A stretch of DNA of 64,000 nucleotides from Pseudomonadota bacterium (GTDB lineage Bacteria; Pseudomonadota; Alphaproteobacteria; Acetobacterales; Acetobacteraceae). Of the stretch, positions 1 to 64,000 are shown piece after piece. A program made the translations under genes and the position numbers. The notes under the pieces were generated by a model. The model searched no databases. It worked only from the letters and a program-made list of their open reading frames with translations, and was not told the origin of the DNA. Positions within the stretch are counted from its first letter, which is position 1. Every line of letters begins with the position of its first letter. The DNA is taken from contig JAJZVV010000006.1 in the NCBI GenBank assembly GCA_021845595.1, positions 1 to 64,000 of the forward strand, read 5' to 3'.

Positions 1-2
1 CG

Positions 3-146
3 CGCCGCCGGCCCGCCCGCCCGCCCGGGCCCCAGACGCCCGGGCCCCAGACGCCCGGGCCCCAGACGCCCGGGCCCCAGACGCCCGGGCCGCGCCAGCC
101 GGAAGCCTCCGGCCCCTTCGCCGCGCTCGCGGCGCTGCGCCGCTGA
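3..146 (+). CDS. C-terminal tail of an upstream protein, probably a helicase (partial)
   Basis: This frame is open from the left edge of the window to a TGA at 144-146, so only the last 47 residues are present. It starts Arg/Pro-rich, runs through four exact copies of the pentapeptide PGPQT (24-83) plus a partial copy, and ends FAALAALRR. That ending, placed directly upstream of an S4-domain gene, is typical of the disordered tail of the alphaproteobacterial Suv3/MgpS-like helicase. No catalytic motif lies in the window, so the helicase assignment rests on context and ending only. The stop is 13 bases before the next start codon, which suggests co-transcription. Confidence 0.55.
   Translation, partial: RRRPARPPGPQTPGPQTPGPQTPGPQTPGPRQPEASGPFAALAALRR
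24..92 (+). repeat. 15-bp tandem repeat encoding PGPQT
   Basis: Four identical in-frame 15-bp units occupy 24-83, followed by nine bases of a fifth. Identity at the DNA level, not only at the protein level, points to recent slippage expansion in the disordered tail of the upstream gene. The unit is a multiple of three, so copy-number change would keep the frame. Confidence 0.9.
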
Positions 147-159
147 GGCCGGCGGCGCC

Positions 160-492
160 GTGGCGACGGACGAACGCCAGGACAGTCAGCGGCTGGACAG
201 CTGGCTCTGGTGCGCGCGGATCCGGCGCACGCGGGCGGATTGCGCGCGCCTCGCCGGCGAAGGTCTGATCCGCATCAATCGCATACCGACCGCGAAGGCC
301 CACGCGCGGGTACGCATCGGGGACGTATTGACCGTGCCGCTGCCGGGGGAAGTCATCGTCGTCCGCGTGCTGGCGCTGGCGGAGCGCCGCGGCCCGGCGA
401 CGGCGGCGGTGCGGCTCTATGCGAAGATCGACGAGCCGGCGGCGCCGGTCTCTTGCGCGGTGCCGCTTTCGCCGTCATATCGCGGGCCTTGA
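160..492 (+). CDS. S4-domain RNA-binding protein, Hsp15 (HslR)-like
   Basis: A 110-residue protein starting at a GTG codon (160). Residues about 10-75 form an S4 RNA-binding fold: the RLDSWLWCARIRRTR opening, then a glycine-containing hairpin (GLIRINRIPTAKAHARVRIGD). Family knowledge: Hsp15-like proteins bind 50S subunits carrying nascent chains and help recycle stalled ribosomes. It follows the helicase tail by 13 bases and precedes the ferredoxin, an order common in Rhodospirillales and Rhizobiales. The length is slightly below that of E. coli Hsp15, and the basic C-terminal extension is short. The family is secure; the exact role is inferred. Confidence 0.85.
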   Translation: MATDERQDSQRLDSWLWCARIRRTRADCARLAGEGLIRINRIPTAKAHARVRIGDVLTVPLPGEVIVVRVLALAERRGPATAAVRLYAKIDEPAAPVSCAVPLSPSYRGP

Positions 493-567
493 TCATTTCC
501 TGATCGCGACGCGCCCGCGCGGGCTCCGCCGATGGCCGGAGCCGAGGGCATAGATAGGGGACCGTTG

Positions 568-900
568 ATGACCTACGTGGTCACCGAGAACTGCATTCGG
601 TGCAAATTCATGGATTGCGTCGAAGTCTGCCCGGTGGATTGCTTCTATGTCGGGGAGAACATGCTGGTGATCCATCCCGACGAATGCATCGATTGCGGCG
701 TATGCGAGCCGGAATGCCCGGCCGAGGCGATCGTGCCCGACAGCGACGACAAGGCGTCGCAGTGGGTGGAATTGAACCGGACCTACGCGCAGTCGTGGCC
801 GAACATCACCCGCAAGGGCGAACCGCCGGCGGATGCGGAGGAATGGAAGGGCAAGCCCGGCAAGGGCGACCTGTTCTCCTCGGCGCCCGGCACGCCGTGA
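568..900 (+). CDS. fdxA: FdxA-type ferredoxin (7Fe/8Fe)
   Basis: A 110-residue cytosolic electron carrier. The start [17 protein letters not shown] is the classic FdxA beginning. The two iron-sulfur motifs are visible: [14 protein letters not shown], with the spacing expected for a 3Fe-4S or degenerate cluster, and [12 protein letters not shown] for a 4Fe-4S cluster. The C-terminal half ([18 protein letters not shown]) is the usual FdxA extension. The ATG at 568 is chosen over an upstream in-frame codon at 532 because the family begins exactly here. It follows the S4 gene by 75 bp, as in many alphaproteobacteria. Confidence 0.93.
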
Positions 901-1221
901 CGCGCCTCCAGGGGGATGACACCCTCTGGATCCGAAGACTTAAAATATTGTTTAGTTTTCACGCTGGCCGGGCCCGTTCCGACCGTGACGCCGTGCTTTA
1001 CCGGATGATGTCGAAACGTTCACGGTGACCGAATCCGTTCTCTGTGATACATTCATGTCGGTCAGCGGATCATGGGTGTCGGCGCGGCGGCACGCTGCAG
1101 GGCGTGCGGCAGCGCGCGGCCTTGCATTGTTCCGACACAGCGCGGGGCCAGCGAGCCTTCCGGTTCTGCCATGACGATAAGTGGTATTCGGGGACCGGTA
1201 TTCGGGGGATGATTGCTTTTG
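901..1221. other. Intergenic region between fdxA and carD
   Basis: This 320-bp gap shows no convincing gene. Codon pattern and family similarity are absent from the short open frames. It contains an imperfect hairpin just after fdxA (907-930), an unusually AT-rich patch at about 938-962, and two close copies of the 9-mer TATTCGGGG (1186-1208) before the carD start. The promoter of carD presumably lies here, but no clear -35/-10 pair could be assigned. Confidence 0.5.
907..930 (+). terminator. Probable fdxA terminator hairpin
   Basis: Arms 907-915 and 922-930 pair over nine positions with one mismatch around a 6-nt loop, beginning seven bases after the fdxA stop. No T-tract follows directly, though an AT-rich patch starts about 10 bases later. 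The position supports a transcript end or 3' stabilising hairpin. Confidence 0.45.
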
Positions 1222-2022
1222 ATGGACCAGACGGCATCAGCCAAGATCGACGCGCCGGGCGCGCTTGAGTCGCACGCGGAGCCACAGGCCCCCGGACCGG
1301 CCGGCAACCCGTCGCCGAAACGCCCCGGCACCAAGGCTCGCCCGCCCGAGACGGCCCCGGCTGTCGCGGCCGACCCGGCGATTGCAGCCAATCCGGCGGC
1401 GGAGGCGCCGAACCCGGCCGAACCCGGCCCGGCCGCGGAGCCGAAGCAGGCGGCGAAGCCGGCGGCGCCGTCGCGGCCGGCGAACCAGCCGGACGGGCCG
1501 CGCCACCCGCCCAGCCGCACCCCGAGCGCGGCGGAGATCTACGTCGCCGGCGACTATGTCGTCTATCCGACCCACGGCGTCGGCATCGTGCAGCGCATCG
1601 CGGTGGAGGAAATCGCCGGCCACCGGCTCGAACTCATCCACATCACCTTCGAAGAAAACCGCATGACCCTGCGCGTGCCGGTTGCCAAGGCGCGCAGCGC
1701 CGGGCTGCGCAAGCTGGCCTCGCGCAAGGGCTTCGACGAGGCGATGGCGGTGCTGCGCGGCAAGGCGCGGATCAAGCGCACCATGTGGTCGCGCCGGGCG
1801 CAGGAATACGAAGCGAAAATCAATTCCGGCGATCCGGTCGCCATCGCCGAAGTGGTGCGCGACCTGCATCGGAACGCCGCCCAGCCGGACCAGAGCTTCT
1901 CGGAGCGCCAGATCTACGAAGCCGCGATGGACCGGCTCGCCGCCGAACTGGCCGCGATCGACCGCACCGACAAGGCGACGGCGGCGCAGAAGCTGGCGGA
2001 CTTCCTCAAGACCGTCACCTGA
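1222..2022 (+). CDS. CarD family transcriptional regulator with long disordered N-terminus
   Basis: A 266-residue protein. Residues 1 to about 105 are almost entirely Ala/Pro/Lys/Glu and predicted disordered. The CarD/CdnL RNA-polymerase-interaction domain starts at IYVAGDYVVYPTHGVGIVQ, a hallmark of the family, and is followed by the helical DNA-contacting half (RRAQEYEAKINSGDPVAIAE). Family knowledge: CarD binds the RNA polymerase beta subunit and stabilises the open complex. Alphaproteobacterial versions are about 165-220 residues, so the N-terminal extension is the long part here. ATG 1222 is chosen over an in-frame TTG at 1213. The purine stretch GGGGGA lies about 13 bases upstream. Confidence 0.92.
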   Translation: MDQTASAKIDAPGALESHAEPQAPGPAGNPSPKRPGTKARPPETAPAVAADPAIAANPAAEAPNPAEPGPAAEPKQAAKPAAPSRPANQPDGPRHPPSRTPSAAEIYVAGDYVVYPTHGVGIVQRIAVEEIAGHRLELIHITFEENRMTLRVPVAKARSAGLRKLASRKGFDEAMAVLRGKARIKRTMWSRRAQEYEAKINSGDPVAIAEVVRDLHRNAAQPDQSFSERQIYEAAMDRLAAELAAIDRTDKATAAQKLADFLKTVT

Positions 2023-2143
2023 AGCAACCCGATCACCGACCCGGCGCAACCGGGTGAATTCCACGTAATCCTTTCTTAGCCCGCCTGGTGCGATGGTACG
2101 TGTCGGGAAGGGTCACGATCGGCTACGAGGAGTTCCACCCGAG

Positions 2144-3625
2144 ATGCAGTTGCCAAGCTTTGCCAATGTCGCGCGCGCCGAGCTCGACGCGCTGGGCCGA
2201 GCCCAGGCCATGATCGAATTCAAGACCGACGGCACCATCACCGGCGCCAACGCGCTGTTCCTGGCCACCGTCGGCTATTCCCTGAATGAGATCGTTGGCC
2301 GGCACCACAGCATGTTTCTCTACCGCGAGAGCCGCGACAGCGACGCCTACCAGGAATTCTGGCGGGCGCTGCGGCAGGGCGATCCGCGCACCGGCGAGTT
2401 TCCGCGCGCGCGCAAGGATGGCACCGTCGTCTGGCTGAGCGGCTCGTACGTTCCGGTGGTGGTGAAGGGGCGCGTGGTCAAGGTGGTGAAATTCGCCACC
2501 GACATCAGCCGCCGGGTGGAACAGCAGGCGGATTTCGAAGCGCAGATCTCGGCGATCAACCGTTCCCAGGCGGTCATCCAGTTCGATCTCGATGGCAAGA
2601 TTCTGTCCGTGAACCAGAATTTCCTCGACGTGATGGGATACACCGAAGCCGAACTCATCGGCCGCCATCACAGTCTGTTCATCACGCCGGCCGAGCGCGA
2701 TAAGCCGGACTACGCGCAATTCTGGTCCATCCTGCGCAGCGGCCGCTACCACTCCGGCGAATTCCGGCGGATCGCCAAGGGCGGGCGCGAGGTCTGGCTG
2801 CAGGCGAGCTACAATCCCGTTCTGGATGCTCTCGGCAAGCCCGTGAAAGTGGCGAAGTTCGCCGCCGACATCACGACCCTGATCGGCAAGCGTCAGCAGA
2901 ATGAGCGGCTCGCGCGCGATATCAACCGCAACCTCGAATCCATCGGCGAGGCGGTCTCGACCGCCACGGTGCAGGCGGCGAACGCCGCTGCGGCCTCGGC
3001 GCAGAGCGCGGGCAACGTCCAGGCGGTGGCCGCGGGCGCGGAGGAACTCGCCAGCTCGATCACCGAGATCAGCAGCCGCATGACCGAGGCCTCGACGATC
3101 ACGGGGCAAGCCGTCGAGCAGGCGCGGTCCACCACGACGTCGATCGAGACGCTGTCGCAGGCCACGCACGAGATCGAGCAGATCGTCCAGCTGATCACCA
3201 CCATCGCGGCGCAGACCAATCTGCTGGCGCTGAACGCGACGATCGAGGCCGCCCGCGCCGGCGAGGCCGGACGCGGGTTCGCCGTCGTCGCCAACGAAGT
3301 GAAGGCGCTGGCCGAGCAGACCCGCCGGGCGACCGAGAACGTCGCCGCCCAGATCACCAGCGTGCAGGGCGCAACCAGCCAGGCGGTCGGGGCGATTCGC
3401 CTGATCTCCGAGACGATCAGCAAGATCAACGAAATCGCCGCGGCGACGGCGGCGGCCGTCGAGCAGCAGAACGCGGTGACGCGCGAGATGTCCTCCAACA
3501 TGCAGACCGCCTCGCAGGCGGTGGAAAGCATCCGCAGCGGGTCGGGCCTGATTGCCGAGGCCATCCACAACACCGACAGCGCCGTCCGTGAGGTGAAATC
3601 GCTTTCCGATCAGCTCGCGGCCTGA
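2144..3625 (+). CDS. Soluble PAS-PAS methyl-accepting chemotaxis protein
   Basis: A 493-residue cytosolic chemoreceptor with no transmembrane segment. Two tandem PAS domains (about 20-130 and 140-255) each carry the GRHHS motif and the NP(V/Y)V-type end typical of PAS pairs in energy-taxis transducers. The rest is a coiled-coil signalling domain whose hairpin tip reads [20 protein letters not shown]. The signal is therefore internal, such as redox or a bound cofactor; no ligand can be named. The start at 2144 is set by GAGGAG at 2127-2132 and by the start of similarity. No che genes are adjacent, so it probably feeds a cluster elsewhere. Confidence 0.9.
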
Positions 3626-3666
3626 AGGAAATCCGCGCCACGATCCGGCAGCAAACGAGAGCATGG

Positions 3667-3686
3667 TCTGCGCCGCGTGGCGCAGA
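3667..3686. terminator. Terminator-like hairpin between convergent genes
   Basis: A perfect 8-bp stem (3667-3674 with 3679-3686) with a 4-nt loop sits in the 110-bp gap between the convergent chemoreceptor and DUF2075 genes. It could serve both strands. There is no T-tract. Confidence 0.4.
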
Positions 3687-3735
3687 TCTCGCTCCGGGCC
3701 TGCGCTTCGCACATCCGCGTGCGCCCGGAATCCGC

Positions 3736-5736
3736 TCACAGCAGGGTTTCGACCGTACCATGCGCGCGAGCCGGCATCGCGACTCGGTCCAGCCATACGG
3801 CGCCGCAGTCGGCGAGATAGGCGCCGAGACGGTCGAACGTCTCCGGCGCGCGCGTGGCATCGGCCGCGTCACCGCCGGGCACATAGATGATGGTCTCGTA
3901 GCGCGCTCGCGTTAGCAGTACCCGATAGGTATTGAGCCGCCACGCAATATCGTCGGCCCCGCGGACGATTTGCCAGGCGGAGCCGCGGAATTTGCGCACT
4001 TGCCAGCGTCCGTTCGGATCGCGGATGAGATCGCCGCCCCAGCAGAGTCCGACATGGTCGAGTTCCAACCCCTGGCAGGCGAACTGCGTCGCCGGCAGTT
4101 CCAGCGCGTCGGACGCGCGCACGTCCGGCCAGGACCTCAGGAACCAGTTGGCAACGGCGTCGGCATCGAGGTGCGGGAAATCCGCGGATAATCCCTCGCC
4201 GCGCAGGCGCTTGGCGTCGGCACTGCAAACCAGCCCCGCGCGGCGCGTCCCGCGTGCCTCTGTGCGCAGATGCCGCCGCAGCGCGTCAAGCGAGCGCGTC
4301 AGCCGAAACGGCACGCCGCCCGCCTCCGCCGCGATCCGGCGTGCCCGCGCGACGTCGCCGGCGAGCAGCGCCTCCACCCAGGGCGCAGCGGCATCCGAGC
4401 GCAGCGAGCGAATGGGCACGTCAAGGTGCAGTGCCGCTTCGCGTCGAGCGTTCGCCGGCAACGCCGCGAACAGGCGCCGGCGCGGATCGCTGCCACCGAT
4501 GACGGACTCTGGCAACCACACCCGCCATTGAGGGCGCCGGGTCAGCGCCTCACCCCAGCTCGCCAGCCCGGCCTCGCCCGTATTGATCTCCTGGCCGCTG
4601 CCGACCAGGGCGACGATCACGGCCCAATCCACATGGCGGGCCATGATGTCGAGAAACACCGCCGCCTCGCTGTCCTCGAGGCCGAATTTGCGTCGGCCGA
4701 AATCCGCATCCCAGGCACGCTGCGCCTCGTCGAACACGATGACGCGTTCGTGCGGCGGCTCCGCTCGGTCGCGGTTGTCCCGAAGAAAGCCGAGCAGCGG
4801 CTGGATCGCCGCCTCCGCCTCCTGCGCCGCGGCGCGGCGATCCCGGCCCTGTTGTTCGCGCGCTTCGCGCACCAGAGCCGCGCGCAGCACATGGACCAGC
4901 GGCAGATTGCCAGAGAGATAGGCGGCTTGGCGCAGCCGACCGAAGACGACGTTCAGGCCGCACAGCGTCTTGCCGGACCCCGGGATGCCGGTGACAAAGA
5001 CGATCAGATGCCGTCGCTCCGTCTCCGCTGCGGTAATGGCGGCCGCGATCGCCGCGGTCGTGCGCGTCAGATTGGCAGCATCGGCACGCGCCGCGGCGAT
5101 CTCGGCGACGCCGTGGCGCGCGTAGAGCATCGTCGCTGCCTCGATGATCGTCGGCACCGGGCGGTAGGCCGCCGCGATCCAGGCCAGCGGGTCGATCGGC
5201 GGGCCGCGATCGGCGGCCGCAAGCCGTTCGAGGCAGGCACCGAGCTTCGAAGCAGCGACGTCAATCACCGGCAGAACGGAGCCTGGGAGCATGAGCGGCT
5301 GATCCGGGCTCAGCCCCGCGCCGTCGGGCACCACCAGGATCGGCACGATCGTCCGCGCGCGGCTGCCGGCGTGGAAATCCTGCAGGTCGAGTGCGTAGTC
5401 TTCCACCTGCCGCCGTGCCGCGGGCCCGCTCCCGGTCGCGGTAACCTTGAACTCCAGCACCAGGACCAAGCCGCCGAGCAGGACCACGGCGTCGATCCGC
5501 CGCCCAAGGCGCAGCAGCGCGTATTCGAGGATCACGTGCGCGCGCGGCATGACGGCGAGGCCTGCGGTGAGCCAGCCGATCTCCGTCCGCCAGGCATCGA
5601 GCTGTTCGCGACGGTTGAGACTGTGATGCGCAACCAGTGCGCCGGCTAACCGGTCGAGCACGGCTGCCTGATTGTGCGACAGGTCGGCGGCGCTGCCGTG
5701 CCACCAAGCCCGCTCGCCGCTCGGCCCGTCGTTCAT
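3736..5736 (-). CDS. DUF2075-family ATPase with N-terminal PD-(D/E)XK-like nuclease domain
   Basis: A 666-residue protein. Residues about 65-100 show a nuclease-like core: Glu71, Asp82 in GRRIDAVVLLGG, then LVLEFK with Glu95-x-Lys97. A superfamily-1-like ATPase follows, with Walker A GIPGSGKT (250-257), Walker B VIVFDEAQRAWD (332-343), and near the C-terminus the motif YRVLLTRARYETIIYVP, like helicase motif VI. The pattern matches DUF2075 (Schlafen-like helicase/nuclease) proteins, often found in defence neighbourhoods. It stands alone, convergent with the chemoreceptor, and its promoter side abuts a composite palindromic element (5764-5893). Substrate and pathway are unknown. Confidence 0.75.
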   Translation of the reverse strand: MNDGPSGERAWWHGSAADLSHNQAAVLDRLAGALVAHHSLNRREQLDAWRTEIGWLTAGLAVMPRAHVILEYALLRLGRRIDAVVLLGGLVLVLEFKVTATGSGPAARRQVEDYALDLQDFHAGSRARTIVPILVVPDGAGLSPDQPLMLPGSVLPVIDVAASKLGACLERLAAADRGPPIDPLAWIAAAYRPVPTIIEAATMLYARHGVAEIAAARADAANLTRTTAAIAAAITAAETERRHLIVFVTGIPGSGKTLCGLNVVFGRLRQAAYLSGNLPLVHVLRAALVREAREQQGRDRRAAAQEAEAAIQPLLGFLRDNRDRAEPPHERVIVFDEAQRAWDADFGRRKFGLEDSEAAVFLDIMARHVDWAVIVALVGSGQEINTGEAGLASWGEALTRRPQWRVWLPESVIGGSDPRRRLFAALPANARREAALHLDVPIRSLRSDAAAPWVEALLAGDVARARRIAAEAGGVPFRLTRSLDALRRHLRTEARGTRRAGLVCSADAKRLRGEGLSADFPHLDADAVANWFLRSWPDVRASDALELPATQFACQGLELDHVGLCWGGDLIRDPNGRWQVRKFRGSAWQIVRGADDIAWRLNTYRVLLTRARYETIIYVPGGDAADATRAPETFDRLGAYLADCGAVWLDRVAMPARAHGTVETLL

Positions 5737-5763
5737 CGCGACCCGTGACGCATCGACCCGAGC

Positions 5764-5893
5764 CTAGAGCACGGTCCGACCTGATGCAATCATCTGGTCG
5801 GACGGTCGTGCTCTAGAAACATATGACTCTAGAGCAACTTATCTCCGATCTGCCCGAGCCGGAACGGCTCAGTCAGATCGGAGGTTGCTCTAG
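5764..5893. repeat. Composite palindromic element, type 1, copy A
   Basis: Two hairpin modules separated by 12 bases. Module a (5764-5816) has arms CTAGAGCACG and CGTGCTCTAG plus an inner GTCCGAC pair. Module b (5829-5893) has arms CTAGAGCAAC and GTTGCTCTAG with inner CTCCGATCTG-like arms. The whole 130-bp unit recurs, inverted and of equal length, at 16460-16589. It lies between the divergent DUF2075 and enolase-superfamily genes, in the region that should carry their promoters. No open frame of interest is present. It resembles REP/MITE-like non-autonomous repeats. Confidence 0.85.
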
Positions 5894-5990
5894 CGAACGA
5901 CGACATCCCCCGCCAGGCCCCTGCCCGTCCCGCCAAGCCGGCGCTATGCTGGTCGAAAGCGGGCCTCGGTCGCCCGTATCGGGAGGATCC

Positions 5991-7109
5991 ATGAAGATCA
6001 TCGCCATCGAGACGCACCTGATCCGCGTCCGCGCCGACATGGGCGCGGCGACGGGCGAATTCGTCGCGGCCAGCTGGAGCCGGCTGGACAGTCTCTTCCG
6101 GCGCGTCGTCACCGACCAGGGGCTGGAAGGCTGGGGCGAGGGGTTCGGCCACGCCGTCTGCCCGGCGACGCGCGTCGCCATCGAGACCATGCTGGCACCC
6201 GCGGCGCTCGGGCAGGATGCGCGCGACATTCGCGGGCTGCACCATCGGCTGGCGCAGCATTTCCATCTCTATGGTCGCAACGGGCCGCTGACCTATGCGC
6301 TCTCGGCGCTCGACATCGCGCTGTGGGACATCGCCGGCAAGGCAGCGGGCCTGCCGCTCTGCCAGCTGCTCGGCGCCGCGCCGCCGGCCGACGGGTTCGC
6401 CGCCTATGCCAGCTTGCTGCGCTATTCCGAACCGAAGCTGGTGGGCGAGGCGGCGGCGCGCGCGGCGGCGCAGGGCTATCGCCACATCAAGCTGCACGAG
6501 ATCGACATTCCGCAGGTCGCCGCCGCGCGCGCGGCGATCGGGCCGGAGATGCCGCTGATGCTCGATACCAACTGCCCATGGACGGTGGCCGACGCCATCA
6601 CCATGGCGAAGCGGCTGCGTCCGTTCGACCTCGCCTGGCTGGAGGAGCCGGTCTGGCCGCCGGAGGACCATGCCGGACTGGCGCGGGTGCGCCGCGAGGG
6701 CGCCATCCCCATCGCCGCCGGGGAGAACGCCGCCGGGCTGCATGATTTCCGCGCCCAGTTCGCCGCCGGCGCGCTCGACATCGCCCAGCCCAGCGTGACC
6801 AAGATCGGCGGCATCACCGAGGTGCTGCGCATCGCCGCCCTGGCCGAGGCCAAGGGCGTGCGGATGGTGCCGCACTGCGCCTATTTCGGCGCCGGCTACC
6901 TCGCCTCGCTGCATCTGCAGGCGGCGCTGGCCCCCACCGCGCCGTTCGAGCATCTGTTCCTCGATCTCGAGGCCAGCCCTTACCATGAACTCGTGCAGGC
7001 GCCGGGCGGCCGGGCGCACATGCCGGATGGACCCGGTCTTGGCCGCGACCCCGATGCCGCCGTGCTCGCCCGGTTCGCGCTCAGCCCGCCGGTGACGGTG
7101 CGGGCATAG
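5991..7109 (+). CDS. Mandelate racemase/muconate lactonizing enzyme family protein
   Basis: A 372-residue enolase-superfamily enzyme. Metal ligands are Asp192 (LMLDTNCPW), Glu218 (LAWLEEPVW) and Glu245 (IPIAAGENAA). The acid/base positions appear as Lys167-x-His169 (HIKLHE) on the second strand and His295 (MVPHCAYFG) further on. This indicates abstraction of the alpha-proton of a carboxylate, as in sugar-acid dehydratases or racemases; the substrate cannot be read from the sequence. ATG 5991 has a strong GGGAGGA eight bases upstream. The last 29 bases overlap the convergent phoR-like gene. Confidence 0.88.
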   Translation: MKIIAIETHLIRVRADMGAATGEFVAASWSRLDSLFRRVVTDQGLEGWGEGFGHAVCPATRVAIETMLAPAALGQDARDIRGLHHRLAQHFHLYGRNGPLTYALSALDIALWDIAGKAAGLPLCQLLGAAPPADGFAAYASLLRYSEPKLVGEAAARAAAQGYRHIKLHEIDIPQVAAARAAIGPEMPLMLDTNCPWTVADAITMAKRLRPFDLAWLEEPVWPPEDHAGLARVRREGAIPIAAGENAAGLHDFRAQFAAGALDIAQPSVTKIGGITEVLRIAALAEAKGVRMVPHCAYFGAGYLASLHLQAALAPTAPFEHLFLDLEASPYHELVQAPGGRAHMPDGPGLGRDPDAAVLARFALSPPVTVRA

Positions 7110-8457
7110 GGGGTGCCGCCGGCAGCCAGATGCTGAAGCGCGCGCCCTTGCCTTCGTCGCTGGTGATCACGAGCTGGCCGCGGTGGCGGTTGACGATGTG
7201 CTTGACGATGGCGAGCCCCAATCCGGTGCCGCCGGCCGCGCGCGAGCGCCCCTTGTCCACCCGGTAGAAGCGTTCGGTCAGCCGCGGCAGGTGCGCGCGC
7301 GCAATGCCGGGGCCATCGTCGCTCACCGTCAGGACGACCCCCGGCCGTGCCGGCCAGGCACCGCCCGGCTTCGCCGGCGCCAGAGCGAGGCGGATCTGCC
7401 CGCCCTCGTTGCCGTATTTCACCGCGTTGTCGAGCAGGTTCTGCAGCACCTGGGCGAGCTGATCCGCGTCCCCGGTCACCGGCGGGCAGGCGGGATCGAG
7501 GCTCCGCTCGATGCGGATGCGCCGGGCGGCGAGCCGCGGCTCGAACCCGGCCTCGACGCGCTCCACGACGCCGGCGAGATCGACCCGGTCGGACGGCGCC
7601 TGATGTTCCACCAGCTCCACGCGCGACAGGTTGAGCAGATCGTCGATGAGCCGGTTCATGCGGTCGGCCTGCTCGGCCATGATGCCGAGGAACCGCTGCT
7701 GCGCCGCGGGGTCGTCGGCGGCCGGTCCGCGCAGCGTGTCGATGAAGCCGATCAGGCTGGCCAGCGGCGTGCGCAGCTCATGGCTGGCGTTGGCAACGAA
7801 ATCGACCCGCGTGCGCTCGGCCGCCCGTTCGCGCGTGCGGTCGGAGAGCGCGATCAAAGTTCGCGGCCCGGCTTCGTCCGCCGGCAGGCCGATCACCGTC
7901 GCCTCGAATTCGCGCGCGATCGGCACCGAGAGGGCAAGGGCGACGCGCTGGGCCGGCACGTCCGCCCCGGCCCGGTCGATGGCCGCGCGCAACGGCGGCT
8001 GACGCAGCAGCGCGGCGAGGTCGCCGCCGAGCACGGTGCGGGCGGCGGGGTTGGTGCGCTCCACCGAACGGTCCGCGCCGAGCAGGATGAGCGGGTCCGG
8101 CTGGCGCTCGATGATCGCCTCGATCCCCTGCATCTCGCGCGCGGCGCGGGCGGCGCGCCCCTCCAGGCCGCGCGCCAGCCGCAGCACGGCCCGCACCAGG
8201 CCACCATGGCCCGGCAGCCACAGCCGCGAGGCGGCGGCGTGGAACCCGGCCTCGTCGTCGGCGGCGAGGCTGCGCGCCGCCGCCAGCAGGCGCTCGACAT
8301 CGGCGTCCCACAGCAGCGCCAGCGCCACCGCCGCAACCGCGACGACGGCGATCGCGATCGCCGCGGGCCAGGCCGCCAGGCGGTGCAGCAAGGCCAGCAG
8401 CGCCAGGGCGAGGACTGAGGGCCCGCCGATGGCGGCAGCGATTCCGGCAGCACGCAT
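7081..8457 (-). CDS. phoR: PhoR-like membrane sensor histidine kinase
   Basis: A 458-residue kinase. Two hydrophobic segments near the N-terminus (about 12-30 and 35-55) are separated by a very short loop, as in PhoR, so sensing is probably through partner proteins and not a periplasmic domain. A PAS-like region (about 115-220) precedes the HisKA box FVANASHELRTPLASLIGF and the HATPase motifs (DNAVKYG, DDGPGI, GTGLGLAIVKHIV). Family knowledge: PhoR phosphorylates PhoB under phosphate limitation. No phoB, pst or phoU genes are in the window, so the phosphate role is inferred from architecture. It lies 16 bp downstream of the lppC-like gene and is probably co-transcribed with it. Confidence 0.78.
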   Translation of the reverse strand: MRAAGIAAAIGGPSVLALALLALLHRLAAWPAAIAIAVVAVAAVALALLWDADVERLLAAARSLAADDEAGFHAAASRLWLPGHGGLVRAVLRLARGLEGRAARAAREMQGIEAIIERQPDPLILLGADRSVERTNPAARTVLGGDLAALLRQPPLRAAIDRAGADVPAQRVALALSVPIAREFEATVIGLPADEAGPRTLIALSDRTRERAAERTRVDFVANASHELRTPLASLIGFIDTLRGPAADDPAAQQRFLGIMAEQADRMNRLIDDLLNLSRVELVEHQAPSDRVDLAGVVERVEAGFEPRLAARRIRIERSLDPACPPVTGDADQLAQVLQNLLDNAVKYGNEGGQIRLALAPAKPGGAWPARPGVVLTVSDDGPGIARAHLPRLTERFYRVDKGRSRAAGGTGLGLAIVKHIVNRHRGQLVITSDEGKGARFSIWLPAAPPMPAPSPAG

Positions 8458-8473
8458 CGCGGTTCCGCGCGGT

Positions 8474-9739
8474 TCAGGTGCCGGGCGCGGCGAGCGTGCG
8501 CGGGGCCTTGTCGACGAGCGCGCTGCCGCCCCGCTTGAGCTCGAAAATGGCCAAGCCGCGATGCACGTGCCCATCCGCGGTGAGCGCCAGCGGCCCGTCG
8601 GCGCCGGCAAACCCGTTGCTGCGGGTCAGCGACTCGGTCGAGAACCGCCCCTCCTGAGCCAGCACCCGCGCGATCGCCCCGGCATCGAAGGCGAGGTCCG
8701 CCAGGCCGGGCGGCGCGGCGCCGAATTTCTCCTCATAGGCGCTGACGAATCCGGCACGATAGTCCGGATCCGGCGCGGCGTACCAGCCGCCGGCCAGAGC
8801 GCGGGTCGCGGCGGCACGCGTCGCCGGGTCCGCCCACAGCGCCGGGCCGAGAAACCGCACCTGCGGCGCGGCGACGTCGTAATAGGCCAGCAGCGAGGAC
8901 AGTTCGTCGAGCTCCTCGCCGGTGTCGGCCAGCAGCAGGGCATCGAACGGTGGCGGCGGGACCGAGGCGCGCGACAGTTCGCGCGCCTCCTGCCGGCCCT
9001 CGGCGTCGTGGCGCGCGCGCGCGGCGCGCAGCTTCGCGTCCAGCGGGCCGCGGCGCCCGGCGTAATCGGCGAGCTCCTTGACCACGGGCGTCATCGCCCG
9101 CATCCCCGGCTCGTGCAGCCGGACCACCGGCGCCGGGGCACCGCTGGAGGCCGCCGCGGCCAGCAGCGCCTCGCGCATGGCGCGGCCGAACTCGTTGGCC
9201 GGCAGCAAGGCGGCGAACCGCGACCGGCCGTCGGAGCGGGCAGCCACGACGAGGCGGCGCACCTGTTCGGCCGGCGTCAGGCCGAGCGTCCACACGCCCG
9301 GGCGGGCCTGGGCGGGATCGCTGGTGAAGGCGAGCACCGGCACGCCCGCCCGGCGCGCGACCGGCGCGACGGCGCTGGTCTCGGCGGCGGTGAGCGGGCC
9401 GAGGACGATCCGGGCGCCGGCGCTGATCGCCTGCCCCGCCGCGGCCGCGGCCCCGCCCGGCGTGCCGCCGGTATCGCGGACATCGAGCCCGCCGCCGCCG
9501 CCGAGCGCCAGCTCAGCCGCCTGCCGCATCGCCGCCCCACGCGCGGCGTTCGGCCCCGAGAGCGGCACCAGCAGGGCGATCGGCCCCGTCTCCCCCGGCA
9601 CGGCTGCGCTCCCGGAGGCCGGCTTCAGCCGCGTCGGGGTGCCGTAGAAGGAGGGCGTGCCCGACGGCGCCGGCCCGGAGACCGCACAGCCGGCGAGTGC
9701 TAGCATCGAGACCAGGAACAGCCATGCCCGAACGCCCAT
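8474..9739 (-). CDS. LppC/LpoA-type penicillin-binding protein activator lipoprotein
   Basis: A 421-residue predicted outer-membrane lipoprotein. The signal peptide MGVRAWLFLVSMLALAGC ends in a lipobox (LAGC). The rest is a periplasmic-binding-protein type I fold (IALLVPLSGPNAARGAAM at the start, VPVLAFTSDP, then GPALWADPATRA). Family knowledge: LpoA stimulates PBP1A. The COG3107 family is commonly encoded next to rsmI, as here and in E. coli yraL-yraM. Alphaproteobacterial members lack the N-terminal TPR half of E. coli LpoA, so activator function is inferred. Its start codon overlaps the divergent rsmI start by 16 bases. Confidence 0.82.
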   Translation of the reverse strand: MGVRAWLFLVSMLALAGCAVSGPAPSGTPSFYGTPTRLKPASGSAAVPGETGPIALLVPLSGPNAARGAAMRQAAELALGGGGGLDVRDTGGTPGGAAAAAGQAISAGARIVLGPLTAAETSAVAPVARRAGVPVLAFTSDPAQARPGVWTLGLTPAEQVRRLVVAARSDGRSRFAALLPANEFGRAMREALLAAAASSGAPAPVVRLHEPGMRAMTPVVKELADYAGRRGPLDAKLRAARARHDAEGRQEARELSRASVPPPPFDALLLADTGEELDELSSLLAYYDVAAPQVRFLGPALWADPATRAAATRALAGGWYAAPDPDYRAGFVSAYEEKFGAAPPGLADLAFDAGAIARVLAQEGRFSTESLTRSNGFAGADGPLALTADGHVHRGLAIFELKRGGSALVDKAPRTLAAPGT

Positions 9740-10656
9740 CCGATGACGACTCCCCTGCCCCCGGGCCTTCAGACCTCGGGTCTCGTGACCTGGGGCAGGG
9801 ACGCGACTCCCTGCCCGAGGGTCTTGTGCTGGTTTCCACGCCGATCGGCAATCTTGGCGACATGACATCGCGGGCGCGCGCGGTGCTCGAAGCCGCCGAC
9901 CTGGTGCTGTGCGAGGATACCCGCACGACGGCGCGGCTGTGCGCGGCCTTCGGCATCCACGCCCGGCTCCGGGCGCTGCACGAGCATAACGAGGAACAGA
10001 GTCTGCCGCGCCTGCTCGCCCTGCTCGGCGCCGGCCAGCGCCTTGCCCTGGTGTCGGACGCCGGCACGCCGCTGCTCTCCGATCCCGGCTACCGGCTGGT
10101 GCGCGCGGCGATCGCGGCCGGGTTGCCGGTCGGCGCCGTGCCGGGGGCGAATGCCGCGCTCACCGCGCTGGTGCTCTCCGGCCTGCCGCCCCACCCGTTC
10201 CTGTTCCTGGGGTTTCCCCCGCCCCGGGCCGCCGCACGTCAGGCGGCGTTCGCGCAGCTGCGCGGGGTCGAGCGGGCGGGGCTCTCGGCCAGCCTGATCT
10301 GGCACGAGGCGCCGCATCGCCTCGCCGGCACGCTGGCCGACCTCGCCGCCACCTTCGGTCCGCGCCCGGCGGCGGTGGCGCGCGAGCTGACCAAGCGGTT
10401 CGAGGAGGTCCGCCGCGGCGCGCTCACCGACCTGGCCGCCCATTACGCAGCGAACCCGGCACGCGGCGAGGTGACGCTCGTCGTCGGCCCGGCGCCGGCG
10501 GAGGCGGCGAGCGCGGTGGATCTCGACGCCGAACTGAGCACCGCCCTCGGGTTGCACCGGCTGAAGGACGCCGTCGCCCTGGTCGCCGCCAGCACCGGCC
10601 TGCCGCGCCGGGAGGTCTATGCCCGCGCCCTCGCGCTGCGGGGCGGGGACAGCTGA
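9724..10656 (+). CDS. rsmI: 16S rRNA (cytidine-1402-2'-O)-methyltransferase RsmI
   Basis: A tetrapyrrole-methylase-fold enzyme that 2'-O-methylates C1402 in the ribosomal decoding centre. Diagnostic blocks are STPIGNLGDMTSRA, CEDTRTTARL, HEHNEEQ, LVSDAGTPLLSDPGYRLVR and ARELTKRFEE. From ATG 9724 the protein has 310 residues with a 33-residue Pro/Asp-rich leader before the conserved domain. E. coli has about 13. A GTG at 9826 with GAGG just upstream could instead be the start, which would leave a hairpin (9793-9816) in the leader. The head-to-head overlap with the lppC-like gene favours the later start, but this is unproven. Confidence 0.92.
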   Translation: MPERPSDDDSPAPGPSDLGSRDLGQGRDSLPEGLVLVSTPIGNLGDMTSRARAVLEAADLVLCEDTRTTARLCAAFGIHARLRALHEHNEEQSLPRLLALLGAGQRLALVSDAGTPLLSDPGYRLVRAAIAAGLPVGAVPGANAALTALVLSGLPPHPFLFLGFPPPRAAARQAAFAQLRGVERAGLSASLIWHEAPHRLAGTLADLAATFGPRPAAVARELTKRFEEVRRGALTDLAAHYAANPARGEVTLVVGPAPAEAASAVDLDAELSTALGLHRLKDAVALVAASTGLPRREVYARALALRGGDS

Positions 10657-10777
10657 ACGCCGCGACGCGCAAGCCATAGCCGCGCTCGAGCGCCCCCGGC
10701 CGCGCCCGCTGGTCTATTCTCCCTGTCCTGGTCTATCCTCCCGGTCAAAGACCGGCTCATCGACGGGGGGACGCACC

Positions 10778-11578
10778 ATGCAGCTCACACCGGCGCAGCT
10801 CGCGCAGTTCCACCATGAGGGATTCCTCTTCCTGCCGGAGGTCTTCGCCCCCGCGGAAGTGGCCACGCTGCGGGCGGAGGCGGAGACGCTCTACCGCTCC
10901 GACCGGCCGGAAATCTGGCGCGAGAAATCGGGCGCGCCGCGCACCGCCTTCGCCGCGCACACCTACAACGAGGCGTTCCGCCTGCTCGGCGCCGACCCGC
11001 GGCTGATCATGCCGGTCGAACAGGTGTTCGGCGAGAAGCTCTACATGCACCAGTTCAAGATCAACGCGAAAGCCGCGTTCGACGGCGAGGTCTGGCAATG
11101 GCACCAGGATTACGGCACCTGGCAGCGCGACGACGGCATGCCCGAGCCGCGGGCGATGAACATCGCCGTGTTCCTCGATACGGTGATGCCGATCAACGGG
11201 CCGCTGATGCTGGTGCCGCGCAGCCATCGCCACGGCACGCTGGCCGCGGGCCACGACGTCGCCACGACGTCCTATCCGCTGTGGACGCTCGACCACGACA
11301 CGGTCCGCCGCCTCGTCGCCGACGGCGGCATCGTCGCGCCGACCGGCGCGCCGGGCGGCGTGCTCATGTTCCATGGCAATCTGGTGCATGGCTCGGCCGG
11401 GAACATCACCCCGTATCCGCGCAAGATCGTCTATCTCACCCTGAACGCGGTCTCCAACTACATCCGCACGCCGACGCGGCCGGCCTGGATCGCGCATCGC
11501 GATTTCGCGCCGATCGAGCCGGTGGCGGCGGGCGCGCTGCTGGACTACGCCCTTCACGACCGCGTCGCCGCCGAATAG
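10778..11578 (+). CDS. EctD-like phytanoyl-CoA dioxygenase family protein
   Basis: A 266-residue Fe(II)/2-oxoglutarate oxygenase. The iron ligands are His109-x-Asp111 (WQWHQDYGTWQ) and His204 (LVHGSAGN), and Arg215 in NITPYPRK would bind 2-oxoglutarate. The blocks DDGMPEPRAMNIAVFLD and GSAGNITPYPR are strikingly like ectoine hydroxylase EctD. However, no ectABC genes are nearby, and the partner is the SAF-domain oxidoreductase 10 bp downstream. A hydroxylase acting on a small polar or N-substituted acid is the best inference. Upstream are a 6-bp hairpin (10741-10755) and a short imperfect direct repeat (about 10708-10743). Confidence 0.8.
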   Translation: MQLTPAQLAQFHHEGFLFLPEVFAPAEVATLRAEAETLYRSDRPEIWREKSGAPRTAFAAHTYNEAFRLLGADPRLIMPVEQVFGEKLYMHQFKINAKAAFDGEVWQWHQDYGTWQRDDGMPEPRAMNIAVFLDTVMPINGPLMLVPRSHRHGTLAAGHDVATTSYPLWTLDHDTVRRLVADGGIVAPTGAPGGVLMFHGNLVHGSAGNITPYPRKIVYLTLNAVSNYIRTPTRPAWIAHRDFAPIEPVAAGALLDYALHDRVAAE

Positions 11579-11588
11579 GGACGCCAGC

Positions 11589-12890
11589 ATGAATCTGTCC
11601 CGACTTCTCGCCGAACGGAACGCGGCCGGCCGGCCGGTGCGCGTCGGCCTCATCGGCGCGGGCAAGTTCGGCGCCATGTTCCTGGCCCAGGTGCCGACCA
11701 CGCCGGGCCTGGAGGTCAGCGCCATCGCCGATCTCGCCCCCGAGCGCGCGCGCGCCGCCTGCCGCGAGGTCGGCTGGGCGGAGGCGCGCATCGCGGCGAC
11801 GCGCTTCGTCGAGGACGGCGCCGGCCTCGCCGCGCGCGATGATGTCGAGGTCGTGGTCGAAGCCACCGGCAACCCCACCGCCGGCATCCTGCACGCCCGC
11901 GCGGCGATCGCGGCCGGCAAGCACATTGTGATGGTGAATGTCGAGGCCGACGTGCTCGCCGGGCCGCTGCTCGCGGCCGAAGCGCGCGCCGCCGGCGTGG
12001 TGTATTCGCTCGCCTATGGCGATCAGCCGGCGCTCACCGCCGAGCTGGTGGACTGGGCCCGGGCCTGCGGCTTCACCGTGGTCGCCGCCGGCAAGGGGAC
12101 GAAATACCTGCCACTCTACCATGCCGTCACGCCCGACGACGTCTGGAGCCATTACGGCCTGACGCCGGCGGAGGCGCGCGCGGCGGGGATGAACCCGCAG
12201 ATGTTCAACTCCTTCCTCGATGGCACCAAATCCGCCATCGAGATGGCGGCGATCGCCAACGCCACCGGCCTCGACGTGCCCGAGGACGGGCTCGGCTTTC
12301 CCGCCTGCGGCGTCGATGATCTGCCGCTGCTGCTGCGCCCGCGCGCCGCGGGTGGCGTGCTCCAGCGCGCCGGCATGGTCGAGGTCGTCTCCTCGCTCGA
12401 GCGCGACGGCCGGCCGGTGTTCCGCGATCTGCGCTGGGGGGTCTATGTCGTCATCGAGGCGCCGACGCCCTACGCCGCCGCCTGCTTCCGCCAGTACGGG
12501 CTGCGGACCGACCCCAGCGGGCGCTACGCGGCGATGTACAAGCCCTACCACCTGATCGGGCTGGAGCTGAACGTCTCGATCCTCAGCGCCGCGCTGCGCG
12601 GCGAGCCGACGGGCCAGCCGACCGGCTTCCGCGGCGATGCGGTCGCGGTGGCCAAGCGCGCCCTGCGTGCCGGGGAGCGGCTGGATGGCGAGGGCGGCTA
12701 CACGGTGTGGGGCAAGCTGCTGCCCGCCGAACGGAGCCTGGCGCTGGGCGCGCTGCCGATCGGGCTGGCGCACCAGGTGGCGCTGGTCCGCGACGTCGCC
12801 GCCGGCACCGTTCTGCGCTGGAGCGACGTCGAGACCCCGACCGGCCCCGCCGCCACGGCGCGGCGCGAGATGGAGCGGGCGGCCCGCTGA
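11589..12890 (+). CDS. NAD(P)-binding oxidoreductase with C-terminal SAF domain
   Basis: A 433-residue protein. The N-terminus is a Rossmann domain (VRVGLIGAGKFGAMFLAQV) followed by a homoserine-dehydrogenase-like region (VVVEATGNPTAGILHARAAI, ADVLAGPLL). The C-terminal 70 residues form a SAF/AFP-like domain (LPAERSLALGALPIGLAHQ, then GTVLRWSDVE). This architecture is annotated in databases as homoserine dehydrogenase-like or FlgA-like, but it lacks a normal homoserine-dehydrogenase catalytic half, and related proteins are found with dehydratases acting on branched sugars or hydroxy acids. It forms a two-gene unit with the EctD-like dioxygenase, so both may act on one substrate. Function unproven. 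Confidence 0.72.
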   Translation: MNLSRLLAERNAAGRPVRVGLIGAGKFGAMFLAQVPTTPGLEVSAIADLAPERARAACREVGWAEARIAATRFVEDGAGLAARDDVEVVVEATGNPTAGILHARAAIAAGKHIVMVNVEADVLAGPLLAAEARAAGVVYSLAYGDQPALTAELVDWARACGFTVVAAGKGTKYLPLYHAVTPDDVWSHYGLTPAEARAAGMNPQMFNSFLDGTKSAIEMAAIANATGLDVPEDGLGFPACGVDDLPLLLRPRAAGGVLQRAGMVEVVSSLERDGRPVFRDLRWGVYVVIEAPTPYAAACFRQYGLRTDPSGRYAAMYKPYHLIGLELNVSILSAALRGEPTGQPTGFRGDAVAVAKRALRAGERLDGEGGYTVWGKLLPAERSLALGALPIGLAHQVALVRDVAAGTVLRWSDVETPTGPAATARREMERAAR

Positions 12891-12897
12891 ACGCGGC

Positions 12898-14178
12898 TCA
12901 GAACACGCCCATCCCGGCCACCGCGCCGAACACGCCGAGCACCGAGGTCAGCGCCGAGATGGCGACGACGAGCCAGAGGTACGGGCCGCGCAGGCGCCGC
13001 TGCGGCGGCAGCGCGCGCATGGCGAGGGCGATCAGGAAGCCGAGCACGATCGGCAGCAGCAACGCGTTCATCGCCTCGACGGCGATATTGAGTGCCACCA
13101 GGTCCGGCACGACCAGCACCAGCACCGCGCCGGCGGCGGCGCAGCCCGCGTAGGCGGTGTAGAACCAGGGCGCCCGGGACGGGTGCTGCTCCAGCGAGTG
13201 GCGGAACCCGGTGACCTCGCCGATGCCCCAGGCGAGCGCGAGCGAGACGACGACGGCAGCCACCATGCCGGCGCCGAGCACACCCAGGCCGAACACCACC
13301 CGCGCCATGGTGGCGCCGAGGAACGGCGTGAGCGCGGTGCTGATATCGCCCACCGTCGCCAGACTGGCCTGCGGTGCCGCGCGCCCGATGGTGGCGGCGG
13401 CGGCGACGAGGATCGCGGCCATGATCAGTTGGGTCAGCACCGAGCCCAGCGCCGTATCCACCCGCGCGGCGACGAAATGCTCGGCCCGCAGCCGCTTATC
13501 GGCAATCGCCGACTGCTGGTAGAAAATCATCCACGGCATGATGACGGCACCGATATTGGCCGCGACCAGATAGAGATAGTCCCGGTTGGCATAGGGAATG
13601 CTGACCGACTCGCGCAGCATCGCCGCCGGATCGGGGTGCGCCGCCCAGGCGACGAAGAAGAATGCGAGTTCGAACAGGCCGAGGATGATCGCCACCCGCT
13701 CCACCCGCCGATAAGAGCCGGTGAGCACCACCGCGAGCAGCGCCACCACCGAGAGCGCCAGGCTCACCGGCCGCGCGATGCCGAACAGCTCGCCGACCGC
13801 GGCGACGCCGGAGAACTCGGTGACCAGCGCGCCGAGCACGGCGACGGCGAGCCCGGCGACCGAGACCCAGGCCCACGCCCGGCCGAACGTGTCGCGGATC
13901 AGCTCGCCATGGCCGCGGCCCGTGAACACGCCGAGCCGCACCGTCAGCTCCTGGACGACGTAGAGGATCGGGATCAGCACCAGTTGCAGGCCAAGCAGCC
14001 GGTAGCCCCATTGCACCCCGCTCTGCGCCGCGGTGACGACGCTGCCGACCTCGGTATCGGCGAGCATGACGACGAGGCCCGGGCCGGCGACGGCGAGAAA
14101 ATGGCGGATGGCCGAGCCCGTTCCCGGCGGCGCCGCGGCGGCTTGCGAAGAGGTCGTCGTCATGCGGTTGCGCTCCAT
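12898..14178 (-). CDS. NRAMP-family divalent metal transporter with variant metal-site motifs
   Basis: A 426-residue inner-membrane protein with about 11 hydrophobic segments. Overall order and loops match NRAMP/SLC11. The usual first-helix DPGN motif is replaced by ADTEVGS, and the sixth-helix MPHN by MPWM (GAVIMPWMIFYQQSA). The first-helix Asp and sixth-helix Met are kept, but the Asn and His are not. Family knowledge: those residues coordinate Mn2+/Fe2+, so substrate preference may differ. A perfect palindrome of Fur-like spacing sits 24 bp before the start (14202-14222), arguing for metal-responsive control. It is convergent with the SAF-domain gene, with a 7-bp gap. Confidence 0.82.
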   Translation of the reverse strand: MERNRMTTTSSQAAAAPPGTGSAIRHFLAVAGPGLVVMLADTEVGSVVTAAQSGVQWGYRLLGLQLVLIPILYVVQELTVRLGVFTGRGHGELIRDTFGRAWAWVSVAGLAVAVLGALVTEFSGVAAVGELFGIARPVSLALSVVALLAVVLTGSYRRVERVAIILGLFELAFFFVAWAAHPDPAAMLRESVSIPYANRDYLYLVAANIGAVIMPWMIFYQQSAIADKRLRAEHFVAARVDTALGSVLTQLIMAAILVAAAATIGRAAPQASLATVGDISTALTPFLGATMARVVFGLGVLGAGMVAAVVVSLALAWGIGEVTGFRHSLEQHPSRAPWFYTAYAGCAAAGAVLVLVVPDLVALNIAVEAMNALLLPIVLGFLIALAMRALPPQRRLRGPYLWLVVAISALTSVLGVFGAVAGMGVF

Positions 14179-14201
14179 GCTGTGCTAGCCCTCTGGGGGT
14201 T

Positions 14202-14222
14202 TATTGCGAATAATTCGCAATA
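14202..14222 (-). promoter_or_regulatory. Fur/Mur-type palindrome upstream of the NRAMP gene
   Basis: Perfect 9-bp arms, TATTGCGAA and TTCGCAATA, flank TAA. The core TGCGAAT-A-ATTCGCA follows the 7-1-7 arrangement of Fur-family operators. Its centre is 34 bp upstream of the NRAMP ATG and over 110 bp from cysS on the other strand, so the transporter is the likely target. The regulator is not encoded in the window. Confidence 0.65.
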
Positions 14223-14329
14223 GCAAGGTGTGATCGCTACCCTCGCCGACCCGGCCGCCGGCGGCATTGATTTGCCTCAAAGCCTGGTTGAGAAAGCGGG
14301 CGCCGGCGGCCCCGGCGAAGGAGTGCGCC

Positions 14330-15673
14330 ATGCCCGACCTGACCCTGCACAACAGCTTCTCCCGCCGGCGCGAACGATTCGAGCCGCTGGATGCCTCCCA
14401 TGTGCGGGTCTATGTCTGCGGGCCGACGGTCTATGACCGGCCACACATCGGCAACGCCCGCCCCGCGGTGGTGTTCGACGTGCTGGCGCGGCTGCTGCGC
14501 CGGCTCTATCCGCGCGTCACTTATGTCCGCAACATCACCGACGTGGACGACAAGATCAACGCCCGCGCCGCCGAATCCGGCGAGCCGATCGCGGCCATCA
14601 CCGCGCGCACCACCGCCGACTACGAGGCGGACATGGCGGCACTCGGCGTCCTGCCGCCCGATGTCGAGCCGCGCGCGACCGGCCACATCGCGGCCATGAT
14701 CGCGTTGATCGAACGGCTGATCGCGGGCGGCCACGCCTACGCCGCGGATGGGCACGTGCTGTTCTCGGTGGCGAGCTTCGCCGAGTATGGCCGCCTCTCC
14801 GGCCGCAGCCCCGACGAGCTTCTCGCCGGCGCGCGCGTCGAGGTCGCGCCCTATAAGCGCGATGCCGGCGATTTCGTGCTGTGGAAACCCTCCACGCCCG
14901 ATCTGCCTGGCTGGGCGAGCCCGTGGGGACGCGGCCGGCCGGGCTGGCATATCGAGTGCAGCGCGATGTCGCATCAATATCTCGGCGAAAGTTTCGACAT
15001 CCACGGCGGCGGCGGCGACCTTCTGTTCCCACACCACGAGAACGAGCGCGCCCAGAGCCTGTGCGCATTCCCCGGCAGCCGGTTCGCGCGCTACTGGGTG
15101 CATAACGGCATGCTGCTGGTGAACGGCGAGAAGATGTCCAAGAGCGTGGGCAACGTCATCACCGTTCAGGATGCCCGCGCGCGGGCGCCCGACGAAGCCG
15201 TGCGGCTCGCCCTGCTGAAGACGCATTACCGTGCCGTGCTGGATTTCTCGGACGCCTCGCTGGCCGAGGCGCGGCACGATCTCGACCGGTTCTATCGCGG
15301 CCTGGAACGATCCGGCGCCGGCGCGGCGGCCGCGCCCCCCGCGTCGGTCCTCGCGGCGCTGTGCGATGATCTGAACACGCCGCTGGCGCTGGCCGAGATG
15401 CATCGGCTCGCGAACGCGGCGATGCAGGGCGATCCGGCGGCCGGCGCCGAACTGCGCGGCGCCGGCACGCTGCTCGGCCTGCTCGCCGCGGACCCGGCGG
15501 CGTGGTTCCGCAGCGGCGGCGAGGATCCCCGCATCGACGCGCTCGTCGCCGAACGCACCGCCGCGCGACGGGCGAAGGACTTCGCGCGCGCCGACCAGAT
15601 CCGCAAGGAACTCGATGCTCTCGGCGTCGTCGTCGAGGACGGCGCCGGCGGCACCACCTGGCGGCGGACATGA
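14330..15673 (+). CDS. cysS: Cysteinyl-tRNA synthetase
   Basis: A 447-residue class I aminoacyl-tRNA synthetase that charges tRNA-Cys. The HIGH-type motif PHIGN (38-42) follows YVCGPTVYD, whose Cys30 is the first zinc ligand. The other ligands fall in IECSAMS and PHHENERAQ. The KMSKS loop is [15 protein letters not shown]-type anticodon domain fills the C-terminus ([22 protein letters not shown]). The length is near normal. ATG 14330 follows GAAGGAG. The next gene starts at a GTG one base after this stop, indicating translational coupling. Confidence 0.96.
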
Positions 15674-15674
15674 T

Positions 15675-16463
15675 GTGACCGGACGCGACGCAGGCGCGCC
15701 GATCGGGCCGATCGATCCGAGCCCGGTCGTGGTTCTCGTCCGCCCGCAGCTGGCGGAAAACATCGGCGCCGTCGCGCGCGCCATGGCCAATGGCGGGCTG
15801 TTCCACCTCCGCCTCGTCGCCCCGCGCGATGGCTGGCCGCAGGAGCGCGCCTGGCGCACCGCCTCGGGCGCCGACCGCATCCTGGAGGCGGCAACGGTCC
15901 ATGACAGCGTCGCCGACGCGGTCGCGGACCTGCACCGCGTGTTCGCCACCTGCCCGCGCCCGCGCCATATCATCAAGCCGCTGCTCACCGCGCGCGGCGC
16001 GGCCTCGGAACTGCGGGCGATCGGCGCGCGCGGACTGGGTTGCGCGATCCTGTTCGGCCCCGAGCGGGCCGGCCTGGACAATGACGACATCGCCGCCGCC
16101 GACACGCTGGTGCGCTACCCGCTCAATCCCGCCTTCGCGTCACTCAACCTGGCGCAGGCGGTGATGGTGATGGCCTATGAATGGTGGCTGGCGGCGGACG
16201 CGACCCAGCCGCGCCGGCTGCTGACCCACAAGACCCGGATCGCGACCAAGGGCGAGCTGGAGAATTTTCTCGGCCACCTGATCGAGGAACTCGATGCCTG
16301 CGGGTTCCTGCGCAACCTGCCCAAGCGCCCGGGCATGGTGCGCAACCTGCGCCATTTCTTCGAGCGCGGCGAAGTGACCGAGCAGGAGCTGCGCACGCTG
16401 CACGGCGTCGTCACCGAGCTCGCGCTCGGACGGCGCCAGCGCGGACGCGACGAACCTGCCTAG
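15675..16463 (+). CDS. trmJ: SPOUT RNA methyltransferase, TrmJ type
   Basis: A 262-residue SpoU/TrmH-family methyltransferase. The N-terminal block VVVLVRPQLAENIGAVARAM and the knot-forming motifs CAILFGPERAGLDND and YPLNPAFASLNLAQAV are diagnostic of TrmJ, which 2'-O-methylates position 32 of tRNAs. The helical C-terminal extension (LTHKTRIATKGELENFLGHL) is also typical of TrmJ. The GTG start lies one base after cysS. The stop codon TAG (16461-16463) is the first full triplet of the palindromic element that follows, so the element's end now defines the C-terminus. Confidence 0.88.
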   Translation: MTGRDAGAPIGPIDPSPVVVLVRPQLAENIGAVARAMANGGLFHLRLVAPRDGWPQERAWRTASGADRILEAATVHDSVADAVADLHRVFATCPRPRHIIKPLLTARGAASELRAIGARGLGCAILFGPERAGLDNDDIAAADTLVRYPLNPAFASLNLAQAVMVMAYEWWLAADATQPRRLLTHKTRIATKGELENFLGHLIEELDACGFLRNLPKRPGMVRNLRHFFERGEVTEQELRTLHGVVTELALGRRQRGRDEPA

Positions 16464-16589
16464 AGCAACCTCCAATCTGATTGAGCCGTTCCGGCTCGAT
16501 CAGATCGGAGATAAGTTGCTCTAGACTCATAGGCTTCTAGAGCACGACCGTCCGACCGGATGATTCCATCAGGTCGGACCGTGCTCTAG
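16460..16589. repeat. Composite palindromic element, type 1, copy B (inverted)
   Basis: The reverse complement, in module order and spacing, of the element at 5764-5893, and also exactly 130 bp. Module b (16460-16524) comes first, then a 12-base spacer matching the other copy at 9 of 12 positions, then module a (16537-16589). It overlaps the trmJ stop codon and ends 16 bases before the nusG stop, between convergent genes. It could serve as a bidirectional terminator. In most bacteria rplK follows nusG; here the element and trmJ do. Confidence 0.88.
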
Positions 16590-16605
16590 AGCCACATTCC
16601 GTCGG

Positions 16606-17136
16606 CTACTGCTTCTCGACCTGGCTGAATTCGAGATCGACCGGCGTCGAGCGACCGAAGATCGAAACGCTGACCTTGAGCCGGCCCTTCTCCTCGTCCA
16701 CTTCCTCGACCATGCCGTTGAAGCTGGTGAACGGGCCGTCGGCGACGCGGACCTGCTCGCCGACCTCGAACAGCACCGCCGGACGCGGCCGCTCCACGCC
16801 CTCGCGGCTCTGCTTGATGATCCGCTCGGCCTCCGCCTCGCTGATCGGCGAGGGGCGGGTCTTGCTGCCGAGAAACCCGGTGACCTTGGGCGTGTCCTTC
16901 ACCAGATGCCAAGTATCGTCCGTCAGCTCCATGCGCACCAGGACGTAGCCGGGGAAGAATTTGCGCTCCGAACTGACCTTCTGGCCGCGGCGCATCTCCA
17001 GCACTTCCTCGGCCGGGACCAGAACCTCGTCGATCGCGTCGGCCAGCCCCTTCTGCGCCGCCAGCTCTTTCAACTGCTGCGCGATCTTCTTCTCGAACCC
17101 GGAATAGACGTGAACGACGTACCAACGCTTGGCCAT
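16606..17136 (-). CDS. nusG: Transcription termination/antitermination factor NusG
   Basis: A 176-residue RNA-polymerase-binding factor. The NGN domain is clear (KRWYVVHVYSGFEKKIAQQL, KFFPGYVLVRMELTDDTW, TPKVTGFLG), followed by the C-terminal KOW domain (EQVRVADGPFTSFNGMVEEV). Family knowledge: NusG couples transcription with Rho and ribosomes. It lies 16 bp downstream of secE, which follows tRNA-Trp, the conserved bacterial order. The ribosomal genes rplK-rplA that normally follow are absent; a composite palindromic element comes right after the stop codon. Confidence 0.97.
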   Translation of the reverse strand: MAKRWYVVHVYSGFEKKIAQQLKELAAQKGLADAIDEVLVPAEEVLEMRRGQKVSSERKFFPGYVLVRMELTDDTWHLVKDTPKVTGFLGSKTRPSPISEAEAERIIKQSREGVERPRPAVLFEVGEQVRVADGPFTSFNGMVEEVDEEKGRLKVSVSIFGRSTPVDLEFSQVEKQ

Positions 17137-17152
17137 GCCGGTTCCTCTTACC

Positions 17153-17347
17153 TCAGACGCTGCCGGCGAACAGGGCCCGCACGCCCAGCGCCACGACCTG
17201 GTCGATCGCCAGGAAGAACAGCGCCGCCAGCGCCACCATGGCGAAGACCAGCCCGGTGGTGATCATCGTCTCCCGCCGCGTCGGCCAGGTGACCTTCGCC
17301 ACCTCGCTGCGCACCTCGCGGACGAATTTCGTCGGATCGATCGCCAC
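17153..17347 (-). CDS. secE: Preprotein translocase subunit SecE
   Basis: A 64-residue inner-membrane protein of the single-span type. The amphipathic start MAIDPTKFVREVRSEVAKVTWPTRRET contains the conserved KVTWP element, and one transmembrane helix follows (GLVFAMVALAALFFLAIDQV). SecE clamps SecY in the translocon. Its position between tRNA-Trp and nusG is the standard one. Confidence 0.96.
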   Translation of the reverse strand: MAIDPTKFVREVRSEVAKVTWPTRRETMITTGLVFAMVALAALFFLAIDQVVALGVRALFAGSV

Positions 17348-17406
17348 GCCTTGCCTGATCCCCAGATGAGAGTTGCCGGGACGAACTGCCCCGCCGAAAA
17401 GCGTCC

Positions 17407-17483
17407 TGGCAGGGGTGGAGGGTCTCGAACCCCCAACCTCCGGTTTTGGAGACCGGCGCTCTAGCCAATTGAGCTACACCCCT
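17407..17483 (-). tRNA. tRNA-Trp (CCA anticodon)
   Basis: Read on the minus strand, the 77-nt gene folds as a cloverleaf. The 7-bp acceptor stem is AGGGGTG with CACCCCT, the D-arm begins TAGCTCAATTGG, the anticodon loop CTCCAAA has anticodon CCA, and the T-loop is TTCGAAC. The 3' CCA is encoded. It lies about 60 bp upstream of secE on the same strand, the usual bacterial arrangement. Confidence 0.96.
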
Positions 17484-17576
17484 GCGCCCGGAGACGCCAA
17501 GGGCCGCTACACACAATGCAGGGGCTTGATTGTCAAGGCCCGGCCAAATGGGCTCCGGCCCGATACGTCCGCGCGC

Positions 17577-19379
17577 TCAGGCGGCGGCCTCGACGAGCTG
17601 GAACGCCTGCCGCCGCAGCAGCTCCCGATAGGGACCGGCCACCGCCTCCAGCGCCCCCGGAGCGCCGTCCTGGATGACGTGCCCGGACTGCATCACCACG
17701 ATGCGGTCGAAATTCTTCAGCGTCGCCAGCCGGTGCGCCACGGCGATCACCGTCCGCCCGGTCATCAGCCGGTCCAGCGCATCCTGCACCGCGTGCTCCG
17801 ATTCGCTGTCGAGCGCCGAGGTCGCCTCGTCGAGCAGCAGGATCGGGGCGTCGCGCAGGAAGGCCCGGGCGATCGCCAGCCGCTGACGCTGGCCGCCGGA
17901 CAGCTTCACGCCGCGGTCGCCGACGAGGGTATCGAACCCCTCCGGCAGGGCGCGGATGAAGTCGAGACAATGCGCTGCCTCCGCCGCCGCCATCACCTCG
18001 GCGTCGGTGGCGTCCGGCCGGCCATAGCGGATGTTCTCGGTCACCGAGCGATGGAACAGCATCACATCCTGCGGCACCACCGCAATCGCCGCGCGCAGGC
18101 TCTCCTCCGTGATCGCGGCGATGTCCTCCCCGTCGATCAGGATCTGCCCGGCCTGGATGCTGCGCTGGCGCTGCAGCAGGGCGAGCACGGTGGACTTGCC
18201 GGACCCGGAGCGGCCGACGAGGCCGACCCGCGTGCCCGGCTCGATGTGGAGGTTGAACCCGTCCAGCACCCGCGCGCCGTCCGGATAGGCGAAGCCGACG
18301 GCGCGGAACTCGACCCGGCCGCGCGCCGGCGGCAGGCCATGGGCGCCGACCGCGTCCGGCAGCTCATGCGCGATCAGCAGCGTGGCCAGCGCCTCCTCGA
18401 GGCGCGCCACGTGCTGCACCGTATCGACCAGCGCCACCGCGAGATCGCGCGTGCCATGCAGAATGGTGAAGCCAAGGGTGGTGACGAGCACGACATCGCC
18501 GGTGCTCGCCAGCCCGCGCTGCCACAGGCTCAGCACCCAGACGAGCAGGCCCGCGGTCAGCAGCGCCGTCGCCACCGCGTGCAGCAGCCGCAGCTTCTCC
18601 AGGTAGCGCAGGCTGGCGCGGCGCGCATGCATCTCGCGCGTCACCCGCCCGCCGAACCGGGCGCGCTCGCGCAGCGCCGCACCGAACGCCCGGACGACGG
18701 CAATGTTGGTGATGACGTCGACCAGCTCGCCATCGACCGCGGCGGCATCCGCGGCATAGCCCTGGTGCAGCGTCCGCCCGGCAGCGGCCAGGCGCATCAG
18801 CACCAGCCCGAGCGCGAGCGAAATCCCCACCAGCACCAGCGCCATCACAGGATCGACCCCGGCGAGGAAGCCGATGGAGAGCAGCACGGCGAGGCAGGGC
18901 GGCAGCACGTTCCAGGTGAAGGTGCTTTCGATGGTGTAGATCGCATTCGCCGTCGCCGTGATGCGCCCGGCGAGCGTGCCCGGAAGGCGCTCGGCGAAAT
19001 ACGAGGGCGCATGGCCGAGCAGGTGCGCGAAGAGCAGCCGCCGGACATCGCCGGTGACGGCGACGAACGCGTGCGCGGCCGTCCAGCCGCCGATGCGCCA
19101 GGTCATGTTGTCGGCGCCGATCAGCCCGGCGAGCAGCGCAAAGGCGCCCCATAGATGGGCCGCGTCGCGCGTCGACAGCACGTCCACCAGATGCTTGACC
19201 GCGTATTGCGAGCCGACCGAGAAGGCGACGGCGGCAACCACCGAGCCGAGCACGATTGCATGCGACGGCGCGTGGCGGAGCACCTGGGCGAGAATGAAGC
19301 CCAGCGGACGGCGGGCGAAGCGCACGATATCGTCGGCCGGGGTGGCGAGGCGCAGCGCGGGACGGGCCCGACGGGACAT
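17577..19379 (-). CDS. ABC exporter, fused permease and ATPase
   Basis: A 600-residue half-transporter of the MsbA/ATM1 type. About six hydrophobic helices fill residues 30-320, then comes a complete nucleotide-binding domain: Walker A LVGRSGSGKSTVLALL, Q-loop VPQDVMLFHR, signature LSGGQRQRLAIARAF, Walker B ILLLDEATSALD and H-loop AVAHRLAT. It should dimerise and export a hydrophobic or conjugated substrate that cannot be named. The ATG at 19379 is preferred to one at 19388, because AGGAG lies 10 bases before the first and only one base before the second. It is divergent from the glycosyltransferase, so a cell-envelope role is possible. Confidence 0.88.
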   Translation of the reverse strand: MSRRARPALRLATPADDIVRFARRPLGFILAQVLRHAPSHAIVLGSVVAAVAFSVGSQYAVKHLVDVLSTRDAAHLWGAFALLAGLIGADNMTWRIGGWTAAHAFVAVTGDVRRLLFAHLLGHAPSYFAERLPGTLAGRITATANAIYTIESTFTWNVLPPCLAVLLSIGFLAGVDPVMALVLVGISLALGLVLMRLAAAGRTLHQGYAADAAAVDGELVDVITNIAVVRAFGAALRERARFGGRVTREMHARRASLRYLEKLRLLHAVATALLTAGLLVWVLSLWQRGLASTGDVVLVTTLGFTILHGTRDLAVALVDTVQHVARLEEALATLLIAHELPDAVGAHGLPPARGRVEFRAVGFAYPDGARVLDGFNLHIEPGTRVGLVGRSGSGKSTVLALLQRQRSIQAGQILIDGEDIAAITEESLRAAIAVVPQDVMLFHRSVTENIRYGRPDATDAEVMAAAEAAHCLDFIRALPEGFDTLVGDRGVKLSGGQRQRLAIARAFLRDAPILLLDEATSALDSESEHAVQDALDRLMTGRTVIAVAHRLATLKNFDRIVVMQSGHVIQDGAPGALEAVAGPYRELLRRQAFQLVEAAA

Positions 19380-19561
19380 CGCGATCATGCTCCTGTATCG
19401 CGGCTGGCCCGACGCACCACGGGGCTCCGGCCGCACCGGAACAGAGCCCCGAATTTGCGGCGGCACTAAGGCGGATCCTGCCCAACATTCGCCGCCATCG
19501 CGCGCTTTATGGGTCGCATCGGCCCCGCCAAGCGGGCCCCCAGCGAGGACCATCCACGGCC

Positions 19562-20614
19562 ATGCGCATTGCCCAGATCTCGCCGCTCTACGAGGCGGTC
19601 CCCCCGAAGCTCTATGGCGGCACGGAGCGCGTGGTCGCCTATCTGACCGATGAGCTGGTCGCGCTCGGCCACGATGTGACGCTGTTCGCCAGCGGCGATT
19701 CGATCACCTCGGCGAAGCTCCATCCGGCCTGGCCGCAGGCGCTGCGCCTCGACCCGGCGATCCGCGACCCGATCGCGCCGCACATCCTGCTGATGGAAAC
19801 GGTGCGCCGCCACGCCGGCGAGTTCGACGTGCTGCACTTCCACAACGACTACCTGCCCTGGCCGCTGTTCAGCCGCCAGGAGACACCGTGGGTGAACACG
19901 ATGCACGGGCGGCTCGATCTGCCGGAGTTCCAGCAGATCGCCGCCGCCTTCCCCGAGGTTCCGCTGGTGTCGATTTCCAACTCCCAGCGTCTGCCGGTGC
20001 CGCACTCGAATTTCGTCGCCACCGTCCTGCACGGGCTGCCGGAGCGGCTGCTCACGCCGCAGGACGTCACCCCGTCCTACCTCGCTTTCCTTGGCCGCAT
20101 CTCGCCGGAAAAGGGTCCGGACCGCGCCATCCGCATCGCGCGCCGTGCCGGCATCCCGCTGAAGATCGCGGCCAAGGTGGATAATGCGGACCGCGCCTAT
20201 TTCGAGGCCGTGATCCGCCCGATGCTGGACGAACCCGGCGTCGAGATGATCGGTGAGATCAACGAGGCGCAGAAGCCGGCCTTCCTCTCCGGGGCGCTGG
20301 CGCTGCTGATGCCGATCGAGTGGCCGGAGCCGTTCGGCCTCGTCATGATCGAGGCGATGGCCTGCGGCACGCCGGTGATCGCCTACAATTACGGCTCGGT
20401 ACCGGAAGTCATGGACGACGGCGTCTCCGGCTACATCGTCGGCAACGAGAACGAGGCGGTGGCCGCCCTCGGCCGCCTCGGCGCGCTCGACCGCGGCCGC
20501 GTGCGCGCCCAGTTCGAGGCCCGGTTCACCGCACGCCGCATGGCCGAGGACTATCTCGCCCTCTACGCCCGCCTCGGCGAGGGCCAGCGCCCGGCGCTGC
20601 GCCTGATCGGCTGA
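19562..20614 (+). CDS. Glycosyltransferase family 4
   Basis: A 350-residue GT-B fold enzyme. It begins MRIAQISPLYEAVPPKLYGG, where the glycine-rich loop contacts the acceptor side. Donor-site elements are FLGRISPEKGPDRAIRIA and the EX7E-type segment EWPEPFGLVMIEAMACGTPV. Such enzymes transfer a sugar from a nucleotide donor with retention of configuration; donor and acceptor are unknown. This compact GT4 type is often a single gene in alphaproteobacteria. The 182-bp divergent gap to the ABC exporter presumably holds both promoters. Confidence 0.88.
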   Translation: MRIAQISPLYEAVPPKLYGGTERVVAYLTDELVALGHDVTLFASGDSITSAKLHPAWPQALRLDPAIRDPIAPHILLMETVRRHAGEFDVLHFHNDYLPWPLFSRQETPWVNTMHGRLDLPEFQQIAAAFPEVPLVSISNSQRLPVPHSNFVATVLHGLPERLLTPQDVTPSYLAFLGRISPEKGPDRAIRIARRAGIPLKIAAKVDNADRAYFEAVIRPMLDEPGVEMIGEINEAQKPAFLSGALALLMPIEWPEPFGLVMIEAMACGTPVIAYNYGSVPEVMDDGVSGYIVGNENEAVAALGRLGALDRGRVRAQFEARFTARRMAEDYLALYARLGEGQRPALRLIG

Positions 20615-20701
20615 CCCGGCGCGCGCCGAGGGTACGTTTTTTTCACCGATTGATGCCATCGTTCCTGGGTCGGGAACCGACCCCGATCCAGGAGCACGTA
20701 C

Positions 20702-22324
20702 ATGGCCTCGACGTTCGCCGAAGATCTCGCGTTCTTCCGTCTCGATCCCGAAACTTGTGCGGCGCTGCGCGGGCTCTGGCCGCTGATCGAGCCGGAGCTG
20801 CCAGCGATGCTGGACCGGCTCTACACCCACATCCTCGCCAATCCGGCACTGAAGGCGATGTTCGCCGGCGAGGCGAACGTCGCCGGCGCCCAGAAGGCGC
20901 AGGCCGCGCACTGGGCGCGGCTGTTCAGCGGTCAGTATGACGACGGCTACTCCGCCTCCGTGCGGCGGATCGCGGTGACGCATGCCCGCATCGGGCTGGA
21001 ACCGCGCTGGTATATCGGCGCCTATCTGGTGACGCTCGAGGATCTGCACGCGCTCGTCGCACGCCGTTTCTCCGGGCGCTTCGGCGGCGGCGCCAACCGG
21101 CTCGAGCCGGCGCTGCGCGCGCTGGACCGCGCCGTGCTGCTGGACCTGCAACTCGTCGTCAGCACCTACATGGCGGAGAACGAGGCCAGCTTCCACCGTC
21201 GCCTCGCCGAGCTGGCGGAAGGCTTCGATACCGTACTCGGCGGGTTCCTGCGCAACGTCCATGACCAGGCGAAGACGCTGCGCGGCGGCGGCCAGGCGCT
21301 GCTCTCGCACGCCGAACGCGGGACCAGCGAGGCCAGCGCGCTCGCTGGCGGCGCCGAGCAATCGTCCGTGAACATGCAGACGGTCGCCAGCGCGGTCGAA
21401 GAGATCACTGCCTCGATCGGCGAGATCACCCGCCAGATGCAGCAGGCCGGGCGCATCACCGCCGCGGCGGTCGGCACGGTGGAGCGGGCCGATGGCGTGG
21501 TGCGCGAGCTCAACCAGGCCGCCGGGCGCATCGGCGAGGTGGTCGGGCTGATCCAGACGATCGCTGGACAGACCAACCTGCTCGCGCTCAACGCCACCAT
21601 CGAAGCGGCGCGCGCCGGGGACGCGGGCAAAGGGTTCGCCGTCGTCGCCGGCGAGGTGAAGAGCCTCTCCGGCCAGACCGCGCGGGCCACCGAGGACATC
21701 CGCCAGCAGGTCACCGCCGTGCAGCACGTGGTCGCCCAGATCGCCGAGGCGATGACCGAGATCGGCACCGCCGTCGGCGAGATCCAGCAGGCCACGGCGG
21801 GGATCGCCGGCGCCGTCGAGGAGCAGAGCGCCGTCACCCACGAGATCAGCCGCAGCGTCGCGAACGCCGCGGCGGGCACCGAGACCATCACCGCCAGCGC
21901 CCGCACCGTCGCCGAGGTCGCGGCGGAGACCGCCCGGAGCGCCGGGAGCGTCGCCGACGCATCGAGCGGGCTGGAGGCCACTGCGGGTGAACTGCAGGAG
22001 AAATCGGCCGTCTTCATCGACCGCATCCGCAATGCCGACCGGCGCCAGGAAAGCCGCACCCCGGCCAATGTCTCCGCGGAACTCCTCGCCGGCCAGCAAC
22101 GCATCGAGGCCTGGCTGGGCAATGTCTCCGCCAATGGGGCCGGGCTGCGCGCCAGCGGCAACGCCGTCCGCGAAGGCCAGGAGGTGACGCTCGCAGTACT
22201 CGGCTTCACCCTTCCGGCCCGCGTCGTCGGCACCTCGCCCCGTTCGATCAACCTGACCTTCGTCCGCGACGGTGACGGCACGGCGCTGCTGCGGGCGATG
22301 GAGCGTCAGGCCCGCGCCGCTTGA
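20702..22324 (+). CDS. Globin-coupled chemoreceptor with C-terminal PilZ domain
   Basis: A 540-residue soluble protein of three parts. Residues about 1-170 are a protoglobin sensor domain, with the conserved AHWARLFSG, the proximal-histidine candidate His94 in [17 protein letters not shown], and a helical end. Residues about 190-440 are an MCP coiled coil with tip [20 protein letters not shown]. Residues about 445-540 form a PilZ domain with RRQESR and NVSANG, which match the RxxxR and (D/N)xSxxG c-di-GMP-binding motifs. Known globin-coupled chemoreceptors such as HemAT sense O2 for aerotaxis; the PilZ end suggests that c-di-GMP adjusts the signal or receptor location. Confidence 0.88.
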
Positions 22325-22341
22325 CCGGGGAATAATCAGGG

Positions 22342-22406
22342 GCCGGACCGGTATAAGGTCCGGCGCGCGGGTCGGATCGAGGGGCCGGACCTGGAGTAGG
22401 TCCGGC
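22342..22406. repeat. Twin GCCGGACC hairpins between convergent genes
   Basis: Two near-identical stem-loops in tandem: 22342-22349 with 22357-22364 (8 bp, 7-nt loop) and 22384-22392 with 22398-22406 (9 bp, 5-nt loop). They fill most of the 89-bp gap between the globin chemoreceptor and the leftward decarboxylase gene. A dual terminator or a small REP-like pair would both fit. Confidence 0.6.
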
Positions 22407-22413
22407 GTCGCGA

Positions 22414-23544
22414 TCAGATGTAGTGCTCGGCCAGCGGCGCGAAGCCGTTGAAACCCTGGCTGGCATAGGCGCTGACATAGGCGCCGGTGGCGTGCAGTTC
22501 GATGCGCTCACCGCAGGCGAGGCTCAACGGCAGGCGGTAGTTGGCGCGTTCGTAGAGGATATCCGCGCCGTCGCAGGTCGGCCCGGCGATGGCAACCGGC
22601 CCCTCCTCGTCGCCGTCATGGGTCGTGGTGATGCGATACTTGATCGCCTCGCCCTCGGTCTCAGCCAGCCCGCCGAAGCGGCCGATATCGAGATAGACCC
22701 AGCGCACCGGATCGGTCTTCGAGCGGCGACTGACCAGCACGACCTCGGCCGAGACGACGCCGGCATCGCCGACGATGAAGCGCCCCGGCTCGACGACGAT
22801 CTCCGGCAGCGCATTGCCGAAGTGCCGCGCGATGGCGTTGCCGATGGCGAGCCCGAAGCGGTCGATGCCGGGCACTTCGTCGCGGTAGGCAACCGGGAAG
22901 CCGCCACCGAGATTGACCATGCGAACATTGACGCCCTGCTCACGCAGATCCGTGAACAGCATGGCAACGCGTCCGATCGCCGCTTCATACGCCGCGGTGT
23001 CGGTCTGCTGGCTGCCGACATGGAACGACAGGCCGTACGGATCGAGGCCGAGCGACGCGGCCTGCAGCATGAGTTCGCGCGCGCTCTCGATGGTGGTGCC
23101 GAACTTGCGCGAGAGCGGCCAGTCGGCGCCGGCGTTTTCCACCAACAGCCGGCAATAGACCCGACGGCCCGGGGCGTGGCGCGCGATCTTGGCCAGCTCC
23201 TCGGCCGAATCGAAGGCGTAGATCGGCACTCCCACCTCGTGGGCGCGCGCGATCGCCGAGCTCTTCTTGATGGTGTTGCCGAAGCTGATCGACGTCGCCG
23301 GGGCCCCGGCGGCCAGACACGCCTCCACTTCCTCGATGCCGGCGGCATCGAAGAAGCTGCCGAGCCCGACCAGGCGCGACAGTACCGCCGGCGCCGGATT
23401 GGCTTTCACGGCGTAATAGATGCGCGCCAACGGCAGCGCCGACTGCAGCGCGCGGAAATTTTCCGCGACGCGATCGACGTCCACGACCAGACACGGCGTT
23501 GCCGGCTGACGCGACGCAAGGAAACGGGCGATTTTCGGTGTCAT
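22414..23544 (-). CDS. PLP-dependent ornithine/lysine decarboxylase (fold type III)
   Basis: A 376-residue alanine-racemase-fold decarboxylase. Lys48 in YYAVKANP forms the Schiff base with PLP. The phosphate-binding glycines are in MVNLGGGFPV, EPGRFIVG supplies the ring contact, and the catalytic cysteine sits in GPTCDGADILYER near the C-terminus. This is the bacterial/eukaryotic-like ODC group that makes putrescine (or cadaverine) without carbamoyl intermediates. The start at 23544 is the family start. Its leader is long: more than 300 bp separate it from the divergent MFS gene. Confidence 0.92.
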   Translation of the reverse strand: MTPKIARFLASRQPATPCLVVDVDRVAENFRALQSALPLARIYYAVKANPAPAVLSRLVGLGSFFDAAGIEEVEACLAAGAPATSISFGNTIKKSSAIARAHEVGVPIYAFDSAEELAKIARHAPGRRVYCRLLVENAGADWPLSRKFGTTIESARELMLQAASLGLDPYGLSFHVGSQQTDTAAYEAAIGRVAMLFTDLREQGVNVRMVNLGGGFPVAYRDEVPGIDRFGLAIGNAIARHFGNALPEIVVEPGRFIVGDAGVVSAEVVLVSRRSKTDPVRWVYLDIGRFGGLAETEGEAIKYRITTTHDGDEEGPVAIAGPTCDGADILYERANYRLPLSLACGERIELHATGAYVSAYASQGFNGFAPLAEHYI

Positions 23545-23857
23545 CGCACCCGGCCTCCCCTGATAAACGCCCACCTTTGAACGGCGATGGGCGGAGTTGC
23601 GAAACGGTCGAACGAACCAGCGACCAGACGATTGCCAGAACGCTTGACGTCGTTGCGTAACCCTAAGGGCCAGAGGCACGTGCGTTGCTGCGTGCACCGT
23701 AAGTAGTCCCCGATGCGCCGCGGCGCAAGCAGAAATCTCGTCCCGTGCCCCGTCCCCCGGGACGCGGGCCTGGACAGGCACGCCGCGCGATGCGAACCAG
23801 GATCGGGCGTGCCGGTCGCGCGCCCGGGGGAGCAACGCCGGGACGGGAGAAAGCCTC
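23545..23857. other. Intergenic region, decarboxylase / MFS divergent promoters
   Basis: This 313-bp gap has no supported gene; the open frames crossing it are extensions of other genes or GC artefacts. It must hold both divergent promoters. A TTGACG hexamer on the plus strand (23644-23649) is the only -35-like sequence noted, and a short inverted pair GCACG/CGTGC (23676-23695) lies nearby. No riboswitch fold was recognised in the decarboxylase leader. Confidence 0.4.
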
Positions 23858-25237
23858 ATGAGCCGTGACGCCGCCGCGATTGCCGCAAGGCTGGACCGCC
23901 TGCCCGCCACGCGCCATGTCTGGCGATTGGTGACATTGCTGTCGATCGGCGCTTTCTTCGAAATCTACGACCTCTTCTTCACCGGCTATATCGTCCCCGG
24001 CCTGGTCAAGAGCGGTCTGCTCGCCGGCGTGCGGATCGGGATTTTCGCCGGCCCCGCCACCTTCGTCGCCGCCACCTTCGCCGGCCTGTTCGTCGGCACG
24101 ATCGTATTCGGCGCCGTGGCCGACCGGTTCGGCCGCCGCGCCGTGTTCACGCTGTCGCTGGTCTGGTATTCGCTCGCGACGGCCGTGATGGCGCTGCAGA
24201 CCAGCGCGCTCGGGCTCGATCTCTGGCGCTTCATCGCCGGTATCGGCATCGGCGTCGAGCTGGTCACCATCGACACCTACATCGCCGAACTCGTGCCGAT
24301 GGCGGTTCGCGGCCGCGCCTTTGCGTTCAGCCAGGCGGTGCAGTTCTCGGTGGTGCCGGTGGTGGCGTTGCTGGCGTGGCAGCTGGTGCCGGCAGCGCCG
24401 TTCGGCGTCGAGGGCTGGCGGATCGTCGTCCTGATCGGCTCGGCCGGGGCGATCATCGTCTGGTTCCTCCGCCTCGGCCTGCCCGAGAGCCCCCGCTGGC
24501 TCGCCCAGCATGGCCGCATCGCCGAGGCGGAAGCGGTGATGGATGCGATCGAGGCGCGGGTGCGGGCGGATCTCGGCGGCGCTTCCCTGCCCCCGCCGCT
24601 GGCGGATGCCGCGAGCGAACCGCCGGTGCAGGGGCGCTTCAGCGAGATTTTCTCCCCCGCCTACCGCGCCCGCAGCCTGATGATGGTGGTGTTCCAGGCC
24701 TTCCAGACCATCGGTTATTACGGCTTCGCCAACTGGGTGCCGACGCTGATCGCCCAGAAGGGCATCAACCTGCATGGCTCCCTGCTCTATTCGTTTCTCA
24801 TCGCCATCGCCAACCCGATCGGCCCGGTGCTCGCGTACCGGTTCGCCGACCGCGTCGAGCGCAAATGGCTCGTGGTGCTGGCCGCCGGCGGCATCGGCCT
24901 GTTCGGACTGGGCTTCGCCGCCGCGCCCTCAGCGGCGCTGATCGTCGCCTGCGGCGTGCTGGTGACGCTCTCGGGGAACATCTTTTCCTTCGCGTTCCAT
25001 GCCTACCAGAGTGAATTGTTCCCCACCCGCATCCGCGCCCGCGCGGTCGGGTTCGTCTATTCGTGGAGCCGCCTTTCGGCGGTGTTCGCCAGCTTCCTGA
25101 TCGGGTTCTTCCTCAAGGAAGGCGGCGTGCCGGCGGTGTTCGGGCTGATCGCGGTGGCGATGGCGGCGGTGATGCTCTCCATCGGCCTGTTCGGCCCACG
25201 CACGAGCGGCCGCCAGCTCGAAGCCATCGCCGGCTGA
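23858..25237 (+). CDS. Major facilitator superfamily transporter
   Basis: A 459-residue inner-membrane protein with 12 predicted helices. The motif-A loop between helices 2 and 3 reads GAVADRFGRRAVF, and the second half has a weaker equivalent (RFADRVERKW). The start RLDRLPATRHVWRL with an acidic first helix (FFEIYDLFFTGY) resembles the sugar-porter/NiaP-like group that moves small organic acids or vitamins. The long central loop (about residues 215-265) separates the two six-helix halves. The substrate cannot be deduced, and there is no catabolic partner other than the SMP-30-like gene about 95 bp downstream. Confidence 0.85.
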   Translation: MSRDAAAIAARLDRLPATRHVWRLVTLLSIGAFFEIYDLFFTGYIVPGLVKSGLLAGVRIGIFAGPATFVAATFAGLFVGTIVFGAVADRFGRRAVFTLSLVWYSLATAVMALQTSALGLDLWRFIAGIGIGVELVTIDTYIAELVPMAVRGRAFAFSQAVQFSVVPVVALLAWQLVPAAPFGVEGWRIVVLIGSAGAIIVWFLRLGLPESPRWLAQHGRIAEAEAVMDAIEARVRADLGGASLPPPLADAASEPPVQGRFSEIFSPAYRARSLMMVVFQAFQTIGYYGFANWVPTLIAQKGINLHGSLLYSFLIAIANPIGPVLAYRFADRVERKWLVVLAAGGIGLFGLGFAAAPSAALIVACGVLVTLSGNIFSFAFHAYQSELFPTRIRARAVGFVYSWSRLSAVFASFLIGFFLKEGGVPAVFGLIAVAMAAVMLSIGLFGPRTSGRQLEAIAG

Positions 25238-25333
25238 GCGACCCGCCGAGGCGCTGGACACGGCGTGCGCGGATCGCTATATGCGTTCACGCATAACGCT
25301 CGCCGTGACGAGCACAGGGAGGAAGGAACAATC

Positions 25334-26326
25334 ATGCCAGTGTCGAAATCGAATCAGCGCGCCGGGTGGGGCCGCGCCGGGCTGTTTGCCCTCGGCCTTC
25401 TCGCTGGCTCCGCGCCGGCGTGGGCCGGCAACGTGGTCGTGCCGGGCACCACCGACTTCCCCGAGAGCATGACGGCCACGGCCGACGGTACGCTGTTCTT
25501 CTCCAGCATGGCCGGGGGGCGGATTTTCCGCGCCGCGCCGGGTGCGGCGACGGCGAGCGAATGGATCAAGCCGGGCACCAACGGGCTCAACGCCGTCCTC
25601 GGCGTGCTCACCGACGAAAAGACCAACACGCTGTTCGCCTGCTCGCCGGACATCACCGGCTTCGGTGTGGTGATTGCGACCGGAGACAAGGTCGGAGCGC
25701 TCAAGCTGTTCGATCTGCAGACCGGCGCGCCGAAGGGCAACATCCCGCTGCCGCCCTCGATGCTGCTCAAGCAGACCTCGCTCTGCAACGATCTCGCCAT
25801 CGGCCCCGACGGGTCCGCCTATGTCACCGATTCCCTGGCCGGCCACGTGCTGCGCCTCAAGCCCGGCGGCAGCGCCTTCGAGGTCTGGGCGCATGACGCG
25901 CGCTGGGACGTCGCCGGGCCGCAGCTCGACGGCATCGCCGTGCTGCCGGATGGCAATGTCTACGCCAACATCTTCGAGGGCGACGGACTCTACCGCATCG
26001 CGGTCAATCCCGACGGCAGCGCCGGCGCCATCACCAAGCTGAAAACCTCCCGCCCGCTCTATCACTCCGACGGGCTGCGCGCTTACGGCAAGAACCAGCT
26101 CCTGATGGTCGAAGGCGAGACCCGCGGCTTCCTCGACCTGATCACCATCGATGGCGACAACGCCAAGGTCGAGACGATCAAGAGCGGCTTCGAGGGGCCC
26201 GTGTCGCTGGCCCAGGTCGGCCATGTGGTCTACGTGCTCGACGTGCCGCTGAAATATCTCTTCGATCCGGAGAAGAAGAAGCAGACGCCGCCGCCGTTCA
26301 CCGCGTTCGAGGTCAAACTGCCGTAA
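25334..26326 (+). CDS. Exported SMP-30/gluconolactonase-like beta-propeller protein
   Basis: A 330-residue protein with a Sec signal peptide (Arg/Lys-rich start, hydrophobic core LFALGLLAG, cleavage after APAWA). The mature part is built of six-bladed-propeller repeats such as DFPESMTATADGTLFFSS, NDLAIGPDGSAYVTDS and DGIAVLPDGNVYAN, the SMP-30/strictosidine-synthase-like pattern. Family members are calcium-dependent lactonases, but many are uncharacterised. A periplasmic lactone hydrolase is plausible. The start follows GGAGGAAGGAA. A perfect 11-bp hairpin lies between this gene and the convergent fhs. Confidence 0.75.
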   Translation: MPVSKSNQRAGWGRAGLFALGLLAGSAPAWAGNVVVPGTTDFPESMTATADGTLFFSSMAGGRIFRAAPGAATASEWIKPGTNGLNAVLGVLTDEKTNTLFACSPDITGFGVVIATGDKVGALKLFDLQTGAPKGNIPLPPSMLLKQTSLCNDLAIGPDGSAYVTDSLAGHVLRLKPGGSAFEVWAHDARWDVAGPQLDGIAVLPDGNVYANIFEGDGLYRIAVNPDGSAGAITKLKTSRPLYHSDGLRAYGKNQLLMVEGETRGFLDLITIDGDNAKVETIKSGFEGPVSLAQVGHVVYVLDVPLKYLFDPEKKKQTPPPFTAFEVKLP

Positions 26327-26391
26327 GGTCTCGCTGCCCCGGCTGCGCGAATCACTGAACGCAGAGACCAGACACTGATCGGGAGACGAGC

Positions 26392-26418
26392 GCCGGGGCG
26401 ATCGCGTATCGCCCCGGC
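26392..26418. terminator. Perfect 11-bp hairpin between SMP-30-like gene and fhs
   Basis: Arms 26392-26402 and 26408-26418 pair perfectly around a 5-nt loop, six bases from the fhs stop and 66 from the other gene's stop. No T-tract. It is likely a bidirectional terminator or transcript-end stabiliser. Confidence 0.65.
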
Positions 26419-26424
26419 AAGCGT

Positions 26425-28092
26425 TCAAAGCCCGGTGATCACCCCGGTTTCGTCGAGGCCGATGGTCTCGGCGGCAGGGCGTCGCGGCAGACCGGGCATG
26501 GTCATGATCTCGCCGCAGATCGCCACCACGAACCCGGCCCCGGCCGCCAGCCGCACCTCGCGCACCGGCAGGTCGTGCCCGACCGGGGCGCCGAGACGCT
26601 TCGGATCGGCCGAGAAACTGTATTGCGTCTTGGCGATGCACACCGGCGCGGCGCCGAACCCGGCCGCCTCGAACGCCTCCAGCCTGCGCTTGACCGGCGC
26701 CGGCAGGATCACGGAATCGGCGCGGTAGATCTCGCGCGCGATGGTGCGGATCTTGTCCGCCAGCGTCATCGCCGCCGGATAGAGCGGCGCGAAGCGGGCG
26801 GCGCGGCGCTCGATCACGCCGAGCACGGTCCGCGCCAACTCCGCCGCGCCGTCCGGCCCGTCCGCCCAGTGCGTGCACGGCACGACGGCCACTCCGCGCG
26901 CGGCCATCGGTGCGACCACGGCCGCGATCTCCTCGGCGGTGTCGGTGACGAAGCGGTTGAGCGCGACCACCACCGGCAGGCCGAACTTGCCCATGTTCTC
27001 GACATGACGCTCGAGATTGGCGAGCCCGCGCCGCACCGCCTCCGCGTCCGGCCGGTCGAGATCCGCCTTGGCCACGCCACCCTGCATTTTCAGCGCCCGC
27101 ACGGTGGCGACGACGACGGCGCAATCCGGCGCGAGCCCTGCCACCGGCGCCTTGATGTCGAGGAATTTCTCACCCCCGAGGTCGGCGCCGAAACCGGCCT
27201 CGGTGACGACGATATCGGCGAGCTTCAGGCCGAGCCGCGTCGCCATCACCGAGTTGCAGCCATGGGCGATGTTGGCGAACGGGCCGCCATGCACCAGCGC
27301 CGGCGAACCCGCCAAGGTCTGCACGAGGTTCGGCTGCAGCGCATCGCGCAGCAGCGCCGCCATGGCCCCGTCGGCGCGCAGATCGCCCGCCGTGACCAGG
27401 CTGCCGTCGGCCCGCGCGCCGACCACCATCCGCGCCAGCCGACCCTGCAGATCGCCGAGGTCGCGGGCGAGGCACAGCACCGCCATCACCTCGGAGGCAG
27501 CGGTGATGTCGAACCCGTCCTCGCGCAGCGCCCCGTTCGCCGGGCCGCCGAGCCCGAGCACGATCTGGCGCAGACCACGATCATTCTGGTCCAGCGCCCG
27601 GCGCCAGCTGATGCGCCGCGGATCGAGCCCGAGCGCATTGCCCCAGTGCAGGTGGTTGTCGATCATCGCGGCGAGCAGGTTGTTCGCCGCGGTGATGGCA
27701 TGGAAATCGCCGGTGAAGTGCAGATTGATCGCCTGCATCGGCGCCACCTGCGCGTGCCCGCCGCCGGTTGCGCCGCCCTTCTGGCCGAAACACGGGCCGA
27801 GACTGGGTTCGCGCAGACAGATCATCGTCCGCCGCCCGGCCGCGTTCAGCGCATCGCCAAGGCCGATGGAGGTGGTGGTCTTGCCCTCGCCGGCCGGCGT
27901 CGGGCTGGTTCCGACGACCAGGACCAGCGCCCCGTCCGGCCGGCCAGCAGTCGCGCGGATGAAGTCGAGATCGATCTTGGCGATGTGCCGCCCATAGGGC
28001 ACGAGCGCATCGCTCGGAATGCCGGCGGCCGCAGCGATCTCGGCGATCGGGGCAAGGCGCGCGGCGCGGGCGATGTCGAGATCGATGCTCAT
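26425..28092 (-). CDS. fhs: Formate-tetrahydrofolate ligase
   Basis: A 555-residue cytosolic enzyme making 10-formyl-THF from formate, ATP and THF. The P-loop is [20 protein letters not shown], and further family blocks are [38 protein letters not shown] and [17 protein letters not shown]. The length matches the family. It is transcribed alone, divergent from the TPR gene, and links formate to one-carbon metabolism. ATG 28092 is the family start; a longer upstream open frame is not supported. Confidence 0.97.
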
Positions 28093-28232
28093 CGGCGGGC
28101 GGCCTCTCGGGCACGAGGGAGAACGGAGCGACCGAGGGATGGCACGGAAGAAGCCGGAAATCCAGCCGAGGCCCATGGTGATACGGCAGCGATGGTTTCC
28201 GCTCGTGCGCGGATGCGCTACCCTCCCTACCG

Positions 28233-29093
28233 ATGAACCCACGACAGACGACGCTCGGCGCCGCGGCTGCGCTGGCGCTTCTGGTTGCTGCCGGGCTGAC
28301 GTGGTGGCGCCTGGCACCGACCGTTGGCGGCCCGGACCAGGCCGACGGACCGGACGCGCGCGACACGATGCATTTCCCCATGCCGCCGGCCCCGCCCCGT
28401 CTCGCCGCTGGCGACGACTACGAGAAGTGCCTGGCGATGATCGCCAACGACCCGGAGGGCGCGCGCAGCTTCGCCGATACCTGGCGCGCCGGCGGCGGGG
28501 GGGGCGGTGAAGGCGCGGAGCATTGCGCCGGACTGGCCGAGGTCGCGCTGGGGGACGCCGATGCCGGCGCCGCCATCCTCGACCGCCTCGCCGTGCACAG
28601 CGGGGCGCCCGAGGTCACGCGGGCGATGATCTTCGACCAGGCGGCGCAGGCGTGGATGCTGGCCGAGGAGCCGGCCCGCGCGCTGGGGAGTGCGGCGGAG
28701 GCGCTGGCGCTCGATCCGGACGATCCCGATCTGCTCATCGACCGCGCCACCGCGCAGGCGGCGCTGGAGCACTACCACGCGGCCATCGCCGACCTCGACC
28801 GGGCGCTCGCGATCGACCCGCAGCGCATCGCGGCGCTGGTGATGCGCGCCGGCGACTGGCGCCATCTCGAAGCCTATGACCGGGCCGGCACCGACATCGA
28901 CCGCGCGCTCGCGATCGACCCCGACTATGCCGACGCACTGCTCGAACGTGGCATCCTGCGCCAGCACGCCGGCGACGACGCCGGCGCCCGGGCTGATTGG
29001 CAGCGGGCGATGGAATTGGCGCCGAACAGCGCCGTCGGCGATCTCGCCGAGCAGAATCTGGCCCTGCTCGACGCCGGGCCGGAACGACGCTGA
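28233..29093 (+). CDS. Exported or membrane-anchored TPR protein
   Basis: A 286-residue protein with an N-terminal hydrophobic segment ([15 protein letters not shown]) that could be an uncleaved anchor. From about residue 60 on it is a solenoid of tetratricopeptide repeats; clear units are [40 protein letters not shown] and [20 protein letters not shown]. No catalytic domain is present, so it is probably a scaffold on the periplasmic face. No functional neighbour fixes its role: the divergent gene is fhs and the downstream, convergent gene is dps. Confidence 0.7.
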
Positions 29094-29104
29094 CCCGGCG
29101 AGGC

Positions 29105-29581
29105 TCAGTCCGTCAGATGCGCCTCAAGGAACCACAGCGCCTTGTCGAGCGCGCGCGAGAAGCCGGTGAAAATGTCCGCCGTATCGGCGTCGCCTGCCTC
29201 GGCCGCCTCGTCGATGGCAAGGCGGACCGAATTGGCCACCCGCGCGTAGCGCTCGGTCAGCGCCGCGAGGTGGTCCTGCTCCTTGTGGATCTCGGTCGGG
29301 TAGGCGGCCAGCGGACTGGCGCCGGCGACCGCCTGCAGCGTGCCCATGGCGCGGCCGCCGAGCTGGACGACACGCTCGGCCATGGTATCGACATGCAGGT
29401 CGAGCTCGGTGCGGAAGCCGTCGAGCATTTCGTGCAGGGAGATGAAGCGCGGCCCGCGGATGTTCCAGTGCGCCTGCTTGGTCAGCAGGGCGAGGTCGAT
29501 CGCCTCAGCGAGGCGCGCATTGAGCAGGCCGATCGCGGTGATCTTCGCGTTCGACCGGAGATCGTTTCGGGTTGCGTGCAT
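29105..29581 (-). CDS. dps: Dps ferritin-like DNA-protection protein
   Basis: A 158-residue four-helix-bundle protein. The inter-subunit ferroxidase site is visible in KQAHWNIRGPRFISLHEML followed by ELDLHVDTMAERV. Dps dodecamers oxidise Fe2+ with H2O2 and can coat DNA in starved or stressed cells. The upstream codons of the same frame are not conserved, so ATG 29581 is the start. Divergent from tusA over 84 bp and convergent with the TPR gene. Confidence 0.94.
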   Translation of the reverse strand: MHATRNDLRSNAKITAIGLLNARLAEAIDLALLTKQAHWNIRGPRFISLHEMLDGFRTELDLHVDTMAERVVQLGGRAMGTLQAVAGASPLAAYPTEIHKEQDHLAALTERYARVANSVRLAIDEAAEAGDADTADIFTGFSRALDKALWFLEAHLTD

Positions 29582-29665
29582 CGCGATCTCCTGAGTGGCG
29601 GCCCCATTCGGCGCGCACCGCCGCGGCCTTGCCCCGGGCGCCGCGAGCGGAGCAATATTTGCAGC

Positions 29666-29902
29666 ATGAGTGAAACGCTGCTCGACGTGAAGCACCTTCG
29701 CTGCCCGCTGCCCGTGCTGCGCGCCAACCGGGCGCTGCGCGGCCTGGCCGCCGGGGACCGGCTGCGGGTGATCGCCACGGACCGCGCCGCCGTCGCTGAT
29801 TTCCAGTCCTACTGCCGCGAGACCGGCCACGCGCTGCTGGCCTGGAGCGAGGAGGGCGGCGTGTTCAGCTTCCTCATCCGCCGCCGCGCCGACCCGGGCT
29901 GA
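29666..29902 (+). CDS. TusA/SirA-family sulfurtransferase
   Basis: A 78-residue small protein with the signature [15 protein letters not shown]; Cys13 of CPxP would carry the persulfide. Typical TusA topology follows ([18 protein letters not shown], then the C-terminal strand FSFLIRRR). Such proteins deliver sulfur for tRNA thiolation, molybdenum cofactor synthesis or sulfur oxidation. It is about 16 kb from the sulfur island, and its neighbours (dps, HDAC-like gene 10 bp downstream) do not define the acceptor. The start is set by the motif position and the in-frame ATG. Confidence 0.88.
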
Positions 29903-29912
29903 TGGGAGCCCG

Positions 29913-30845
29913 ATGAGCGTCGCTCTGTTCACCCACCCCGCCTGCCTGGAGCACGATACCGGCCCCTGGCACCCGGAATGCGCCGATCGTCTGCGCGCCG
30001 TGCTGCGCGCGCTGGAGGCTCCGGAATTCGCCGATCTGCTGCGCGAGCAAGCGCCGCGCGCGACCCGCGCCGAGCTCGAACGTGTCCACCCACCGGACTA
30101 TGCGGAGGCAATCCTTTCCATCGTGCCGCCCGCAGGCGAGGCTGTCGGGCTCGACGCCGACACGCTGATGAGCGCCGGCAGCGCCGAGGCGGCGCTGCAT
30201 GCCGCGGGCGGGGCCGTCGCGGCCGTGGACGCGGTGATGGAGGGCTGGGCCCGCGCCGCCTTTGCCGCGGTGCGCCCGCCCGGCCATCACGCCGAGCCGC
30301 GCGCGGCGATGGGGTTCTGCCTGTTCTCCAACGCCGCCATCGCCGCCTTGCACGCGCGCGAGCACTGGCGCGTCGGACGCGTGGCCGTGGTCGATTTCGA
30401 TGTCCACCACGGCAACGGCACGCAGGCGGTGTTCGCCAACGATCCCGACCTGTTCTACGCCTCGAGCCACCAGCATCCGGCCTATCCCGGCACGGGGCGG
30501 GCCGAGGAGCGGGGCATCGCCGGCAACATCGTCAACGCGCCGCTGCCACCGGGCAGTGATGGCGCGGTTTTCCGCCGCGCCTGGGACGAGCGCATCCTGC
30601 CCGCCCTCGCCGACTTCGCGCCCGAACTGCTCATCATCTCCGCCGGTTTCGACGCCCACAAGGCCGACCCGCTGGCGCATCTGCGCCTCGAAACATCGGA
30701 TTTCGCCTGGGTCACGGCGCGGCTCATCGCGCAGGCGGATGCCAGCGCCAAGGGGCGCATCGTCTCCGTGCTCGAAGGCGGCTACGACCTCCCTGCCCTC
30801 GCCGCCTCCGCCGCGGCCCATGTGCGGGCGCTGATGCGGGCCTGA
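29913..30845 (+). CDS. Histone-deacetylase-fold amidohydrolase
   Basis: A 310-residue zinc enzyme of the class II HDAC/acetylpolyamine amidohydrolase group. The tandem active-site histidines are His125-His126 (RPPGHHAEP), and zinc ligands come from [12 protein letters not shown] (Asp163, His165) and [12 protein letters not shown]. The C-terminal SVLEGGYDL loop is also canonical. Bacterial members deacetylate acetylated polyamines, acetoin-related or protein lysine substrates; the target here is unknown. The presence of an ornithine decarboxylase in the same window makes polyamine metabolism one option. It follows tusA by 10 bp. The stop is three bases before a composite palindromic element. 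Confidence 0.9.
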
Positions 30846-30848
30846 CCG

Positions 30849-31016
30849 CTAGAGCGGGATGACATCGCTTACGCTCAGCCATCCCACTCCAGCTCTTTGT
30901 TTAATCGCGTGATTCAGACCTACGGCGATTCCGCCTACGGTCATCACGCGTTAGAGTCTCTGCTTGATCGCGTGATTCAGACCTACGGCGATTCCGCCTA
31001 CGGTCATCACGCTCTA
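30849..31016. repeat. Composite palindromic element, type 2, copy C (with duplicated module)
   Basis: Module c (30849-30896) has CTAGAGCGGGATG and CATCCCACTCCAGCTCT as imperfect arms. Module d follows twice: an identical 46-bp core at 30904-30949 and 30967-31012, period 63 bp, each with outer arms GCGTGAT and ATCACGC and an inner imperfect hairpin. The right end CTAGAGC-type sequence, read leftward, gives the stop codon TAG of the TRAP permease (31014-31016). The element separates two convergent genes. The single-copy counterpart is at 49604-49707 in opposite orientation. Confidence 0.88.
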
Positions 31017-32861
31017 GCCAGAGACGGCGAGCCACGGAAAGGCGGCCACCAGCACGACGGCGACCAGCAGGATGGCGAGATAGGGCCAGATTTTCGCGAA
31101 CGCCTCGTCGGGCGGAACCCGGCCGATGGCGCAGGCGGCATAGAAGCCGACGCCGAACGGCGGCGCGAACAGCCCCAGCCCCATCGCCAGCACCACGACG
31201 ATCGCATAGTGCACCTCGTGCACGTGCAGCGCCCGGGCGGCGGGGAACAGCAGCGGGCCGAACAGGATGATGGCGGGAATTCCCTCCAGCACCGAGCCGA
31301 GCACGGCGAAGGCGACGATGGACACGGCGAGGAACCCGGCCTTGCCGCCCGGCATCCCCGTCATCGCCGCCACCAGCGCACGCGCGAACCCGGACTGGGT
31401 CAGCGCCCAGCCCATCGATGTCGCCGTGCCGATGATGAACAGGATGGCCCCGGAGAGCGAGGCGGTCTCGACCAGGATCGCGCCCAGGCGGCGCCAGTCG
31501 AAGCTGCGATAGACGAACAGACCCATGACGATGGCATAGGCCACGCCGAGCGTGGAGACCTCGGTCGCGGTGGCGATGCCGTCGACGACGGCGGCGCGGA
31601 TCATGAACGGCAGCGCGAGCGCCGGCAGGGCGATGAGAAAACGGCGGGCGATCTGGCCCAGCCCCGCGCGCGCCACGCGCGGACCCGGCTCCCGCCGCGC
31701 CTGCAGGAACACCACCAGTGCGAGGCCGATGGCGCCGACGAGAGCGGGGAGCAGCCCGCCATCGAACAGGCCGGCGATCGAAACCCCGGTGACGGACCCG
31801 ATGGTGATCAGCACCAGACTCGGCGGGATCGTCTCGGCCATCGCGCCCGAGGAGGCGAGCAGCGCCACCAGCCGGCCCGGATCGGCGCCGCGCGCGCGCA
31901 TCTCGGGAAACAGCGCCGGCGCCACCGCCGCCATGTCCGCTGCCTTCGAGCCGGAAATGCCCGAGACCAGATACATCGCCGCGATCAGGACATAGGACAG
32001 CCCGCCGCGGACATGGCCGAGCAGCGCGGAGAGGAAGTCGATGAGCGCGCGCGCCAGCCCGGTCATTTCGATCAGCAGGCCGAGAAATACGAACAGCGGC
32101 ACGGCCAGCAGCACCAGCCCGGTCATGCCGCTGTCCATCCGGCTGACCACGATGGAGAGCGGGATGTGCGTCACCAGCGCGAGATAGGAGAGCGTCGCGG
32201 TGCCGAAGGCAAAGGCGATCGGCACGCCAATGCCGACCGCGACCGCGACGAGGACGACGAAGAAGAGAACGAGATTCCAGTTGCCAAGCCCGATCAGCCA
32301 CGGACGGGCCAGGAACAGCGCCAGCGCCAGCGCCACCACCACGGCCATCGCCAGCAGCCCGCCCCGCGTCCCGGCAGCGACGAACAGACGATGCGCGGCC
32401 AGCACCAGCATCAGCACCGCGGCGGCGAGGATCGCGGCCACGCGCAGCCCATCGGGAAATTCCAGCGCCGGGGACGTGATCTGCCACTGCTCGAGCGCAT
32501 AGTCGTAGGCAGGAACGACGATCTCGAGAACGAACACGGCCACCACCGCGGCCGCGAGCGCGTGCAGCCGGGCGGCGAGCCGCGGCCCGGCCAGCGCCAC
32601 CACGGCACCGAGGCGCATATGCTCGCCGCGGGCCAGCGCGATCACCGCGCCGAGCATGGCCAGCCACAGGAACACCGCCCCCGCGAGCTCGTCCGACCAG
32701 ACCAGCGGCGCGTCGAACCCGTAGCGCGACACCACGCCGGCCAGCAGCAGCACCACCTCGACGACGACGAGCATTGCGGCCAGCCACTCGCAGCCCCGCA
32801 GCAGCAGCCCGATGCCGCCCCGCACGGGCGGGCGCGCGGGCGGACGCGCCGGCCCCGTCAC
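31014..32861 (-). CDS. TRAP transporter permease, fused small and large subunits (DctQM)
   Basis: A 615-residue inner-membrane protein. The N-terminal 165 residues match the four-helix DctQ subunit (VVSRYGFDAPLVWSDELAG is its signature). The rest is the 12-helix DctM part (VPLFVFLGLLIEMTG, SGISGSKAADMAAVAPAL, ASSGAMAETIPPSLVLI). TRAP systems use Na+ to import organic acids captured by a periplasmic DctP protein, but no DctP gene is nearby. The gene begins three bases after the end of tal-pgi and is probably in that operon. Its stop codon TAG belongs to the palindromic element downstream. Confidence 0.9.
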   Translation of the reverse strand: MTGPARPPARPPVRGGIGLLLRGCEWLAAMLVVVEVVLLLAGVVSRYGFDAPLVWSDELAGAVFLWLAMLGAVIALARGEHMRLGAVVALAGPRLAARLHALAAAVVAVFVLEIVVPAYDYALEQWQITSPALEFPDGLRVAAILAAAVLMLVLAAHRLFVAAGTRGGLLAMAVVVALALALFLARPWLIGLGNWNLVLFFVVLVAVAVGIGVPIAFAFGTATLSYLALVTHIPLSIVVSRMDSGMTGLVLLAVPLFVFLGLLIEMTGLARALIDFLSALLGHVRGGLSYVLIAAMYLVSGISGSKAADMAAVAPALFPEMRARGADPGRLVALLASSGAMAETIPPSLVLITIGSVTGVSIAGLFDGGLLPALVGAIGLALVVFLQARREPGPRVARAGLGQIARRFLIALPALALPFMIRAAVVDGIATATEVSTLGVAYAIVMGLFVYRSFDWRRLGAILVETASLSGAILFIIGTATSMGWALTQSGFARALVAAMTGMPGGKAGFLAVSIVAFAVLGSVLEGIPAIILFGPLLFPAARALHVHEVHYAIVVVLAMGLGLFAPPFGVGFYAACAIGRVPPDEAFAKIWPYLAILLVAVVLVAAFPWLAVSG

Positions 32862-32864
32862 CGC

Positions 32865-35648
32865 TCAGGCGAGCGCAGCGGCGAGCGCCGCATCGAGCGC
32901 GGCGAGGCCGGCCTCGATGTCGGTGCCGAGATCCACCCGTAACGCGCGCCGGCCGCGCTCGGCGAGCACCTCGAAATCCCCGCGCGCCTGCGCCGCCAGC
33001 ACGGCGCCGAAGCCGATCCGGCGTCCCGGCACCGCGAGATCGGGCCCGGACCCGGTGATCTGCAGAAACACGCCGCTGTTCGGTCCGCCTTTGTAGGCCT
33101 GTCCCGTCGAGTGCAGGAACCGCGGGCCGAAGCCCGCCGCGGTGGCGACGCCGCGCGCGGCCAGGATGCGCTCGCGCAGCCGCCGCAACGCCGCCTCGTG
33201 CGGCCCCGAGCGTGCGATGTAGGCCAGCAGCGCGGCGTAATCACCGGCGCCAAGACGGGCGAAATGCGTCCGTAGTCCGTCCGCGACCGTCGCCGGATGC
33301 CCGAGCGCGGCGGCATTGGCCGGGTCGGCATAGAGGGCCAGGCCACCGCCGCGCACCAGCGGCGCCTCCGCCGGCACCGCCCCGCCCGCCTCGATCGCCT
33401 CCGTCAGCGCTCGCGTCTTCACCTTGCTCGCTTCGACATCGGGCTGATCGAACGGATGAATGCCGAGCACCGCGCCCGCCACCGCGGTCGCGATTTCCCA
33501 GCGGAAGAACTCGCCGCCGATCGCCTCCGGCGCGGGCACGGTCAGTTCGATCACCGGATGGCCGCGCTGACGCAGGCCCTCGATCCGGGCGGCCCGCGCC
33601 GGCTCCGCCTCACCGGGCAGCGCGAGGCAAACGAACAGCCGATCCGCGCCATAGCGCTCGGGCGCCACCGGCGGTTCGTCGGCGATGGGAATGATCCCCC
33701 GGCCCTGCTTGCCCGTCGATTCGGCGATCAACTGTTCCAGCCAGGCGCCCATGGCGGCCAGGCCGGGCGAGGCCGTGATGGTGAGCTTGTCGCGTCCGGC
33801 CCGCGCCGCCAGGCCCATCGCCAGGCCGAGCTGCACGCCGGGATTCGCCGCCGGCGGCACCATCGCCCCGCAGCCATGCGCCATGCGCGCGGCGCCGGCG
33901 AGCAGCGCGGCGACATCGAGCCCGATCGCCGCTGCCGGCACGAGGCCGAAGACGGACAGCACCGAATACCGCCCGCCGATCGCCGGATCGCCGAGGAACA
34001 CGTCGCCGAACCCCTCGCGCCGCGCGAAGGCTTCCAGCGCCGAGCCCGGATCCGTCACGGCGACGAACCTGGAAGCGGGGATGCGGGTGAGGAAATGGCG
34101 CATCAGGAGATCCGGCTCCAGCGTGCCGCCGGACTTGCTGGCGACGAGGACCAGCGTCCGCGCTGGGTCGATCCCCGCCTCCGCGGCGCGGATCTGCGCC
34201 GGATCGGTGGAATCGAGGACGACAAGCCGCCGCCGGGCCGGCAGCGCCGTGGCCAGGACCTCCGCGCCGAGACTGGAACCGCCCATGCCGATCAGCAGCA
34301 CGTCCGTGATCCCCTCGGCCGCGATGCCCGTGGCGAAGCCGGCGAGGCGCTCGGAGAGCGCGGCGGACGGGAACGGCGCATCGAGCCAGCCGAGCCAACG
34401 CGCCTCGTCTCCGCCGGTCCAGAGCGTGGCATCGCGGGCCCAGAGGCGGCGGATACGGCCGTCGCGCCGCCACGCTTCTTCTGCCTCCGCAAGTCCAGGT
34501 ACGGGCGGGGCCAGACGCATCGGCGCCGCCCCCACCGCCTCGGCACGGCGGCGGGCGACGGCGGCGAACAGCTTGTCGGCATCCTCGGCGAAGCGGCGCA
34601 CGCCATCCTGCACCAGCTCGGCGGTGATGGCGGACAGCGAAATCCCGAGTTGCCCCAGCGCGGCGATCACCGCGTCGGCCTCGTCGAGGCCGGCGGTGAG
34701 GGTGGTGGCGACCCGGCCATGGTCGCGCACCGAAGCGAGCGTCGCCGGCGGCATGGTGTTCACCGTGTCCGGCCCGATCAGCGTATCGACATAGAGCGTG
34801 TCCGGGAAATCCTTGCTCTTGGTGCCGGTGGAGGCCCACAGCAACCGCTGCGGCCGCGCCCCGCGGGCGGCGAGCGCCTGCCAGCGCGGCGAGGCGATCA
34901 GCCCCTGATAGTGGCGATAGGCGAGCTTCGCATTCGCGATCGCCACTTTGCCGGCGAGCCCGCGCAGGGCCGCCGCCTCCGTCGCCGTCGCGCCCGGCAG
35001 ACGCCGGGCGACGATCGCCTCCACCGACTGGTCGATGCGGCTGACGAAGAAGCTGGCGACGCTGGCGATGCCGGCCAGCGGCCCGCCCCGCGCTGCCAGC
35101 CCGTCGATGTAGGCCTCGGCCACCGCTTCGTAGGCGTCGACCGAAAACAGCAAGGTGACGTTGACGTTGATGCCCTCGGCGATCAGCGTCCGGATGGCCG
35201 GCACGCCGGGCGCGGTGCCCGGGACCTTGATCATCAGGTTCGGCCGGCCCACTGCCCGCCATAGCGCCCGGGCCTCCTCGATGGTCCCCGCCGTGTCCAT
35301 GGCGAGATAGGGCGAGACCTCCAGGCTGATGAACCCGTCCGCCCCCGCGGTGGCATCGTAGACGCCGCGCAGCGCATCGGCGCCGCGGCGGATGTCGGCG
35401 ATGGCGAGCGCCTCGAACAGCGCCTCGACCGGCCGGTCGCCCTCGGCGACGAGCCGCGCCAGATCGGCGTCATAGTCGGTGGACTGACCGATCGCCTTCT
35501 CGAAAATGCTGGGATTGGAGGTGACGCCGCGAATCCCGTCCGCGTCGATCAGACGCGCCAGCTCGCCGCTCTCGAGCAGGGGCCGGCTGACGAAATCGAG
35601 CCAGACCGACTGGCCGTGGTCGAGCAATTGGCGCAACGGATTGGTCAT
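32865..35648 (-). CDS. Bifunctional transaldolase/phosphoglucose isomerase
   Basis: A 927-residue fusion. Residues about 1-365 are transaldolase: DADGIRGVTSNPSIFEKAIG, the Schiff-base lysine in NLMIKVPGT, and LLWASTGTKSKDFPDTLYVD. Residues about 380-927 are phosphoglucose isomerase: LLIGMGGSSLGAEVL, LVLVASKSGGTLEPDLL, SVFGLVPAAAIG, and the C-terminal lysine region STGQAYKGGPNSGVF. Joining the two activities in one chain is known from acetic-acid bacteria and relatives, where the oxidative/non-oxidative pentose phosphate pathway replaces phosphofructokinase-based glycolysis. It is divergent from rpiA, so three pentose-phosphate activities sit together. Confidence 0.95.
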   Translation of the reverse strand: MTNPLRQLLDHGQSVWLDFVSRPLLESGELARLIDADGIRGVTSNPSIFEKAIGQSTDYDADLARLVAEGDRPVEALFEALAIADIRRGADALRGVYDATAGADGFISLEVSPYLAMDTAGTIEEARALWRAVGRPNLMIKVPGTAPGVPAIRTLIAEGINVNVTLLFSVDAYEAVAEAYIDGLAARGGPLAGIASVASFFVSRIDQSVEAIVARRLPGATATEAAALRGLAGKVAIANAKLAYRHYQGLIASPRWQALAARGARPQRLLWASTGTKSKDFPDTLYVDTLIGPDTVNTMPPATLASVRDHGRVATTLTAGLDEADAVIAALGQLGISLSAITAELVQDGVRRFAEDADKLFAAVARRRAEAVGAAPMRLAPPVPGLAEAEEAWRRDGRIRRLWARDATLWTGGDEARWLGWLDAPFPSAALSERLAGFATGIAAEGITDVLLIGMGGSSLGAEVLATALPARRRLVVLDSTDPAQIRAAEAGIDPARTLVLVASKSGGTLEPDLLMRHFLTRIPASRFVAVTDPGSALEAFARREGFGDVFLGDPAIGGRYSVLSVFGLVPAAAIGLDVAALLAGAARMAHGCGAMVPPAANPGVQLGLAMGLAARAGRDKLTITASPGLAAMGAWLEQLIAESTGKQGRGIIPIADEPPVAPERYGADRLFVCLALPGEAEPARAARIEGLRQRGHPVIELTVPAPEAIGGEFFRWEIATAVAGAVLGIHPFDQPDVEASKVKTRALTEAIEAGGAVPAEAPLVRGGGLALYADPANAAALGHPATVADGLRTHFARLGAGDYAALLAYIARSGPHEAALRRLRERILAARGVATAAGFGPRFLHSTGQAYKGGPNSGVFLQITGSGPDLAVPGRRIGFGAVLAAQARGDFEVLAERGRRALRVDLGTDIEAGLAALDAALAAALA

Positions 35649-35743
35649 GCCCCCCTCCTTGCCGCCGGCGCGGCGCTGGGCCAGAGGTTTGGCCTGCACC
35701 GCGCCGGCACGCAAGCCCGCGCCGACAGGGAAGGACGAATGCG

Positions 35744-36427
35744 ATGACCGAACAGGATCGGCAGAAGGCCGCCGCCGCCGCCGCCGCCGTGGCGGAGGTG
35801 CGCCCGGGCATGGTGGTCGGGCTCGGCACCGGCTCGACCGCGGCATTCATGATCGATCTGCTCGCCGAGCGGGTTCGGGCGGGGCTCTCGATCCTCGCCA
35901 TTCCGACCTCCGAGCGCAGCGACGCGCAGGCGCGCCGGACCGGCATTCCGCTCACCGACTTCGCCGCCCATCCCGAGATCGACATCACCATCGATGGCGC
36001 CGATCAGGTCGAGCTCGGCACGCTCAACCTGATCAAGGGCATGGGCGGGGCGCTGCTGCGCGAGAAGATCGTCGCCGATGCCTCGAAGCGCCTGCTGATC
36101 ATGGCGGACGCGACCAAGCTCGCCGACCGGCTTGCCCTGCCGGTGCCGGTGGAGGTGGTGCGCTTCGGCTGGGAGGCGACCGCGCGCAAAATCGCCCGGC
36201 TCGGCGGACACGCGGCACTGCGCCGCGATGCCGCCGGCGCGCCTTATGCGACGGATGGCGGCAACGCGATCCTGGACTGCGATTTCGGAGCGATCGCCGA
36301 TCCGGCTTCGCTGGAGCGCGCGCTACGCGAGATCGTCGGCGTCGTCGAGACGGGGCTGTTCATCGGCCGCGCCGATGCGGTGTTGGTGGCCGGTCCCGAC
36401 GGGGTCCGGCGGCTGGAGCGGACCTGA
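35744..36427 (+). CDS. rpiA: Ribose-5-phosphate isomerase A
   Basis: A 227-residue enzyme interconverting ribose-5-phosphate and ribulose-5-phosphate. Diagnostic blocks are GMVVGLGTGSTAAFMIDLL (phosphate loop), DITIDGADQVE with the catalytic acid region, IKGMGGALLREKIVA and the C-terminal VETGLFIGRADAVLV. Normal length. It is divergent from tal-pgi over a 95-bp promoter region and converges with the molybdopterin oxidoreductase, 5 bp away. Confidence 0.96.
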   Translation: MTEQDRQKAAAAAAAVAEVRPGMVVGLGTGSTAAFMIDLLAERVRAGLSILAIPTSERSDAQARRTGIPLTDFAAHPEIDITIDGADQVELGTLNLIKGMGGALLREKIVADASKRLLIMADATKLADRLALPVPVEVVRFGWEATARKIARLGGHAALRRDAAGAPYATDGGNAILDCDFGAIADPASLERALREIVGVVETGLFIGRADAVLVAGPDGVRRLERT

Positions 36428-36432
36428 AGCGG

Positions 36433-38538
36433 CTACTCCGCCGCCAGCGCCAAGTTCGCCGCTTCGGCGCGCAGCCAGACGGCGGTGTCGTGGAACACCG
36501 CGCCGCCGTTGGGCAGGCCCGGCTCGTCGCTGGTCAGCACGTTGATGCCCATGCCGCCCTCGAAATCGCTGCCCGGCCAGATGCCTTCGACGACGACGAC
36601 GCCGGGCTGCATGCCGTCGAACAGCACCACCGGCAGGACCACCTCGCCGCGCGCGTTGCCGAGCCGCACACGGCCGCCCTCGACGAGGCCGTGACGGGCG
36701 GCGTCGTCGGGGTGGATGCGCGCCACGGGACGCTGCTCCCGCCGACGGGAGGTCGGCGTCTCGGTGAAGCTGGTATTGAGAAACTGCCGCGCCGGCGGCG
36801 CGATGAGGCGGAACGGACGGTCCTCGGTCGCGGCGTCGATCACGGCTGCGTGGTCGGGCAGGCTCGGCATGCCGGCATGGTTGGGCCCGAGCGCGGCCCA
36901 GTCCGGCGCGAAGCGGAATTTTCCGCCGGCGTGGCCGAAGCCGTTGAGAAAATGGCTGTCGGCGAAGCTGGGCTGGGCATCGATCCAGCGCCGCGCCATC
37001 ACCTCGGCCGCGCCGGGCCAGCCGGAGGCCTGCAGCGTCGCGTCCACCAGCTCCATCGCGCTCATCTCGAAGCCCCGATGGCGCGCGCCGAGCCGCGTGG
37101 CGAGGCCCTGCAGCACTTCGTGGTTGGAGCGGCATGCGCCCGGCGGCTCGATCAGCTTCGGGCCGATCTGGATGTGGCTGTGCCCGCCGGCCTGGTAGAG
37201 ATCGTCGTGCTCCATGAACATGGTCGCCGGCAGCACGATGTCCGCGAGCTTCGCCGTCTCGGTCATGAACTGCTCATGCACGGCGACGAACAGGTCCTCG
37301 CGCAGAAAGCCGCGGCGGACCTTGTTGGAATCGGGCGCCACCGTCGCCGGATTGGTGTTCTGGATCAACATCGCGTGGACCTGCGGCCCGTCGCCGAGTT
37401 CGGACCGATCCCCGGTGAGCACGGCGCCGATGCGGCTCATGTCCATCTCGCGGATGCTACGGTCGCGCGCGTCCAGGCCCTCGATCAGGGTCTTGTCCCA
37501 GTGATAGATGCCGCGGTTGTTCCAGAATGCGCCGCCGCCCTCGTGCTGCCAGGCCCCCGTCACGCCGGGCAGGCAGGTCACGGCGTGGAGGTTGATGGCG
37601 CCATTGCGCACCCGCCCGAACCCGTAGCCGACGCGGATGTAGCTGCGCGCCGTGGTGCCGTAGAGCTTCGCGAAAGCCTCGATCTCGGCCACGGTGAGCC
37701 CGGTGATCGCGGATGCCCATGCCGGCGTGCGCGTCGCCAGATGGGCCTCGAGTTGCGCCGGGCAATCGGTATAGCGCGCCATGTAGTCACGATCGGCATA
37801 GCCATCGCGAAAAGCGACATGCATCACCGCGCAGGCGAGGGCGGCGTCGGTCGCCGGACGCGGCGCGAGATGGATATCGGCCACCGCCGCGGTACCGGTG
37901 CGGTAGGGATCGACGACGACGAGCTTCGCCCCCCGCTCCTTCCGCGCCCGGCTGACATGGGTCATGACATTGACCTGCGTCGCCACCGGGTTGCCACCCC
38001 AGATCACGATCAGGTCCGATTTCGCCATCTCGCGCGGATCGGGGCCGGTGTAGCGGCCGGCGCCGGCGATCCAGCCGGTTTCGCATAGCGTCGTGCAAAT
38101 GGTCGTGTGCTGGCGCGAATAGCGCATGACGTGGCGCAGGCGGTTGATACCGTCGCGCTGCACCAGGCCCATGGTGCCGGCATAATAGTAGGGCCATACG
38201 GCCGCGCTGCCGTGGCGGGCGGATACGGCGAGGAACTGCTCGGCAATCCGATCCAGCGCCTCGTCCCAGCCGATCTCGCGGAACTGGCCGGCACCCTTGG
38301 GACCGGTGCGCAGGAGCGCACGCGTCAGCCGGTCCGGGTGGTGGATGCGCTCGGCGTAGCGCGCCACCTTGGCGCAGATCACCCCCGCCGTGTAGGAGTT
38401 CGTCTCCGCACCGCGCACGGCGCCGATCCGCGCGCCATCGAGCACCTCGACCTCCAGCGCGCAGGTCGAAGGACAGTCATGCGGACATACCGAGGCACGG
38501 ACCGCGCGCGCTTCCGCCTGCATCGTTCGGTTCTGCAT
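36433..38538 (-). CDS. Molybdopterin oxidoreductase, DMSO-reductase superfamily
   Basis: A 701-residue protein with an N-terminal 4Fe-4S site (Cys18, Cys22, Cys26 and Cys55; CPHDCPSTCALEVE, then VICAKVARY) and the molybdopterin-binding regions (VVIWGGNPVATQVNVM-like block, ALLIQNTNPATVAP-like block, VHEQFMTETAKLADIVLPAT). There is no Tat signal, so it is probably cytosolic. Cys148 and Cys152 (TTICTTLCETGW) fall near where the Mo ligand is expected; which, if either, binds Mo is uncertain. The substrate is unknown. It is the last gene of the leftward array that starts at the sulfide-type repressor, though 136 bp separate it from the preceding gene. ATG 38538 preferred; no clear ribosome site. 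Confidence 0.8.
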   Translation of the reverse strand: MQNRTMQAEARAVRASVCPHDCPSTCALEVEVLDGARIGAVRGAETNSYTAGVICAKVARYAERIHHPDRLTRALLRTGPKGAGQFREIGWDEALDRIAEQFLAVSARHGSAAVWPYYYAGTMGLVQRDGINRLRHVMRYSRQHTTICTTLCETGWIAGAGRYTGPDPREMAKSDLIVIWGGNPVATQVNVMTHVSRARKERGAKLVVVDPYRTGTAAVADIHLAPRPATDAALACAVMHVAFRDGYADRDYMARYTDCPAQLEAHLATRTPAWASAITGLTVAEIEAFAKLYGTTARSYIRVGYGFGRVRNGAINLHAVTCLPGVTGAWQHEGGGAFWNNRGIYHWDKTLIEGLDARDRSIREMDMSRIGAVLTGDRSELGDGPQVHAMLIQNTNPATVAPDSNKVRRGFLREDLFVAVHEQFMTETAKLADIVLPATMFMEHDDLYQAGGHSHIQIGPKLIEPPGACRSNHEVLQGLATRLGARHRGFEMSAMELVDATLQASGWPGAAEVMARRWIDAQPSFADSHFLNGFGHAGGKFRFAPDWAALGPNHAGMPSLPDHAAVIDAATEDRPFRLIAPPARQFLNTSFTETPTSRRREQRPVARIHPDDAARHGLVEGGRVRLGNARGEVVLPVVLFDGMQPGVVVVEGIWPGSDFEGGMGINVLTSDEPGLPNGGAVFHDTAVWLRAEAANLALAAE

Positions 38539-38674
38539 CGCCAAAGCCTAGTCCGCTTGGCCGGGCAATGCACGCGGAATCTGCCCGCGATCGCACCGGT
38601 CAGGTAGAAACCGCCGCCGGCGTTATGGCGCTGGTTCAGCCGACGCCCGCGGTCCGGGTGTCGGATTCACTCCT

Positions 38675-39649
38675 TCAATCGCCGTCGCCGCGATAGGGGG
38701 CGAAGCCATAGCGGGCGAAAATCGCCAGTGCCTGCGGCGATCGGATGAAGTCCAGCCACAACTTTCCGGCCTCGGGATGGGGCGCAGCCTTCACCAGTGC
38801 GCCGGCATAGATCGCGGTCGCGTTATGCTCGGGCGGGATCTGCACATCTTCGATCGGGTTGCCGGCCTGCTCCTGGAACATCGCCTCGGACCGCCAGGTG
38901 ACGCCGGCCTGGGCGCGGCCCTGCATCAGCCACAGCGGCGTTTGACGGTGGTGGATCTGCGTCAGGATGGTGGTGCCGTCCTTGACCTTGGCGCCATAGA
39001 CCGTCTCCGCCAGCGCCTCGCCCCCGGCCTTCACCAGCGCGGCGCGAATCTGCCGGGCGATGCCCTCGAACTCCGGGTTGGGCATTGCCAGACGCACCTC
39101 GGGACGACCCAGATCCGCAAGCCCCGTGATATGGGCCGGGTTGCCCTTCGGGACCATAATGGCGAGCTGGTTGGTGACGTAGGGCACCGCGGGCGCCACC
39201 AGCAGCCCCTGCGCGATCAGTTGTTTCACCTTCCGCAGCCCGGCCAGGTAGGCATCCGCCTGCACGCGCCACGTCATGTTGCCGGTGGTGATGACGCCGC
39301 CGCTCTCGATCTGCTTGACCAGCAGCCCGGGCGGAATCGTCTCGTAGTAGATGCGCCCTTTGAACTCGGGATGCTCAGCCTCGAAGGCCGCGACCAGCGG
39401 CGCCATGGCGAAGAAGTAGTTGCCGCCGACGAAGAGCGCGAGCTTCGGATCCATCGGGTTGCCGTGGAAGTCGGGCAGATTGTCGATCTCCGGGACGGTG
39501 AACTCCAACCCCCTGTCCGCGACATCATTGTTGGCGCCATGCTGCCATGGCGGGAAGACGACGCCCTGCGCACAGGCCGCGGCGGCGCCTGCGAGGAGGA
39601 GCAGCGCGGCGGCGAGGCCGCGCTGCAGACCCGAGACCCAGCGGGTCAT
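38675..39649 (-). CDS. Periplasmic substrate-binding protein, ModA/type II fold
   Basis: A 324-residue exported protein. The signal peptide (LQRGLAAALLLLAGAAAACA) could be cut as Sec type; the cysteine near its end leaves a lipoprotein possible. The mature part has type-II binding-protein features: LALFVGGNYFFAMAPLVAAF, VPKGNPAHITGLADLGRPEVRLAM, and the C-terminal GALVKAAPHPEAGKLWLDFI. These resemble ModA and AfuA-type oxyanion binders. No permease or ATPase is adjacent, so it may act as a free binding protein or serve a distant transporter. It overlaps the DsrE-like gene by four bases (translational coupling). Confidence 0.72.
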   Translation of the reverse strand: MTRWVSGLQRGLAAALLLLAGAAAACAQGVVFPPWQHGANNDVADRGLEFTVPEIDNLPDFHGNPMDPKLALFVGGNYFFAMAPLVAAFEAEHPEFKGRIYYETIPPGLLVKQIESGGVITTGNMTWRVQADAYLAGLRKVKQLIAQGLLVAPAVPYVTNQLAIMVPKGNPAHITGLADLGRPEVRLAMPNPEFEGIARQIRAALVKAGGEALAETVYGAKVKDGTTILTQIHHRQTPLWLMQGRAQAGVTWRSEAMFQEQAGNPIEDVQIPPEHNATAIYAGALVKAAPHPEAGKLWLDFIRSPQALAIFARYGFAPYRGDGD

Positions 39650-40428
39650 TTCGCGTACTGGAAGCCGGCCAGCTGCAGCTCGAGCGCGGTCCCGACCACG
39701 CCCGGCGTCAGCACGCAGCCGGGGATCAGGTGATTCGTCAGCTCCGCGCACATGGCATCGTGCGCGAGCTTGTCGGGGTTGAGATCCATCTTCATCAGCC
39801 GCTCGCTGATCTCCCAGATCGCGTTGTGGCAGGCGAGGAACACCACACCCCGGCGCTGCAGGACCGGAATGGTCGTCTCGGCCGGCGCATAGAGACCGTC
39901 GGGCTTTTCGAAATCCTTCGGATCCACGCCCTCTGAGTGATCGACGATGAGCGTGTTGGTCTTGAACTTCTCACCCGCCAGCTTGGGCAGCGAGTATTTC
40001 TCCCACATCGCCTGATCGAACAGTGCGAGATGGGCAAGGCTGTGGGTGCCCGACACCGCGAGGTAGCCGGGATGACGGAACGACCAGATCTGCGTGTTGA
40101 GCGCGTTGCGCATCAGATTGAGCCACGGCCCGTCGAGCGCGACGTTATCCCAGATCTGCTTGAACTTGCCCTTGTAGGCGATCAGTTCCGCCAACGCCTC
40201 CTGGTCCCAGTCTTTCGCGTCGGTGAGCACCATCGGAACGCTCTTGTAATCGCGCCGGCGCGGTGCGCGCGCCAGCCGCGCCTGCAGATCGCGCAAATCA
40301 TGCGCGCCCTCCGGAACCAGACTCTCGGCCGTCGCCGCTTCGGCCTCTCGGCCCGCCATCACCGCGGCGGCCGCGAGGGACAGGCCGAACGCCTTCAGGG
40401 CGCTGCGGCGGGGTTGGACTTCCTCCAT
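39646..40428 (-). CDS. Tat-exported DsrE-like sulfur-carrier-fold protein
   Basis: A 260-residue protein. A twin-arginine-type leader (QPRRSALKAFGLSLAAAAVMA) indicates folded export. The C-terminal half (VFLACHNAIWEI, then LIPGCVLTPGVVGTALELQLAGFQYAK) matches the DsrE/DsrF-like pattern of a conserved Cys followed by an LTPGVV-type loop and an AGFxYA ending. Other cysteines occur at DAMCAEL and IPGC. The central segment has no clear match. Its place between an AhpD-like protein and a ModA-like protein in a sulfide-regulated region suggests a periplasmic sulfur or redox role. The function is inferred. Confidence 0.6.
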   Translation of the reverse strand: MEEVQPRRSALKAFGLSLAAAAVMAGREAEAATAESLVPEGAHDLRDLQARLARAPRRRDYKSVPMVLTDAKDWDQEALAELIAYKGKFKQIWDNVALDGPWLNLMRNALNTQIWSFRHPGYLAVSGTHSLAHLALFDQAMWEKYSLPKLAGEKFKTNTLIVDHSEGVDPKDFEKPDGLYAPAETTIPVLQRRGVVFLACHNAIWEISERLMKMDLNPDKLAHDAMCAELTNHLIPGCVLTPGVVGTALELQLAGFQYAK

Positions 40429-40493
40429 GTCGTTCTCCTTGGATGCAGTACGGTACCGTCACATTGTATCGGCGCAACTATCGCCCGATGTCG

Positions 40494-40856
40494 TCACGCC
40501 TTCTCCGCGGTCGCACGGGCGCGGAACTGTTCGAAAGCCTCCAGTGCCTGAGCGGCATACATCACCGACGGGCCGGCTCCCATATAAACCGCCATTCCCA
40601 TCGCTTCCAAGACCTCCTCGCGTGTCGCGCCCCGTTTCACCGCGGCCTCGGCATGGAATGCAACGCAGGCATCGCATCGCACCGCGACCGAGATGCCGAG
40701 CGCGATCAGCTCCTTCGTCTTGGCGTCGAGGGCGGTGCCGTCCAGCGCGGCGCGCGCCAGGGCCGAAAACGACTTCATCACTTCCGGTGCGCCACCACGC
40801 AACTCGCGCACGACCCCGGTCATGTCCTGCGCGATCTTGGGCCAATCCTGATACAT
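40494..40856 (-). CDS. Carboxymuconolactone decarboxylase/AhpD-like protein
   Basis: A 120-residue all-helical CMD-family protein. The conserved CxxC..H centre is present as VRCDACVAFHAEAAVKRGATREE, the motif of AhpD-like alkylhydroperoxidase/thiol-redox proteins as opposed to true decarboxylases. In a sulfide-responsive array, a thiol peroxidase or persulfide-redox role is likely. It lies 28 bp downstream of the RND pump gene and 65 bp upstream of the DsrE-like gene. Confidence 0.85.
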   Translation of the reverse strand: MYQDWPKIAQDMTGVVRELRGGAPEVMKSFSALARAALDGTALDAKTKELIALGISVAVRCDACVAFHAEAAVKRGATREEVLEAMGMAVYMGAGPSVMYAAQALEAFEQFRARATAEKA

Positions 40857-40884
40857 TCAACGAGCTCCTTCGGTTGGCATCGTG

Positions 40885-43800
40885 TCACAGCTTCGGCGGT
40901 GGCTCGGCATGTCCAAAGATGGCGTCCGGATGGCGCAGAACCACGTAGATCGCCGGGATCACCAGCACCGTGAGCAAGGTCGAGGACGCCAGCCCGAACA
41001 GCAGCGAGATCGCGAGGCCTTGAAAGATCGGATCGAGCAGGATCGTCGCGGCACCGATCATCGCCGCAAGCGCGGTGAGCAGGATCGGGCGGAAGCGGAT
41101 CGCGCCGGCATCGGCCAGCACCTCGCGCAACGTCTTGCCGTGTCCGGCGTCATGGCGGATGAAATCGACGAGCAGGATGGAGTTGCGCACGATGATCCCG
41201 GCCAATGCGATGAAGCCGATCATCGAGGTCGCGGTGAACGGCGCGCCGAAGGCCCAATGGCCGAGCACGATGCCGATGAGGGTCAGCGGAATCGGTGTCA
41301 GGATCACCAGCGGCAGCTTGAAGCTGCGGAACTGCGCCACCACAAGGATGTAGATGCCGAGCATCGCGACACCGAACGCCGCACCCATGTCGCGGAAGGT
41401 GACATAGGTGATTTCCCATTCCCCATCCCACAGCAGGGTTGGATGGCTCTCGTCGTCGGGCTGGCCCCGCAAGGATACGACCGGCCGCGGCACCTTGCCC
41501 CAGTCATGCTCGGCGACGAGCTTGTCCACCGCCAGCATGCCATAGATCGGCGCCTCGAAGCGCCCGGCCAACTCCGCCGTGACCATATCCGCATAGTGTC
41601 CGTCGCGTCGGAAGAGAATTCGCGAGCCCTTGGTCGCCGTCGCCTTGACGACCTGGCCGAGCTCCACGACCGTCTTGCTTCCGGGCAGCGTGTTCGCCGG
41701 CACCGGCGTGGAGGCGAGACGCTCGTTCCAGCTCTCATCGCGCTTGGGCAAGCCGACGACGATGTCGATCGGGTAGCGGTTCTCGCCGCGATAGGAATAT
41801 CCAACCGGCACGCCGCCGAACAGCGCCTGGATCGTATCGTAGACATCGGTCTGCTCGACGCCGAAATATTCCAGCTGCTCCTGGTCGATGGCGATCCGCA
41901 GCCGCGGCGGGCGCTGGCGATAGCTGTCGTCGACATCGACGATGTAGGGCACGGAGCGGAAGATCGCCTTCAACTGCTCCGCGACGGCGCGGCGCGTCGC
42001 CTGGTCGGCGCCATAGACCTCGGCGAGCAGGGTCGATAGCACGGGCGGGCCGGGTGGCACCTCCACCACCTTCAACACCCCGCCCGACGGCAGCTTCACC
42101 GCGGCGAGGCGCTGGCGAAGATCGAGCGCAATGGCATGGCTGGAACGTGCCCGCGCATCCTTGGGCTGCAACGCCACGTGCAGGTCGCCCATCGCCTGTC
42201 CCTCGCGCGCATAATAGTGGCGCACCAGGCCGTTGAAGTCGAACGGTTGCGCCGTGCCGGCATAGATCTGGATCGACTCGACCTCCGGCAGCGTCTCGGT
42301 CACATGGGCAGCGGCGAGCAGCGCCTGTTCGCTATCCTCCAGGCTCGCGCCGGCGGGAAGATCGACCAGCACGGTCAGCTCGGACTTATTGTCGAACGGC
42401 AGCAGCTTGACCGTCACGGTCTCGGTGTAGAACAGCGCGCACACGGCCATCGTCGCAACGCCCACGCTGAGCAGAAAAGTCCAGGCACGGACGCGGTTCT
42501 TGATCACCGGCGCGGCAATCCGCCGGTAGATCCGCCCGAGCGCACCTTCGCCATGCGCCGCATGCGCCACACCGGGCGTGGGCCTCGGTGCCAGTTTCAG
42601 CATGAGCCAGGGCGCGACGATCATGGCGACGAAGAACGAAAACAGCATCGCCGCCGAGGCGTTGGCCGGGATCGGCGCCATGTACGGCCCCATCAGCCCG
42701 GACACGAACAACATCGGCAGCAGGGCCGCGACCACGGTCAATGTCGCGACGACGGTCGGGTTGCCGACCTCCGCGACCGCCTCGATCGCCGCCCGCATCT
42801 GGCTGCGGCCGTCATTCATGCCCCAGTGTCGGGCGATGTTCTCGACGACGACGATCGCGTCGTCGACGAGAATGCCGATCGCGAAGATGAGCGCAAAAAG
42901 CGACACGCGATTGATGGTGTAGCCCATCAGCTTGGCGGCAAACAGCGTGAGCAGAATGGTAGTGGGAATCACCACCAGCGTGACCACGGCCTCCCGCCAG
43001 CCAATGGTGAGGGCGATCAGCACGACGATCGAGATCGTCGCCAGGCCTAGGTGGAAGAGCAGCTCATTGGCCTTGTCGTTCGCGGTGCGCCCGTAATCGC
43101 GCGTGATCTTCACGCGGATGTCGGCGGGTACGAGCTGGCCTTGCAGCAAGGCGAGACGCTGGCGCACCTCGGCGGCCATCACCACCGCGTTGGCACCCGG
43201 GCGTTTGGCGAGCGCGAGACTCACTGCCGGCGCGCGGGTGTATTTGCCGTCGCTCTCGCGCTCGATGTTCCACACCCGGTTCTCCACCGGCCCCGCCCCG
43301 ACCACGACACGGGCGACGTCGCGCAGGTAGACTGGGCGATTGTCGCGCGTCGAGACCATCAGCAACCCGATATCGGGAACCCCGAGCAGGGTCTGCCCCG
43401 CGGCAACCGTCCGCACCGTGCCGGCGTCGCGAATCTGCCCGGCGACGAAGGACCGATTGGCGTCGCGGACCTTGCCGATGAGCTGCTGGAGCGTCACCCC
43501 ATAGAGCGACAGTTTCTCCGGATCCGGTTCGACCCGAATTTCCTCGGGATCGGTGCCCACGATGTAGGACAGCCCGATGTCAGGGACTTTCAACAGATCC
43601 GTCTGCAGCTTGCGCGCGAGCTGGTCGAGATCCGCCTGGGTCCAGTGCGCCGCGGCAGCGGGCGTTGGCGAGAGCGTCAGCACCACCGCGGCGACATCGT
43701 TGATGCCGCGGCCGACGATCAGCGGCGGCGCGATCCCGATCGGGATGCGGTTGATATTGGCATTGATCTTGTTGTTGACGGCGAGAACGGCCGCGTCCTC

Positions 43801-44115
43801 GTCGGTCCCGACGACGAAGCGCGCCGTGACCATCACCTGGTCGTCCTGCGTCTGGCTGTAGACATGCTCGACGCCCGGGATCGCCTTGACGATGGTCTCC
43901 AGCGGCTTGGTCACCAGCTCGGCCGCATCCTCGGCCTTCAGACCATTGGCGTTGACCATCATGTCGACCATCGGCACGTGGATCTGCGGATCTTCCTCGC
44001 GCGCGATGGTGAGCAGCGCGACCAGGCCGGCCGCGAGCGCGACCAACAGGAACAGCGGCGTCAGCGGGGAGCGCGCGCTCGCCTGCGTCAGACGCCCGGA
44101 GAAACCGAGATTCAT
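40885..44115 (-). CDS. RND-family efflux pump permease
   Basis: A 1076-residue inner-membrane pump with the AcrB/HAE-type layout: helix 1, a large periplasmic loop, helices 2-6, helix 7, a second loop, helices 8-12. The helix-4 motif GILVDDAIVVVENIARH carries the paired Asp of the proton relay. It lacks the methionine-rich and Glu signature of CzcA-type heavy-metal pumps, so organic or sulfur-compound export is more likely than metal export. It starts within the adaptor stop codon (ATGA overlap at 44112-44115). It belongs to the array that follows the persulfide-type repressor, which makes polysulfide or another sulfur compound a candidate substrate. Confidence 0.9.
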   Translation of the reverse strand: MNLGFSGRLTQASARSPLTPLFLLVALAAGLVALLTIAREEDPQIHVPMVDMMVNANGLKAEDAAELVTKPLETIVKAIPGVEHVYSQTQDDQVMVTARFVVGTDEDAAVLAVNNKINANINRIPIGIAPPLIVGRGINDVAAVVLTLSPTPAAAAHWTQADLDQLARKLQTDLLKVPDIGLSYIVGTDPEEIRVEPDPEKLSLYGVTLQQLIGKVRDANRSFVAGQIRDAGTVRTVAAGQTLLGVPDIGLLMVSTRDNRPVYLRDVARVVVGAGPVENRVWNIERESDGKYTRAPAVSLALAKRPGANAVVMAAEVRQRLALLQGQLVPADIRVKITRDYGRTANDKANELLFHLGLATISIVVLIALTIGWREAVVTLVVIPTTILLTLFAAKLMGYTINRVSLFALIFAIGILVDDAIVVVENIARHWGMNDGRSQMRAAIEAVAEVGNPTVVATLTVVAALLPMLFVSGLMGPYMAPIPANASAAMLFSFFVAMIVAPWLMLKLAPRPTPGVAHAAHGEGALGRIYRRIAAPVIKNRVRAWTFLLSVGVATMAVCALFYTETVTVKLLPFDNKSELTVLVDLPAGASLEDSEQALLAAAHVTETLPEVESIQIYAGTAQPFDFNGLVRHYYAREGQAMGDLHVALQPKDARARSSHAIALDLRQRLAAVKLPSGGVLKVVEVPPGPPVLSTLLAEVYGADQATRRAVAEQLKAIFRSVPYIVDVDDSYRQRPPRLRIAIDQEQLEYFGVEQTDVYDTIQALFGGVPVGYSYRGENRYPIDIVVGLPKRDESWNERLASTPVPANTLPGSKTVVELGQVVKATATKGSRILFRRDGHYADMVTAELAGRFEAPIYGMLAVDKLVAEHDWGKVPRPVVSLRGQPDDESHPTLLWDGEWEITYVTFRDMGAAFGVAMLGIYILVVAQFRSFKLPLVILTPIPLTLIGIVLGHWAFGAPFTATSMIGFIALAGIIVRNSILLVDFIRHDAGHGKTLREVLADAGAIRFRPILLTALAAMIGAATILLDPIFQGLAISLLFGLASSTLLTVLVIPAIYVVLRHPDAIFGHAEPPPKL

Positions 44116-45113
44116 GGGGCCACCAGCGCATCGCCGTCGGCGAGACCGGAGAGCACTTCCACACCGTCCGGCATCGCCGGTGTCGGCAGATCGCGCCCGA
44201 GCTGAATCGGCGCTTCGGTCACCACGGTGCCCACTTGGCGGCGCACATAGCTGAGCCCGCCTCGCTCGAAGACGAAGGTTCGCGGAATGCGGACGCTGCG
44301 CCGTCGCTCGACATCGATCCAGACGCGCACGCGCTCGCCGACGAAATAGGCGCCGACACCCTCCGCCGTGACATCGGCGAGCACTCGGCCCTCCTCGATC
44401 TGCGGATAGACCAGAACGATGGCGCCAAACTCGTCCCCGGGCTGGCCGAGTGCCGCGCCATCCACGCGCACCTTGTCGCCCACCTTGAGAAAGCGCGCCG
44501 CGCGCTCCGGCACGCGCAGGCGCAGGATGAAGTTCTGCTCGGCGACCCTGGCCAATGGCTCGCCGGGCAGAACGACGCTCCCCTTGGTGAGCGGCACCTG
44601 GAGCACGCGCCCGGCGGTTGGGGCGAGAACGTCGCCCTCGGTCATCTGCTGGACGATCACGGCGCGTTCGGCGATGCGCGCGCGCAGCGTGCTGGTGGCG
44701 ACGTCCGACGCGGTCCGGGCCTGATCGAGCTGCTGCTTGGACACCGCCCCCTGGCGCGCCAGCGTCTCGGCCCGCGCAAGATCCGTCTGCGCCTCGGCGA
44801 GCTGGGATTTCAGCCCGGAGATCTGCGCATCCAGCGAGTTGAGCTGGAGCTGCAGCTTCTCGTCGACGACGCGGGCGATGACGGCGCCCTGGGCAACCTC
44901 GTCGCCCTCGCGCACCGTCAGGGCGACGACGGTGCCGCCGATGCGTGCCCGCGCCGGTACCACGTTGCGGCTCTCGACGGTGGCGAACACCGCCTTCTCA
45001 TCGGCCACCGGCTCCGCCCGCACGGTGAAGGCCTGCTCGGCCGAGGCGGTTGCCGGAACCAGCCCCCGGAGCAAGCCGGAGAGCAGCGCGGCGGCCAGCA
45101 TCATGCGTCGCAT
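44112..45113 (-). CDS. RND efflux periplasmic adaptor (membrane-fusion protein)
   Basis: A 333-residue exported protein, with a signal peptide ending near PATASAEQ. It has the adaptor order: barrel-sandwich half (ARIGGTVVALTVREGDEVAQGAVIARV), a coiled-coil hairpin (about 85-150, LDAQISGLKSQLAEAQTDLAR), the second lipoyl half (GDVLAPTAGRVLQVPLTKGS) and beta-barrel domains. It should bridge the RND pump to an outer-membrane channel, which is not encoded here. ATG 45113 is taken; ATG 45104 is an alternative. Translation is coupled to the pump by overlapping stop and start. Confidence 0.88.
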   Translation of the reverse strand: MRRMMLAAALLSGLLRGLVPATASAEQAFTVRAEPVADEKAVFATVESRNVVPARARIGGTVVALTVREGDEVAQGAVIARVVDEKLQLQLNSLDAQISGLKSQLAEAQTDLARAETLARQGAVSKQQLDQARTASDVATSTLRARIAERAVIVQQMTEGDVLAPTAGRVLQVPLTKGSVVLPGEPLARVAEQNFILRLRVPERAARFLKVGDKVRVDGAALGQPGDEFGAIVLVYPQIEEGRVLADVTAEGVGAYFVGERVRVWIDVERRRSVRIPRTFVFERGGLSYVRRQVGTVVTEAPIQLGRDLPTPAMPDGVEVLSGLADGDALVAP

Positions 45114-45163
45114 CGATGGGGTCCTCACTTGGGTTCGGGCGAGGCGCGGCGGCCGGCGCACGC

Positions 45164-45538
45164 TCAGCGGTGCGTGCCGCGGGGGTGAGGATGAATGGGG
45201 CCGGTGATGGTCGGCAGCGACGCGGCCTTCCAGGCGTTCAGGCCACCGCGCAGATTGACGACCTTGGTCAGCCCCGCGGCGTGGCAGCGCGCGGCGGCGG
45301 TCGCGGAGCGCTGGCCCCCGAGGCAATGCAGGACGATGGTCCGTTCGCCCGCGGGCGGCAGCGCGGCAGGGTCGAAGCGCGACAGCGGCATCGGCAGCGC
45401 CTCGGGCAGGCGCTCATGGGCGTGCTCGTGCGGCTCACGGACGTCGATCAGCAGGACCTCACCGCGCGCCTGCGCCGCGTGGACCTCGTGTGGCGTGACC
45501 TCGGCGAGGGCCGGGCGGCCGAACAAACGTCCCAGCAT
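45164..45538 (-). CDS. Rhodanese-domain sulfurtransferase
   Basis: A 124-residue single-domain rhodanese. The active-site loop is HCLGGQRS with Cys72; DVREPHEHA is the conserved structural block, and NLRGGLNAWKAA ends the domain. It moves sulfane sulfur between thiols, or from glutathione persulfide to acceptors. The C-terminal tail is His/Pro-rich. Its ATG overlaps the repressor stop by one base (TGATG-type junction), so the two are translated together, in keeping with a BigR-type operon. Confidence 0.9.
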   Translation of the reverse strand: MLGRLFGRPALAEVTPHEVHAAQARGEVLLIDVREPHEHAHERLPEALPMPLSRFDPAALPPAGERTIVLHCLGGQRSATAAARCHAAGLTKVVNLRGGLNAWKAASLPTITGPIHPHPRGTHR

Positions 45539-45888
45539 CAGATTTCTCCCTTCTGCAACACGGGCTTAGGTTCAGCGCACAGCGGGGCCGGCACGCAGTA
45601 GATGTTGAACAGGGTCTGCAGCACCTGCCGCGCCGGCTCGCTCGCGACCGAATACCAGATCGTCTGCCCGTCCCGCCGCGCCCGTACCAGCCCATCCTTG
45701 CGCAGGAGCTGCAGATGTTGCGAGACGGTCGAATCCCGCACCCCGACCCGGCCGGCAAGATCGCCCACCGAGCGCTCGCCGTCCACCAGCTGACACAGGA
45801 TCATCAGCCGGTGCCGGTTGGCGAGCGCCTTGAGCAGCTCCCCGGCTTCCTCGGCCGCCGAAGCCATGAGCGTCGGGTCAACTTTCAT
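45538..45888 (-). CDS. bigR: ArsR-family persulfide-responsive repressor, BigR/SqrR type
   Basis: A 116-residue winged-helix repressor. The DNA-reading helix is VRDSTVSQHLQLLRKDGLV. Cys32 (RLMILCQLVDGE) and Cys98 (LFNIYCVP) are 66 residues apart, the same spacing as the sensing pair of SqrR and BigR, which form a disulfide or tetrasulfide with reactive sulfur species and release DNA. Cys104 is extra. The metal-binding ELCVCDL box of ArsR is missing. An upstream in-frame TTG at 45924 is rejected in favour of ATG 45888. The gene is divergent from sqr across a 91-bp AT-rich region. Confidence 0.88.
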   Translation of the reverse strand: MKVDPTLMASAAEEAGELLKALANRHRLMILCQLVDGERSVGDLAGRVGVRDSTVSQHLQLLRKDGLVRARRDGQTIWYSVASEPARQVLQTLFNIYCVPAPLCAEPKPVLQKGEI

Positions 45889-45895
45889 GGTTGCG

Positions 45896-45917
45896 TATCT
45901 ACGGACCTTCGAATATA
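45896..45917. promoter_or_regulatory. Candidate operator between bigR-like gene and sqr
   Basis: The half-sites TATCTAC and GAATATA (inverted match 5 of 7) are separated by eight bases, resembling the ATTC-N8-GAAT layout reported for SqrR targets but degenerate on one side. It is in an AT-rich patch, unusual for this genome, starting 8 bp before the repressor ATG and 63 bp before the sqr ATG. Binding is not shown by sequence alone. Confidence 0.35.
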
Positions 45918-45979
45918 TTGTCAAGCGTCAGCCGCGAAGCGGCAACGGCAGGAAACGGACGAAGAACAGGAGACCCCCT

Positions 45980-47257
45980 ATGGCTGAGATCGTCGTCCTC
46001 GGAGCCGGCCTGTCCGGCACGACCATGGCCCTCGAAATGGTGCTGCACACGCGCAAGGACGATCGCGTCACGCTGATCGGCCAGGGGCACCACTACCAGT
46101 TTGTACCCTCCAACCCCTGGGTCGCGGTAGGCTGGCGCCAGCGCGCCGATGTCGAGGTGGACCTCACCGACGTCACCCGGCGCAAGAAGATCCGGATGAT
46201 CGATGTCGGTGCCAGGCGGGTCCACCCGACGGAGAACCGGGTCGAGCTCGAGAACGGGGAGACGGTGGCCTATGATTACCTGATCGTCGCCACCGGGCCG
46301 GAGCTCGCCTTCGACGAGATTCCCGGGTTCGGTCCCGAGGGCCACACGGAATCAATCTGTCAACTGGCCCACGCCGAGCGGGCGCACACCGCCTTCGAGG
46401 CATTCTGCAAGAAGCCGGGGCCGGCCATATTCGGCGCCGTCCAGGGTGCCTCCTGTTTCGGCCCCGCCTACGAGTTCGCCATGATCGTCGAGACCGAGCT
46501 GCGCAAGCGGCGGCTGCGCGACCGGGTGCCGATGACCTTCGTCACGTCCGAGCCCTATGTCGGCCATCTCGGCCTCGATGGCGTGGGCAACACCAAGGAC
46601 CTGCTCGAAGGCGAGTTCCGCGATCGGCACATCAAGTTCATCACCAGCGCGCGCGTCAAGGAGGTGCGGGCGGGGGCGATGCTCGTCGAGGAAATCGCCG
46701 AGGACGGGTCGGTACACAAGACGCACGAGCTGCCCTTCGCCTACTCGGTGATGATGCCCGCCTTCCGCGGCGTCGCGGCGGTGCGCGGGTTGGACAAGCT
46801 GGTGAACCCGCGCGGCTTCGTGATCGTCGATGAGCATCAGCGCAATCCAACCTATCCGAACGTGTTCGGCATCGGCGTCGGCATCGCCATTCCGCCGGTC
46901 GGGCCGACACCGGTCCCGGTCGGCGTGCCGAAGACCGGCTTCATGATCGAGTCGATGGTCACCGCGACGGCCAACAACATCGGCACGCTGCTGCGCGGCG
47001 GCACGCCGGGCGCGCGCGCCACATGGAACGCCGTCTGCCTCGCCGATTTCGGCGATGGCGGCGTCGCGTTCGTCGCCCAGCCGCAGATTCCGCCGCGTAA
47101 TGTGAACTGGGCCTCGTCCGGCACCTGGGTGCATCTTGCCAAGATCGGCTTCGAGAAATACTTCATGCGCAAAATCCGTACCGGGACCAACGAGCCATTC
47201 TACGAACGCTTCATGCTGAATCAGCTTCATATCGCCAAGCTCAAGGAAACCACCTGA
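45980..47257 (+). CDS. Sulfide:quinone oxidoreductase-like flavoprotein
   Basis: A 425-residue FAD enzyme of the two-dinucleotide-binding-fold superfamily. The FAD loop is VVLGAGLSGTTMALEM, DYLIVATGPEL is the second flavin contact, and NPTYPNVFGIGVGIAIPP is the third. Three cysteines, Cys127, Cys159 and Cys353, fall where the catalytic and bridging cysteines of bacterial SQR lie (about 128, 160 and 356 in the Acidithiobacillus enzyme). It should oxidise sulfide to polysulfide or persulfide and reduce the quinone pool at the membrane. The C-terminal 40 residues contain the amphipathic membrane-attachment region. Divergent from the persulfide-type repressor and followed by DUF2892. Confidence 0.9.
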   Translation: MAEIVVLGAGLSGTTMALEMVLHTRKDDRVTLIGQGHHYQFVPSNPWVAVGWRQRADVEVDLTDVTRRKKIRMIDVGARRVHPTENRVELENGETVAYDYLIVATGPELAFDEIPGFGPEGHTESICQLAHAERAHTAFEAFCKKPGPAIFGAVQGASCFGPAYEFAMIVETELRKRRLRDRVPMTFVTSEPYVGHLGLDGVGNTKDLLEGEFRDRHIKFITSARVKEVRAGAMLVEEIAEDGSVHKTHELPFAYSVMMPAFRGVAAVRGLDKLVNPRGFVIVDEHQRNPTYPNVFGIGVGIAIPPVGPTPVPVGVPKTGFMIESMVTATANNIGTLLRGGTPGARATWNAVCLADFGDGGVAFVAQPQIPPRNVNWASSGTWVHLAKIGFEKYFMRKIRTGTNEPFYERFMLNQLHIAKLKETT

Positions 47258-47301
47258 GCTCGAACCACTATCCCTCTGCCACGATCACAGGAGTGACCAC
47301 G

Positions 47302-47505
47302 ATGAACGTTGATGTTGCCGTCCTGCGTTTCGCCGGATTCATGGTTTTGCTGAGCGTTGCGCTGACGTATTTCGTCAGCCCTTATTTCCTGCTGCTGACG
47401 ACCTTCGTCGGTCTGAACATGCTGCAATCGAGCTTCACCGGCATCTGCCCGGCAGCCTCGATCCTCAAGCGCCTCGGCGTGAAGAGCGGCTGCGCCTTCG
47501 GCTGA
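47302..47505 (+). CDS. DUF2892 small membrane protein
   Basis: A 67-residue protein with two predicted helices (VAVLRFAGFMVLLSVALTYF and a second from YFLLLTTFVGLNMLQ) and the family end GICPAASILKRLGVKSGCAF, which carries two cysteines. DUF2892 modules are found alone or fused to rhodaneses (YgaP) in sulfide-detoxification loci. ATG 47302 is preferred to GTG 47293, because AGGAG lies about nine bases before it. It is 44 bp downstream of sqr and ends in a strong hairpin. Confidence 0.88.
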   Translation: MNVDVAVLRFAGFMVLLSVALTYFVSPYFLLLTTFVGLNMLQSSFTGICPAASILKRLGVKSGCAFG

Positions 47506-47515
47506 CCGATCGGCC

Positions 47516-47548
47516 GCCGGGATGCGGGCCGACGGCCCGCATCCCGGC
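47516..47548 (+). terminator. Strong hairpin after DUF2892 gene
   Basis: A perfect 15-bp stem (47516-47530 with 47534-47548) with a 3-nt loop begins ten bases after the stop. No T-tract, as is usual in this genome. It marks the end of the sqr transcript and insulates the kdp operon. Confidence 0.75.
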
Positions 47549-47708
47549 ACACCGGCCGCCCTCGGCGCACGATTTCGGACCGGCTGATCCGCGCTCCGGT
47601 GGCGGATTTTGATTTCCGCTTGATGGCTTCTCCCGCGATTGCGGATGGCGCCTTGACGCCGTGGCGGGCCATGGTCCCGATCCCATGAACGCCTCGGGAC
47701 ATTGGACC

Positions 47709-47792
47709 ATGCTCGATCTGATCTTCATCCTGCTCGGCGCCGGCGGCATTCTGCTGATGGCCGGCTATGCGGCGCTCTGCGCCTGGATCTGA
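47709..47792 (+). CDS. 27-residue hydrophobic peptide upstream of kdpF
   Basis: ATG to TGA, 27 residues, nearly all one transmembrane helix (LDLIFILLGAGGILLMAG, then CAWI). It is too short for routine gene callers. It ends three bases before kdpF and has the same start (MLDLI) as KdpF, so it may be a duplicated KdpF-like subunit or a leader peptide. Similar tiny frames are seen before kdpF in other proteobacteria, to my knowledge without assigned function. No obvious ribosome site, so translation is uncertain. Confidence 0.5.
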   Translation: MLDLIFILLGAGGILLMAGYAALCAWI

Positions 47793-47795
47793 GCG

Positions 47796-47885
47796 ATGCT
47801 GGACCTCATTCTCGGCGGCGGCGTATCGCTCGCGCTTCTCGTCTATTTGCTCTGGGCCCTGATCCGACCCGAAGATCTGATCTGA
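47796..47885 (+). CDS. kdpF: KdpF, small K+-ATPase stabilising subunit
   Basis: A 29-residue single-helix protein (MLDLILGGGVSLALLVYLLW, ending ALIRPEDLI). The ALxRPE ending and position 11 bp before kdpA identify it. KdpF stabilises the KdpABC complex in the membrane. Confidence 0.85.
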   Translation: MLDLILGGGVSLALLVYLLWALIRPEDLI

Positions 47886-47896
47886 GGGAGACGCCC

Positions 47897-49606
47897 ATGA
47901 CCATCAGCGGCTGGGCCGAAGTCGCGCTCACGCTTGCCCTCATCCTCCTCGCCGCCTGGCCGGTCGGGCTCCATATCGCCCGTGCGGTCGAAGGCGAGCG
48001 GACCTTTCTTCACCCGATCCTTGCGCCGCTGGAGCGTGTGCTCTATGCCGCCGCCGGCGTCGATCCAGAGCGCGGCATGGGCTGGCAATCCTATGCCTCC
48101 GCTTTGCTGGTCCTGAACGCGCTGCATTTCCTGATGCTCTACGCCATGCTGCGGCTGCAATGGGTCCTGCCGCTCAATCCGGACCACCTCGCCGGCATGT
48201 CGCCCCGCCTCGCCTTCAACACGGCGATGAGCTTCGTTACCAATACCAACTGGCAGGCCTATAGCGGGGAGACCACGCTCTCGCCTGGCAGCCAGATGTG
48301 GGGCCTGACCTCGCATATGTTCGTCTCCGCCGGCACGGGCATCGCCGCCGCGGTCGCGCTCGCGCGCGCGTTCGCGCGTGGCGGGATGGAGACGCTGGGG
48401 AATTTCTGGGCCGATCTCACACGCATCGTCCTCTACGTGCTGGTGCCGATCGCCATCGTCGCCGGTCTCGCGCTGGTCGCGCTCGGCGTGCCGCAGACCC
48501 TCGCCACGCACGCCGATGCCACCACGCTCGAGGGCGCGCAGCAGACCATCTCGATGGGCCCGGTGGCGCTGATGGAAGCGATCAAGGAGCTCGGCACCAA
48601 CGGCGGCGGCTACTTCAACGCCAACAGCGCGCATCCGTTCGAGAATCCCAACGCCTGGTCGAGCCTTCTGGAAATGCTGCTGGTGTTCCTGATCCCCATC
48701 GGCCTCACCTTCACCTTCGGGCGTATCGTCGGCGATCCGCGCCAGGGCCACGCGCTCCTGGCGGTCATCGGGATTTTCGTCGTCGCCGCGGTCGCCTGCG
48801 CCTACGCGGCCGAAGCGCATGCCAATCCGCTGCTGACGGCGCTCGGCGTCGACCCGCCTCAAGGCAATCTCGAAGGCAAGGAAATCCGCTTCGGCATCCC
48901 CCTCTCGGTGCTGTTCAACGTCATCACCACCGCAACCTCGTGCGGTGCGGTGAACGCGATGCTGGACAGCTTCATGCCGCTCGGCGGCATGGTGCCGATG
49001 TTCCTGATCCAGCTCGGCGAGATCGTGCCCGGTGGCGTGGGCTCCGGTCTCTATGGCCTGCTGGTGTTTGCCCTGCTCGCCGTCTTTGTCGCGGGGCTCA
49101 TGGTCGGGCGTACCCCGGAATATCTCGGCAAGAAGATCCAGGCGAAGGAAGTCAAGCTGGCCATGCTCGCCGTGCTGATCCTGCCCTTGTCCATTCTGGG
49201 CGGCACCGCCTTGTCCCTGGTTCTGCCGCAGGTGGCCGCCTCACTCGGCAATGCCGGCCCGCATGGCCTCTCGGAAATGCTCTACGCCTTCACCTCCGCC
49301 ACCGGCAACAACGGCAGCGCCTTCGCCGGACTATCGGCGGACACGCCCTGGCTCGACACCACGCTCGGCATCGCCATGCTGCTCGGCCGCTTCGCCTTCC
49401 TCGTTCCGGTGCTCGCGCTGGCCGGCTCGCTTGCGGCGAAGGTGAAGGTTCCGGCTTCGAGCGGCACGTTCCCGACCCATGGCCCCCTCTTCGTCGGGCT
49501 TCTCGTCGGTGTGATCGTGATCCTGGGCGGGCTGCAGTTCATGCCGGCCCTCGCGCTCGGCCCGCTCGCCGAGCATTTCGTCCTGTTCGCCGGCAAGACC
49601 TATTAG
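47897..49606 (+). CDS. kdpA: K+-transporting ATPase subunit A
   Basis: A 569-residue, 10-helix potassium-channel-like subunit. Four selectivity-filter-type loops are visible: VTNTNWQAYSGE, GTNGGGYFNANSAHP, TTATSCGAVNAM and SATGNNGSAFAG. It supplies the high-affinity K+ path that KdpB powers. ATG 47897 follows GGGAG. The stop codon TAG (49604-49606) is part of the palindromic element that separates it from kdpB by 113 bp; the other kdp genes are 12-19 bp apart or overlap. Confidence 0.98.
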   Translation: MTISGWAEVALTLALILLAAWPVGLHIARAVEGERTFLHPILAPLERVLYAAAGVDPERGMGWQSYASALLVLNALHFLMLYAMLRLQWVLPLNPDHLAGMSPRLAFNTAMSFVTNTNWQAYSGETTLSPGSQMWGLTSHMFVSAGTGIAAAVALARAFARGGMETLGNFWADLTRIVLYVLVPIAIVAGLALVALGVPQTLATHADATTLEGAQQTISMGPVALMEAIKELGTNGGGYFNANSAHPFENPNAWSSLLEMLLVFLIPIGLTFTFGRIVGDPRQGHALLAVIGIFVVAAVACAYAAEAHANPLLTALGVDPPQGNLEGKEIRFGIPLSVLFNVITTATSCGAVNAMLDSFMPLGGMVPMFLIQLGEIVPGGVGSGLYGLLVFALLAVFVAGLMVGRTPEYLGKKIQAKEVKLAMLAVLILPLSILGGTALSLVLPQVAASLGNAGPHGLSEMLYAFTSATGNNGSAFAGLSADTPWLDTTLGIAMLLGRFAFLVPVLALAGSLAAKVKVPASSGTFPTHGPLFVGLLVGVIVILGGLQFMPALALGPLAEHFVLFAGKTY

Positions 49607-49707
49607 AGCGTGATGACCGAAGGTGGAATCGCCGTAGGTCTGAATCACGCGATCAAACAGAGAGCTAGAGTGGGATGGCGGAGCGAAGGCGATGTCATCC
49701 CACTCTA
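49604..49707. repeat. Composite palindromic element, type 2, copy D, inside the kdp operon
   Basis: A reverse-oriented, single-copy version of the element at 30849-31016. Module d (49604-49650) has outer arms GCGTGAT and ATCACGC; module c (49666-49707) has perfect 12-bp arms TAGAGTGGGATG and CATCCCACTCTA. It begins with the kdpA stop codon and ends 12 bases before kdpB, next to its AGGAGG ribosome site. Two strong stem-loops between two subunits of one complex would be expected to affect transcript processing or partial termination. Confidence 0.88.
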
Positions 49708-49719
49708 AGGAGGCAAGGG

Positions 49720-51762
49720 ATGGCCACGCACGCGAAGGCCGCCGCGATCGCTTTGTTGGACGGCCCGATCCTCACCCGCGCCATGGCCGATGCCGTGCGC
49801 AAGCTCGACCCGCGGCAACTGGTCCGCAATCCAGTCATTTTCGTCACCGAAGCGATCTCGGCCCTGGTCACGGTGCTGGGTCTGCGCACCATCGCCACTG
49901 GCGGGTCCGGGGGTTTCGCCCTCGCCATCGCCGCGTTCCTGTGGCTGACGGTGTTGTTCGCGACCTTCGCCGAGGCCGTGGCGGAAGGCCGTGGCCGGGC
50001 GCGGGCGGACAGCCTGCGCCGGGCACGCACCGAAACGCTGGCGAAACGCCTGCTGAATCCCGCCGATCGCGCGCTCTTCGAGCCGACGCGGGCGAACGAT
50101 CTAGCCGTGGGCGATCACGTCCTGGTCGAGGCCGGAGACCTGATCCCGTCCGACGGCGAGGTCGCCGAAGGCATGGCGAGCGTGAACGAAAGCGCCATCA
50201 CCGGCGAATCCGCGCCCGTGATCCGCGAAGCCGGCGGCGATCGCAGCGCGGTGACCGGCGGCACGCAGGTCGTCTCCGACTGGCTGGTGGTGCGCATCAC
50301 TGCAGCACCCGGCGCGACTTTCCTCGACCGCATGATCCGGCTGGTCGAAGGCGCGGAGCGACGCAAGACACCGAACGAGATCGCGCTGGACATCCTGCTC
50401 GCCGGCCTGACCATCATTTTTCTGATCGCCGTGGTGACGCTGGTCGGGCTCGCGCACTATTCGGGAACGGCCCTGGGCGTGCCGGTGCTCGCCGCCCTCC
50501 TCGTCTGTCTGATCCCGACGACCATCGGCGGGCTGCTCTCGGCGATCGGCATCGCCGGGATGGACCGGCTAGTCCGTTTCAACGTCATGGCGACCTCCGG
50601 GCGCGCGGTCGAGGCCGCCGGCGACGTCGACACGCTGCTCCTCGACAAGACCGGCACCATCACTCTCGGCAACCGCATGGCCGCCGCCTTCATTCCAGCG
50701 CCGGGAGTGAGCGAGCGCGACCTGGCCGAAGCGGTGGTGCTCGCCAGTCTCGGCGACGAAACGCCGGAGGGCCGCTCGATCCTCGCCTTCGCGCGCGACC
50801 GCTATGCCATCGCGCCCACGCGCCCCGAGACCGCCACGATCGTGCCCTTCACCGCGCAGACGCGCCTGTCGGGGCTCGACCACGACGGCCATTCCTGGCG
50901 CAAGGGCGCCGTCGATTCGGTTCGCCAATGGCTGGGCGGGGCAGAGGCGCCGGCCGGGTTCACCGCCGCCGCCGAACGCATCGCCCGCGCCGGCGGCACG
51001 CCACTCGCGGTCGCCCGCGACAGGCAGTTGCTCGGCGCGATCGAACTCAAGGACATCGTCAAGTCCGGCATCCGCGAACGGTTCGCCGAGCTGCGGCGGA
51101 TGGGGATCCGCACCGTGATGGTCACCGGCGACAACCGCCTCACCGCCGCCGCCATCGCCAGCGAGGCGGGAGTCGACGACTTCATCGCCGAGGCCACACC
51201 GCAGGACAAGCTCACCTATATCCGCCGGGTCCAAGGGGAAGGGCGCCTCGTGGCCATGGCCGGCGACGGCACCAACGACGCGCCGGCGCTGGCCCAGGCC
51301 GATGTCGGGATGGCGATGCAGACCGGCACGCAGGCGGCGCGCGAAGCCGGCAACATGGTCGATCTCGACAGCGATCCCACCAAGCTGATCGAGGTGGTGG
51401 AAATCGGCAAGCAGCTCCTCATCACCCGCGGCGCGCTGACCACGTTCTCGATCGCCAACGACATCTCCAAATATTTCGCCATCCTGCCAGCCATCTTCGT
51501 CGCCGCCTACCCGGAACTCGGGGCCCTCAACGTGATGCACCTGGCCTCCCCGCAATCGGCGATCCTCGCCGCGGTGATCTTCAACGCGCTGATCATCGTC
51601 GCCCTCGTGCCGCTGGCGCTGCGCGGCGTGCGCTTCCGCCCGATCGGCGCCTCGGCGCTGCTGCGGCGCAATCTGCTGGTCTACGGCCTCGGCGGCATCG
51701 TCGCGCCGTTCGCCGGCATCAAGCTCATCGACACGCTGCTCGCCCTCACCGGGCTGGCCTGA
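49720..51762 (+). CDS. kdpB: K+-transporting ATPase subunit B (P-type ATPase)
   Basis: A 680-residue P-type ATPase. Phosphorylation site [12 protein letters not shown] (catalytic Asp), actuator [10 protein letters not shown], nucleotide-binding SWRKGAVDS-type loop and hinge [16 protein letters not shown] are intact. About seven membrane helices. It hydrolyses ATP to drive K+ through KdpA. ATG 49720 follows AAGGAGGCAAGGG; the longer in-frame start at 49675 lies within the repeat element and is rejected. Confidence 0.98.
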
Positions 51763-51774
51763 AGGAAGCAAGCG

Positions 51775-52368
51775 ATGCTCCGTGACCTCCGCCCCGCGGC
51801 GATTCTCGTCGTGCTGCTCACCCTGCTCACCGGGGTGGTGCTGCCGTTGGCGACCACCGGGCTCGCCACCGCGGCCTTTCCCTTCCAGGCCCGCGGCAGC
51901 CTGGTCGCACGGGATGGGAAAATCATCGGCTCGGCACTGATCGGGCAGAACTTCACCGCGGCACGCTATTTCCATCCCCGCCCGTCGGCGACGACCGAGC
52001 CGGATCCCAAGGATTCTTCCAAGACCGTGCCGGTCCCGTACGCGGCCGACAATTCCGCTGGCTCCAATCTCGCGCCGACGGCCAAGGCGCTGATCGATCG
52101 GGTCAAAGCCGATCTCGCAGCGGCCGGCGCGGCACCGGTACCGGCGGATGCCGTCACCACCTCCGCCTCCGGCCTCGATCCGGAGATCTCCCCGGAAAAT
52201 GCCACCCGCCAGGTCGCCCGCGTCGCCGCCGCGCGGCATTGGCCCGAGGCAACGGTGCGCGCCGTGCTCGCCGCGCATACGAGGCTGCCCGTCCTCGGCT
52301 TCATCGGCGAGAGGCGGGTGAACGTGCTGGAACTGAACCGCGCGCTGGACGAGGTGCGCGCGCCGTAG
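51775..52368 (+). CDS. kdpC: K+-transporting ATPase subunit C
   Basis: A 197-residue subunit with one N-terminal transmembrane helix (AAILVVLLTLLTGVVLPLAT) and a periplasmic domain with the family blocks GSALIGQNFTAARYFHPRPS, SGSNLAPT-like SAGSNLAPT and TTSASGLDPEISPENA. It acts as the ATPase chaperone or K+ affinity subunit. It starts 12 bp after kdpB. Confidence 0.97.
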   Translation: MLRDLRPAAILVVLLTLLTGVVLPLATTGLATAAFPFQARGSLVARDGKIIGSALIGQNFTAARYFHPRPSATTEPDPKDSSKTVPVPYAADNSAGSNLAPTAKALIDRVKADLAAAGAAPVPADAVTTSASGLDPEISPENATRQVARVAAARHWPEATVRAVLAAHTRLPVLGFIGERRVNVLELNRALDEVRAP

Positions 52369-52387
52369 CCCGACGCTACAAAGGCGC

Positions 52388-55051
52388 ATGACGCGCGAGG
52401 ATGATGATCGCCGCCCGGACCCCGATGCGCTGATCTTCGCCGCGTCGCGCGAGGGCAAGGGGCGGCTGAAGATCTTTCTCGGCATGGCCCCCGGCGTCGG
52501 CAAGACCTGGGAAATGCTGGCGGCCGGCCGGCGCAAGCGCGACGAAGGGGCGGACGTCGTGGTCGGCCTCGTCGAGACGCACGGCCGGCGCGAGACCGAG
52601 GCGCAGATCGGCGAATTGCCGGTCCTGCCCCGCCGGCGTCTGGCCTATCGCGGCCGCGAGATCGAGGAATTCGATCTCGATGGCGCGCTTGCCCGCCATC
52701 CGGCGCTGCTCCTGCTCGACGAGCTGGCGCACACCAATGTTCCGGGCAGCCGCCACGCCAAGCGATGGGAGGACGCCGCCGAGCTGCTGGAGGCCGGCAT
52801 CGATGTCTGGTCGACGCTCAACATCCAGCACCTGGAGAGCCTGAACGACGCGATCGCGCGCATCACCGGCGTGCGCGTGGCCGAGACCATTCCTGACCGC
52901 GTGCTGGCCCTCGCCACCGACATCGAGGTGATCGACCTGCCCCCGGCGGAGCTGCGCGCCCGTCTCGCCGAGGGGCGGGTCTATCCGCCGGAGACGGCGC
53001 GCCGCGCGCTCGGCGGCTTCTTCCGCGAGGGCAACCTCGCCGCCCTGCGCGAAATGGCGCTGCGCCGCGCGGCGCAGCACGTGGATGCCGACATCGTCAG
53101 CTACATGCGCGCCAAAGCGATCGCCGGCCCGTGGCCGGTCGGCGAACGCGTGCTGGCGCTGATCGGATCCGACGCGAACACCGGCGGCGGCGATGCCGAG
53201 GCCGTGATCCGCCACGCGGCGCGGCTGGCGGAGGCGCTGCGCGCGCCGTGGCTCGTGTTGCACATCGAGCGGCCGGGCGGGCTTGCGGACATGCGCACCG
53301 TGCTCTCGCTCGCCGAGCAGCTCGGCGCGGACATCGAGACCATCACCGGCACCGACACCATCGCGCTGGCGCTCGCAGCGGCGCAGCGGCACAACGTGAC
53401 GCAGATCGTCATCGGCCGCGACTGGCCATCGCCGTGGCGATGGCTGACGGGGCGCGGCCTGTCGCAACGCCTGGTCCGCCGCGCCGAGGCCTTCGCCGTG
53501 CACGTCATCGCCCGCCCGGTGAGCCCGGCACGGCCGAAGACGCCCCGTCCGGACCTGCCGGCCGGGGTCTGGCCGTGGCTCGCCAGCGCGCTGCTGGTCG
53601 CCGCCGTGATCGGCATCGGCGAACTGGTGGCGGCGATCCCGCAGGAGGCGATGGGCATGCTGTTCCTCGCCGCCGTGGTGGTGGCGGCGAGCCTGCATGG
53701 ACTGCGCGTCGCCCTGTTCGCCGCCGTGCTCGGGTTCTTCAGCTGGAATTTCTTCTTCATCCCGCCGCTCTACGTGCTGACCATCAGCGATGCCAAAGAC
53801 GTCATCGGCGTGTTCGTGTTTCTCATCGTGGCCGCGGTCACCGGCGCGATGGCGGGCCGCGTGCGTGCGGAGGCGCAGGCGGCGCAGAGCCGGATCGAGA
53901 GTCTGCGCCGCATCGGCGGGTTCAGCCGGGCCCTCGGGGCGGCGCGAACCGAGGCCGAACTGCTCGCCGAGCTGGCGCGCCAGGGCGCCGGGCTGGCGGG
54001 CCAGGCGCTGGTGCTGATGGCCGGCGAGAGCGGCGATCTGGCGTTGCGGGCGGCGGTGCCCGCCGGCGCCACGCTCGATGCGGCAGCCGAGGCGGCGGCG
54101 CGCTGGGCGCTGACGCGCGGCGAACCGGCCGGCGCCGGCTCCGCGACCTTGCCCGCGGCGGCCTGGCGGTTCCAGCCGCTGACCACGGCACGGGGCACGC
54201 TCGGGGTGATCGGCGTCGCCGGCGAGGCCCGGCTCGCCGCACCGGCACTGCAGGCGATCGCCGCGCTCGCCGATCTCGGCGCGGTCGCCCTCGAGCGGCT
54301 GCGCCTGGCCAGCGATGCCGCGCGCAGTGCCGCCCAGTCGGAAACGCAGCGGCTGCGAACGGCGCTGCTCTCCTCGCTGTCGCACGACCTGCGCACGCCG
54401 CTGACCGCGATCCGCGGCGCCGCCGAGACGCTGCGCACCGCCTGGGATCACCTGGAGCCCGCCACCCGCGCCGACCTGCTCGGAAGCATCGAGCAGGACA
54501 CCACGCGCATGCATCGCTTCCTCACCAATATCACCGACATGACCCGGCTGGAGAGCGGCGAGATCGTGCCCCGGCTGGTGGCCACCGACCTCACGGAGGT
54601 GGTGGAGGCGGCGATCGCGCGGCTCGATGACGGGCTGCTGATTTCGGTCAACATCCCGCCCGCGGTGCCGCCGGTGCTGGCCGATCCGGTCCTGCTCGAG
54701 CAGGTGCTGGCGAACATCCTCGACAACGCCCTGAAATACGCGCCGGCCAACAGTTTCGTCTCGGTGGTGGCGCGGCGCGAGGGCGACGACGTCGCCGTGC
54801 GCATCACCGATGAGGGAGTTGGCATCGCCGCGGAGGATCTGCCGCACGTCTTCGACAGTTTCTACCGCGCGCGGCGCGGCGATCGGGTCGCGCCGGGCAC
54901 CGGCCTGGGTCTTGCGATCGCGCGCGGCTTCATCGAGGCGATGGGCGGGCATATCGCGGCTGCGAGCCCGCGGCCAGACGCGCCGCCGGACGGGTTTCCC
55001 GGCACCGTCATCACGCTCCGCCTGCCCGCGGCAGCGCGGGAGGAGCCATGA
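52388..55051 (+). CDS. kdpD: Sensor histidine kinase KdpD
   Basis: An 887-residue kinase. Order: KdpD-type P-loop domain (GMAPGVGKTWEML, DELAHTNVPGS), a USP-like domain (about 245-370), four transmembrane helices (about 395-500, including FFSWNFFFIPPLYVL), a GAF-like domain, then HisKA (SLSHDLRTPLTAIRGA) and HATPase (NILDNALKYAP, GTGLGLAIARGFIE). It senses K+ limitation or turgor and phosphorylates KdpE. It starts 19 bp after kdpC, so it is probably co-transcribed with the pump, although E. coli also has separate control. Confidence 0.97.
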   Translation: MTREDDDRRPDPDALIFAASREGKGRLKIFLGMAPGVGKTWEMLAAGRRKRDEGADVVVGLVETHGRRETEAQIGELPVLPRRRLAYRGREIEEFDLDGALARHPALLLLDELAHTNVPGSRHAKRWEDAAELLEAGIDVWSTLNIQHLESLNDAIARITGVRVAETIPDRVLALATDIEVIDLPPAELRARLAEGRVYPPETARRALGGFFREGNLAALREMALRRAAQHVDADIVSYMRAKAIAGPWPVGERVLALIGSDANTGGGDAEAVIRHAARLAEALRAPWLVLHIERPGGLADMRTVLSLAEQLGADIETITGTDTIALALAAAQRHNVTQIVIGRDWPSPWRWLTGRGLSQRLVRRAEAFAVHVIARPVSPARPKTPRPDLPAGVWPWLASALLVAAVIGIGELVAAIPQEAMGMLFLAAVVVAASLHGLRVALFAAVLGFFSWNFFFIPPLYVLTISDAKDVIGVFVFLIVAAVTGAMAGRVRAEAQAAQSRIESLRRIGGFSRALGAARTEAELLAELARQGAGLAGQALVLMAGESGDLALRAAVPAGATLDAAAEAAARWALTRGEPAGAGSATLPAAAWRFQPLTTARGTLGVIGVAGEARLAAPALQAIAALADLGAVALERLRLASDAARSAAQSETQRLRTALLSSLSHDLRTPLTAIRGAAETLRTAWDHLEPATRADLLGSIEQDTTRMHRFLTNITDMTRLESGEIVPRLVATDLTEVVEAAIARLDDGLLISVNIPPAVPPVLADPVLLEQVLANILDNALKYAPANSFVSVVARREGDDVAVRITDEGVGIAAEDLPHVFDSFYRARRGDRVAPGTGLGLAIARGFIEAMGGHIAAASPRPDAPPDGFPGTVITLRLPAAAREEP

Positions 55052-55731
55052 GTACGGCGGCGCGCATCCTGGTGATCGACGACGAGAAGCAGATCCACCG
55101 CTTCCTCGGCCCGGCGCTGGCGGCAGCGGGCTATGAGGTGGCGCGTGCGGAGAGCGGCACCGAGGGCCTGCGTCTCGCCGCCAATGGCGCACCGGATCTC
55201 GTGCTGCTCGATCTCGGCCTGCCCGACCTCGATGGGCAGGAGGTGCTGCGGCGGCTGCGTGACTTCAGCGCGGTCCCGGTCATCGTGCTCTCGGCACGCG
55301 AACGCGAGGCCGAGAAGATCGCGGCCCTCGACAGCGGCGCCGACGATTACGTGGAGAAGCCGTTCGCCCTCGGCGAACTGCTCGCCCGCCTGCGCGCCGC
55401 GCTCCGGCGCCGGGCGGCAGCGGCCGACGAGCCGGAAACGATCCATGTCGGCGAGATCGAGATCGACCTTGCCCGCCACGAGGTTCGGCGCGACGGGGCG
55501 GAGGTGCCGCTCACCCGGCGCGAATTCGCGCTGCTCGCGCTGCTCGCGCGCCATGACGGGCGGGTGCTGACGCACCGGCAATTGCTCGTTGCCCTGTGGG
55601 GCCCGGCCCATGCGGAGGACATCAACTACCTGCGCGTCTCGATCTGGCAGCTTCGCCGCAAACTCGGTCCCGGCAACGTGATCGTCAATGAACCCGGCGT
55701 CGGCTATCGGCTGAAACCGGCGCGCGGCTGA
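55048..55731 (+). CDS. kdpE: Response regulator KdpE
   Basis: A 227-residue OmpR-family regulator. The receiver domain has acidic pair DD near residues 9-10, the phosphorylated Asp in LVLLDLGLPDLDG, and Lys in VEKPFALGE. The winged helix ends LRVSIWQLRRKLGPG and VGYRLKPARG. It activates kdp transcription. It overlaps kdpD by four bases (ATGA). The next gene is convergent, 21 bp away. Confidence 0.97.
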   Translation: MSTAARILVIDDEKQIHRFLGPALAAAGYEVARAESGTEGLRLAANGAPDLVLLDLGLPDLDGQEVLRRLRDFSAVPVIVLSAREREAEKIAALDSGADDYVEKPFALGELLARLRAALRRRAAAADEPETIHVGEIEIDLARHEVRRDGAEVPLTRREFALLALLARHDGRVLTHRQLLVALWGPAHAEDINYLRVSIWQLRRKLGPGNVIVNEPGVGYRLKPARG

Positions 55732-55752
55732 CGACCGGCGCCGCGGCGCGCG

Positions 55753-56715
55753 TCACGATGCGAGATGACACTCGGCGATCATCCGCGCGATCGGCGCGGC
55801 GGAGCGCAGCACCGTAAGCCGGCGGTCCACCTGCTCGCTGCCGAGCCGGAATGGCGGCACGGTGTCGAGGGTGACGATGCGCTCCAGCTCCGGCAGGTCC
55901 AGCAACTCGGCCGCACCGCCGACGAACAGCCCATGCGCCGCGGCGGCGAAAACGCGGCCGGCGCCGGCGGCGCGGCAGGCGCGCGCGGCGCGCACCAGCG
56001 TGGTCCCGGTGCTGATCAGGTCATCCACGATCACCGCCGTCCGGCCGCGCACCTCACCCACCAGCCGCCCGCCGCTGACCACGCCGGCACTGCGGAACTT
56101 CTCCATGTAAGCGCTGTCCACCGCGCGTCCGGTCCGTTCTTCCAGGGCAGTGCGGAATTGCTCCGCCCGCTTCGCGCCGCCGGCGTCCGGCGAGACGGCC
56201 ACGACGTCCGCATCGCCGAGCAGCGCGGCGAAATGCGCCGCGAACAGCACCGCGCTTTCGAGATGCCAGGTCGGCACACGGAACGCGTTTTCGAACGCCG
56301 CCACGTTGTGCACCTCGACCGCGATCACCCGGTCGATGCCCACCGCTTCGAACAGCGCGGCGACGTAGCGCGTCGTGACCGGATCGTTCGGCTTCGTGCG
56401 GCGGTCCTTGCGGGCATAGCAAAGATACGGGGTCACCGCCGTCACGCGCTCGGCCCCGGCATCCTTGAGCGCACCACAGAAGAACAGCAGCCGGCACAGT
56501 TTTTCGGCGGCGGTCTGTTCGGCATCGCCATGCAGGGCATGGATCACGAACGCATCGTGGCCGCGCACGTCCTGCAGCGGGCGGGACTTGTGTTCGCCGT
56601 CCTCGAAGCCGCGCTCCTCATGGCGCGCGAGCGGAATTTCGAGCGCAGCGGCCACCATTTCCGCGTAGGCGCGGCTCGCCTGCATGCCGAACAGCGCGAG
56701 CGGACGGCCGCTCAC
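55753..56715 (-). CDS. Ribose-phosphate pyrophosphokinase (PRPP synthase) family
   Basis: A 320-residue PRPP synthase-like enzyme. The flexible catalytic loop appears as VTPYLCYARKDRRTK, the ribose-phosphate site as SPDAGGAKRAEQF, and the PRPP loop as VIVDDLISTGTTLVRA. Divergence from housekeeping Prs (start RPLALFGMQASRAYAEMVA, unusual FFCGALKDAG) suggests a second, specialised copy of the type found in stress or dormancy clusters. It overlaps the upstream phosphoribosyltransferase by four bases, so PRPP supply and use are coupled. Catalytic ability is likely but untested. Confidence 0.85.
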   Translation of the reverse strand: MSGRPLALFGMQASRAYAEMVAAALEIPLARHEERGFEDGEHKSRPLQDVRGHDAFVIHALHGDAEQTAAEKLCRLLFFCGALKDAGAERVTAVTPYLCYARKDRRTKPNDPVTTRYVAALFEAVGIDRVIAVEVHNVAAFENAFRVPTWHLESAVLFAAHFAALLGDADVVAVSPDAGGAKRAEQFRTALEERTGRAVDSAYMEKFRSAGVVSGGRLVGEVRGRTAVIVDDLISTGTTLVRAARACRAAGAGRVFAAAAHGLFVGGAAELLDLPELERIVTLDTVPPFRLGSEQVDRRLTVLRSAAPIARMIAECHLAS

Positions 56716-57386
56716 GGCGCATCCTCCGCCACGGCCCCGCCGCCAAAGCCGGCCGCCCGATCCAGCAGATCCGTCACCTCAGGATCGGACATCTGCGGAA
56801 ACGCACGATAGAATTGTCCCACGGCTTCGAACTCCACCGGTGTCTCGAGACAGACCACTTCGTCGACTTCGCCGCCCAGACGCTGCAGGCTCTCCGGCGC
56901 CGCCACGGGCACCGCCAGCACGAGGCGTTGTGGCGCCTGCCGGCGGACCGCGCGCACCGCGGCGAGCATGGTGGCCCCGGTGGCGATGCCGTCATCGACG
57001 ACGATCGCCACCCGCCCCGGCAGCGGCGCGCGCGCGCGGCCGCGCAGATACACCGCACGGCGGCGACGGATTTCGTCCAACGCCCGGCGCTGCGCGGCTT
57101 CGAGATACTTGGACGGCACGGCGAGAGCGGCAATGAGCCGCGCCTCGGCCACCATTTCCGGCGGATCGCCCTCCGCCACCGCGCCGATTGCCAGTTCCGC
57201 CTGGCCCGGTGCGCCGATCTTGCGCACCAGGACGAGGTCGAGCGGCGCGTCCAGCGCGCGCGCAATCTCGTAGCCGACCGGCACCCCGCCGCGCGGCAGT
57301 GCCAGCACCACCGCCGGCCGCCCGCGCAGATGCGCCAGCCTGGCAGCCAGCCGCCGGCCGGCCTCGAACCGGTCGATGAACAGCAT
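56712..57386 (-). CDS. Phosphoribosyltransferase-fold protein
   Basis: A 224-residue type I PRTase. The PRPP motif is VAIVVDDGIATGATMLAAVR, and VLALPRGGVPVGYEIARAL and VLVRKIGAPGQAELAIGAV are the typical blocks of the standalone group annotated as putative phosphoribosyl transferase, common next to stress genes. The nucleobase or other acceptor is unknown. ATG 57386 fits the family start; an FNR-type site lies about 50 bp upstream. It is translationally coupled to the PRPP synthase. Confidence 0.85.
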   Translation of the reverse strand: MLFIDRFEAGRRLAARLAHLRGRPAVVLALPRGGVPVGYEIARALDAPLDLVLVRKIGAPGQAELAIGAVAEGDPPEMVAEARLIAALAVPSKYLEAAQRRALDEIRRRRAVYLRGRARAPLPGRVAIVVDDGIATGATMLAAVRAVRRQAPQRLVLAVPVAAPESLQRLGGEVDEVVCLETPVEFEAVGQFYRAFPQMSDPEVTDLLDRAAGFGGGAVAEDAP

Positions 57387-57436
57387 GGTGAGCCTTCCGT
57401 GCCTGTTCCCGTCTACCACGATAGCGGCGCGCGGCG

Positions 57437-57450
57437 TTGACATGGGTCAA
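57437..57450 (-). promoter_or_regulatory. FNR/FixK-type site upstream of phosphoribosyltransferase gene
   Basis: TTGAC-ATGG-GTCAA is a perfect inverted repeat of the FNR/CRP-family form TTGAY-N4-RTCAA. Its centre is about 57 bp upstream of the ATG of the leftward phosphoribosyltransferase gene, a position compatible with activation. The regulator is not in the window. Confidence 0.6.
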
Positions 57451-57484
57451 AGCGCGCGCGCCAGCGCCCAAGACGCGCGCGACC

Positions 57485-58543
57485 CTACGCCGGCTGGTAG
57501 ACCCAAGCCGGTGGCCGGCGCAGGAAGTGATGCGCCGCGGCGAGATGCCGCCGGGCGTCGGCCATGCGTCGGGCGGCGAGGTCCGGAGACGTTTCGCGCA
57601 TCGCCTTGCCGGCCAGCGCGTAGCATCGCGTCGCGGCGCGGATCGACAGGAACAGCGCTAGCACCTGATGCGCCTCGGAATCCGCGGCGATCGCCTGGTA
57701 GCTGATCCATACGGGCGCGGCGAGCGCGGCGGCGCGCATATGCAGGTCCATCAGCAGGAACGCCAGGTCGTAGAGTCTGTCGACGGTCCCGAGGGTCTCA
57801 TCGAACTCCAGGCAGTCGAACAGCGTGACCCGGCCTTGAAACAGACAGATATTGGCGAGGCGGAGATCGCCATGCCCGCGCCGCACTTCGCCGGCGTCGC
57901 GGCGGCGGTCGAGCACCGGCGCCAGACTCGCCAGCGCGGCCAGGGTGCGCCCGCGCAGCACCGGCAGGGCCGCGGCGCGCAGCGGCGCTGCAACCCTGAG
58001 CAGTTCGCGATGGTTTTCCTCGACGGCGGCGCGCAGCCCGTGCGCGCCGCCGAAGCCGCGGCTGGGCGGTGCCGCCAGATGGAACCGCGCCACCAGATCC
58101 CCGAGCGCGCGGAGCAACTCGACCGTCAGCCGTCCCTCGTCCGCCATCCGGTCGAACTGGTCGGCTTGCGCGAACCGGCGCATCACCACCACGGTGTCGA
58201 CCAGTTCGCCCGGCCCGTCGAAGCGAAGCGTCCCGCCTGCGCCCCGGACGATGGCGCGCACGTCGCGATAAAGCTCAGGCGCCGTCCGCCGGTTCAGCGC
58301 CAGCTCGGCGCGGCAGGCCCGCGCGCGCAACGCCCGGGTCGTGTAGTCGGCGAGACCGAAACGGATCGCCCGCTTGAGTTTGTAGGCCTGCTCACCCACC
58401 AGGAACACGATGGAGCAATGGGTCGCGACCTGCGTCACCGCGTCGGTTCCGTCGCCATAGCTTGCCGGGTCGGCGAGGAATGCCACCGTCTCCCGCTGCC
58501 GCCAGGTCGTGTCCATTGGCGAGCGGCCGCTCAGGGCGGACAC
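57485..58543 (-). CDS. Aminoglycoside-phosphotransferase-fold kinase domain protein (COG2187-like)
   Basis: A 352-residue protein. The start resembles COG2187 (THCSIVFLVGEQAYKLKRAI, with Lys in the ATP pocket). The catalytic loop is RRGHGDLRLANICLF, and LFDCLEFDETLGTVD supplies the metal-binding Asp. In many bacteria this domain is fused to a C-terminal zeta-toxin/AAA kinase; here the chain ends after the kinase fold. A GTG start at 58543 with GGGAGA upstream is taken; ATG 58516 is the alternative. Substrate unknown. It sits between pncB and the phosphoribosyltransferase in the stress-like cluster. Confidence 0.72.
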   Translation of the reverse strand: MSALSGRSPMDTTWRQRETVAFLADPASYGDGTDAVTQVATHCSIVFLVGEQAYKLKRAIRFGLADYTTRALRARACRAELALNRRTAPELYRDVRAIVRGAGGTLRFDGPGELVDTVVVMRRFAQADQFDRMADEGRLTVELLRALGDLVARFHLAAPPSRGFGGAHGLRAAVEENHRELLRVAAPLRAAALPVLRGRTLAALASLAPVLDRRRDAGEVRRGHGDLRLANICLFQGRVTLFDCLEFDETLGTVDRLYDLAFLLMDLHMRAAALAAPVWISYQAIAADSEAHQVLALFLSIRAATRCYALAGKAMRETSPDLAARRMADARRHLAAAHHFLRRPPAWVYQPA

Positions 58544-58580
58544 GGCGAGGTCTCCCGCATCGCTGCCCGCCCCCCGGCGA

Positions 58581-59960
58581 TCAGCGCGCGTCGGCGGAGT
58601 CCGCCGCGCGGTCGAGCGCGTCGGCCAAGTCCCGGATGCCGCGGCTGATCACGACCTGGACCTCGCCCGGTTCCAGCCGGCGCAACGGTTCGGGGAGCCG
58701 CGTCAGCGATCGTGCGGCATGGGCACGGGCCTGGCCGAGCGTCGGAAAGTCGCCCACCCGGCGGCCCGCTCGCATGGCGGGCCGCATCAGCGGCTCACCG
58801 GAGGCCGCCTCGCCAAGCAGCGCCACGGTATCGCCGGCGATACGGCCCTCCGACGAATTCCGACGCCACACCTGCTTCGGGCCCGGCCAGGTCGCCTTGC
58901 CTTCGCTGCGCTTGCGCCGGGCGCGACCGGCGTATTCCTGCAGCTTGTAGGCGCAATCGAGCGCCGGCGCGTCCGCCGACGTGGCGAGGCTGGTGCCGAC
59001 GCCGAAGCCGTCGATCGGCGCCCCGGTCTCGCAGAGGGTCTTCAAGCTCGTCTCGTCCAGGCCGCCGCTGGCGAAGATGCGGATCTGGCGCTGGCCGGCG
59101 TCGTCCAGGATCGCGCGTACCCGCCGCGCATGATCGCCCAGATCCCCGCTGTCGATCCGCACCGCCGCCACCGTGATCCCCTCCGCCGCCAGCCGCGGCG
59201 CCAGGCGCCCGACCAGCGCGGCGGCGCGCTCCGTGTCGTAGGTATCGATCAGCAGCGTCAGCGCACGCGGCCGCGCGCGGGCGAAGCGTTCCAGCGCCGT
59301 CCGCTCGCTCTCGTGCGCCTGCACGAAGGCGTGCGCCATGGTGCCGAACATCGGGATGCCGAAGGCACGATGCGCCAGAACCGTGGCGCTGCCATCGAAG
59401 CCCGCGAGATAGCTGGCGCGCGCGGCCAGCAGCCCGGCCTCGGCGCCATGCGCCCGCCGCAGGCCGAAATCGACCAGTTGCCGCCCCGGTGCGGCCAGCA
59501 CCATCCGCGCCGCCTTCGAAGCGATGACGGTCTGAAAATGCACCAGGTTGATCAGCCGTGTTTCGATCAGCTGCGCCTGCGGCAGTGGCGCCGTGACGCG
59601 CAGGATCGGCTCGTCGGCAAAGAAGACCGTGCCTTCCGGCATCGCATCGAGATCGCCGGTGAAGCGCAGATCCGCGAGTTGGTCGAGGAACCGCGGGGCA
59701 AACTCACCGAGCCCGCGCAGCCAGGCCAGTTCATCCTCGGACAGGCGCATCGTCTCCAGGAACCGGACCAATTGTTCGAGGCCGGCCGCCATCAGGAAGC
59801 CGCGCGTCGGCGGCAGCCGCCGGACGAACAGTTCGAACACGGCGATCTCGGTCATGTCGTGGGCGGCGTAGGCGGAGAGCATGGCCAGCTGATAGAGATC
59901 GGTCAGCAGCAGTCCGTCCGCGAGCGGCGCATCCATCGCGCGGTGGATTTCGGGCGCCAT
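58581..59960 (-). CDS. pncB: Nicotinate phosphoribosyltransferase
   Basis: A 459-residue enzyme that makes nicotinate mononucleotide from nicotinate and PRPP for NAD salvage. Family blocks: LLTDLYQLAMLSAYA, FELFVRRLPPTRGFLMAAGLE, YLAGFDGSATVLAHRAFGIPMFGTMAHAF-type active-site region (the second His in GTMAHAFVQ is the phosphorylated-His candidate), RIDSGDLGDHARRVR and FGVGTSLATS. GAGAGGAG precedes the ATG. It follows the hibernation factor gene by 55 bp on the same strand and depends on PRPP, which the downstream synthase can supply. Confidence 0.92.
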   Translation of the reverse strand: MAPEIHRAMDAPLADGLLLTDLYQLAMLSAYAAHDMTEIAVFELFVRRLPPTRGFLMAAGLEQLVRFLETMRLSEDELAWLRGLGEFAPRFLDQLADLRFTGDLDAMPEGTVFFADEPILRVTAPLPQAQLIETRLINLVHFQTVIASKAARMVLAAPGRQLVDFGLRRAHGAEAGLLAARASYLAGFDGSATVLAHRAFGIPMFGTMAHAFVQAHESERTALERFARARPRALTLLIDTYDTERAAALVGRLAPRLAAEGITVAAVRIDSGDLGDHARRVRAILDDAGQRQIRIFASGGLDETSLKTLCETGAPIDGFGVGTSLATSADAPALDCAYKLQEYAGRARRKRSEGKATWPGPKQVWRRNSSEGRIAGDTVALLGEAASGEPLMRPAMRAGRRVGDFPTLGQARAHAARSLTRLPEPLRRLEPGEVQVVISRGIRDLADALDRAADSADAR

Positions 59961-60015
59961 CGCTCCTCTCCGTCATCGGCGGCCGCAGCGCTCGCCGGCC
60001 AAGCGAACGGTTGCC

Positions 60016-60573
60016 TCAGCCTGGCAGCGGCACGACGGTGCTGGCCTGCGCGCCCTTCTCTCCCGGATCGGGCGCGAGAACGTAGCGGACCTTGTCGCCG
60101 GCATGCAGCGCGGCGAACGCGCCCTCGGCGACGCTGTTGGCGTGGACATAGACCTCTTCGCCATCCTCGGTCGTCAGGAAGGCATAGCCACGCTCCGGGA
60201 ACACCCGGGTGATGCGGCCGATCTGTGCCCGCGCGTGGGTCTTTTCCTCGCCGCGGGCGCGCCGGACATGATCCTCCAGCCGCCGCCGCACCGCGTCGAA
60301 CGCATCGCGGATGGCGACCTGCGCGTCCTCGTGAGCGTGATGCTCGGCCGGGTCGCGCCCGACCGCGATCGTCCGCCCCGGAACCGTGAGGTCGATCCTG
60401 ACATGGAACAGCTTGCCTTGCCGATGGTGGCGGTGCGCGGCTTCGACCACGACGTGGCAGGCGGTCATCCGGTCATAGAACTGCTCGAGTTCGGCCAGCC
60501 GCGCTTCCACCTGGGTCCGCGCCGACGAATCCGGGTCCATGTGGCGGAACGTGATCTGCACTGGGACTTGCAT
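60016..60573 (-). CDS. RaiA/HPF-like ribosome hibernation factor fused to a cold-shock domain
   Basis: A 185-residue two-domain protein. Residues 1 to about 105 match the RaiA/HPF fold (VPVQITFRHMDPDSSARTQV, ELEQFYDRMTACHVVVEAA, FHVRIDLTVPG). Residues about 118-183 are a cold-shock (OB) domain: GRITRVFPERGYAFLTTEDG, VYVHANSV and a final strand VRYVLAPDPGEKG. HPF proteins occupy the tRNA/mRNA channel of idle ribosomes; the added nucleic-acid-binding domain replaces the usual long-HPF dimerisation domain. It heads the leftward cluster; an FNR-type site lies 136 bp upstream, shared with polX. Confidence 0.88.
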   Translation of the reverse strand: MQVPVQITFRHMDPDSSARTQVEARLAELEQFYDRMTACHVVVEAAHRHHRQGKLFHVRIDLTVPGRTIAVGRDPAEHHAHEDAQVAIRDAFDAVRRRLEDHVRRARGEEKTHARAQIGRITRVFPERGYAFLTTEDGEEVYVHANSVAEGAFAALHAGDKVRYVLAPDPGEKGAQASTVVPLPG

Positions 60574-60708
60574 GGCGAACCTCCTCGCGAGTGCGTATCC
60601 GGCGTTCTCCCCGTATCGACTACGGCCGCCGGATCGTGCTGCGTGTAGCGCGCGAACGCCGCTGAATACGTCTCGTCTCCTGTATACTGGCCGGCACTCC
60701 CGCTCCCA

Positions 60709-60722
60709 TTGACCCAAATCAA
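60709..60722. promoter_or_regulatory. FNR-type site between hpf-like gene and polX
   Basis: TTGAC-CCAA-ATCAA fits the FNR/FixK consensus TTGAY-N4-RTCAA in both half-sites. It is 62 bp upstream of the polX ATG and 136 bp from the divergent hibernation-factor ATG, so either or both could respond. Confidence 0.55.
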
Positions 60723-60783
60723 GGCCCCTTGGCCCCGGTCGGAGGAAAGCGGGCGATGCTGCCGCTTGCGGCCGGAGGCGCCG

Positions 60784-62505
60784 ATGCCGTTGGTGAACGC
60801 CGAAATCGCCGCGGAACTCGACAAACTGGCCGATCTGCTCGACATCGAGGGCGCCAACCCGTTCCGGGTGCGAGCCTATCGCCGCGCCGCCCGGGTCGTC
60901 CAGGGTTTGCCGCGTGCGGCGGCCGACATGCTGGCGGCCGGCGAGGATCTCGACGCGCTGCCGGGCATCGGTCCCGATCTCGCCGGCAAGATCGCCATCC
61001 TGGCGCGCGGTGGCGAGCTGCCGTTGCTGACGGAGCTCGAGCGCGCATTGCCGCCTGGCACCGTCGCCCTGCTCGCCGTGCCCGGCCTCGGCCCGAAGCG
61101 CGTCCACGCGCTGCACACCGCGCTCGGCATCGACTCGCCCGAGACATTGGCCGCCGCCGCCCGGTCGGGGGCGCTGCGCACCGTGCCCGGGTTCGGGCCC
61201 GGCCTCGAAAGGACCATCCTGCGCGGACTCGCCGAAGGCGCGTTGCAGCGCCCCCGTGCCCGGCTGGACCTCGCCGAGCAGGTGGCGACGCCCCTCCTCG
61301 CCTGGCTGCGCGGCGCCCCTGGGATCGGGCAGGCCGAACTCGCCGGCAGCCTGCGCCGACGGCAGGAGACCATCGGCGATCTCGATATCGTCGCCGAAGC
61401 GGCCGTCGCGGGACCGGTCATGGACCGGTTCGTTGCCTATGCCGATGTGGCCCGCGTGATCGAGCGCGGCCCGACCCGGGCGACCATCCGGCTGCGCGGC
61501 GGGTTGCAGGTGGATCTGCGCGTCGTGCCGGCGGCGAGCTTCGGCGCCGCGCTGTGCTACTTCACCGGCTCGCGCGCGCACAGCATCGCATTGCGGCGAC
61601 GCGCCCTCGCGCGCGGGCTCAAGCTCAACGAATACGGCCTGTTCTCGGGCCACCGCCGCCTCGCCGGGCGGACCGAGGCGGAGCTCTACGGGGCGCTCGG
61701 GCTCACCTGCATCCCACCGGAACTGCGCGAGGCCGGCGGCGAGATCGAGGCGGCTGCGGCGGGAGCGCTGCCGCGGCTGGTCACGCTCGCCGATCTCCGC
61801 GGCGATCTGCACGTGCACACCGATGCCACTGACGGACGGGCGAGCCTGGCGGCGATGGCCGCGGCGGCGCAGGCCCTGGGGCATGCCTACATCGCGGTCA
61901 CCGACCATAGCCGGAGCCTCGGCATGGCGCACGGGCTCGACCCCGAGCGCCTGGCGCGGCAGATCGCCGCGATCGCGGCGCTGAACGCCACTCTGCGCGA
62001 CTTCACCGTGCTCGCCGGCACCGAGGTGGATATCCTCGAGGATGGGCGCCTCGATCTTCCGGACGATATTCTTTCGCGGCTCGATCTCGTGGTCGCGGCG
62101 ATCCATTCGCATTTCGACCTGCCGCCGCAGCGGCAGACCGAGCGCGTGCTGCGCGCGATGGACAACCGGTTGGTCACGATTCTTGCCCATCCCACCGGCC
62201 GGATGATCGGCCGGCGTCCAGGCCATGCGCTGGACATGGAACGGCTGATGCGTGCGGCCCGGGAGCGCAACTGCTGCCTCGAAGTGAACGCCCAGCCCGA
62301 GCGCCTGGACCTGAACGGCGCGCATTGCCGGTTGGCGAAGGAGATCGGGGTCAAGCTCGCGATCTCCACCGACGCGCACAGCCCCGCCGAGCTTGGATGG
62401 CTGCGCTACGGTGTCGATCAGGCGCGGCGCGGCTGGATCACGGCCACCGAGGTGGTGAACACCCTGCCCCTGCCGGCGCTACGCGCCGCGCTGCGGCGGG
62501 GATGA
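60784..62505 (+). CDS. polX: PolX-type DNA polymerase/3'-5' exonuclease with PHP domain
   Basis: A 573-residue repair polymerase. An N-terminal 8-kDa-like helical region and helix-hairpin-helix motifs (LDALPGIGPDLAGKIA, TVPGFGPGLER) bind gapped DNA. The nucleotidyltransferase centre is GSLRRRQETIGDLDIVAEA with the paired Asp in DLD and the third in LQVDLRVVP. The C-terminal PHP domain (DLHVHTDATDGRASL, AVTDHSRSLGMAHG, NCCLEVNAQPERLDLN, STDAHSP) supplies Mn-dependent 3'-5' exonuclease or AP-endonuclease activity. ATG 60784 matches the family start. It probably acts in base-excision or gap repair, consistent with its stress-cluster context. Confidence 0.93.
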   Translation: MPLVNAEIAAELDKLADLLDIEGANPFRVRAYRRAARVVQGLPRAAADMLAAGEDLDALPGIGPDLAGKIAILARGGELPLLTELERALPPGTVALLAVPGLGPKRVHALHTALGIDSPETLAAAARSGALRTVPGFGPGLERTILRGLAEGALQRPRARLDLAEQVATPLLAWLRGAPGIGQAELAGSLRRRQETIGDLDIVAEAAVAGPVMDRFVAYADVARVIERGPTRATIRLRGGLQVDLRVVPAASFGAALCYFTGSRAHSIALRRRALARGLKLNEYGLFSGHRRLAGRTEAELYGALGLTCIPPELREAGGEIEAAAAGALPRLVTLADLRGDLHVHTDATDGRASLAAMAAAAQALGHAYIAVTDHSRSLGMAHGLDPERLARQIAAIAALNATLRDFTVLAGTEVDILEDGRLDLPDDILSRLDLVVAAIHSHFDLPPQRQTERVLRAMDNRLVTILAHPTGRMIGRRPGHALDMERLMRAARERNCCLEVNAQPERLDLNGAHCRLAKEIGVKLAISTDAHSPAELGWLRYGVDQARRGWITATEVVNTLPLPALRAALRRG

Positions 62506-62579
62506 CACGACCGCTCGACACGACCGGGCACCGAGAACCCCGGGCGGCCTCCCGGTTCCAGTCGCCGCGCCGAGAGGAT

Positions 62580-62656
62580 TGGCGGACCCGACACGATTCG
62601 AACGTGCGACCTTCGCCTTCGGAGGGCGACGCTCTATCCAGCTGAGCTACGGGTCC
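62580..62656 (-). tRNA. tRNA-Arg (CCG anticodon)
   Basis: On the minus strand a 77-nt cloverleaf: acceptor GGACCCG with CGGGTCC, D-arm TAGCTCAGCTGG, anticodon stem TCGCC/GGCGA around loop CTCCGAA (anticodon CCG, decoding CGG), T-loop TTCGAAT, discriminator G and encoded CCA. CGG is a frequent codon in this high-GC sequence. Confidence 0.95.
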
Positions 62657-62736
62657 CGCTGGCGGACGGTCTAGCCCGAAACCGCGGGCAGAGGAAGCCG
62701 GTTGTGCGGCTCCCTCTCTGTCGCGGGTCCGGCCGC

Positions 62737-62946
62737 TCAGCCCTCGACGCCGACCAGGACGTCGGAGGCCTTGATCAGGGCGGTGGCGGCGCCGCCGACG
62801 CGAAGCCCGAGCTCATCGACCGCCTCGTTGGTGATCGCCGCCGTGATCACGGCGCCGCCGATATCGATGCGGACATGGGCGGTGGTGCTGCCCTTGGTGA
62901 CTTCGACGATCGTTCCCTTGAGGACATTGCGCGCGCTGATCTTCAT
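62737..62946 (-). CDS. Molbindin (TOBE/Mop-domain) protein
   Basis: A 69-residue single Mop domain (MKISARNVLKGTIVEVTKGS, TAHVRIDIGGAVITAAITNE, and the C-terminal ALIKASDVLVGVE). Such proteins form hexamers that store or buffer molybdate or tungstate in the cytosol. No mod genes are adjacent, but the window also has a ModA-like protein and a molybdopterin oxidoreductase. A good GGAGAG ribosome site lies just upstream. Confidence 0.9.
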   Translation of the reverse strand: MKISARNVLKGTIVEVTKGSTTAHVRIDIGGAVITAAITNEAVDELGLRVGGAATALIKASDVLVGVEG

Positions 62947-63009
62947 GGGTAGCTCTCCTTGGCCGTGGTCAATAGACCATTCTGCGCTGCAGCGATGCGG
63001 GAGGCAAAC

Positions 63010-63726
63010 ATGGCGACACTCCACCCCGAGACCCTGGACCGGCTGCGCGGGGTCAGCACCGCGACGATCACCACCCAGCTCTTCAAGCGCGGCCTGCGCA
63101 ATACCTGGATGCGGGGCGTGCGCCCGCTTGCCGCGTCCGGGCCCACGCTGGTCGGTCCGGCTTTCACCCTGCGCACCATCCCCGCGCGCGAGGACCTCGA
63201 CCGGCTGGAGACGCTGGCGGATCCGGAGCACCCCCAGCGCAAGGCGATCGAAGTGACCCCGCCCGGGCATGTTCTGGTGATCGATTGCCGCGGCGTGACC
63301 GATGCGGCGGCGGCCGGCGATATCCTTCTCACGCGCCTCGCGCGCCGCGGCGTCGCCGGCCTGGTGTGCGACGGGGCACTGCGCGACGCGGGGCCGATCG
63401 CGGCGATGGGGTTCGCGGCGTTCTGCGCCGGCCCGGCGGCGCCGCTCAGCCTGTGCGGCCACCACGCGGTGGCATTGCAGGAGCCGATCGCGTGCGGCGG
63501 CGTCGCGGTTTTCCCCGGCGACATCATCGTCGGCGACGCCGACGGGGTGGTGGTGATCCCGGCCGATCTGGCCGACGCGGTGGCGGCCGACGGCGCCGAG
63601 CAGGAGGCGCTGGAGCGCTTCGTGCTGGAGCGGATCGAGGCCGGGGCGGCCCTGCGGGGCACCTACCCGCCTGACGCCGCCGTGAGGGCCGAATTCGCGG
63701 CCTGGCGCGCCCGCGGCGAACGATGA
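63010..63726 (+). CDS. RraA/HMG-CHA aldolase family protein
   Basis: A 238-residue protein of the RraA-like fold. Conserved blocks are RGVSTATITTQLFKRGLRNT, GHVLVIDCRGVTDAAAAGDIL, RRGVAGLVCDGALRDAG and the metal-site segment VFPGDIIVGDADGVVVIPADLA. Members are either regulators of RNase E or class II aldolases/oxaloacetate decarboxylases. The G-D-x20-R-D-like arrangement here (GDILLTR ... DGALRD) favours the aldolase/decarboxylase group. The physiological substrate is unknown; the neighbour glcB handles glyoxylate, so a 2-oxoacid link is possible. Confidence 0.82.
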   Translation: MATLHPETLDRLRGVSTATITTQLFKRGLRNTWMRGVRPLAASGPTLVGPAFTLRTIPAREDLDRLETLADPEHPQRKAIEVTPPGHVLVIDCRGVTDAAAAGDILLTRLARRGVAGLVCDGALRDAGPIAAMGFAAFCAGPAAPLSLCGHHAVALQEPIACGGVAVFPGDIIVGDADGVVVIPADLADAVAADGAEQEALERFVLERIEAGAALRGTYPPDAAVRAEFAAWRARGER

Positions 63727-63817
63727 GCACGGGCAATGACCGGATGAAATCTGCTGACGGATGCCGCCGCGGCCTCGACACGGGCGGGATTGAAGGACAT
63801 TGAGAGCGCCGAGCGCG

Positions 63818-64000
63818 ATGGAGGGCAACGTGTCGGAGCAGTCGATCCAGGTAGGCGGTCTCATGGTCGCCGCCAGCTTGCTGGAATTCGTGAACCAGGA
63901 GGCGATCCCTGGCAGCGGCGTCTCGGCCGAGGCCTTCTGGACCGGCTTCGGGGCGCTGGTGCGCGATCTCGCCCCGCGGAACCAGGCGCTGCTGGCGGCC
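63818..64000 (+). CDS. glcB: Malate synthase G, N-terminus (partial)
   Basis: Open to the right edge of the window; 61 codons are present. The start QVGGLMVAASLLEFVNQEAI, followed by PGSGVSAEAFWTGFGALVRDLAPRNQALL, is the characteristic beginning of GlcB, which condenses glyoxylate with acetyl-CoA to malate. A GTG at 63830, with GGAGGG about four bases upstream, may be the true start instead of ATG 63818. Confidence 0.92.
   Translation, partial: MEGNVSEQSIQVGGLMVAASLLEFVNQEAIPGSGVSAEAFWTGFGALVRDLAPRNQALLAA

Follow-up and report, generated by a model that had tools for sequence, protein, structure and literature searches.

The short palindromic elements described here are very probably IS630-type MITEs, for which stop codons serve as safe landing sites. 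They occur in a genome (G000; 3.62 Mb in 50 contigs) from which a single stretch of 64,000 nucleotides (G000:C44:1-64000), hereafter the window, was analyzed in detail; two congeners (G001 and G002) and a member of another genus (G020) were used for comparison. According to the mechanism we propose, a MITE-like non-coding element of the IS630 (Tc1/mariner) type with the ends GAGC...GCTC would take the TA of CTAG as its insertion point, or less often that of TTAG, TTAA or other sequences, and would duplicate that TA. As CTAG is very rare and mostly found outside gene interiors, C-TAG stops and intergenic DNA would be the available, harmless targets. An element landing on a TAG or TAA stop would place its first base, G, behind the left TA and yield TAG again, so that the protein end would be unchanged and the insertion would survive. 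We infer that the pattern arises from the survival of neutral insertions, not from a benefit.

There are 67 element clusters in G000, some of them tandem and some single modules. Modules measure approximately 42–67 nt and combine into two kinds of composites, AB (about 130 nt) and CD (about 104 nt), which at roughly 104–130 nt are too short for a transposase gene. The AB composite consists of two hairpins, and the B module also exists as a variant, B'. Element ends are symmetric (TA-GAGC...GCTC-TA), and both usually read CTAGAGC. An earlier note on this DNA had stated that all modules end in TAGAG(C), which is accurate for most of them, but many D-module ends have lost the TA. Hairpins are very stable in RNA folds: two AB copies have z values of -10.2 and -11.6, and a CD copy has -7.1 on one strand and -5.0 on the other.

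Palindromes of the form TAGAGC...GCTCTA with other interiors are present in relatives. Of 60 genomes searched, a set that includes G000, 39 have at least one pattern match. Matches number 91 in G001, 12 in G002, 124 in G020, 71 in G033 and 26 in G017; low counts may be due to chance. Several sub-families in G020 have different hairpin sequences and one architecture, namely a hairpin, an A/T-rich linker like AAAACAAAG, a second hairpin, and TAGAGC ends. Seven contigs of the G000 assembly (C9, C18, C37, C38, C41, C48, and C49) have their beginning or end at or near elements. The ends of C41 and C48 have the flank GGACAACCTCCATAGCAGCGACA in common, which also lies beside one of the insertion sequence (IS) copies considered below (L224).

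The elements and associated genes in the window are as follows.

5767..5890, no strand: AB element between two divergent genes, with no gene end; TA at 5765-5766 and 5891-5892.
15615..16463, plus strand: trmJ-family ORF (TIGR00050), ending in an element-linked TAG; start at 15675 according to a simple gene caller.
16463..16586, no strand: AB element (B then A module on the plus strand); TA at 16461-16462 and 16587-16588; gives the G of the trmJ stop TAG at 16461-16463.
29913..30845, plus strand: histone-deacetylase-domain gene (PF00850); TGA stop separated by 3 bases from CTAGAGC, whose C is at 30849.
30852..31014, no strand: D-C-C cluster; TA at 30850-30851 and 31015-31016; contributes the G in the minus-strand stop of the TRAP permease.
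31014..32861, minus strand: TRAP transporter DctQM ORF; stop TAG is the complement of 31014-31016.
47702..49606, plus strand: kdpA ORF (TIGR00680), given at its longest extent; stop TAG at 49604-49606; start at 47897 according to the simple gene caller.
49606..49705, no strand: CD element between kdpA and kdpB; TA at 49604-49605 and 49706-49707.

These coordinates bear out the earlier note, which had placed an in-frame terminal TAG as the stop codon at 16461-16463, 49604-49606, and, on the minus strand, 31014-31016. Its gene identities also stand (a trmJ-family gene, kdpA, and a DctQ/DctM TRAP permease), although the best match of the first ORF, to the TrmJ/YjtD family model, scores 156 bits, just below the model cut-off of 167. 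The fourth gene, which the note had called HDAC-like, stops at 30845 and thus 3 bases short of its element, as described there. Window genes mostly end in TGA, again as noted: the simple gene caller gives 41 TGA, 10 TAG, and 1 TAA stops for 52 genes. In congener G001, where the trmJ element is absent, the gene ends with TTAA at the same codon, and the empty site of the D-C-C cluster reads GGGTAGCGGTCAG. For kdpA, both congeners have TGA at the same codon and a junction without the element; a similar stretch lies ahead of the kdpB start at this bare junction in the two genomes. Separately, a 15-base tandem repeat (CGCCCGGGCCCCAGA) occupies positions 22-96 of the window in four to five copies.

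Exact placement on stop codons is real and genome-wide. The G000 clusters have 134 ends, or 126 once 8 that lie too close to the edge of a contig are set aside. Frames that code in the direction of the element were called from a codon-usage score trained on the window, which put 73 ends above the threshold and 53 below it. The stop lies exactly on the terminal TAG in 26 of the 73 coding ends (25 TAG, and 1 that is now TAA), elsewhere inside the element in 3, and before the element in 44; among the 26, C28:396858 scores weakly for coding (33.0) and is a doubtful gene. Chance placement is ruled out by this excess of offset 0 (26 vs. 3; p = 4.5e-10 in a binomial test that expects, from frame alone, about one third of the genes entering an element to stop at offset 0), and the tally of copies across the genome thus places in-frame terminal TAGs above chance. 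If the count is restricted to stops no more than 60 nt from an element edge in either direction, 26 of the 49 fall exactly at 0.

Two further genomes repeat the pattern. In G001, 13 of 43 coding ends have the stop at offset 0 and 3 have it elsewhere inside, a replicate that is not fully independent because at least one site is common to G000. The corresponding numbers for G020 are 19 of 64 (17 TAG and 2 TAA) and 3.

Filled and empty sites could be compared at nine junctions from eight loci, a junction being listed only if at least 9 of 14 bases matched under some model. Duplication of one TA fits best in seven of these, one of which also has a far end without TA. Another model does better at the other two, where the far end is without TA, and by eye both agree with a single TA. 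The layout is gene...TA[GAGC...GCTC]TA..., in which TA from the target and the element's first base G make up the stop, so that TAG and TAA stops would both become TAG. The C before TA belongs to the target rather than to the element, as shown by one site that has G as its left base. At kdpA the far end reads TA followed by A, which points to TAA as the probable original stop, with the G of today's TAG contributed by the element.

The target is mainly CTAG, less often TTAG, TTAA and others. A C precedes TAG in 20 of 25 element-borne stops vs. 13 of the 78 TAG stops in a 464-kb sample (p = 1.3e-8); two of the latter belong to elements, and their removal leaves 11 of 76 for comparison (p = 3e-9). 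Among the 100 G000 cluster ends with a terminal TAG, the preceding base is C in 85 and G in 1. The tetranucleotide itself is scarce, with 162 CTAG per Mb in G000 (elements included) vs. 2746 expected from base composition, a 17-fold depletion. The sample contains 64 CTAG sites outside elements, of which 36 are intergenic, 11 are at stops, and 17 are in coding sequences. Most likely, then, elements are found on stop codons because they aim for CTAG, a tetranucleotide kept out of genes other than where they end.

A further palindrome family, with the motif CTGTCCGSC (TAGCGTCTGTCC / TAGAGTCTGTCC), is located on stop codons or adjoins the elements. Its sites include L134 and L150 in G001, L186 in G002, and the right flanks of the clusters C18:134953 and C4:83462 in G000. 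The occurrence of these palindromes at the same places suggests repeated use of the same sites. One G001 and one G002 gene end look like yet another repeat at stops.

The age of the stops relative to the elements can be read from the congeners, in which we sought the best-matching gene end for the 26 G000 genes and obtained 22 ends in G001 and 25 in G002. The congener stop occupies the same codon in all 22 comparisons with G001 and in 21 of the 25 with G002, a total of 43 of 47; this is the orthologue comparison proposed in the earlier note, and it puts the original stop at the identical codon. No earlier in-frame stop is present in the last 50 codons of the congener genes, with the exception of one diverged G002 end. 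Seven of the 43 same-stop ends carry a known module, three carry a CGTCTGTCC-type palindrome, and two are unreadable (masked or at a contig end). For comparisons without a known element the codon is the same in 31 of 35, with 17 TAG, 4 TAA, and 10 TGA stops among the 31, one or two of which may, by eye, carry a further repeat family. For reference, the 395 genes of the 464-kb sample have 301 TGA, 78 TAG, and 16 TAA stops. The four exceptions, all in G002, comprise a trmJ longer by 4 codons, two genes that read CAG at the site, and one end that has diverged. Congener genes end in TGA in both genomes for 4 genes and in G001 for 2 more, and the stop would have changed in these cases before insertion, or in the relatives.

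Judged from these comparisons, the elements create no new gene ends, the stop having already existed. The note's suggestion that insertion favors or recreates stop codons is supported, with a simpler mechanism than the note had in mind: stops are hit and rebuilt, but no new gene ends arise, the codon position being unchanged in the great majority of comparisons.

How many CTAG sites are available may account for the pattern only in part. Of the clusters with both ends assessed, 24 of 59 are on a stop, vs. 11 of 47 free CTAG sites outside coding sequence (p = 0.066); a looser cluster count of 26 of 60 gives p = 0.04. The elements are also in excess between convergent genes, where we find 14 of the 43 clusters with both sides called, vs. 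1 of the 33 free sites of CTAG (p = 0.005 when all context classes are compared), element and free-site contexts having been classified by slightly different rules. This excess may reflect some retention bias or function. Purging of promoter insertions or a mild benefit would each explain both the higher share on stops and the convergent excess.

A stronger version of the argument is that the elements are adapted for silence at gene ends. Their design would combine a target avoided by coding sequence, CTAG, with a first-base G that turns TAG or TAA into TAG, making stops a dedicated safe harbor that is conserved across genera while interiors turn over, and retention at convergent ends for a 3'-end function may apply as well. 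We regard this as a tentative possibility that is rather doubtful at present.

The earlier note had also proposed that the elements are recruited as portable stop-plus-terminator cassettes. On such a reading they would be retained at gene ends for stopping both transcription and translation, or for shielding the 3' ends of mRNA. The stable hairpins of AB and CD copies would suit such a role, as would the excess between convergent genes and the order of parts in the CD type, which when read from D to C has the D hairpin followed by a T-rich stretch (in G000 and G020). We nevertheless find the proposal unsupported and very unlikely, for its stop half conflicts with stops that pre-exist at the same codon, including those in 31 of the 35 comparisons that have no known element, and the terminator half with a scan in which no canonical terminator was found inside the elements at either of two loci. 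Searching for a GC stem-loop followed by a T run, with loops of 3-8 only, gave 0 sites in 30700-31160 and a single site in 49450-49850, outside the element. One copy, moreover, lies between kdpA and a full-length kdpB.

The orientation of CD elements also argues against the cassette, as they meet stops by the C end and not in the hairpin-plus-T-rich orientation for that gene. For G000 and G020 combined, stops coincide with 23 of 40 coding C ends vs. 4 of 52 D ends (p = 3e-7), and the C end is the one involved in 23 of the 27 CD-type elements that touch a stop. This polarity may be partly a matter of target asymmetry, because it is weaker among sites preceded by C (11 vs. 4, p = 0.12, hand counts).

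To return to the IS630 reading, a profile search for PF13358 identified 4 places in G000 and 21 in G020, and no match in G001 or G002, for which the fragmented assemblies are a possible reason. One of the G000 places (L222) is an IS630-family element of about 1.05 kb in a CTAG context, with terminal repeats GAGCGTTTTCCGATCAG / GAGCGTTTTCCGACCAG and TA on both sides. Its transposase matches NF033545 (E = 9e-41), with the second reading frame above the cut-off and the first, at 39 bits, below it. A second copy (L224) is identical to L222 over 1050 bases and has TC rather than TA as its left flank, so TA is found at 3 of 4 ends of the two IS copies. At the other two G000 places (L219 and L226) we saw no TAGAGC ends.

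Past the GAGC, IS ends resemble the modules only in part. In an anchored comparison the G000 ends match at 11-12 of 18 positions and the best G020 end (L221) at 14 of 18, vs. a median of 7 for 124 other TAGAGC sites of G000, 122 of which score 10 or less. The L221 end matches a local palindrome at 19 of its first 20 bases. Remaining IS ends are moderate, at 8-12 of 18, with only 8-10 of 18 for the left and right ends of L223 and the right end of L225 in G020 when set against G020 modules. The anchored comparison distinguishes most ends from background sites, and local alignment of IS ends with modules does so poorly. Taken together, we infer that an IS630 transposase probably moves the elements, and the comparison makes IS630 a candidate source of the palindromic repeats with GAGC ends in these bacteria.

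The IS5 family (IS427/IS870-like) is another CTAG-targeting group whose transposase could act as the mobilizer. In its favor, a PF13340 element in G001 (L409) has CTAG at its ends, and IS870 needs CTAG according to a title in the reference list of PMC6471742. The ends of L409, however, are GTCCTGTGGAC, unlike GAGC, and at the remaining PF13340 loci (L410-L412) none of the listed repeat seeds, at most six per locus, has GAGC ends. With repeats this different we set the IS5/IS427 origin aside as very unlikely.

Insertion inside genes with truncation, in which only in-frame TAG cases survive, has in its favor that the G002 relative reads CAG at the site in two loci and has the longer trmJ. The congener stops at the same codon oppose it, as does the original codon deduced from the far end of the element. 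All 15 G000 cases with an intact far end give TAG or TAA (11 are without one), as do 13 of 13 cases in G001 and 18 of 18 readable cases in G020 (one was not found), the chaining used for G001 and G020 being rough and liable to halt at an inner module. A tyrosine codon never occurs at the far end among the readable cases of G000, G001, and G020. Truncation is largely refuted by these two lines of evidence and seems extremely improbable to us.

Least probable of all, and rejected, is that these are REPs that a RAYT (Y1/HUH) transposase mobilizes and that supply TAG stops through their GTAG tag: GTAG-class REPs are reported, in PMC3733652, as frequent providers of TAG stops to flanking ORFs, but the ends here are symmetric (TA-GAGC...GCTC-TA) instead of carrying a tag on one side, TAG follows C in 85 of 100 ends and G in 1, and the Y1 transposase PF01797 was found in 0 of 3 genomes of the genus (G000, G001, and G002) with a control that was positive in 5 named genomes including E. 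coli, which speaks against the REP/RAYT route.

Several known systems resemble the elements in one respect or another. IS870 is an insertion sequence of the IS5 family from Agrobacterium vitis. Its CTAG target makes a TAG stop, as the title of Fournier et al. (1993; cited in PMC6471742) puts it; that stop completes the IS's own ORF, whereas here it is the stop of the host gene that is rebuilt. IS630 of Shigella sonnei prefers the TA in 5'-CTAG-3', again going by a title (Tenzen and Ohtsubo, 1991; cited in PMC2170065). It is an autonomous IS, unlike the elements here, and our literature search found no report of genome-wide stop-codon landing by it.

The RUP of Streptococcus pneumoniae is described in PMC2229807 as a 107-bp intergenic element with 108 copies and TA at the insertion point, whose terminal repeats are like those of IS630-Spn1, an IS630-family IS. 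The likeness to RUP and IS630-Spn1 extends to a short intergenic element, insertion at TA, and IS630-like ends. Unlike RUP, the elements here are bipartite double hairpins that prefer C-TA-G and are very often exactly on stops, in a genome that probably belongs to the Acetobacteraceae. GTAG REPs likewise are palindromic repeats whose ends often give the TAG stop of flanking ORFs (PMC3733652), and they differ from the present elements, for which no RAYT gene was found in G000, G001, or G002, and which have symmetric ends and a TA duplication. The literature search found no account of these elements or of stop rebuilding, which is not proof of absence. What we consider new is the rebuilding of pre-existing stops by a probable IS630-type MITE with its own first base, as demonstrated by empty sites and by three genomes.

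For annotation, the findings carry a warning that element-borne TAG ends are genuine, conserved gene ends and not truncations. For the biology of these bacteria, they point to a testable route by which a bacterial mobile element may spare its host, through a target tetranucleotide that is purged except at stops and a stop that is rebuilt upon insertion.
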